Source: a virus
DNA: 24,884 nucleotides
Direction: 5' to 3' (one strand)
IMG/VR virus record: IMGVR_UViG_3300021963_000619
Span: 1-24,884 of that record
The notes below the pieces were generated by a model, which saw nothing but the letters and a program-made list of their open reading frames with translations, was not told the DNA's origin and ran no database searches. Below are positions 1 through 24,884 of the stretch, piece by piece. Position 1 is the stretch's first letter; every line of letters starts with the position of its first letter. The translations under genes were made by a program, and so were the position numbers.

Positions 1-371
1 CTTTGAGTCCATTTACAAGCTATTTGGGTGCTGGTTCTACCATTGAATCTCTTGGACAACAGCCTTTGGATATTGGCGCACAGTTGGGCGGTCGTGCGGC
101 TACTGCTGGTGCTAATGTTGGAGAAGCTTTGTTAACTGGTGGACTTGGTGCGGCAAGAACCCTTCAAAGCACTGCTGGTAGTGGTTTTGGTAAAGCATTG
201 ATGGGACTTGCTGACAATCCTTATGTCCAACAAGGATTAGAAAAATACTTTAATCCAAGTAGAGGGCCTGTTTTTACTGATGCCTATCAAGCATCAATTC
301 AACCAAATAATTTATCTTCTGGATATTTCAATCCACAAATGTCTATTGGCGCAAGAGATTATGTTATTTAA
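1..371 (+). CDS. C-terminal part of a phage protein, 5' end off window
   Basis: An open frame enters from the left edge and ends at TAA 369-371. A TTG at 3-5 could be read as a start, but it has no visible ribosome site and the frame is open to the edge, so this is more likely the tail of a longer gene. About 120 residues are visible. They are rich in Gly, Ala and Ser (for example GGRAATAGANVGEALLTGG near the middle) and end in an aromatic, Asn-rich tail. I recognise no family. The next gene starts 10 bp downstream, and the two following genes look like virion proteins, so a structural or ejection role is possible by context only. Confidence 0.6.
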   Translation, partial: LSPFTSYLGAGSTIESLGQQPLDIGAQLGGRAATAGANVGEALLTGGLGAARTLQSTAGSGFGKALMGLADNPYVQQGLEKYFNPSRGPVFTDAYQASIQPNNLSSGYFNPQMSIGARDYVI

Positions 372-381
372 GGAATAAATC

Positions 382-2043
382 ATGACAAACGGTTTCACCA
401 TTCCAATGGATAGACTTTTCGCAAACCAAAGCAAATATGGCGATATGGATTTGCAATCTCGACAAAGTAAAGAAGAAACAGATCGTCTAAATGAATTAGC
501 AAGATCAGAGTTTTTAAAAAACATGTCTAAACCATTTAAACAATCTCTCCTTACTGATTTTGCTCCAGCAGAAATGGCGCAAAGTGAGTTTCCAATACCA
601 AATGCTGAACCATACTCAGCACTGTCAGTAAAACAAGCACCTGCGTCTATTGTGGGTGGGATGTTCAGTCCTGAAATCTCTCGTGCGGCAGAGATGGAAT
701 ACTTGCAAAAGCGTCAAGCGGCTATGCGTGATCGTGCATTGGCATTTGCACAGTTATCTCCTATGCAACAAGCAGACTATGGTTTTTACCGTGGTGGTCA
801 GCAGTTGGGTGATGTTGTTGGTGGTGCTTTGGGTGGACAAGACCCACAGTTGAAGCTTATCTCTCAGCGTCAACAGTTGCTTAGTCAACTAGATAGAAGC
901 GACCCAGAATCGTATAAAAAAATAGCGTTGCAAGCACAGCAAATGGGCGATTCTGAGTTGGCTACGCTTGTTTCTGAAGCTGGTCGCAAATTAGAACTTG
1001 ATACAAGTTTAATTGCACAACGCACTGCTGAGAAAATGACTCCTGAACAGCGTAACGCATTAGCTTATGCTGATACTGTTGGGGCGAGAGGAACACCAGA
1101 GCATACTGAAGCATTTAAGAGTAGGTTGGAACAATTAAGTGTAAAACCAGAAGCTACTTCAACTGAAATGAAGAATGCCACAGCACTTGCTGATTCTGTT
1201 GCCAAACGAGGAACTCCAGAGTGGAATGCTAAATATAACTCTGAGTTGATTCGATTAACAACAAAAGAACCAAAAGAACTTTCTCCAAATATTAAAGAAA
1301 TTGGTGTTGCCGAAGGAACTCGTGCTCCTGTATATCTTGATGTAAATAACGATACACAATTTATTTATCAGGAAAATGCTGAAGGCAAACAAATTCGTGT
1401 TCCTTATGTTGGCGGTGTTGATAGAACAACAGCAAAAGTTAGTGCATCTGCATCTTCTGCTGGAGAAACTGAATTTTCTAAAACTCTTGGTAAAGCTGAT
1501 GCTGAAAGAGTTAATACTGCATTAACTTTAAGAGATAACTCAATATCTGCATTAACAACTTTACAAGAATTATCTAAACTAGATGAAAAAGGGTTGACAA
1601 GCGGATCATTTGCAAGTGGTCGTGTTGGGGCGGCTAATATTTTGGCAACAGTTGGTTTGATTAGTTCAAAAGATGAAGGTATTCTTGCCAACTCACAAAA
1701 TTATCAAAAAATATCTGGTGATTTAGTTCTTGCCACTCTTGGCGGAAGACTTGGCGCAGGATTTTCTAACGAAGATCGTAAATTTATTCTTAGTCTTGTT
1801 CCGCAATTGGAAACAAATGCACAAGCCCGAAAGCAACTTATTCAGTTTATGGTTAAAAAGAATCAATCAATTATTGATGAAACAACCAGACTTGAAAAGT
1901 ATGCTCGTGATAAGAAATCACTTGAAGGTTATGTTCCAAAAATCCCTATTTTCAACTTTGAAACAAGTTCTTTAAAAAATATTTCTGATGCTGAATTACT
2001 AAAACAAGCTGAGGAAAAAGGGATTAAAGTTAAGCCTAAGTAA
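382..2043 (+). CDS. Putative virion/internal protein, 553 aa
   Basis: Starts at ATG 382 behind an AAGGAAT ribosome site. The 553-residue product is hydrophilic with no signal peptide or clear membrane helix. The N-terminal third is polar and Gln-rich with a Gly-rich stretch (GGQQLGDVVGGALGGQD). Residues about 225-304 hold two tandem copies of a 40-residue unit sharing NA-x-ADxVxxRGTPE. The last 200 residues contain an Asn/Asp-rich GxRLGAGFSNEDRKFI segment and long helices. The C-terminus, ISDAELLKQAEEKGIKVKPK, resembles the ends of the next protein. Its place before the lysis genes and beside another very long protein suggests an internal virion or DNA-ejection component. That is inference; no catalytic motif is visible. 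Confidence 0.85.
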   Translation: MTNGFTIPMDRLFANQSKYGDMDLQSRQSKEETDRLNELARSEFLKNMSKPFKQSLLTDFAPAEMAQSEFPIPNAEPYSALSVKQAPASIVGGMFSPEISRAAEMEYLQKRQAAMRDRALAFAQLSPMQQADYGFYRGGQQLGDVVGGALGGQDPQLKLISQRQQLLSQLDRSDPESYKKIALQAQQMGDSELATLVSEAGRKLELDTSLIAQRTAEKMTPEQRNALAYADTVGARGTPEHTEAFKSRLEQLSVKPEATSTEMKNATALADSVAKRGTPEWNAKYNSELIRLTTKEPKELSPNIKEIGVAEGTRAPVYLDVNNDTQFIYQENAEGKQIRVPYVGGVDRTTAKVSASASSAGETEFSKTLGKADAERVNTALTLRDNSISALTTLQELSKLDEKGLTSGSFASGRVGAANILATVGLISSKDEGILANSQNYQKISGDLVLATLGGRLGAGFSNEDRKFILSLVPQLETNAQARKQLIQFMVKKNQSIIDETTRLEKYARDKKSLEGYVPKIPIFNFETSSLKNISDAELLKQAEEKGIKVKPK

Positions 2044-2069
2044 GAACAAAAATTTTTGAAGGATTTAAG

Positions 2070-4187
2070 ATGGCAACTATTGAAGAAATACAAGCAGAAT
2101 TGCAAAGACGAGGTTTAACCACATCTACAGAAACTGTGTTAGAACCAAAAGGTACAACTAAGTCTGAATTTAAAAAATTTGCTGAGTCAACATTAAAAGG
2201 TATCCCTAGCGGTGTAATTGACATCATTGGTGGATGGGGTAATTTATATGATTACCTTAAAGAAAGCAAAGACCCAAGTGCTTTTTCAGGTACAGGTATC
2301 AAGCAAGCAATCAATAAATTAACAGGTGTAAATTTACAAGAAATACCGGGATATAGTGGTGCTTATGAGTTTTCTAAAGCTGGTGCTCCAGCGGCATTGT
2401 TAACTGCTGTTGGTATGCCGGGGTTGTTTGCTAGAACCCCTATTGGAATTGCTGGAGAGTTTGGTGTTGCTGGCGGAACAGGATTGGTTGCTCAATCTGT
2501 TGCCCCTGAAAGTCCATTTGCTCAATTAGCATTGCAATCAACACCATATGCAATAAAGGGTGGAGTTACTCAAGCCAAAAAGTATTTTACTAAACCAGAA
2601 GGTGTTTTTCCATCTATTGCAGAAACAACAGAACTATCTCGTGTTGGTAGATTAACACCCGGAGAACTTAGCTTAAACAGAGAACAATTGGCTTTAGAGT
2701 CTTCCATTGAAGGAACTCCTACTAGCGGACAAAAACCTGTTGAATTTAGACAAGCACAAGCCTATGACATTGAATCATTCTTGACAAACTTGTTTAACAA
2801 GGCAAGTGGAAAAACACTAAGCCCATCAGAAACTACGCAAGCTGTTGTGTCTTCATTCAACAACTATGGTAAATCTTTGTCATCTAAATTAAGGTCTGAT
2901 GCTAAGACTGACTTTAATGCGGCTAAAAAAGCTGGTGGTTTGATTGATACTACGCCTGTTGTTGATGCAATCAAAAGTAAATTAGGTGAAATTCCGCCTG
3001 AAATTAAAGAACTTGACCCTGTAAAAAATGCAATGCAACGCATTATTGATGAATATGTAATTCCTGAAATTCCTTCTCAAACTATTCCATCTACTATTCT
3101 TGGCCCTACTGGTCAACCGGCTTCTGTAAATGTAATACCGGGCACTCCTGCTCAAAATTTAAAAATTAACATTGATAGGCTTCAGAAAAATTTAGCTACA
3201 TGGGGAGAAGCGGTTTATTCTGGAACAGCAAATTTTGGTAAAGGTAATATTTTTGAGGGTGTTGCGCCCGGACAAGCAAAAAATATTTCTATAGCTGTTC
3301 TGAACGGGTTTAGAAAGTCTTTAGATGAGGCAATTGACAATAAAGTTGCTGGTGCTGACAAACTTGTAGAAGCAAGAGATAAATTTAAAGCCAACATTGC
3401 TCGTATAGAAGAATTTGCTAATCGGCCTTTGACAAAAGCATTTGATGTTGAAAATGTTACTGATCTTGTTCCTGAAAAAGTTATTTCAGATTTAAAAAAG
3501 TTACCTATCTCTCAGCGTCAATTTTTAATTGATGTTATGGAAAAAAACCCAAATATTGAAGTGACTGAAGTTTTAAACTCTATCCGCAGATCAAAATTTG
3601 ATGATGTTTTGACATCTGCTCAAGTAAAAGGTGGAGCATCTACAGACCCAACATTTAATATTCAGTCTGCTCTTACAGAGTTAGACAAAAAAACTGGCGA
3701 ATTTGTAGATTTGTTTCCCAATTCTAAAGATGTGGTAGAAGCAAGATTGGCTATGAATTGGATGCGTAGAACATTGGCAGGAGAGTCTGGTGGTGGTGTA
3801 GGAGGATTATCTGGAGCAGAAGTGTATGCCGCCACTGGTGCGGCTGGTGGCGGTGCTCCCACTAGACTAGCACTAAGAGAAATTGTGCCTTGGTTGCAAA
3901 GGGTAGTTACAAGTCCCAAAGATTTTGCTGATGTAATTTTTAATCCAGATTACAGAAAGGCAATGATTGATTTGTCTACTGCTAAAACAACTACAAAAAA
4001 AGTAACAAACGCATTAAAAACATTATCTCAAGGTGTTGCAATCATGGCAGTAAGAGGTGGCGCAATGATGGAAACAACCCCTCCTGAAATACCAACTGAA
4101 GTCCAGCCTCCAATGCCTACTGACCAAAACTTAGGGATGGAAGAAATTAGAAATTTGTTGAAGTCTCGTGGCTACGAAGTGGAGTAA
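2070..4187 (+). CDS. Putative internal virion/ejection protein, 705 aa
   Basis: Starts at ATG 2070 with GAAGGATT upstream. The 705-residue product opens with a short helix (IEEIQAELQRRG) and has a Gly/Ala-rich hydrophobic stretch at about residues 103-145 that could insert into or cross a membrane. Long helical, Lys/Glu-rich regions follow, then a Gly-rich patch (GESGGGVGGLSG). It ends with EEIRNLLKSRGYEVE, a near match to its own N-terminal helix. Size, helicity, one membrane-active segment and position next to the lysis cassette fit the internal proteins that podoviruses eject with their DNA. I see no transglycosylase or protease active site. Confidence is high for the gene and modest for the role. 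Confidence 0.85.
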   Translation: MATIEEIQAELQRRGLTTSTETVLEPKGTTKSEFKKFAESTLKGIPSGVIDIIGGWGNLYDYLKESKDPSAFSGTGIKQAINKLTGVNLQEIPGYSGAYEFSKAGAPAALLTAVGMPGLFARTPIGIAGEFGVAGGTGLVAQSVAPESPFAQLALQSTPYAIKGGVTQAKKYFTKPEGVFPSIAETTELSRVGRLTPGELSLNREQLALESSIEGTPTSGQKPVEFRQAQAYDIESFLTNLFNKASGKTLSPSETTQAVVSSFNNYGKSLSSKLRSDAKTDFNAAKKAGGLIDTTPVVDAIKSKLGEIPPEIKELDPVKNAMQRIIDEYVIPEIPSQTIPSTILGPTGQPASVNVIPGTPAQNLKINIDRLQKNLATWGEAVYSGTANFGKGNIFEGVAPGQAKNISIAVLNGFRKSLDEAIDNKVAGADKLVEARDKFKANIARIEEFANRPLTKAFDVENVTDLVPEKVISDLKKLPISQRQFLIDVMEKNPNIEVTEVLNSIRRSKFDDVLTSAQVKGGASTDPTFNIQSALTELDKKTGEFVDLFPNSKDVVEARLAMNWMRRTLAGESGGGVGGLSGAEVYAATGAAGGGAPTRLALREIVPWLQRVVTSPKDFADVIFNPDYRKAMIDLSTAKTTTKKVTNALKTLSQGVAIMAVRGGAMMETTPPEIPTEVQPPMPTDQNLGMEEIRNLLKSRGYEVE

Positions 4188-4190
4188 AAA

Positions 4191-4886
4191 ATTGACCCGA
4201 TTAGCATTTGCCTTCTTGCCGCAGGACTTGTCAAGCAGATTCAAGCTGGATGTGACCTGTACAAGCAAGCCAAAGAGTCCTTCATGGAGGTCAAGTCAAC
4301 TGTTGATGAGGTTGCTGGCGTTTATAAGGAAGTTACTGGATTTTGGAGTAAATTTAGTAACTTCTTCAAGCCCAAGGCCAAGCAGTCAACGCCCAAGCCT
4401 GTGGCGAAAAAGAAAGAAAAGTTCGTTGCTGTTGACGAAACCCAAGTCAAAGTTGATATTGTCAAGAATCTGACTGAGTTTTTCAGGCTTCAAGAGCAGT
4501 TGGCGGCACATATAAGGGAAGAAGAAGAAAAGAGTCTGACAGTCTATGACCCTGACCAAAACCACATGGAAGCGGCTCTAAAGAGGGTGATGGCACAGCA
4601 AGAGATGGATGCGTTGGTGGTGCAGATTCGTGAGTGCATGGTGTATCAAAGCCCTCCTGAGATGGGCGCACTGTACTCAGAGGTCTTCAGCATGAAAGAC
4701 AAGATTGAGGAGGAGCAGACTCAGGCAAGGTTGAAGCAAGAGGCGATCAAGAGGCAAGAGGCATGGCTACGCAAAGAGGAAGAAAGAAACCTACAAGCAA
4801 AGCTGGCGGCAGTGGTAGCGACTTCTATATTCCTCCTTTACCTGTGGATGTGGTTCCTGTTCGTAAGCCATTGGGGGAAGAAGTAA
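4191..4886 (+). CDS. Tail-anchored membrane protein read from an apparent ATT start
   Basis: The only ATG in this frame before the conserved body is at 4284. However, the frame from 4191 (ATT) to 4284 encodes a very protein-like start, IDPISICLLAAGLVKQIQAG, which resembles the MDPIxIxxxAxG openings seen in similar phage proteins. A GTGGAG ribosome site sits at 4179-4184, six bases before the ATT. The previous gene's TAA is at 4185-4187, in the same frame. I therefore take ATT 4191 as the likely start (231 aa); ATG 4284 (200 aa) is the conservative alternative. The middle is a charged, Lys/Glu-rich coiled-coil-like region, and residues about 205-227 form one C-terminal membrane helix ending in HWGKK. 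The last 124 bp overlap the next gene in another frame. Function unknown; it opens the membrane/lysis block. Confidence 0.75.
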   Translation: MDPISICLLAAGLVKQIQAGCDLYKQAKESFMEVKSTVDEVAGVYKEVTGFWSKFSNFFKPKAKQSTPKPVAKKKEKFVAVDETQVKVDIVKNLTEFFRLQEQLAAHIREEEEKSLTVYDPDQNHMEAALKRVMAQQEMDALVVQIRECMVYQSPPEMGALYSEVFSMKDKIEEEQTQARLKQEAIKRQEAWLRKEEERNLQAKLAAVVATSIFLLYLWMWFLFVSHWGKK

Positions 4887-5050
4887 TGGGTTGGATTGCG
4901 GCTTGCGTACTGATTGCTTTGCTCTTGCCTTTGATGGCATTTCTTTATCTTGACATCTTGGAGACCAAGAATGAGGCGAAGACTCAGGTTGAAAAGGTTG
5001 AGAAGTTGAGAAGACAAGTTGAACAAAAAGATAGGGAGAGAGAGAAATGA
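4763..5050 (+). CDS. Single-TM protein with short coiled coil, lysis block
   Basis: Starts at ATG 4763 behind AAGAGGC, inside the end of the previous gene in another frame (124-bp overlap). Ninety-five residues: a basic, Pro-containing cytoplasmic N-terminus, one membrane helix at about 41-64, then a charged coiled coil at 66-95 (VEKVEKLRRQVEQKDR). The TGA overlaps the next ATG as ATGA, so translation is probably coupled. The layout of membrane anchor plus coiled coil resembles an i-spanin or a small holin/antiholin. A better i-spanin lies downstream, so this one may instead regulate lysis or pair with the lipoprotein that follows. The role is inferred from position. Confidence 0.8.
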   Translation: MATQRGRKKPTSKAGGSGSDFYIPPLPVDVVPVRKPLGEEVMGWIAACVLIALLLPLMAFLYLDILETKNEAKTQVEKVEKLRRQVEQKDREREK

Positions 5051-5220
5051 GAGTAATTTGTTTGATTGCGCTGACACTTTTGATGGGTTGCGATGACAAG
5101 TTTAGGTATCCTTGCCAAGACCCTCGCAATTGGGATAATTTGGACTGCAAGCCCCCTGTTTGTGTTGCAACTGGAACTTGTCCTGAGCAACTTGTTAAAC
5201 CTGAAGCGGAGAAAAAATAA
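5047..5220 (+). CDS. Small Cys-rich phage lipoprotein, 57 aa
   Basis: Starts at ATG 5047 (ATGA overlap with the preceding gene) and ends TAA 5218-5220, whose last A begins the next ATG. The product has an Arg start, a hydrophobic core and a lipobox LMGC, with Cys15 as the predicted lipidated residue. The mature part has four more cysteines (C23, C34, C39, C45) and the pattern KFRYPCQDPxNWxxxxCxxPxC, which I recognise as typical of a small lipoprotein often found near phage lysis genes. It should sit on the periplasmic face of the outer membrane. It may help the spanins or act in exclusion; the exact role is not known to me. Confidence 0.85.
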   Translation: MRVICLIALTLLMGCDDKFRYPCQDPRNWDNLDCKPPVCVATGTCPEQLVKPEAEKK

Positions 5221-5549
5221 TGCCTACAGTTGGATACAAGCCTAGCACTCGCATGACTGCTGAAGAAATTGAGGTAAGGATTTGGGCAATGGTGATTCTT
5301 GCCTTGTTGATTGTTTTGGTGGGTTCTATGGGTATGTTCTTGTACTCTGTGACCTATGTAACTCAACCCATGTCAGGCATGGCTCCGATTGACAAGGTTT
5401 ACACACAGCAAATCAGCACCATTATGGTGTTTGTCACTGGTGTTTTGGGTGGCGTGGCTGGTCGTAGTGCTGTTTCAGCCAGTGCCAAGGCTATTGCCAA
5501 GGCTGATGCTGATGCTGATAGCGACCCAAAGTTAGAAGCCAAAGAATGA
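5220..5549 (+). CDS. Holin candidate, two membrane helices
   Basis: ATG 5220 overlaps the previous stop (TAATG), and GAAGCGGAG upstream supplies a ribosome site. Of 109 residues, about 21-43 and 64-82 are hydrophobic helices joined by a short polar loop, and the C-terminus is Ala/Asp/Lys-rich (KADADADSDPKLEAKE). A small two-helix protein with a charged tail, directly before the spanins and endolysin, fits a class II holin that would permeabilise the inner membrane at lysis. The sequence itself carries no diagnostic motif. The single-TM protein at 4763 is the other holin candidate. Confidence 0.75.
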   Translation: MPTVGYKPSTRMTAEEIEVRIWAMVILALLIVLVGSMGMFLYSVTYVTQPMSGMAPIDKVYTQQISTIMVFVTGVLGGVAGRSAVSASAKAIAKADADADSDPKLEAKE

Positions 5550-6034
5550 GTATATTGAACCCGTATGTGCTTCTTGGCATCGTAGTGGCGATGCTGAGTG
5601 CCTTTGGCGGTGGTTATTACAAGGGTGGGCAAGACGAGTTTGCCAAACAGCAAATGGAGATTGCCCGACTTAACCAAGAGGCTAGGCAAAAGGAACAGGC
5701 ACTGGTGACTGCGGTGCAAAATCAAGCAACTGAACTGGTAAAGGCAAACAAGAATGCAAAAGTCGTTATTCAAAAGCGTGATTCTGACATCAACTCTGGT
5801 GCTTTGCGGTTGCGGATTCCTGTCAAAACGCCCTCCTGCCCAACCTTACCAGCCCCCTCAGATGCCCCCGTTGCCGAGCGATCTGACCCCCCAACAGCCG
5901 AACTTCAGCCAGAGGTTGCTAGAGATATTCTCGCCATCACAGACGAAGCCGACCTCACCGCCAGAAAGCTCAACGCCTGTATCGCCACCTACAACCAAGT
6001 AAGAGAGATGATTAACCAGAAGGAGAGCAAATGA
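5546..6034 (+). CDS. Rz: Rz-like inner-membrane spanin (i-spanin)
   Basis: Starts at ATG 5546, ATGA-coupled to the holin candidate. The 162 residues have an N-terminal membrane anchor at 6-24 ending in a Gly-rich turn (GGGYYKGG), a long periplasmic coiled coil at about 30-80, then the segment RLRIPVKTPSCPTLP and a C-terminal helix (RKLNACIATYNQVREMI). This order, including the conserved basic RLRIPV segment and the C-terminal Cys and Tyr, matches Rz-family spanins. It would span the periplasm and bind the o-spanin encoded inside it to fuse inner and outer membranes in the final step of lysis. The last 4 bp overlap the endolysin start. Confidence 0.9.
   Translation: MSILNPYVLLGIVVAMLSAFGGGYYKGGQDEFAKQQMEIARLNQEARQKEQALVTAVQNQATELVKANKNAKVVIQKRDSDINSGALRLRIPVKTPSCPTLPAPSDAPVAERSDPPTAELQPEVARDILAITDEADLTARKLNACIATYNQVREMINQKESK
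5754..6002 (+). CDS. Rz1: Rz1-like outer-membrane spanin, fully embedded in Rz
   Basis: A second frame lying wholly inside the i-spanin gene, ATG 5754 to TAG 6000-6002, 82 codons. The product has a basic start, a hydrophobic core and lipobox LCGC with Cys20 as the lipidation site, then a strikingly Pro-rich mature part (PPAQPYQPPQMPPLPSDL and later PTSPPESSTPVSPP). A short Pro-rich lipoprotein nested in an alternate frame of an Rz gene is the classical Rz/Rz1 arrangement. The protein should be tethered to the outer membrane and pair with the i-spanin. The start has only a weak ribosome site (caaGAATGCAAA context), normal for embedded Rz1 genes. Confidence 0.9.
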   Translation: MQKSLFKSVILTSTLVLCGCGFLSKRPPAQPYQPPQMPPLPSDLTPQQPNFSQRLLEIFSPSQTKPTSPPESSTPVSPPTTK

Positions 6035-6642
6035 ACAGTGAACAGTTAGCCCAAGCATTGAAGATAACGCCTATCAAGGCAGAGGAGTGGATAGATGCAA
6101 TCAATGAAACTTTTGATCGTTTCGACATATCAACACCTGAGAGACAAGCTTGTTTCTTGGGGCAATGCGCTCACGAAAGCGGTGGATTCACTGCTCTCAA
6201 AGAAAACCTGAACTATAGTGCAGAGGGTTTGACAAAGGTTTGGCCTAAGCGATTCCCTAGTTTGGATGTTGCCCAGCCTTACCACCGCAATCCTGAGAAG
6301 ATTGCCAACAAGGTCTACGCTGACCGCATGGGCAATGGAAATGAAGCCTCTGGAGAGGGTTTTAAGTACCGTGGAAGGGGTTTGATTCAGTTGACAGGCA
6401 AAGACAACTACAGGGCTTGTGGAGAGGCTTTGGGAGTTGATCTACTGGATAACCCTGACTTGGTGTCATCTCCTCAGTATGCCGCCTTGTCCGCAGGGTG
6501 GTTTTGGGACAAGAATAAGCTGAATCAGTTTGCTGATGCCAACGATATGACGGGTCTAACCAAGAGAATCAATGGCGGCACACATGGTTTGGATGACAGG
6601 GTTGCCCGAACCCAGACTGCCATTGATGTTCTGATGGCTTAA
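6031..6642 (+). CDS. GH19 (chitinase-class) endolysin
   Basis: ATG 6031 overlaps the i-spanin stop and has AGGAG upstream (ccagaaGGAGagcaa). The 203-residue product matches glycoside hydrolase family 19 endolysins: QCAHESGGF with the likely general acid Glu49, a second acidic residue at KEN (Glu58), and the substrate-cleft signature YRGRGLIQLTGKDNY at 113-127, then the C-terminal RTQTAIDVL helix. It cuts the glycan strands of peptidoglycan. There is no signal peptide, so release should depend on the holin. Length is normal for a single-domain phage enzyme, and it closes the lysis cassette. Confidence 0.95.
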   Translation: MNSEQLAQALKITPIKAEEWIDAINETFDRFDISTPERQACFLGQCAHESGGFTALKENLNYSAEGLTKVWPKRFPSLDVAQPYHRNPEKIANKVYADRMGNGNEASGEGFKYRGRGLIQLTGKDNYRACGEALGVDLLDNPDLVSSPQYAALSAGWFWDKNKLNQFADANDMTGLTKRINGGTHGLDDRVARTQTAIDVLMA

Positions 6643-6737
6643 TCGTCAAAGAAGTGGAGTATTACCCAAACACCTAGTGCGAGTAATGCTCCACCAAATG
6701 CCAAAAGAATTATTATGTTAAGTACATTTTCAATCAT
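6639..6737 (-). CDS. 32-residue membrane protein
   Basis: Reverse-strand ATG at 6737-6735 and TAA at 6641-6639. Its start overlaps the upstream gene's TGA as ATGA, and GGAGAG lies seven bases before the ATG. The product is MIENVLNIIIL followed by LAFGGALLALGVWVILHFFDD, in effect one membrane helix with an acidic end. Coupling, a good ribosome site and a clean hydrophobic profile support a real gene despite its size. It is the last gene of the leftward operon, and its stop shares the TTAA at 6639-6642 with the convergent endolysin. Function unknown. Confidence 0.7.
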   Translation of the reverse strand: MIENVLNIIILLAFGGALLALGVWVILHFFDD

Positions 6738-7030
6738 CTTGGCTCTCCAATCATCTGTTTTGTGTTGAATAAGTCCCTGTACTGAGGATACTTAGCTTGC
6801 CAGAGTCGAGCATAAAAAGCAATGTAGTCGTTGCTGATCTTGAAGTCTGAGCCTGTTGTGACTATGGTGACTTCCCACCTGATTCTGTTGATTATCAGCC
6901 AGTGACTGACCTTTTTGCGCCCTAGTCCTACTGCTTCTAGAGCAAACTTCTCGAAATACTGCCAAACCTGTGGGTTTTCCTTATGCCATTCCCACCAGAT
7001 TTGCTTGCGTTCTTCAAAACTCAAAGTCAT
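6734..7030 (-). CDS. Conserved phage hypothetical protein, 98 aa
   Basis: The start is placed at 7030, because AGGAG lies six bases before this ATG; an in-frame ATG 15 bases further upstream would contain that site within its own codons. The product begins MTLSFEERKQIWWEWH and is rich in Trp and aromatics, with a central LGRKKVSHWLIINRIRWEV segment and an end LFNTKQMIGEPR. The style is familiar from small early phage proteins. I cannot name a function or a catalytic motif. It is separated from the SSB-like gene by a 169-bp hairpin-rich gap and coupled by ATGA to the 32-residue gene downstream. Confidence 0.8.
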   Translation of the reverse strand: MTLSFEERKQIWWEWHKENPQVWQYFEKFALEAVGLGRKKVSHWLIINRIRWEVTIVTTGSDFKISNDYIAFYARLWQAKYPQYRDLFNTKQMIGEPR

Positions 7031-7099
7031 ATCAACTCCTATCAAAGTTAGTGTTCACTCACATTGTCGTCTTTCCGACTGTCACCACTTCAGTATATT

Positions 7100-7197
7100 C
7101 AACCTGTGGTTGGCTGTTGCAAACGGCTTACAACCATGATTAACGGGGAGAGTTGTAAGCCTCACATATACAAGATGCGGAGTCTTCTCCCCTTTTT
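7100..7197. repeat. Overlapping inverted repeats; mutually exclusive hairpins in a gene gap
   Basis: Three hairpins can be drawn. The first is CAACC/GGTTG with a 3-base loop (7100-7112). The second is a perfect 10-bp stem GGCTTACAAC/GTTGTAAGCC (7125-7134 with 7152-7161). The third is GGGGAGA/TCTCCCC (7145-7151 with 7186-7192), followed on the + strand by TTTTT. The 5' arm of the third lies in the loop of the second, so the last two cannot form together. On the minus strand, the transcribed one, this is the leader of the 98-aa gene. Confidence 0.5.
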
Positions 7198-7199
7198 AA

Positions 7200-7442
7200 T
7201 TAAAACGGGACATCCGAATCCATGTCCTCAATCTTGGCTTTAGGCTTGCTTTGAGGCTGTGGTTGGTCGTCTTTAGGGCTGACTGCTAGTCCCATGAACT
7301 TGCCGTTCTTGCCCTCTTTAATCCATGCTGAGAGCCAGAAGTCCTGTCCATCAACACGAATGTTGCCTTTATAGTCTGGGTGATTGTCTTTTTCTTTCTT
7401 GTCGTTCTTGAAAAGTACACCTGAGTTGTCACGCTGTTCCAT
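7200..7442 (-). CDS. Small SSB-like protein with acidic DVPF tip
   Basis: Starts at 7442, five bases after AAGGTGT. The 80-residue product has a compact N-terminal part ([45 protein letters not shown]) resembling small OB-fold-like single-stranded DNA-binding proteins. A Pro/Gln/Lys linker follows, then the C-terminus DMDSDVPF. An acidic tip ending in a hydrophobic Pro-Phe is the docking tail of SSB proteins. With an exonuclease and annealing protein two and four genes upstream, a role in recombination or replication fits. OB-fold assignment is inference; the tail is seen directly. Confidence 0.75.
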
Positions 7443-7444
7443 AT

Positions 7445-7660
7445 TTACACCTTACCTTTGTTGAAATTTTGAATTAGTGCTTGAATTTCAGACTCTCGCC
7501 ATACGCAAACTCTTGGCGAAAGTTTGATGCCCTTTGGGTAAATACCGTTCTTGATTCCCGCATACCAAGCGGTCTTGCAAATTGGAATGAGGGCTGGAAT
7601 TGGTGGATTTGCTTTAGCATTACCCAGAATTTGCGGCAATCTTAAAAAGACATCTTTCAT
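7445..7660 (-). CDS. AlpA-like helix-turn-helix regulator
   Basis: Seventy-one residues starting at 7660 with AAGGTGT five bases upstream, a leader nearly identical to that of the next gene. The pattern LRLPQILG...[35 protein letters not shown]...LI is that of the AlpA/MerR-like winged helix family (prophage CP4-57 regulator and excisionase type). The Trp-Tyr recognition helix is followed by the Pro-Lys wing and a VxWRESEI end. It is expected to bind DNA as a transcriptional regulator. No integrase is visible in this window, so an excisionase role is not supported. Confidence 0.8.
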
Positions 7661-7662
7661 AT

Positions 7663-8283
7663 TTACACCTTGATTTCATTGAGTTTTTTAACCTTGTCAT
7701 CCACTTCACTGAGAAACTGGACAACCTCACTTTCGAGTTCTGCAATATAAGAGTCATTGCGCTCGATTCTTTTGACAAACAGTTGTAAGTGCGATGGCAT
7801 CCGTGGGTCGAAACTCACGAAATCACACCACTTTCTGTTTGTACACGCCATTTGCCACTGCATCTGGTCGTAATACTTCTTTGTCGGCTCGTCACCAAGA
7901 ATAGTGTCGATATGGGTGGAAGTGTTGGGACACTTGATCTCTAGGCATCCATCGTCACCAATAAGCCCATCAGGAGAGGCGGCAGACATGGCAATGCGTG
8001 GATGGTCAATAGCAGATACCTGATCGACTGTATTGCCTGTTTTGACCTCGTATGCGGCTCTGGCAAAGGGTTCGTTTTCTGTCCCCCATTCCATAGCGGC
8101 ATTTGAGTAAGACTCTGCCACTTGGTTGGTCATGCGCTCGACTACCAACTGTGCCATGTAGTTTGCTCTACTGGTGCTATAGCCTGTCTTTGTCTTGGCA
8201 ACAATGTCAGAGATACGAGAAGCAGTAGCCTTGCCACAACGCTGTGCAAACCATTCTGGTGTACCTTGTTCAATATCACTCAT
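7663..8283 (-). CDS. YqaJ-type (lambda exonuclease-like) recombination nuclease
   Basis: The 206-residue product starts GTPEWFAQRCGKATASR, the typical opening of YqaJ-family phage exonucleases. It contains WGTENEP (66-72), SPDG (103-106, metal-binding Asp105), EIKCP (115-119, the E-x-K catalytic pair) and QMQWQM (140-145). These are the PD-(D/E)xK nuclease motifs in their usual order and spacing, so the enzyme is probably active. It should resect double-stranded DNA ends 5' to 3' and hand single strands to the annealing protein encoded two genes upstream. The start overlaps the preceding stop by 4 bp (ATGA). Confidence 0.9.
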   Translation of the reverse strand: MSDIEQGTPEWFAQRCGKATASRISDIVAKTKTGYSTSRANYMAQLVVERMTNQVAESYSNAAMEWGTENEPFARAAYEVKTGNTVDQVSAIDHPRIAMSAASPDGLIGDDGCLEIKCPNTSTHIDTILGDEPTKKYYDQMQWQMACTNRKWCDFVSFDPRMPSHLQLFVKRIERNDSYIAELESEVVQFLSEVDDKVKKLNEIKV

Positions 8284-8552
8284 GCTTCCCTCGCTTTCAG
8301 CATTGCGTCTGCTAGATCGTAAGCATCTTCAGCAATCAATTCCTTTGTACCTTGGTCTAAATCATTTTTAGGAAGCGCATTCCTATCCTTACTGTCCACA
8401 ATATCGGGATGGTGGTAATCGGTTATCCAATACTGGTAGCAGATTGGAAGCGCCTTAGCCGCAAAGTAATCACGCAGGGTCATGCCTCTTGAATTTGTTT
8501 CTTGGTCTTCAATGTAAATGCTTTGTACTGGAAATGCTGGTGGGTTGTTCAT
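8280..8552 (-). CDS. Conserved phage hypothetical with GMTLRDYFAAKAL motif
   Basis: Ninety residues, coupled by ATGA to the genes on both sides. The N-terminus NNPPAFP and the central GMTLRDYFAAKAL, followed by a C-terminal AEDAYDLADAMLKAR, form a pattern I know from many phage early regions, always without an assigned role. It lies between the exonuclease and annealing genes, so it may act with them, but nothing in the sequence shows catalysis or DNA binding. Confidence 0.8.
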   Translation of the reverse strand: MNNPPAFPVQSIYIEDQETNSRGMTLRDYFAAKALPICYQYWITDYHHPDIVDSKDRNALPKNDLDQGTKELIAEDAYDLADAMLKAREA

Positions 8553-9109
8553 TTCAATGCTCCTTTACGCTTTTCTTTAGCATCAATCACTTTCTTTTGC
8601 CAAGCCTTATCAGTACCGCAAGCACCATAAGCAACTGTGTAAACATCTTTCAACTCCTCAATCGTGGATGCCGCTTCAATAGCCGCCAAATGGTCAATCA
8701 TGCTGTTGACATCTATGTCTGAACCCTCGCCTTCAGGCAAGTCTTCTCCAGCATAGATATACAAACCCAAACCATGCAATGACAGTGCCTTAGTCATGCA
8801 ACGCATGATGGCAGTGTTGACTGCAAATGCGTCAGGGTTGAGGATTGCTTTGTTGCGGAAATCCATTACTGGAAGTTGGCAAGTCATTGCTTTGCCAAAC
8901 ATTGTGACTGTGACGAACACCATTGCAGTGCCGTTTATGTCCATGTAACACTTGTCGCCAAACATCTCAATCTTGTAAGTTGCATTAGGGTCTGCTTTGA
9001 GTGCTTCTGCCCATGCCCACGCCCATGAAAGATATGTCAAACCACCTTTTTTCTCAGTATGTTCGTTGACATTCTTACTGAGAAGACTTAACACCTGTTC
9101 TTGATTCAT
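8549..9109 (-). CDS. Sak3/DUF1071-type single-strand annealing protein
   Basis: The 186-residue product carries the family hallmark LTYLSWAWAWAEALKADP near its N-terminus (24-41), a beta-rich core with VFVTVTMFGKAMTCQLPVMD, and NTAIMRCMTKALSLHGLGLYIYAGEDLP (98-124). These match the DUF1071 family, now regarded as Sak3-like single-strand annealing proteins. The acidic C-terminal region is variable. It probably anneals complementary strands after resection by the YqaJ-type nuclease, with the SSB-like protein as third partner. ATGA overlaps link it to both neighbours. Confidence 0.85.
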   Translation of the reverse strand: MNQEQVLSLLSKNVNEHTEKKGGLTYLSWAWAWAEALKADPNATYKIEMFGDKCYMDINGTAMVFVTVTMFGKAMTCQLPVMDFRNKAILNPDAFAVNTAIMRCMTKALSLHGLGLYIYAGEDLPEGEGSDIDVNSMIDHLAAIEAASTIEELKDVYTVAYGACGTDKAWQKKVIDAKEKRKGALK

Positions 9110-9303
9110 TCCTTGACTCCCATTACATCGTTAAAAATATCTATCGCCTCTTGATTGACTGCCCACATTGCCAACAGCGTCAAATCGCTGTGCATTTGGG
9201 CTATATCACTACTGAACCCTTCGAATTTTCTGTGCAGACAATTGTCCCCTAGCTTCTTTGTCGTTCTTTCTATCCTCATTAGGATTGTTGAATAATCCAG
9301 CAT
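9106..9303 (-). CDS. Small early hypothetical protein, 65 aa
   Basis: Starts at 9303 with AGGAGT six bases upstream and ends in an ATGA overlap with the annealing gene. The product is helical (STILMRIERTTKKLG..., LLAMWAVNQEAIDIFNDVM). No family recognised. It overlaps the C-terminal part of the reading frame 9209-9583 by 95 bp in another frame. Its own ribosome site and coupling to the next gene make it the safer of the two. Confidence 0.7.
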   Translation of the reverse strand: MLDYSTILMRIERTTKKLGDNCLHRKFEGFSSDIAQMHSDLTLLAMWAVNQEAIDIFNDVMGVKE

Positions 9304-9583
9304 TGTTTACTCCTGTTGAATGCTTCTTCCATGTATCCTGAACATTTGTCAGGGCTGAGTTCACATACCCGAATGTTGGGTCGGTGATGAGTTTGGATGG
9401 CATAACCACCCGTTGCGTCTTAGGTTGTTCTTTCACTCGCCTAGCCGCCTTTCTGAGCAATCTCTGACGCTCTTTCAAACTGAGTGTGGGTGTCCAAATC
9501 TGAAAATAAGATAAAAAACGAGTCATCACAACATTTATCTGTTGGGTTGCGAGGCTTAATGCAGAACGCACAGTAATACTCAT
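9209..9583 (-). CDS. Basic hypothetical protein, overlaps both neighbours
   Basis: The start at 9583 has GAGGAG seven bases upstream, giving 124 residues. The N-terminus is mixed, the middle strongly basic (SLKERQRLLRKAARRVKEQ), and the rest carries a VMPSKLITDPTFGYVNSA segment of natural-looking composition. It overlaps the Cys-rich gene at 9441-9629 by 143 bp and the 65-aa gene by 95 bp, each in a different frame. The region 9304-9440 is coded by nothing else, which argues that at least this part is real. The GAGGAG also encodes Glu-Glu of the overlapping gene, so the exact start is uncertain. Confidence 0.55.
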   Translation of the reverse strand: MSITVRSALSLATQQINVVMTRFLSYFQIWTPTLSLKERQRLLRKAARRVKEQPKTQRVVMPSKLITDPTFGYVNSALTNVQDTWKKHSTGVNNAGLFNNPNEDRKNDKEARGQLSAQKIRRVQ

Positions 9584-9629
9584 TTGAATGCTCCTCAATG
9601 ATTCTCTCAAGATTCAGCTTAGTTTTCAT
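9441..9629 (-). CDS. Small Cys-rich, possibly zinc-binding protein
   Basis: ATG at 9629 with GCGAGG seven bases before it; the start overlaps the end of the upstream gene by 11 bp. The 62-residue product begins MKTKLNLERIIEEHSNEYY, then CAFCIKPRNPTDKCCDDSFF, giving CxxC and CC about ten residues apart, a plausible one-site zinc ribbon. The C-terminus is a short helix. Such small zinc proteins are common in phage early operons. Function unknown. Confidence 0.65.
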   Translation of the reverse strand: MKTKLNLERIIEEHSNEYYCAFCIKPRNPTDKCCDDSFFILFSDLDTHTQFERASEIAQKGG

Positions 9630-9960
9630 TGCTGGCCTCGCTGTGGTAAGGGTTGATTTTAGGTAATTTAGGCTTGTTCTGTTCAATAGCCTCACGCTGT
9701 AATTCCATGCGGTAATAACGCCAGAGATTGAGTTCTTCTTCACTATCAACCCAACGGGTAAGTGGTAGATCATTTGCGACTTGCGCCAATCTCTCTGCCT
9801 TAAGTTCGACTCTTGATCGAACCATATCAGCAACATCAGCCCATGCGTTTGATTGAATTGCTTCGACTATTGCTTGACTATCGCATATTGCATCTGCAAC
9901 ATCTGAGGGGCTTAGGTCTTGCAGTGCCATCCATTTATCTCTCTCTAAATCAATCATCAT
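9619..9960 (-). CDS. Early hypothetical protein, 113 aa
   Basis: Two adjacent ATGs open the frame (9960 and 9957). AGGAG lies three bases before the first and six before the second, so 9957 may be the true start. The product is acidic and helical: LERDKWMALQDLSPSDVADAI, then ADMVRSRVELKAERLAQV and RWVDSEEELNLWRYYRMELQRE. No domain recognised. It is preceded by the repeated element at 9991-10007, a candidate internal promoter or operator. Confidence 0.75.
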   Translation of the reverse strand: MMIDLERDKWMALQDLSPSDVADAICDSQAIVEAIQSNAWADVADMVRSRVELKAERLAQVANDLPLTRWVDSEEELNLWRYYRMELQREAIEQNKPKLPKINPYHSEASNEN

Positions 9961-9990
9961 TCACTCCTGTCAAAAACCTATCAATGTGTG

Positions 9991-10007
9991 TATTCTGTCA
10001 GACATTA
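9991..10007. promoter_or_regulatory. Repeated element TATTCTGTCAGACATTA with TGTCAGACA palindrome
   Basis: This 17-mer differs by one base from the element at 12071-12087. Each contains the 9-bp palindrome TGTC(A/T)GACA. Both lie shortly upstream of leftward genes (31-34 bp from the gene at 9960, 42 bp from that at 12029). It also overlaps the last codons of the gene at 9998-10183. The likely meaning is a shared operator or activator site. Confidence 0.5.
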
Positions 10008-10183
10008 TCGTAATTGATATAGGGAATTTCCCTAATGCACTTATGAATGTCTGCAAGTGCTTTGTTAGTGAACACTTTGCCGCAACTCAAGCAAATCCAA
10101 GCAACTCCCATCCTGACTTCCGTTCTACGCTTACCGCTTTCACCTCTTTGTCTGCCAAAGAATGTCCTGATCTGCTGAATCAT
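9998..10183 (-). CDS. Small zinc-finger-like protein, 61 aa
   Basis: ATG at 10183 overlaps the upstream gene's TGA (ATGA), which decides the start. The N-terminal part is basic (GRQRGESGKRRTEVR). The body reads WICLSCGKVFTNKALADIHKC, a CxxC...HxxxC-like set (C-x2-C-x11-H-x-C) that could hold one zinc ion. Likely a small nucleic-acid-binding protein; no specific role can be given. Confidence 0.7.
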   Translation of the reverse strand: MIQQIRTFFGRQRGESGKRRTEVRMGVAWICLSCGKVFTNKALADIHKCIREIPYINYDNV

Positions 10184-10350
10184 TTTTTGCCAGACAGGGC
10201 TTTAGAGTAGATGAAAACTTGGTTTTGCTCATGGATGCCTCGTTTGTCTTGCTTGCGCTTGGCATACTCCTCACCCTGTTTAAACCGTTTCATCTTGGTA
10301 TCGGTCAACCAGACCGATGACTGACCTTTGTAATCAAATGCTGACTTCAC
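10180..10350 (-). CDS. Small basic protein, tandem paralogue 2 (AFDYKGQSSVW)
   Basis: A GTG at 10350 overlaps the preceding TGA (GTGA), and the stop TGA 10182-10180 overlaps the next ATG. The 56-residue product is MKSAFDYKGQSSVW followed by a Lys/Arg-rich helix (MKRFKQGEEYAKRKQDKRG). Its first 14 residues are nearly identical to those of the gene just upstream (TNAFDYKGQPSIW), so the two are tandem duplicates. Family and function unknown; the charge suggests nucleic acid contact. Confidence 0.7.
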   Translation of the reverse strand: MKSAFDYKGQSSVWLTDTKMKRFKQGEEYAKRKQDKRGIHEQNQVFIYSKALSGKK

Positions 10351-10514
10351 TTTTTGTTCTTTCTTGCTTGGAGTGGATGATGACCTTGAATTTCTTTTTC
10401 ACGCAGTTGTTCTCTGCGTTTCAGGCCAATTTTCTTGCCAAGTGTAATCATCTTCAACTCAGAGTCTCTTGTCCAAATTGAAGGTTGACCCTTGTAGTCA
10501 AATGCGTTTGTCAA
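10347..10514 (-). CDS. Small basic protein, tandem paralogue 1 (AFDYKGQPSIW), TTG start
   Basis: Read from TTG at 10514 with AAGGAG eight bases upstream; TTGA overlaps the stop of the gene at 10511-10918. Fifty-five residues: TNAFDYKGQPSIWTRDSELKM, then a basic helix (KKIGLKRREQLREKE) and a Lys-rich end. The gene-to-gene overlaps on both sides fill what would otherwise be a 330-bp gap, and the shared N-terminal motif with the next gene confirms the frame. Function unknown. Confidence 0.7.
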   Translation of the reverse strand: MTNAFDYKGQPSIWTRDSELKMITLGKKIGLKRREQLREKEIQGHHPLQARKNKK

Positions 10515-10918
10515 GTGTTGCGCTCCTTCAATAAGGCGATGGCTTGAGCAACAGCACTTTGTTGACCTAAATTTGTGTTGTAGAACAAATCTGTTAACTC
10601 ATCATTCGTCAGCCCTACCCATGTGCGCTGTGGTGGGGTGATGTAGAGTGGCGTTTGAAAATCTCCGTATTGATTGACGCTAAAGTCATACGCATCCCAA
10701 TCGTCACCGGGCATATTGATGCGCTTCATCCACGCCACAGGCTCTTGCTCATGTCGCTGTTTTTGCATTTCATCGACATATTCCTTTGATGTGTCGTTGG
10801 TAGCGACATTTGCCAAGGCTTTTTCAATTACGGCAATTGCCTCTGCTGTTCCGCACGGCTCACCGCCATGACAAAACTTCAGTGCATCAAGCACCAGCGT
10901 CAATTCATCTTGTGTCAT
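10511..10918 (-). CDS. Conserved phage hypothetical, 135 aa
   Basis: ATG at 10918 overlaps the preceding stop (ATGA). The product has an N-terminal helical part beginning MTQDELTLVLDALKFC with EAIAVIEKAL, a central EPVAWMKR, then QTPLYITPPQRTWVGLTNDELTDLF. The EPVAW...PLYxxPPQR...WVGLTxxE pattern is frequent in phage early proteins and is modular. I know of no established function. The C-terminal LLKERNT ends the frame at TGA 10511. Confidence 0.8.
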   Translation of the reverse strand: MTQDELTLVLDALKFCHGGEPCGTAEAIAVIEKALANVATNDTSKEYVDEMQKQRHEQEPVAWMKRINMPGDDWDAYDFSVNQYGDFQTPLYITPPQRTWVGLTNDELTDLFYNTNLGQQSAVAQAIALLKERNT

Positions 10919-11004
10919 AGCGGGTCACCTCCGCAGTGTGGGCATCGTGCAATGATGGTCAAAATATGGCGTTTGCATTTGGTGCAAATGTAGCTTTGTC
11001 TCAT
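10915..11004 (-). CDS. 29-residue zinc-ribbon microprotein
   Basis: ATG at 11004-11002 overlaps the upstream TGA (ATGA) and has GGAG behind it; its own TGA at 10917-10915 overlaps the next ATG. The product MRQSYICTKCKRHIL / TIIARCPHCGGDPL is a minimal zinc ribbon: CxxC, ten residues, CxxC. Two couplings plus four well-placed cysteines make this a convincing gene despite its size. It may bind RNA, DNA or a host protein. Confidence 0.75.
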   Translation of the reverse strand: MRQSYICTKCKRHILTIIARCPHCGGDPL

Positions 11005-11243
11005 GCTTGCTCTCCTCTGGCTCTAATTTGGGTAGCCGTAGCTCTCAAAATACTTTCTGTAAATGAGTCTGATTCTTGGGCAGTATGTTCACACTCCTTT
11101 GCACAGGCTTCTCGTTCTTTGGCGGCTACAAGGTGGGCAAACAATTTCAAAGGCTCGCCAGCACCAGACCAACACCACTCTGTGCCGTTGCATATTTTGT
11201 TTGAAACTTCTTTGTAAATACTAATGATTTCATCATGTGTCAT
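11001..11243 (-). CDS. Early hypothetical, MTHDEII tandem paralogue 2
   Basis: Eighty residues from ATG 11243 (GAGGTG upstream, ATGA overlap). It begins MTHDEIISIYKEVSNK and contains KLFAHLVAAKEREACAKECE, a Glu/Ala-rich helix; the end RARGEQA overlaps the zinc-ribbon gene. The start and the LVAAKE helix closely match the gene just upstream, so they are tandem duplicates. I recognise this as a frequent phage early family with no assigned function. Confidence 0.75.
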   Translation of the reverse strand: MTHDEIISIYKEVSNKICNGTEWCWSGAGEPLKLFAHLVAAKEREACAKECEHTAQESDSFTESILRATATQIRARGEQA

Positions 11244-11449
11244 GCTTCACCTCTGATTTCAGCTACCACTTCAGTTATGTGCGCCCATGTACCTAAACGC
11301 TCAACTACTTCAATAATGCGCTCTTGCTCCTTGGCGGCTACAAGGTTGGCAAAGGCTATAAGTCCTTCGGAATAAATGCCATCAAGGTGTGGTCGCATTC
11401 CAATCAGCTTGCATTCTTGTGCCATCTCAATAATTTCATCATGTGTCAT
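11240..11449 (-). CDS. Early hypothetical, MTHDEII tandem paralogue 1
   Basis: Sixty-nine residues from ATG 11449, ATGA-coupled to the gene before it, with GAGGAA about eight bases upstream. It begins MTHDEIIEMAQECKLIG and contains LIAFANLVAAKEQERIIEVVERLG. It shares its first seven residues and the FAxLVAAKExER helix with the next gene. No catalytic motif; probably a small protein-protein interaction module. Confidence 0.75.
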   Translation of the reverse strand: MTHDEIIEMAQECKLIGMRPHLDGIYSEGLIAFANLVAAKEQERIIEVVERLGTWAHITEVVAEIRGEA

Positions 11450-11595
11450 CGCTTCATTCCTCTAATGAAAATTGCAAAAGAACTCAGTGTGTCATTGCCA
11501 AAGCATTTCATCTTCTCAATCTCAAGTGCCACTTCCTCAAGAATGTCGTTTCTGAGTTCGTCATAGACTTGTTGTTGGGTTTTCCATTCAGACAT
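11446..11595 (-). CDS. Small helical early protein, 49 aa
   Basis: The start is set at 11595 (MSEWKTQQQVYDELRND), where GAGGAA precedes the ATG; a longer frame reaching 11658 would run deep into the membrane protein gene upstream. The product continues ILEEVALEIEKMKCFGND, then TLSSFAIFIRGMKR. This DTxxSFAxxIRxMK ending is familiar from several phages. Function unknown. It overlaps both neighbours by a few bases. Confidence 0.75.
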   Translation of the reverse strand: MSEWKTQQQVYDELRNDILEEVALEIEKMKCFGNDTLSSFAIFIRGMKR

Positions 11596-11797
11596 AGATT
11601 CCTCGCTTTTCACAGACGGTTGCATAGTTTTTTGCCTTTCTTTTGTGAAGCCTGACACAAGCCTTCAAGAGACTTTTCTTCTTGCTAATGACTTGGATGC
11701 TCTGTGACTGTGGTGATGGCGTTAAAACATGGTTTATGCCCATCAGCAAAGCAATGATGAGTGCCACACGCCCAAAGACTTCAGAGAATGTCATCAT
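11588..11797 (-). CDS. Small membrane-anchored early protein
   Basis: Several ATGs crowd the start. AGGAG is seven bases before the ATG at 11797, which is chosen (69 aa: MMTFSEVFGRVALIIALLM...). Residues about 8-23 form one membrane helix, followed by a Pro/Ser/Gln linker and a basic tail (KKKSLLKACVRLHKRKAKNY). The basic tail would face one side of the inner membrane. It overlaps the upstream gene by 17 bp and the downstream gene by 8 bp. Possible roles include exclusion or host takeover; none is shown. Confidence 0.65.
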   Translation of the reverse strand: MMTFSEVFGRVALIIALLMGINHVLTPSPQSQSIQVISKKKSLLKACVRLHKRKAKNYATVCEKRGIYV

Positions 11798-12029
11798 TGT
11801 CATTCTCCTCAATCAAACGCACGATTTTGGCAAAGTCAAAGCTGGAGAGTTCGTCAGTGATGTCCACCCATTTGCCATCAATAAACTTTTGCAACTCAAA
11901 ACAGTATTTGTCGTTAAGTCCCTCTTTAGGGCTGTAGTCAGGGTCGTATGACCATTTGACCCTTAATTCCCATTCAGTCTCTGGTAACTGTAAGTCTCTG
12001 AGTTCATCTAAACACACATCGAATTTCAT
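11781..12029 (-). CDS. First gene of the leftward early operon, 82 aa hypothetical
   Basis: ATG 12029 with AAAGGCGTGT upstream. The acidic product MKFDVCLDELRDLQLPE..., with WELRVKWSYDPDYSPKEG, YCFELQKFIDGKWVDITDEL and an acidic end ENDNDDIL, looks like a small folded beta-rich domain. No family recognised. It is the first gene behind the divergent control region at 12030-12135, so it is likely among the earliest expressed. Confidence 0.75.
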   Translation of the reverse strand: MKFDVCLDELRDLQLPETEWELRVKWSYDPDYSPKEGLNDKYCFELQKFIDGKWVDITDELSSFDFAKIVRLIEENDNDDIL

Positions 12030-12064
12030 ACACGCCTTTCAAGTTGATGAATGGATACTGTACG

Positions 12065-12087
12065 ACACTATATTCTGTCTGACATTA
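12065..12087 (-). promoter_or_regulatory. Candidate leftward promoter/operator with repeated TGTCTGACA
   Basis: On the minus strand a TATAGT (12072-12067) could be a -10 box, preceded by TAATGTCAGACAGAA, the same 17-mer as at 9991-10007 with one change. The palindrome TGTCTGACA is at 12076-12084, inside the expected spacer. No good -35 lies at 16-18 bp, so an activator is likely if this is a promoter. Confidence 0.45.
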
Positions 12088-12100
12088 GGATATACCCTTA

Positions 12101-12129
12101 TTGTCAAACATTAACCACACTGCTACTTT
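12101..12129 (+). promoter_or_regulatory. Candidate rightward promoter for the RHH gene
   Basis: TTGTCA (12101-12106), a 17-bp spacer, and TACTTT (12124-12129). The expected transcript start is near 12136, which is the ATG of the next gene, so the message would be leaderless. No ribosome site is visible before that ATG, in agreement. Confidence 0.55.
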
Positions 12130-12135
12130 ACGCAC

Positions 12136-12303
12136 ATGGCTAGACACAAATCGGAAATCACAGGAAGCCCACTCAAAATCGCCACAAGAGTTACTTTTGA
12201 CCAATGGTTGGAGTTTCGCAAACTTGGCGGTTCTGTGTGGTTGAGAAACTTGCTCAAGAATTCGATGGAGAATCGAAAGAGTCAACTCAAGGAGAAAACA
12301 TGA
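12136..12303 (+). CDS. Ribbon-helix-helix-like regulator, 55 aa
   Basis: ATG 12136 to TGA 12301-12303. The product begins MARHKSEITGSPLKIATRVT (basic arm plus a beta strand), then FDQWLEFRKLGGSVWLRNLL, two helices joined by LGGS, then a charged tail. This is the size and pattern of Arc/CopG-type ribbon-helix-helix DNA-binding proteins. It lies in the divergent control region and is probably translated from a leaderless message. It is a good candidate for the repressor of the two facing promoters, possibly binding the TGTCWGACA palindromes. The last 4 bp overlap the next start. Confidence 0.7.
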   Translation: MARHKSEITGSPLKIATRVTFDQWLEFRKLGGSVWLRNLLKNSMENRKSQLKEKT

Positions 12304-12449
12304 AAAAAGTCATTATTGGCGCATACTTAGCACTTTCCAGCCTGACATTGTGGGCGGCTTGTTCAACCCATACTTACTATGCAAATGGTCGTTATGTGAC
12401 TTGCCAAACCTGTTGTTATGGGAACAATTGCAACACCAACTGCTATTGA
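12300..12449 (+). CDS. Secreted six-cysteine peptide, 49 aa
   Basis: ATG 12300 overlaps the previous stop, with AAGGAG six bases upstream. The product has a clear signal peptide, MKKVIIGAYLALSSLTLWA, followed by ACSTHTYYANGRYVTCQTCC and YGNNCNTNCY. The mature part is about 30 residues with six cysteines (21, 35, 38, 39, 44, 48). Cleavage could be by signal peptidase I after Ala19 or Ala20; the -3 Trp makes a lipobox unlikely but not excluded. In the periplasm it would probably be disulfide-bonded. The role is unknown; exclusion of other phages is one idea. Confidence 0.75.
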   Translation: MKKVIIGAYLALSSLTLWAACSTHTYYANGRYVTCQTCCYGNNCNTNCY

Positions 12450-12487
12450 TGTATGATTTAACGAAATGCTTGGCGGCATTATCGTAG
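12449..12487 (+). CDS. Possible 12-residue leader peptide before the terminator
   Basis: ATG 12449 overlaps the preceding TGA (TGATG), and the frame MYDLTKCLAALS ends at TAG 12485-12487. It crosses the first two pairing segments of the structured RNA that follows, so a translating ribosome would cover them. Coupling and position suggest a leader peptide. Length alone gives no statistical support. Confidence 0.3.
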   Translation: MYDLTKCLAALS

Positions 12488-12575
12488 TAGGGTTACACAT
12501 GAAGTCTGCTGGAACTACGCCAGTCCGCCAACATCCGAAAGGGTGAGACTTCAGGTGTAGCCCTTTTTTTTGGGC
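12471..12575 (+). ncRNA. Structured leader RNA with intrinsic terminator and alternative pairings
   Basis: The main stem pairs 12490-12507 with 12546-12563: GGG/CCC, one U-G, TACAC/GTGTA, one A-G mismatch, TGAAGTCT/AGACTTCA. It is followed by eight Ts (12564-12571). Its top is a three-way junction: hairpin CTGG/CCAG (12509-12512/12520-12523) and hairpin CATCC-GAAA-GGGTG (12532-12545) with a GNRA loop. TGGCGG (12471-12476) is perfectly complementary to CCGCCA in the junction (12525-12530). CGTAGT (12483-12488) is perfectly complementary to ACTACG in the first hairpin's loop (12514-12519). GCCC/GGGC (12560-12563/12572-12575) gives a further alternative. The replication gene starts five bases later with no clear ribosome site. 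Confidence 0.7.
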
Positions 12576-12580
12576 AAATT

Positions 12581-13291
12581 ATGCAAATCAAGAATTGGAA
12601 GAAGTTTCAGCACTTTAAAGACCGCAAACCACCTTGGGTAAAACTCTACAGGGATGTTTTAGACGATCTTGAGTGGTATGAATTAGACCCACTTGCTAGC
12701 AAGGTGCTAGTAATGTGCTGGCTTATTGCTAGCGAGGATGATGGCAAATTGCCACCAGCAAAAACTCTTGCATTTAGGCTAAGGATGACAGAAAAGCAAA
12801 CTATTGATTGCTTAAACAAGTTGTCTCACTGGCTGGAACAAGATGATATCAGCGTGATATCAGAACGATATCAAAGTGATAGTCTAGAGACAGAGACAGA
12901 GACAGAGACAGAGAAAGAGGTAGAGACAAAACAAAGAACAAAAGGCTCACGCCTTTCTGCTGATTGGGTTTTACCAAAAGAATGGGCAGATTGGGCAAGA
13001 CAGGAAAGACCTGATTTGGATTTGCGGAGTGTGGGTGAGCAGTTTCGAGACTACTGGAGTGCAAAAGCTGGTTCAGGCGCAACAAAACTGGATTGGCAAG
13101 CCACATGGAGGAATTGGGTTCGAAATCAGAAACAGTCTTACAAGCCTGTGGACATTGCAAGGGTAACAGTGCCTTCAAGCTCACAGCGTGACCCTGCGCT
13201 TGTCAAGCTGGATGAGGATAGGCTGAAGACTGCACCACCAAACCCTGAAGTTTTAGCCAAAATCAGGGCAGTTTTAGGGAAAACAGCATGA
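12581..13291 (+). CDS. Replication initiation/replisome organizer protein (lambda O/DnaT-like)
   Basis: The 236-residue product begins MQIKNWKKFQHFKDRKPPWVKLYRD and has a winged-helix-like N-terminal domain to about residue 88 (SKVLVMCWLIAS, LAFRLRMTEKQTIDCLNKLSHWL). A low-complexity Glu-Thr linker follows at 101-117, then a C-terminal domain with WADWARQERPDL...FRDYWSAKAGSG...LDWQATWRNWV. This two-domain pattern is well known in phage replication proteins that bind the origin and load the host helicase. The gene carries the 11-bp iterons and the purine tract in its linker region. No strong ribosome site precedes the ATG, and the gene lies directly behind the structured leader. Confidence 0.85.
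   Translation: MQIKNWKKFQHFKDRKPPWVKLYRDVLDDLEWYELDPLASKVLVMCWLIASEDDGKLPPAKTLAFRLRMTEKQTIDCLNKLSHWLEQDDISVISERYQSDSLETETETETEKEVETKQRTKGSRLSADWVLPKEWADWARQERPDLDLRSVGEQFRDYWSAKAGSGATKLDWQATWRNWVRNQKQSYKPVDIARVTVPSSSQRDPALVKLDEDRLKTAPPNPEVLAKIRAVLGKTA
12844..12887 (+). repeat. 11-bp iterons (TGATATCAGCG type), candidate replication origin
   Basis: Four units start at 12844, 12855, 12866 and 12877: TGATATCAGCG, TGATATCAGAA, CGATATCAAAG and the weaker TGATAGTCTAG. The first three each hold the palindrome GATATC. Spacing is exactly 11 bp, about one helical turn. Because 11 is not a multiple of three, the repeats are read in different frames and do not repeat the protein sequence, so selection must act on the DNA. 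Confidence 0.7.
12886..12927 (+). repeat. Purine-rich AGAGAC hexamer tract beside the iterons
   Basis: Four perfect AGAGAC units at 12886-12909, then AGAGAA, AGAGGT and one more AGAGAC, seven units in all. It is almost pure purine on the + strand and encodes the Glu-Thr linker of the replication protein. A strand-asymmetric tract directly after iterons is the arrangement of lambda-type origins. Confidence 0.75.
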
Positions 13292-13542
13292 TTCAAAAAC
13301 AAAATGCTCTTTTTGAAAAACTTGAAGAATCCTTTAGAGATGAGTGGAAAAATATGCCTGAATATGTGCAAGAAGATTTAACACCTTACAGAACAATCAA
13401 TGTCAGATTTAGAAATGCAGAAGATGTGGCAATTTTTGAACATTTGATGCAACAAAAAATTACTGAAAAACAAAAAACAATTTGGTTTCCTTTTGCCGAG
13501 CCTAGAATTGCATCAATTTACAGGTATGTAGATGAATCCTGA
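13288..13542 (+). CDS. Conserved hypothetical beside the glycosyltransferase, 84 aa
   Basis: ATGA-coupled to the replication gene. The product carries WKNMPEYVQEDLTPYRTINVRF, then RNAEDVAIFEHLMQQKITEKQKTIWFP and ends YVDES. The MPEYVQEDLxPYRTIxVxF and QKxTxKxKxIWFP blocks are familiar from small phage proteins that lie next to TAGT-type glycosyltransferases, as here (11-bp overlap). It may be a partner of that enzyme. No catalytic residues can be assigned. Confidence 0.8.
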   Translation: MIQKQNALFEKLEESFRDEWKNMPEYVQEDLTPYRTINVRFRNAEDVAIFEHLMQQKITEKQKTIWFPFAEPRIASIYRYVDES

Positions 13543-14401
13543 TTATCCAATTTACATTGTTTCTAAAGGTCGTTGGGAATCAAGGTTAACAAGCAAAGCA
13601 TTGGAGCGCATCAATGTGTCATACAAAATTATTGTTGAAGAACAAGAAAAAGATTTGTATGCCAGCGTGATTTCGAAAGACAAAATTTTGGTCTTGCCAA
13701 AAAATTATTTGCAAGAATATGAAACTTGTGATGAGTTGGGCAACACCAAGGGCGTGGGGCCGGGGGCGGCTCGCAACTTTGCTTGGCAACATTCCATTGA
13801 AATGGGTGCAAAACGCCATTGGGTCATGGATGACAACATCGCATCATTTAACCGCCTTAACCGCAATTTAATGTGCAAAGTAAGTTCTGGAACAATTTTT
13901 AGGGCATCTGAAGATTTTGTAGACCGATATGAAAATGTGGCAATTGCTGGATTTAACTATGATTTCTTTGCCAAAGCCAAAGAACAAATACCACCATTTG
14001 TGTTGAATACTCGCATTTACTCATTGCTTTTAATTAAAAATGATTTGCCATTCAGGTGGCGTGGTAGATATAACGAAGATACTGACCTATCATTGCGTGT
14101 CCTTAAAGCTGGTATGTGTACTGTTCAATTTAATGCGTTTTTGCAAGAGAAGGCTACAACACAAACATTAAAAGGTGGTAACACTGATGAGTTTTATGCT
14201 AAAGAAGGAACATTACCAAAATCACAAATGATTGCTGATTTGCACCCCGATGTGGCTAAAGTAGTTTGGAGATTTAATCGTTGGCATCATCATGTGGATT
14301 ACAGGGCGTTTAAAAAAAACAAGTTACAAAGAATTAAAAATATTTATATTCCTGATGTTGTTAACAATTTTGGTATGAAACTTGTGGAAATACAAAAATG
14401 A
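13532..14401 (+). CDS. TAGT-like (TET-associated) glycosyltransferase
   Basis: The 289-residue product starts NPDYPIYIVSKGRWESRLTSK, typical of the phage GT-A-fold family associated with TET/JBP dioxygenases. It has GVGPGAARNFAW (74-85), HWVMDDN with the likely metal-binding Asp-Asp at 100-101, and RYNEDTDLSLRVL (179-191) with the probable catalytic acid. It should transfer a sugar to an acceptor; in the named family the acceptor is a modified base in phage DNA. No TET/JBP dioxygenase is seen in this window, so either it lies elsewhere in the genome or the acceptor differs. The short ATGA overlap with the next gene marks one operon. Confidence 0.8.
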   Translation: MNPDYPIYIVSKGRWESRLTSKALERINVSYKIIVEEQEKDLYASVISKDKILVLPKNYLQEYETCDELGNTKGVGPGAARNFAWQHSIEMGAKRHWVMDDNIASFNRLNRNLMCKVSSGTIFRASEDFVDRYENVAIAGFNYDFFAKAKEQIPPFVLNTRIYSLLLIKNDLPFRWRGRYNEDTDLSLRVLKAGMCTVQFNAFLQEKATTQTLKGGNTDEFYAKEGTLPKSQMIADLHPDVAKVVWRFNRWHHHVDYRAFKKNKLQRIKNIYIPDVVNNFGMKLVEIQK

Positions 14402-14667
14402 CAAAAGAACAAGCACACCGCCTTTTGGATGAGGTCAAAGATGGGAACAGTTATCTATCTATCAAACGCATCACAGAAGCCTTGTGGCTCACAGGGGATG
14501 CGTTACGACCTGTACCAATCCACTCTAGACCATTTAGTGAAGATGGCATCAACGAATGGATGGAAAGCACACGCATGGCACAGAGCACAGGAACTGGAAC
14601 AGCATCCATTGGGAATTTTCAAGGGAATCAGTCAGGAATTAACGAAAATAATGAAAGCACAAAATGA
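14398..14667 (+). CDS. Small hypothetical with possible DNA-binding start, 89 aa
   Basis: ATGA overlap with the glycosyltransferase gene and 4-bp overlap with the next. The N-terminal part, KEQAHRLLDEVKDG, YLSIKRITEALWLTGD, looks like a short helix-turn-helix; the C-terminal third is Ser/Thr/Gly/Asn-rich and probably disordered. No family can be named with confidence. Confidence 0.7.
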   Translation: MTKEQAHRLLDEVKDGNSYLSIKRITEALWLTGDALRPVPIHSRPFSEDGINEWMESTRMAQSTGTGTASIGNFQGNQSGINENNESTK

Positions 14668-15458
14668 ATCCATTTCTGATAAATGAACCTACTTGCATCA
14701 GTTTTTCGGGTGGCAGGACATCAGCTTATATGCTTTACAGGGTCTTAGAAGCTCACCAAATGAGCCTACCAAATGAAACCTTTGTCATTTTTTGCAACAC
14801 AGGAAAAGAACACGAGTCAACTCTAAAATTTGTCAACGAATGCCAAAAGCGGTGGAATATTCCCATCTATTGGCTTGAATTCACAAGAAATACCGATAAA
14901 TTCGTAGAAGTCACTTACGAAACCGCATCCAGAGATGGTGAGCCTTTTGCTGAATTGATTAAACAAAAATCATTTTTGCCCAACTCAGTTATGCGATTTT
15001 GCACAACAGAACTAAAAATTAACCCAATTACTCGTTTTATGAAATCTAAAGGGTTTGAGGAATTTCAGACATTGGCAGGGATTCGTGCTGATGAACCTAA
15101 GCGAGTTGGAAAACTCAGGGAAACAGTCCATGCGCCTTTAGCATTGGCAGGGGTCACACAATCCGATGTCCAGCAGTTTTGGAAATCAAATGATTTTGAC
15201 CTTGGACTACAATTTGTTGACAAAATCACCCCTCTTGGAAACTGCGATTTGTGCTTTATGAAGGGCGCACATCAGCTAATGTCAATCATTCAGCATGAGC
15301 CAAACAGGGCTACTTGGTGGGCAAAACAAGAAGAAATCATTGGCGGCAGATTTTCAAAAGACCGCCCAACTTATGCGGCAATGAAACAATTTGGCAAAGA
15401 CCAAATAGATATGTTTGACGCTACAGAAGAAACAATAGCCTGTTTCTGCGGAGACTAA
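14664..15458 (+). CDS. PP-loop ATP pyrophosphatase, PAPS reductase/DndC-like
   Basis: The 264-residue product opens with CISFSGGRTSAYML, whose SGGRTS (15-20) is the PP-loop of the adenine-nucleotide alpha-hydrolase superfamily. VIFCNTGKEHESTL and GIRADEPKR (139-147) are further family marks. Cysteines at 113, 194, 197 (CDLC), 260 and 262 could hold an iron-sulfur cluster. The family activates a substrate by adenylation or reduces PAPS; phage members often sit with DNA-modification genes. It follows a DNA-glycosyltransferase-like gene, so a role in base or backbone modification is possible, but sulfur metabolism is equally allowed by the sequence. Confidence 0.8.
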   Translation: MNPFLINEPTCISFSGGRTSAYMLYRVLEAHQMSLPNETFVIFCNTGKEHESTLKFVNECQKRWNIPIYWLEFTRNTDKFVEVTYETASRDGEPFAELIKQKSFLPNSVMRFCTTELKINPITRFMKSKGFEEFQTLAGIRADEPKRVGKLRETVHAPLALAGVTQSDVQQFWKSNDFDLGLQFVDKITPLGNCDLCFMKGAHQLMSIIQHEPNRATWWAKQEEIIGGRFSKDRPTYAAMKQFGKDQIDMFDATEETIACFCGD

Positions 15459-15462
15459 CTAT

Positions 15463-15942
15463 ATGATTTATATAGGAATCGACCCGGGCGCAGTCTCAGG
15501 CGCATTGGGTGCAGTAGACCATGATGGCAATTACCTAGAAGCATTTGACATTGAGCACAAGGACAAGCACATACTAGCCCTTGTATTCAAGAGTCGAATC
15601 CTATCCATTGTTGACCCAAAGGAAGGCGCAGAAATCTGCATGGAACAGGTGCATAGTATGCCAAACCAAGGGGTTAGTAGTACTTTCACTTTTGGTCGGG
15701 CAGTAGGGGTTATTTCAGCGGTTTGCGAATTGACCCGTTACCCGGTGCATTTAGTCACCCCACAACGCTGGAAAAAGCATTTTCACCTTACCGCTGACAA
15801 AAGTGAATCGTTGGACATGGCTCGCTACTTATGGCCTGAAGCCAAGCTAAAGCGCAAAAAGGACATAAACAAAGCGGAAGCCCTATTGATTGCAGAGTAC
15901 CTAAGGCACACCCTACATGGCGCACAAAAAGCACCCGAATAA
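15463..15942 (+). CDS. RuvC-like Holliday junction resolvase
   Basis: Starts at ATG 15463 with GGAG about nine bases upstream. The 159-residue product has IGIDPGAVSGALGAV (Asp7), the second acidic strand ICMEQVHS (Glu61), the DNA-contact region VTPQRWKKHF (98-107) and KDINKAEALLIAEYL (133-147). This is the RNase H-fold order of RuvC-type resolvases. The last acidic position appears as Glu139 (with Asp134 nearby) where Asp is more common. It would cut branched DNA before packaging and suits the neighbouring recombination genes. Confidence 0.9.
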   Translation: MIYIGIDPGAVSGALGAVDHDGNYLEAFDIEHKDKHILALVFKSRILSIVDPKEGAEICMEQVHSMPNQGVSSTFTFGRAVGVISAVCELTRYPVHLVTPQRWKKHFHLTADKSESLDMARYLWPEAKLKRKKDINKAEALLIAEYLRHTLHGAQKAPE

Positions 15943-16126
15943 CATTTATTTGACGCTAACCAGTGACGAAATGTTGATTCTGAAAACACTGGGTGATGGC
16001 AGGGATCAAGTGGGCGCACGGGTAGCCCTTCAATGGGCTAGTCACTTTTACAATCTAGGCTTAAGGCCTGAATACGATATCAACCACATTGGGCTATGCT
16101 TGATAGCCGATAATGATATCGATTAA
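15917..16126 (+). CDS. Small hypothetical at the end of the rightward operon, 69 aa
   Basis: Overlaps the resolvase end by 26 bp. The product begins MAHKKHPNNIYLTLTSDEM, then LILKTLGDGRDQVGARVALQWA and a C-terminal helical part. A basic start, a short strand and two helices recall small ribbon-helix-helix proteins, but this is weak. A hairpin GGCTAT/ATAGCC (16092-16108) lies in its last codons. Confidence 0.65.
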   Translation: MAHKKHPNNIYLTLTSDEMLILKTLGDGRDQVGARVALQWASHFYNLGLRPEYDINHIGLCLIADNDID

Positions 16127-16157
16127 ACGGGTTTAAAAGCCCCTAGAATCGATTTTC
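16118..16157 (+). terminator. Possible rightward terminator at the operon end
   Basis: ATCGATT (16118-16124) pairs with AATCGAT (16147-16153), with GGG/CCC inside, followed by TTTTC. It spans the stop codon of the last rightward gene. The long interior loop makes it a weak terminator. Confidence 0.35.
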
Positions 16158-16191
16158 ATATGCCAGTCTATGGTAGGGTATAGGTAGGCGT

Positions 16192-16219
16192 AAAAAAAGC
16201 CCCGAAGGGCTTAATTTTG
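16192..16219. terminator. Bidirectional terminator, AAGCCC/GGGCTT
   Basis: AAGCCC (16197-16202), loop CGAA, GGGCTT (16207-16212). AATTTT follows on the + strand. On the minus strand the loop reads TTCG and seven Ts follow. It lies between convergent operons, and the minus-strand T run is the stronger. Confidence 0.8.
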
Positions 16220-16243
16220 AAAAGTACTCACTAACTTGGTAGG

Positions 16244-16269
16244 CAATAAAAAACCGCCCGAAGGCGGTT
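16244..16269 (-). terminator. Leftward terminator with UUCG loop
   Basis: On the minus strand AACCGCC (16269-16263), loop TTCG, GGCGGTT (16258-16252), then TTTTATTG. It ends the leftward accessory cluster. CACTAAC (16229-16235) and GTTAGTG (16274-16280) form an outer inverted repeat around it. Confidence 0.85.
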
Positions 16270-16289
16270 GAATGTTAGTGGCTACTAAC

Positions 16290-16544
16290 TTATTCTTGAA
16301 TATAAAACTCACCATTGCCCATGTGGATATGATATTTGCCATGCTTATCGTAAAAATTTATTCGCTTAGGCTTACCACCATATTGCTTAATTTGATTAGC
16401 TTTGATTGGTCGGGTTGCCATGTCAACAGAATTTGATACATGGGCATCACGACAGGCTCGGTTTGCAAACCCTATGACATACCATGTATTAACAAAGCCA
16501 ACGCTAGTCGGGCTTGCATAATGATTTTTTGCGGCATAAAACAT
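16290..16544 (-). CDS. Accessory hypothetical, 84 aa
   Basis: ATG 16544 is chosen because AAAGGTG ends six bases before it; a GTG nine bases upstream lies within that site. The product MFYAAKNHYASPTSVGFVNT... contains WYVIGFANRACRDAHVSN and ends NGEFYIQE. It looks like a compact, basic, aromatic-rich domain. No family recognised. It is the last gene of the leftward accessory cluster, just before the UUCG terminators. Confidence 0.75.
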   Translation of the reverse strand: MFYAAKNHYASPTSVGFVNTWYVIGFANRACRDAHVSNSVDMATRPIKANQIKQYGGKPKRINFYDKHGKYHIHMGNGEFYIQE

Positions 16545-16556
16545 TTTTAACACCTT

Positions 16557-16790
16557 TCAACAAAATGTATCAATTTGATAAGATGGATATTGCCCTGTGA
16601 TTTTGACAACAGGTGTTCTACCATTGTTTGAAAACGCATGGTAAATGTTGCGTTTAAACGCTTTCAAACCTTTGCGATTTTGTTTAAATACCCACCTTTG
16701 CGAATCGTGCCATACATCAACAGTGCCTCGTTTGTGGTCGGCATAGTATTTAAAATTACCAGCTTTTGCGTGAAATATCAAATCTAACAT
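16557..16790 (-). CDS. Accessory hypothetical, 77 aa
   Basis: ATG 16790 follows AAAGGTG by six bases, with a leader nearly identical to the next gene. The basic product (MLDLIFHAKAGNFKYYADHK, then RWVFKQNRKGLKAFKRNIYHAF) is rich in Lys and aromatics and ends in Cys. It may bind nucleic acid. No family recognised. Confidence 0.7.
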   Translation of the reverse strand: MLDLIFHAKAGNFKYYADHKRGTVDVWHDSQRWVFKQNRKGLKAFKRNIYHAFSNNGRTPVVKITGQYPSYQIDTFC

Positions 16791-16849
16791 TTTCAACACC
16801 TTTCATTTTCTGAGAATAATTTTCAAAATTAGAGCAATTGTGGCGTATA

Positions 16850-17023
16850 TCAAGGGTTTCCCCTTACTTTAGACAATGCGTTTTCTTTGCATTGATTTAT
16901 TATTTCAGCGGGTAACCCGCTTGATAATTCGATTGCAAGTGAAATAGCCCTTTTGCTTTGTTCATCGCTGGGAGCGACAATGGCTAATACTAGGGCTTGA
17001 GTAAATGCTTCTATTTGTGTCAT
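16850..17023 (-). CDS. Small helical phage protein, 57 aa
   Basis: The start at 17023 has GGGGG five bases upstream. The product MTQIEAFTQALVLAIVAPSD followed by EQSKRAISLAIELSSGLPAE is a pattern I know from many phages (MTQxEALTQALxLAxxAPSDEQxxxAxxLA). It is helical and acidic, with no assigned function. It is preceded by the 27-residue membrane gene whose stop is one base before its ATG. Confidence 0.8.
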   Translation of the reverse strand: MTQIEAFTQALVLAIVAPSDEQSKRAISLAIELSSGLPAEIINQCKENALSKVRGNP

Positions 17024-17024
17024 A

Positions 17025-17108
17025 TTACCCCCACAATGCAATAATGAACATTAAACACACAAAGCCCGTTAAGCTCACGCCTACAATAATTTGATCGATT
17101 TTTTCCAT
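17025..17108 (-). CDS. 27-residue membrane microprotein
   Basis: ATG 17108-17106, TAA 17027-17025. The product MEKIDQIIVGVSLTG then FVCLMFIIALWG is one membrane helix. GGGGCTTAACC precedes the ATG and overlaps the end of the upstream gene; the next gene's ATG lies one base after this stop. Position and hydrophobic pattern support it, length does not. Confidence 0.55.
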   Translation of the reverse strand: MEKIDQIIVGVSLTGFVCLMFIIALWG

Positions 17109-17110
17109 GG

Positions 17111-17350
17111 TTAAGCCCCCAAAGCTTTTAATTCTGCTTTTAAGGCTTTAGCCTTTTCGCCCCTAAAGCTTGAAGCATTGGACAAAAAATAGAGAATGAT
17201 CGATCTAGCATTATCAAAGCCATATTTATCATTTATAGAATCTAATTCAAGCATGGCATCAAGATAGGGTTTGGCCGCATAATTTACTTTTACCCATTCT
17301 TTTTTGATATCCAAAGCGATAGCACGAATTGAGCGTTTTTCTTTTGACAT
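17111..17350 (-). CDS. Conserved small phage protein, 79 aa
   Basis: ATG 17350 behind ATAGGTGT. The product SIRAIALDIKKEWVKVNYAA, then KPYLDAMLELDSINDKYGFD, SIILYFLSNASSFRGEKAK and ALKAELKALGA matches a frequent phage pattern (IRxIAxxI...W..V.YxAxPYLxAM..LxSIxDxYGxDxAxxIVxYFLSNAxxFRG). It is helical and without known function. Confidence 0.85.
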   Translation of the reverse strand: MSKEKRSIRAIALDIKKEWVKVNYAAKPYLDAMLELDSINDKYGFDNARSIILYFLSNASSFRGEKAKALKAELKALGA

Positions 17351-17405
17351 AGTGACACCTATTAGTTGATTGATTGAAAACCCTAGATTGTGAAAACCTA
17401 GGCCA

Positions 17406-17429
17406 CTAACCCCTAAAAATAAGGGTTAG
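17406..17429. repeat. Hairpin CTAACCC/GGGTTAG after the Gp88-like gene
   Basis: Seven-bp perfect stem (17406-17412 with 17423-17429) with a 10-base AT-rich loop, in the 90-bp gap between two leftward genes. There is no T run on the transcribed strand, so it may be an RNA processing or stability element rather than a terminator. Confidence 0.4.
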
Positions 17430-17440
17430 CAGTCTATGCT

Positions 17441-18088
17441 TTAAGCCGCTTTGAGTATTTTTATAACTTTTTGCATTTTTTGGCCATGGGCTGGATATGC
17501 GATAACTTTTACTTTTTTGTCCCAGCATGCCCTACACCCCGAGCATTTCCCAGCATTCTCATATGCGCGGCATAGTGTCATAGCCTTAGTGGTTTGAGTA
17601 GGATCGGCTACGATAACCGATCCATGTAGACCCTTAGTGAATTCACCGTTGATCGAATCGCTCGAAAATCGTACGGATACATTCGGCAATTCACCCATGG
17701 TTTTTAAGACTAAAGCGAATTTCGGGAATTTATGCATGCGAGTAGGTAGCCAATGCTTGCACCATGGTGTCAATCGCATAATCTCTAGAATTTTCTCGGC
17801 TAAGCCTAGGGTGTACATGTCCCCCGAATCAAACCATCGAAAAAACCGATCATTCTCTAAAGCTTTGACCATATCGGATACCCAATCGAATCTCTGCCAA
17901 TCGCTTTGATTCGAAATTCTAGGGGCTTTTACATTCGGATAACGATAATTACCCGTAGTGGCATAACACCTCGAACAAGCATCAACAAGTACACCGGGAG
18001 AAGCGATAGACCCCGGACAAGTGTCTAAAGCTTGCAAAGACCATGAGCGAATACCGTCAAGCTTTGATGTAACAGAGATTTTTATCAT
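17441..18088 (-). CDS. Gp88-family phage protein
   Basis: The 215-residue product has DTCPGSIASPG (Cys24), ACSRCYATTGNYRYPNV (Cys38, Cys41), RFFRWFDSGDMYT (83-93), and a C-terminal cysteine group CRAYENAGKCSGCRACWD (Cys173, 182, 185, 188). The CPGS...CYA..G.Y..P.V and FRWFDSGD blocks match the Gp88-like family described in mycobacteriophages and others. The seven conserved cysteines suggest a metal or iron-sulfur site. The biochemical function is unknown to me. It overlaps the upstream gene by 4 bp. Confidence 0.8.
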   Translation of the reverse strand: MIKISVTSKLDGIRSWSLQALDTCPGSIASPGVLVDACSRCYATTGNYRYPNVKAPRISNQSDWQRFDWVSDMVKALENDRFFRWFDSGDMYTLGLAEKILEIMRLTPWCKHWLPTRMHKFPKFALVLKTMGELPNVSVRFSSDSINGEFTKGLHGSVIVADPTQTTKAMTLCRAYENAGKCSGCRACWDKKVKVIAYPAHGQKMQKVIKILKAA

Positions 18089-18360
18089 GCTACACCCCCA
18101 AAGCGATAGGTAGCATATGAGCGAATAGGGCTACGATTATTCGTGTGCTTTGTGGTTAGATCGATTTTATAGCCTAGGTTATGACAAGCAATATATAAAG
18201 TATTTAAATCGCAGTCTTCCTCAAGATATGCGCTCTTACCCCGGATATACGAGTAGGTAGAGATTTTATCGGCTATGCCTAGGTCGATAAGGGTTTGAAG
18301 CTTTACGGATACCCAGCCATGGCCCGGATCGGTGAAATAGTTAAGCTTGAGATTTTTCAT
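18085..18360 (-). CDS. Conserved small phage protein (DPGHGWVSV), 91 aa
   Basis: The start at 18360 follows GGGTGTCACA; a longer frame to 18387 would swallow this site. The product contains YFTDPGHGWVSVKLQTLIDL, ISTYSYIRGKSAYLEEDCDL and ends YATYRFGGVA. The DPGHGWxxV...YSYxRGxxxYLEEDCD pattern is widespread in phages without an assigned role. ATGA-coupled to the Gp88-like gene. Confidence 0.85.
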   Translation of the reverse strand: MKNLKLNYFTDPGHGWVSVKLQTLIDLGIADKISTYSYIRGKSAYLEEDCDLNTLYIACHNLGYKIDLTTKHTNNRSPIRSYATYRFGGVA

Positions 18361-18391
18361 TGTGACACCCATCAAAAAAGTTAACAAAAAT

Positions 18392-18607
18392 TTAAGCTTG
18401 TTTTAAAGCTTTGTATGATCCAAATTTTGCCACTGCTTTAGCAGTCTCAAAACCATAATAACCCCATACGGTGTCATTAGATTCTGTAAACTCTACCCTA
18501 TAACAGTTTCGGCCTTGAGTGTCTTTTGATTTAAACAATGCACCGATCAAATCAGAACCGTTATAAATTTGCCACAAATCAGGTTGCAGTTTTTTAATTT
18601 TGTTCAT
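18392..18607 (-). CDS. Accessory hypothetical, 71 aa
   Basis: ATG 18607 behind AATAGGTGTTGAT. The product MNKIKKLQPDLWQIYNGSDL, then IGALFKSKDTQGRNCYRVEF, TVWGYYGFETAKAVAKFGSY looks like a small beta-rich domain with a C-terminal helix. The FETAKAVAKFGSY end recalls small single-domain phage proteins. Function unknown. Confidence 0.75.
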   Translation of the reverse strand: MNKIKKLQPDLWQIYNGSDLIGALFKSKDTQGRNCYRVEFTESNDTVWGYYGFETAKAVAKFGSYKALKQA

Positions 18608-18618
18608 ATCAACACCTA

Positions 18619-18834
18619 TTAAATTGAAATTGTTTTGTTGTTTAGCTTGTAATGCGTAAACCCGTTAGATTTAAGCCATTCAAGTGCTTTAGGTATCAGG
18701 GTATCAAGATCATGGTTTCGGCAGTAGAAGGCCTGTTTAATGTCCCTACGGTAGCTTATCGAAGCCCATATACTGCCGATATCCCCTTCAATGTTAACTA
18801 AGTTAGATATCTCAATTGTTGCGGTTTTTTTCAT
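18619..18834 (-). CDS. First gene of the leftward accessory cluster, 71 aa
   Basis: The start is taken at 18834 (MKKTATIEISNLVNIEGDIG), eight bases after GATAGGTGT. The rest, SIWASISYRRDIKQAFYCRN and ALEWLKSNGFTHYKLNNKTI, fits a small alpha/beta domain. No family recognised. It lies behind the palindrome at 18867-18889, so it is probably the promoter-proximal gene. Confidence 0.75.
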   Translation of the reverse strand: MKKTATIEISNLVNIEGDIGSIWASISYRRDIKQAFYCRNHDLDTLIPKALEWLKSNGFTHYKLNNKTISI

Positions 18835-18866
18835 ATCATTCACACCTATCAAAAAGTTATTGAAAA

Positions 18867-18889
18867 TATGGAATTTTCCGTATTCCATA
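18867..18889. promoter_or_regulatory. Perfect palindrome TATGGAAT-N7-ATTCCATA, candidate operator
   Basis: Eight-bp perfect arms 33 bp upstream of the first gene of the leftward accessory cluster. Just upstream on the minus strand is TGGCACGATTCTTCC, close to but not matching a sigma-54 site (CC in place of the -12 GC). The position fits an operator. Confidence 0.45.
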
Positions 18890-19105
18890 CCTTATATCAT
18901 GGAAGAATCGTGCCAGCTTCTGTAACCCGTTGATCTATATAGTAGCTCCAAAACCCTATGAACTGTAAAGTATTAAGAATGATATAACTAAATCAAGTTT
19001 TTATCCAGATTGATATTGTTTAAAGTAGTTTAGGTTAGTACCCTTTGAATGGTGCATAACCCCTTCTTATTGATACCGCATTATCATTATCATTTACACA
19101 ATGTT
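18890..19105. other. AT-rich gene-free stretch, part of the leftward control region
   Basis: No credible reading frame. On the minus strand TTGATT, 18 bp, TACTTT lies within it as a weak promoter candidate for the accessory cluster. Otherwise nothing recognisable. Confidence 0.4.
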
Positions 19106-19172
19106 AGTTGGTGCTTACTCCACGACCATTAAGTGAGTAAGTGCTTACTGGGTAGGTTAGTGAGTGCTTACT
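19106..19172. repeat. Three 14-bp repeats around AGTAAGTGCTTACT
   Basis: Units at 19106-19119 (AGTTGGTGCTTACT), 19136-19149 (AGTAAGTGCTTACT) and 19159-19172 (AGTGAGTGCTTACT). The middle copy is a perfect palindrome apart from its TG centre; the others keep the right half. Start-to-start spacing is 30 and 23 bp. Likely operator sites for a dimeric regulator. Confidence 0.6.
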
Positions 19173-19189
19173 TTGATGGGGGGGAGGGG

Positions 19190-19528
19190 GTGTGTGTGAG
19201 TTGTAAATATTTGTGATACCTCCTCCGCACACGAAAAGCAATGTTTAGCGTAAGACGCAAACAAGTATGTTTGGTGAAAGAAAGGAGAGGGTTTGTATAG
19301 GCGTAGCAAGGCAGTCGTAGCAATCCTCATGGTCTTGAGAATCCCTTGACTAGGGTGGGTGTCGTATAGCGTACAGAGTTAAGTTATTCTCTGTGGGGCA
19401 TCAGGTCGTATTACTGTTTCCAGTGCGTACCGCTTTATAGCCACCGCCCTTGACTTCCCTTTCGGGTCTTGTTGGGCAACCGTATATCTCATGCCTTTGA
19501 GGGTGCGACTGCCACACCCGACATCCCT
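19190..19528. other. Hairpin-rich non-coding stretch downstream of the HNH gene
   Basis: Five local hairpins: CCCT/AGGG (19343-19355), ACAGAG/CTCTGT (19373-19394), ACTG/CAGT (19413-19424), GCCC/GGGC enclosing CCC/GGG (19446-19477) and GGGTG/CACCC (19501-19519). Two short minus-strand frames (about 37 and 57 codons) lack ribosome sites and are not called. It may hold a small RNA or part of the packaging site. Confidence 0.4.
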
Positions 19529-19984
19529 TTACTTATCACGCCAATCTGTTGTATCCGTGTTGGATTTACCAATGTTACACGCCTCACACAACACTTGCAA
19601 GTTCTCAATGTCTAACTCTAATGCTGGAAAGCGTGATCTGGGTTTTATGTGGTCAACATGAATGAAGCCACCACTCTCCCCACAAGCCTGACACTTCTTG
19701 CCAAACTTCACCAATGCCTTGTATCTGACCTCTCGCCATTCCCGAGTCTTATAGAAGTCTTTTCCCATCCCAAAGAAATAAAAAGGAGGTAGCGCAAATT
19801 GGACTTTCTTCTTGGGAGACTTCTTCTGCATAGCCCAAGCTATCTGAGAAGCCTTCTTATTAATAAGTGCCTGAATCACAGGGCTGGATTCTGCTAGTTT
19901 TGCTAAGGTTTTCTTTGCTTTGGTGGCTCTGGACTTGCGTTGTTGCTTGACTGCCGCCATCCCTGTCTTACTGTAAATAGCCAT
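19529..19984 (-). CDS. HNH endonuclease beside the terminase genes
   Basis: The 151-residue product has a basic, probably disordered N-terminus (KQQRKSRATKAKKTLAKLAE), then KDFYKTREWREVRYKALVK and the HNH core: CQAC (98-101), HVDHIKPRSRFP (109-120) with His111-Asp-His pattern, NLQVLCEACN (128-137). Zinc-ligand cysteine pairs and the HNH residues are all present, so it is likely active. HNH proteins next to terminases support packaging in several phages; free-standing homing types also occur. This one is on the opposite strand to the terminase block, in a gene-poor region, which leaves both open. Confidence 0.85.
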   Translation of the reverse strand: MAIYSKTGMAAVKQQRKSRATKAKKTLAKLAESSPVIQALINKKASQIAWAMQKKSPKKKVQFALPPFYFFGMGKDFYKTREWREVRYKALVKFGKKCQACGESGGFIHVDHIKPRSRFPALELDIENLQVLCEACNIGKSNTDTTDWRDK

Positions 19985-20139
19985 GAAAAAAGCCCTTTAG
20001 AGGTAGTACAGTTGCGCCCCCTGAATGCTCAGAGGCTGTACCACCGCTAAAAGGCTCATAGTCTGGCGCAATCAGACTTAACAAGACTATACAAGAAAAC
20101 AATTCTCGTGTAAAGTGTGTACTAACTTCCAAGACGCAT

Positions 20140-20236
20140 GGAGATTGACTGCGCAACCTAGCGCAAGGAGTTCACGGGCTAGTGGTGGGACTACCGTTCG
20201 ACTCGGTGGTTCGGCTCTGTAGGGAAGTCAGTCTCC
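20140..20236 (+). ncRNA. Possible structured RNA or packaging element upstream of the terminase
   Basis: GGAGATTGACT (20140-20150) pairs with AGTCAGTCTCC (20226-20236): 11 bp with one U-G. Inside, GCGC-N6-GCGC (20151-20164) stacks directly on it, and ACCG-TTCGACT-CGGT (20193-20207) forms a tRNA T-arm-like hairpin. No full tRNA can be drawn. It could be a small RNA or a recognition site read as DNA. Confidence 0.4.
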
Positions 20237-20272
20237 AGCCGTGTTGGTGGAAACGGTTTGGCTCCGTGGGAG
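20194..20272 (+). repeat. Imperfect repeats GTT(C/T)G(A/G)CTC-x-GT-x-GG before terS
   Basis: Copies at about 20194-20209, 20208-20225 and 20255-20272. The last two agree at all but a few positions, mostly transitions (GGTTCGGCTCTGTAGGGA and GGTTTGGCTCCGTGGGAG). Further on, GTTGTTGG (20279-20286) and TTGGTGG (20244-20250) both complement the segment at 20314-20324. The gene-free stretch 19985-20348 holds these elements and no reading frame I trust. A cos/pac-type terminase binding site is the obvious guess. Confidence 0.45.
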
Positions 20273-20348
20273 TTTTTCGTTGTTGGATTGCGCCCAACCC
20301 TGCCTCATGGGAGCCACCAACAACCTTCTTCCTTTAATTGGACAAAAG

Positions 20349-20744
20349 ATGAACGCTGTAGATGCACTTCCTGATAACCTGAAGAAAAAGGGTAGACCCC
20401 GTGGTTCAGGCAAGATGACCTTATCCAAATACGCAGACAACCCTGCGGCACTCGTCTTACCCAAGACTGAACAACAGAAAATCAAAGAACTCAAAGAACT
20501 CTTGATAAACAGTGCTGGTTCTAATGTTGTCTACAAGGCAGTTGAGATTGCCATGAATGACGAACACCCTGCTCAAATGGCGGCACTCAAACTCTGTATG
20601 GACAGAATGCTCCCTGTCTCCCTGTTTGAAAAAGAAGGAAAACAACGCTCCGCTGTCAACATCACAATCTCAGGTATTGGTGGTGTCAGTATTGGGGAAA
20701 ACCCTGTCATAGAAGCAGAAGATGTTGAGGTTAAAGATGACTGA
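20349..20744 (+). CDS. terS: Small terminase subunit candidate
   Basis: ATG 20349 is chosen as the first codon of protein-like sequence (MNAVDALPDNLKKKGRPRGS); the frame is open further left, but that part looks like translated repeats. The 131-residue product has a basic GRPRGSGKM patch, then SNVVYKAVEIAMNDEHPAQM and AALKLCMDRMLPVS, a helical motif seen in proteins directly before large terminases in many podovirus-like phages, and an acidic end. It should bind phage DNA and recruit TerL. The assignment rests on position and this motif. Confidence 0.7.
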   Translation: MNAVDALPDNLKKKGRPRGSGKMTLSKYADNPAALVLPKTEQQKIKELKELLINSAGSNVVYKAVEIAMNDEHPAQMAALKLCMDRMLPVSLFEKEGKQRSAVNITISGIGGVSIGENPVIEAEDVEVKDD

Positions 20745-21231
20745 TTGGCTAAATGAGTACCAAAAATTTTCTGCGACTCCTTGGAGTCCTACTACACTAA
20801 AACCAGAGGAAGAACAGCAGTTTCGCAGTTGGTTACAAGGAACTCAACTGTTTAACTCTATCAAATCAGACATAGCCGCTGAACAAAACCTGCCTGTAGA
20901 AAAATTGGACAACCAACGAGTGACAGAGATGATTCTTCAATCTCCTGACTATGACTACAGGGGAGCATGGAAAGCAGGGATAAAAGAAACCATCAGCCCT
21001 TATGACGGCAAACCTCACTTCCCATCGTCTACAAAAACAGGAAAAATGCTGAAAGACCCAAGTCATCCCACAGCATGGAAAGAATTTTTTATGCGTCAGT
21101 ATGGCGCAGACCCTGATGCAATGGGACTTGACACTGTAGAAAAAGCCAAAAACTGGAGTCTTTCAACACAAAAGGTAGATACCCCGTTTTACAAAGACCC
21201 CTTCTCAATTCCAGACTACAGCATCGAATAA
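20737..21231 (+). CDS. Conserved hypothetical between terS and terL, 164 aa
   Basis: The start at 20737 has GAGG six bases upstream and overlaps the terS end by 8 bp. The product contains LNEYQKFSATPWSPTTLKPE, then YDYRGAWKAGI, GKPHFPSSTKTGKMLKDPSH and PTAWKEFFMRQYGADPD. The YDYRGAW...G.PHFPS..K.G..LK.PSHPT.W blocks recur in podovirus-like genomes at this place. Probably a packaging accessory or morphogenesis protein; function not established. Confidence 0.8.
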   Translation: MTDWLNEYQKFSATPWSPTTLKPEEEQQFRSWLQGTQLFNSIKSDIAAEQNLPVEKLDNQRVTEMILQSPDYDYRGAWKAGIKETISPYDGKPHFPSSTKTGKMLKDPSHPTAWKEFFMRQYGADPDAMGLDTVEKAKNWSLSTQKVDTPFYKDPFSIPDYSIE

Positions 21232-22490
21232 TGTCCGACCTAAACTTCAGTCTCCTCCCTTGGCAACAAGAAGTCTTTGCTGATAAAACAAGGTTCAAAG
21301 TCATTGCCGCTGGTCGCAGATGCGGTAAATCTAGACTCTCAGCCGTTACCCTTTTGATTGAAGGACTCCAATGTACTGCTGGCTCGGCTGTCCTCTATGT
21401 TGCGCCTACCAATGGTCAGGCTAGGCAGATTATTTGGGATGTTTTGATGGAATTGGGCAGAGATGTCATTCAGTCAAGCCACATCAATAACATGGACATC
21501 ACCCTGATAAACGGAGCAAAAATCTATGTTAGAGGTGCAGATCGCCCAGATACTCTGCGAGGAGTGTCACTCACCTATGCTGTGCTTGACGAGGTTGCCG
21601 ACATCAAACCAGAAGCTTGGGAACAGGTTATTCGAGCTTCGCTGTCAGACAAAAAAGGTCGGGCAATGTTCATCGGAACTCCCAAAGGTCGTAACTTTTT
21701 CTATGACATTTTTAAACTCGGAAGATCAGAAGAAGACAAAGATTGGAAATCTTGGCACTTCACCACCAAAGATAACCCCCTGATCGACCCCTCTGAGATT
21801 GAATCTGCCAAGAAAACCCTCTCTACCTTTGCCTTCAAGCAAGAGTACATGGCTTCCTTTGACAACGCTGGCTCAGATGTCTTCAAGGAAGAATGGCTGA
21901 AATATGGAGTAGAACCTGAGTATGGAAGCTACTACATTGCCGTGGACTTGGCTGGTTTTGAAGAAGTTGCCAAACAAGCCGCCAATTCCAAGAAAAGGCT
22001 AGACCAGACTGCTATCTCTGTGGTCAAGGTCACAGACGATGGGAAGTGGTTTGTAAAGGAGATTGCCTATGGGCGGTGGGACATCAGGGAGACAGCCGCC
22101 ACGATTCTGCTGAAAATGCGGGAATACCGCCCTTTATCGGTGGGAATTGAGAGGGGGGCGTTAAAAAACGCAGTTTTGCCGTATTTGAGTGACTTAATGC
22201 GAAAAAATAATGTATATTCGCACATAGTTGACTTAACGCATGGCAACAGGAAAAAGGCTGACAGGATTATCTGGAGTCTCCAAGGGCGGTTTGAGCATGG
22301 GCGCATTGTGCTGAACTCTGAGGAAGATTGGGATGAATTCAAAGACCAACTCTTAATGTTTCCAGCCCAAGGCGTACACGATGACTTACCCGACTCTTTG
22401 TCATACATCGACCAACTTGCTGTCACTACATACTTCGAGGAAGATCAAGAAGATGAGTGGCAACCACTAGATGTAATATCGGGGATATAA
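21231..22490 (+). CDS. terL: Terminase large subunit (ATPase-nuclease packaging motor)
   Basis: ATG 21231 overlaps the previous stop (TAATG). The 419-residue product has Walker A AGRRCGKS (27-34), Walker B AVLDE (117-121, catalytic Glu121), the coupling segment GTPKG (149-153), and the RNase H-fold nuclease with Asp239 in IAVDLAGF, Glu307 in VGIERGA and the metal-binding HDDLPD (383-388). All key residues are present and length is normal. It pumps DNA into the prohead and cuts it at the end of packaging. The portal gene follows with no gap. Confidence 0.95.
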   Translation: MSDLNFSLLPWQQEVFADKTRFKVIAAGRRCGKSRLSAVTLLIEGLQCTAGSAVLYVAPTNGQARQIIWDVLMELGRDVIQSSHINNMDITLINGAKIYVRGADRPDTLRGVSLTYAVLDEVADIKPEAWEQVIRASLSDKKGRAMFIGTPKGRNFFYDIFKLGRSEEDKDWKSWHFTTKDNPLIDPSEIESAKKTLSTFAFKQEYMASFDNAGSDVFKEEWLKYGVEPEYGSYYIAVDLAGFEEVAKQAANSKKRLDQTAISVVKVTDDGKWFVKEIAYGRWDIRETAATILLKMREYRPLSVGIERGALKNAVLPYLSDLMRKNNVYSHIVDLTHGNRKKADRIIWSLQGRFEHGRIVLNSEEDWDEFKDQLLMFPAQGVHDDLPDSLSYIDQLAVTTYFEEDQEDEWQPLDVISGI

Positions 22491-24557
22491 ATGGCAACAG
22501 ACAAACTTGAACAAAACGAATTTTATGAGCCGACTGAGGCTGATAAAGAATTGACAGATTTTGTCACTGACCATTGCCAACGCTGGCGTGATTACCGAGA
22601 CACCAACTTCCTCCCTGATTGGCTAGAGTACGAACGCATCTTCCGAGGTCAATGGGCTTCCGAAGACAAGACCCGTGAGTCTGAGCGTAGCCGTATCGTC
22701 ACCCCTGCCACCCAACAAGCCGTTGAGACTCGTCATGCTGAGATCATGGAAGCTATCTTTGGGCAAGGCGAGTTCTTTGACATTGAAGACAATATCCAAG
22801 ATGTGAACGGCAACCCCATTGATGTTGAGTTAATCAAAGCTCAACTGATGGAAGACTTCAAGAAAGACAAGATTAGGAAGTCCATTGACCAGATTGAGTT
22901 GATGGCAGAAATCTACGGTACAGGCATTGGCGAGATTATTGTCAAGACTGAGAAAGAGTTTATCCCCTCTACACGACCTATCCCCGGTCAGCCCGGTCAA
23001 GCGGCAATTGGAGTCATGGAAAAAGACAGGATTGCAGTCAAGATCATGCCTGTCAATCCCAAGAACTTCCTTTTTGACCCCAACGGTACTTCCATTGATG
23101 ACTGCATGGGCGTGGCTATCGAGAAATATGTCTCAATCCACAAGGTTGTTGAAGGTATTGAACGAGGCATCTACCGCAAGGTAGACATCACGCCCACCTA
23201 CGAAGACACTGACCTTGAGCCTACCCAAGAAGTGTCTCAGTACCAAGACGAGAAGGTGCTTTTGCTCACCTACTACGGTCTTGTCCCTCGGGAATACTTG
23301 AACAACTTGGAAGAAAACAAAGAGATTGTTGAGTTGTTCCCTGAGAACTCTGCCGCTGAAGACTACACAGACATGGTTGAAGCCATTGTCGTGATTGCCA
23401 ACGATGGTTTGTTGCTCAAGGCTGAGGAAAACCCTTATATGATGAAGGACAGACCCGTCTTGGCATACCAAGATGACACTGTTCCTAACCGTTTGTTGGG
23501 TCGTGGCACAGTGGAAAAAGCATTCAATATGCAAAAAGCCATTGATGCACAGACTCGTAGCCACTTAGACTCACTCGCATTGACCACTTCCCCCATGATT
23601 GCGATGGATGCAACTCGTCTTCCAAGGGGTATGAAGTTTGAGATCAAGCCGGGCAAGGCAATCCTCACCAATGGCGCACCAAGTGAGATTCTTTACCCAT
23701 TCAAGTTTGGTCAAAGTGACCCCAACAACCTAGCCACTGCCAAAGAATTTGAGCGTATGTTGCTTCAAGCCACTGGCACACTGGATTCTCAGGGCATGGT
23801 CAGCCAATCTGCTCGTGATGGTGGCGGTATGTCGATGGCAGTCGCCTCCATCATCAAGAAATACAAGCGCACTTTGGTGAATTTCCAAGAAGATTTCTTG
23901 ATTCCATTCATTAAGAAGGCGGCTTTTCGGTTTATGCAGTTTGACCCAGAGCGTTACCCCTCTGTGGACATGAATTTTGTGCCTACTGCCACCTTGGGCA
24001 TTATTGCCAGAGAGTATGAACAACAGCAATTCATTGGTTTGTTGCAGACTTTGGGTGCTGAGACTCCTGTTTTGCCAATTATCCTCAAAGGAATCATTGG
24101 AAACAGCAGTTTGAGCAACAGAATGGAGTTGATTGCTAAGTTGGAAGAAATGATGCAACCCAATCCTGAAGCACAGCAGATGCAACAGGCTCAACAACAG
24201 TTGGCTATCCAAGCGGCACAGGCTCAGATTGCAGTTTCTACGACTCAGGCTGAACAAAACAGGGCTGAAGCACAGAAATTGCTCACAGAAGCACAGTTGA
24301 TGCCTCAAGAAGTGCAAGCCAAGAACATGGCGGCTGTGACAAAGAATCTTCCGAACCAAGATGACTTGGCTTCCAAAGAGTTTGACAAGAGAGTTAAGAT
24401 TGCTGAGTTGATGTTGAAGGAAGCAGACATCAAAAACAAGTCTAAGATTGTTGAACTGCAAATGGCTGAGAAAAACAACAAGATTTCAGGCATGGAAGAA
24501 GATTTCCTCAACCAATTGACCAAGCAGTTAAGTTCTGCTCAAACTGGTACTGAATAA
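22491..24557 (+). CDS. Portal protein, long podovirus type
   Basis: Starts at ATG 22491 directly after terL. The 688-residue product carries typical portal features: an early IFGQGEFFDIED, SIDQIELMAEIYGTGIGEII, KNFLFDPNG, LLGRGTVEKAFNMQKAIDAQ followed by a TTSPMIAMDATRLPRG stretch, and a long Gln/Ala-rich C-terminal helix region (about 560-640) resembling the barrel of P22-like portals. It forms the dodecameric vertex through which TerL packages DNA and to which the tail attaches. Length is at the large end, as in P22-like and related podovirus portals. Confidence 0.85.
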   Translation: MATDKLEQNEFYEPTEADKELTDFVTDHCQRWRDYRDTNFLPDWLEYERIFRGQWASEDKTRESERSRIVTPATQQAVETRHAEIMEAIFGQGEFFDIEDNIQDVNGNPIDVELIKAQLMEDFKKDKIRKSIDQIELMAEIYGTGIGEIIVKTEKEFIPSTRPIPGQPGQAAIGVMEKDRIAVKIMPVNPKNFLFDPNGTSIDDCMGVAIEKYVSIHKVVEGIERGIYRKVDITPTYEDTDLEPTQEVSQYQDEKVLLLTYYGLVPREYLNNLEENKEIVELFPENSAAEDYTDMVEAIVVIANDGLLLKAEENPYMMKDRPVLAYQDDTVPNRLLGRGTVEKAFNMQKAIDAQTRSHLDSLALTTSPMIAMDATRLPRGMKFEIKPGKAILTNGAPSEILYPFKFGQSDPNNLATAKEFERMLLQATGTLDSQGMVSQSARDGGGMSMAVASIIKKYKRTLVNFQEDFLIPFIKKAAFRFMQFDPERYPSVDMNFVPTATLGIIAREYEQQQFIGLLQTLGAETPVLPIILKGIIGNSSLSNRMELIAKLEEMMQPNPEAQQMQQAQQQLAIQAAQAQIAVSTTQAEQNRAEAQKLLTEAQLMPQEVQAKNMAAVTKNLPNQDDLASKEFDKRVKIAELMLKEADIKNKSKIVELQMAEKNNKISGMEEDFLNQLTKQLSSAQTGTE

Positions 24558-24884
24558 TGGATGTCGAAAAACTTGCCAAGGAGCTAATCCTTAAAAACAT
24601 GACTCCTGAACAGCAGATGGCTGTTCTTGAGGGCATTAAATCTACTGTTGCCGAAGCCAAAGAGGTGCAAAAACGCAAGATTGGCGAGAATGTTGACATA
24701 GTTGTCCAAGCACTCAAGAAGATTGAGGCTGATATTCGCTCTCGTTATGACGATGTTGGCAATGCCATTGAAAAGCGTGTTGCTTCTATCAAAGATGGTC
24801 GTGATGGTATCAACGGCAAAGATGGAAGGGATGGCAAAGATGGAAAAGCAGGTCGAGATGGCGCAAAGGGTGATAAGGGTGACG
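24557..24884 (+). CDS. Collagen-like (Gly-X-Y) protein, 3' end off window
   Basis: ATG 24557 overlaps the portal stop (TAATG). The visible 109 residues begin MDVEKLAKELILKNMTPEQQ, a helical domain to about residue 79, then Gly-X-Y repeats (GRDGINGKDGRDGKDG, GKAGRDGAKGDKGD) running off the edge. Collagen-like stretches form triple-helical stalks in phage fibres and head-decorating proteins. Its place right after the portal suggests a virion protein, perhaps a fibre or head appendage. Confidence 0.8.
   Translation, partial: MDVEKLAKELILKNMTPEQQMAVLEGIKSTVAEAKEVQKRKIGENVDIVVQALKKIEADIRSRYDDVGNAIEKRVASIKDGRDGINGKDGRDGKDGKAGRDGAKGDKGD

Follow-up and report, generated by a model that had tools for sequence, protein, structure and literature searches.

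Translation control in the IncI-alpha plasmid ColIb-P9 involves the leader peptide repY, and the partner of the control loop is CGCC(AA). The title of a paper by Asano (1998), as listed in PMC10724649 and PMC7646527, assigns the hairpin loop 5'-rUUGGCG-3' to the replication control of this plasmid, and titles listed in PMC8383071 describe its copy number as set by competition between pseudoknot formation and antisense RNA binding. In the satellite phage P4, the CI RNA, which derives from the leader of the replication genes, pairs with the segments seqA and seqC and so brings about premature termination ahead of these genes, and in Gifsy-1 a single promoter gives both a read-through mRNA and a short terminated RNA, IsrK, which acts in trans (PMC4825925). 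Plasmids pIP501 and pT181 set their copy number by RNA-controlled premature termination in the leader of the rep mRNA (PMC4981023); reference titles in the same source name loop-loop contacts and a U-turn as important.

The DNA analysed here, called the window, is a stretch of 24,884 nt from a virus (IMG/VR record IMGVR_UViG_3300021963_000619) and carries a leader RNA directly before a replication gene (Table 1). As with the repZ leader and Inc RNA of ColIb-P9, a UUGGCG hairpin loop is found in a long-range pairing in front of a replication initiator gene. The systems differ in their output, which is translation under a separate antisense RNA in the plasmid and a terminator in the window RNA. 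In the latter, the sense leader serves as its own complementary RNA, and there is a further, variable pairing (PK). Set against the features of ColIb-P9, the window RNA also shows a G-U bias that points to the plus strand, and lacks a conserved leader ORF.

As in P4, an RNA that comes from the leader and can pair with parts of it was found before replication genes. Unlike CI, c4 and IsrK, however, the window RNA ends at its own intrinsic terminator and not by processing, and it carries both halves of the pairing. The controller of pIP501 and pT181 is an antisense RNA from convergent transcription, whereas the strand and covariation of the window RNA point to a sense RNA. By analogy, the attenuator logic proposed below resembles that of ColIb-P9, pIP501 and P4 CI.

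Layout of the leader RNA and its promoter

Table 1. Features of the leader RNA region in the window, and members of a second RNA class in other contigs
Feature	Position	Strand	Description
Promoter-like element	12428-12457	+	−35 TTGCAA (12428-12433), 18-nt spacer, −10 TATGAT (12452-12457); 9 of 12 consensus matches
12-codon frame of the preliminary description	12449-12487	+	Not a functional part; contains the −10 box; stop at codon 4 in relatives
Whole RNA	12463-12571	+	About 109 nt; from promoter position, terminator, family alignment, covariation and match to model R1
P0 hairpin	12465-12480	+	Stem 12465-12469/12476-12480, hexaloop UUGGCG (12470-12475)
UUGGCGG	12470-12476	+	5' half of the long-range pairing; partner 12525-12531
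PK segment CGUAGU	12483-12488	+	Pairs with P2 loop (12514-12519); adjoins P1 5' arm
P1 terminator stem	12490-12563	+	12490-12507 with 12546-12563; 18 positions, A.G mismatch 12499/12554
P2 hairpin	12508-12524	+	GCUGG/CCAGU, loop AACUACG (12513-12519)
CCGCCAA	12525-12531	+	Single-stranded between P2 and P3; 3' half of the long-range pairing
P3 hairpin	12532-12545	+	CAUCC-GAAA-GGGUG; covariation
U-tract	12564-12571	+	Eight T in the window sequence; end of the terminated RNA
Weak Shine-Dalgarno-like GGG	12572-12574	+	Between U-tract and ATG; absent from the terminated RNA
Replication gene	12581-13291	+	Primosomal/DnaD-like initiator, 236 aa; phrog_3992 primosomal protein (1.3e-18), phrog_26426 replication protein (3.6e-15)
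Class II RNAs	L059:2883-2990; L361:1533-1640; L362-L377		

The RNA is predicted to start near 12463-12465 and to end with the U-tract, which was seen in nearly all family members. Stem P1 encloses P2 and P3, and in the terminated fold CCGCCAA is unpaired, with both 5' segments and both their partners exposed, except for the P0 base in the window member. The fold energy of the window RNA was −46.8 kcal/mol, compared with −32.7 ± 3.3 kcal/mol in shuffled sequences (z −4.3), and for 12488-12575 the z-score was −4.7. The preliminary description had listed TGGCGG (12471-12476) as complementary to CCGCCA (12525-12530) and CGTAGT (12483-12488) as complementary to ACTACG (12514-12519). Both complementarities are present, the first extending over 7 bp (UUGGCGG:CCGCCAA) and not the 6 bp given before. 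The eight Ts of the terminator were likewise confirmed, and its stem, counted earlier as 17 bp, comprises 18 positions with one mismatch. The UUGR at the start of the P0-loop segment UUGGCGG fits the U-turn motif YUNR.

Among 125 homologues, a −10 box with at least five of six matches was present in 76%, against 28% in shuffled sequences, and was mostly located 9-13 nt before CTTGGCGG. With this promoter, transcription would begin at or just 5' of the P0 5' strand.

The 12-codon frame ending at TAG (12485-12487), to which a regulatory role had been ascribed, is present in the window but is not a conserved feature. Its ATG (12449) lies just 5' of the −10 box, which falls inside the frame, and precedes the point at which the RNA is predicted to begin. 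Two close relatives with an RNA near-identical to that of the window (L007 and L049) read ATG TAT GAT TAA at this position, with a stop at codon 4; the replication protein of the first is 97% identical to that of the window. An upstream ATG with a frame open across the loop occurred in only 46 of the 125 members, and no conserved translated leader ORF was found inside the transcript in these members. The gene preceding the RNA (window 12301-12449) encodes a small protein that is rich in cysteine and has an N terminus resembling a signal sequence, and the 3' end of the gene overlaps the RNA promoter; in several relatives the RNA follows sequence ends similar to that of this gene (e.g. GGAACAATTGCAACACCAACTGC).

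The replication gene had been described as lacking a clear ribosome site. This has to be revised, given the weak GGG motif in the window (Table 1) and the SD-like, GG-rich motif that 85 of 96 members have behind the U-tract. Pairing is possible between GCCC (12560-12563) and GGGC (12572-12575). A post-terminator hairpin of this GCCC/GGGC type exceeded its own shuffle in 76 of the 96 and, because many members are without it, was not treated as essential. In many members, though not in all, the sequence that follows the U-tract is a repeat of the first bases of the P1 5' arm, and the terminator 3' arm could pair across the U-tract (GCCC-U8-GGGC).

Distribution and covariation of the RNA family

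A search with the window replication protein yielded 80 viral contigs, in many of which the same RNA directly precedes the replication gene. Pattern scans located the RNA before other genes as well and in many further contigs, bringing the collection to at least 128 distinct sequences. A covariance model (R1) was built for the family, together with an alignment of 50 diverse sequences (A2). Exactly one copy per record was found with R1 in the 26 records checked, which include a Polynucleobacter genome (L208/L352) and a betaproteobacterial MAG. Divergent copies were present in two more genomes of the same taxonomic family. Wider scans gave matches in 3 of 398 genomes of the family, 1 of 369 of the class and 1 of 398 of the phylum, each count including the prophage genome itself.

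In BLAST searches of phage, plasmid and E. coli records, the only real relatives were environmental phage records. The window RNA matched no Rfam family at gathering or permissive thresholds, where weak chance matches alone appeared, nor was it matched by the covariance models of c4 antisense RNA (RF01695) and int-alpA RNA (RF02996). Positions 12463-12571 on the plus strand belong to a widespread phage RNA family that is absent from Rfam.

For the structure of Table 1, including the two pseudoknotted helices, 96.3% of the cells in A2 were paired, against 77.9% in shuffles, and 397 two-sided changes were counted against 97. None of 500 shuffles equalled the observed score, and slid partners were paired in 31-41% of cases, compared with 96%. 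Compensatory changes were found in PK, in the UUGGCG:CGCCAA pairing, and in P0, P1 and P3. Both sides vary at four of the five stem pairs of P0, at six of seven in PK, at 16 of 18 in P1 and at four of five in P3. P2 is invariant in A2 and reads GCCGG/CCGGU in the divergent copies from bacterial genomes (L353 and L354).

PK was complementary in 83 of 84 distinct RNAs over 4-8 bp (at least 6 bp in 78) and fell into 39 different types, its distance to P2 always being 18-20 nt. It is the fastest-changing helix, yet still complementary. The idea of a rate far above that of P1 lost ground in a symmetric control, in which its turnover per base pair was only about 1.3 times that of upper P1, a gap that could be within reach of drift.

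The UUGGCGG:CCGCCAA pairing, paired in 100% of the cells in A2, looked invariant because the first pattern scans required it. A later scan that dropped this requirement retrieved UUGACGG/CCGUCAA, UUGGAGG/CCUCCAA, UUGGUGG/CCACCAA and UUGGCAG/CUGCCAA, always compensated. The P0 loop is UUGGCG in 107 of the 128 collected RNAs and a compensated variant in the other 21. Outside two mismatch-prone positions, P1 contains 48 G-U against 2 A-C, an excess which identifies the plus strand as the RNA.

Judged by this covariation, the long-range pairings are real and strongly selected. Taken by itself, covariation is compatible with pairing in cis or in trans. That homologues would keep the pairings had been put forward as the check on the preliminary description, and in 50 homologues they are kept by compensating changes instead of being broken without them. 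The same changes support its claim of a leader RNA with alternative pairings that meet a terminator just before the replication gene.

The head of the replication module

In most cases no more than 20 nt separate the RNA from the replication gene that follows it, and these genes belong to several unrelated families. Genes immediately downstream encode DUF1376 primosomal proteins, DnaD-like loaders, O-like and Lin1244-type initiators, a primase and a ParB-like protein; others encode short unknown proteins. No single gene family thus defines the position of the RNA; its constant feature is that it stands at the head of the replication module. In L032, L041, L050, L054 and L058, an endonuclease gene of the GIY-YIG or HNH-like type is located exactly between the RNA terminator and the replication gene, and the same insertion was also recorded for L044, L153, L220 and L231. 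With these insertions, the junction of RNA and replication gene looks as if it were a homing target.

A homologous replication gene in L059 is preceded by a different RNA, consisting of a long 5' hairpin followed by a terminator hairpin. In all 14 distinct members of this class II, the 7-nt loops of the first hairpin and of the terminator hairpin are perfect complements of each other, with seven different loop sequences and a shuffled expectation of 2.4 out of 14. The terminator loops of all seven types start with the U-turn motif YUNR, and the P0 loops of class I, the family of the window RNA, always begin with UUGR. Class II RNA was not detected by model R1 and had no match in an Rfam search, and the class II pattern with one loop fixed returned only chance matches. 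On these comparisons, class II is unrelated in sequence to class I and follows the same complementary-loop rule at the same site.

The same site is occupied by int-alpA RNA (RF02996) before homologous replication genes in L016 (2900-2975), L020 (2054-2122) and L067 (2908-2977). It shares with the window RNA the slot and a loop with its complement a few nucleotides downstream. It differs in sequence and structure, no U-tract terminator was seen and R1 does not detect it. In the int-alpA-like RNAs of these phages, the complemented stretch measures 6-7 nt and its complement lies near the start codon.

A TET-associated glycosyltransferase gene (PF20691) and a PAPS-reductase-like gene lie close to each other (window 13532-14401 and 14664-15458), which suggests modified DNA bases in the window phage.

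Predicted folds and candidate regulation

Fold energies were computed in transcript order, pseudoknot energies being left out. As long as the P1 3' arm is missing, the long-range-paired fold was the predicted minimum in 79 of 84 RNAs, and in 38 of 50 its energy was lower than that of the P0/P2 fold. After about 8 nt of the P1 3' arm (median) it was overtaken by the terminator, which ended about 14 kcal/mol lower. As the full-length terminator is so much more stable, read-through in cis, if dependent on pairing, must be kinetic. By a geometry estimate, PK is 0-1 nt from the base of a P1 of about 19 pairs (about 53 Å) and the P2+PK rod measures about 31 Å, so that PK and a complete P1 would exclude each other in one molecule. 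The RNA has alternative structures, one of them an intrinsic terminator, with mutual exclusion predicted from this geometry.

We propose, with confidence evenly balanced between yes and no, that the RNA is a conserved attenuator with a promoter of its own, which controls by RNA-RNA recognition whether transcription enters the phage replication module. Regulated read-through, the direction of the effect, action in trans and a role in copy number or immunity are what we infer from the patterns described above. In the nascent RNA, P0 and the PK segment would pair with the single-stranded CCGCCAA and the P2 loop. This cis-paired state would favour read-through into the replication gene, because it is incompatible with a complete P1. 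With the 5' segments occupied, P1 would close and transcription would stop at the U-tract. The terminated RNA would expose both complementary segments without being able to pair them within itself, which would make it a natural competitor in trans for the 5' loop and favour termination. More phage copies would then give more terminated RNA, more termination and less replication protein, and the terminated RNA probably acts in trans as a self-made feedback on the expression of the replication gene.

The PK sequence would set the specificity, so that a phage would be sensitive to its own RNA but ignore the RNAs of other phages. Cognate duplexes averaged −18.3 kcal/mol, compared with −13.1 kcal/mol for non-cognate ones (mean gap 5 kcal/mol). 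The fast change of PK and this gap fit trans action and do not prove it. Loops that change fast and are always complementary suggest that the phage uses the RNA to limit or tune its own replication. More tentatively, and with our judgement leaning somewhat to the negative, the two unrelated classes of freshwater-phage RNA may have converged on a self-recognition attenuator through which a phage would sense how many copies of itself are present and shut out relatives with a matching loop type. A short sense RNA with a hypervariable loop would match only its own leader and would act when the initiator is made.

A switch working only in cis, between the pseudoknotted nascent fold and the terminator, would make the terminated RNA a by-product and leave the outcome to how fast the polymerase moves, to a host factor or to a phage protein. 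Cis pairing alone satisfies the covariation, folding predictions give the cis alternative at a stage when the terminator arm is yet to be made, and the invariant P2 and the G.U junction pair could be a protein site. However, the complementary segments exposed in the terminated RNA mark intermolecular loop recognition, as do the fast PK turnover, the U-turn-type loops and the convergent second class, and we regard a cis-only switch as unlikely, while still deserving serious attention.

The RNA could also be a stand-alone small RNA acting on other targets or a self-complementary homodimer. Its terminator would then do no more than end it, and transcription of the replication genes would come mostly from promoters further upstream, by read-through. 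It has its own promoter and terminator and occurs once per phage, and the near-constant P1 length and PK spacing are what a rigid antiparallel dimer would need. Its tight placement, mostly within 20 nt of replication genes of several families, would remain unexplained, which makes this improbable.

The putRNA of HK022, a structured nascent phage RNA of about 70 nt, prevents termination and does so without protein factors (PMC9378689). A put-like mechanism, in which the RNA would bind RNA polymerase and suppress termination, is nevertheless very improbable here, as the structure of the window RNA contains the terminator itself. Hypervariable complementary loops are not known from putRNA. A small-molecule riboswitch, one alternative named in the preliminary description, would suit a compact pseudoknotted RNA with an expression platform before genes. 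Nearly all conserved nucleotides are paired, however, the long-range helices vary freely, no conserved unpaired ligand pocket was present in the A2 alignment and there is no Rfam match, so that a metabolite riboswitch has little to recommend it. The mechanism first suggested, attenuation through a ribosome that translates the 12-codon frame as a leader peptide, is hardly credible, for although the frame covers both segments in the window, it contains the −10 box, begins ahead of the predicted transcript, is closed at codon 4 in relatives and is not conserved.

Regulatory RNAs of phage replication are known from few laboratory systems. The two RNA families were previously undescribed, and one of them, present in more than 100 phage sequences and in a Polynucleobacter prophage, is tied to the replication module whatever the initiator. 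If the self-recognition model were true, the loop sequence alone would predict which phages interfere within one cell, and loop types would be the phage counterpart of plasmid incompatibility groups.

An integrase was found in only three of 24 phage contigs examined, so that lysogenic immunity is unlikely to be the general function of the RNA. Setting the dose of the replication gene, and interference among relatives that infect the same cell, would fit either lifestyle. The Polynucleobacter copy of the RNA lies within a lambda-like region with the order divergent repressor-like gene, small gene, RNA, replication gene and DnaC-like loader, the gene names being assigned by reading translations. 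Repeated CAACA/TTGTTG-like words occur in this prophage about 60 nt upstream of the RNA, overlapping its promoter, and could be repressor operators.
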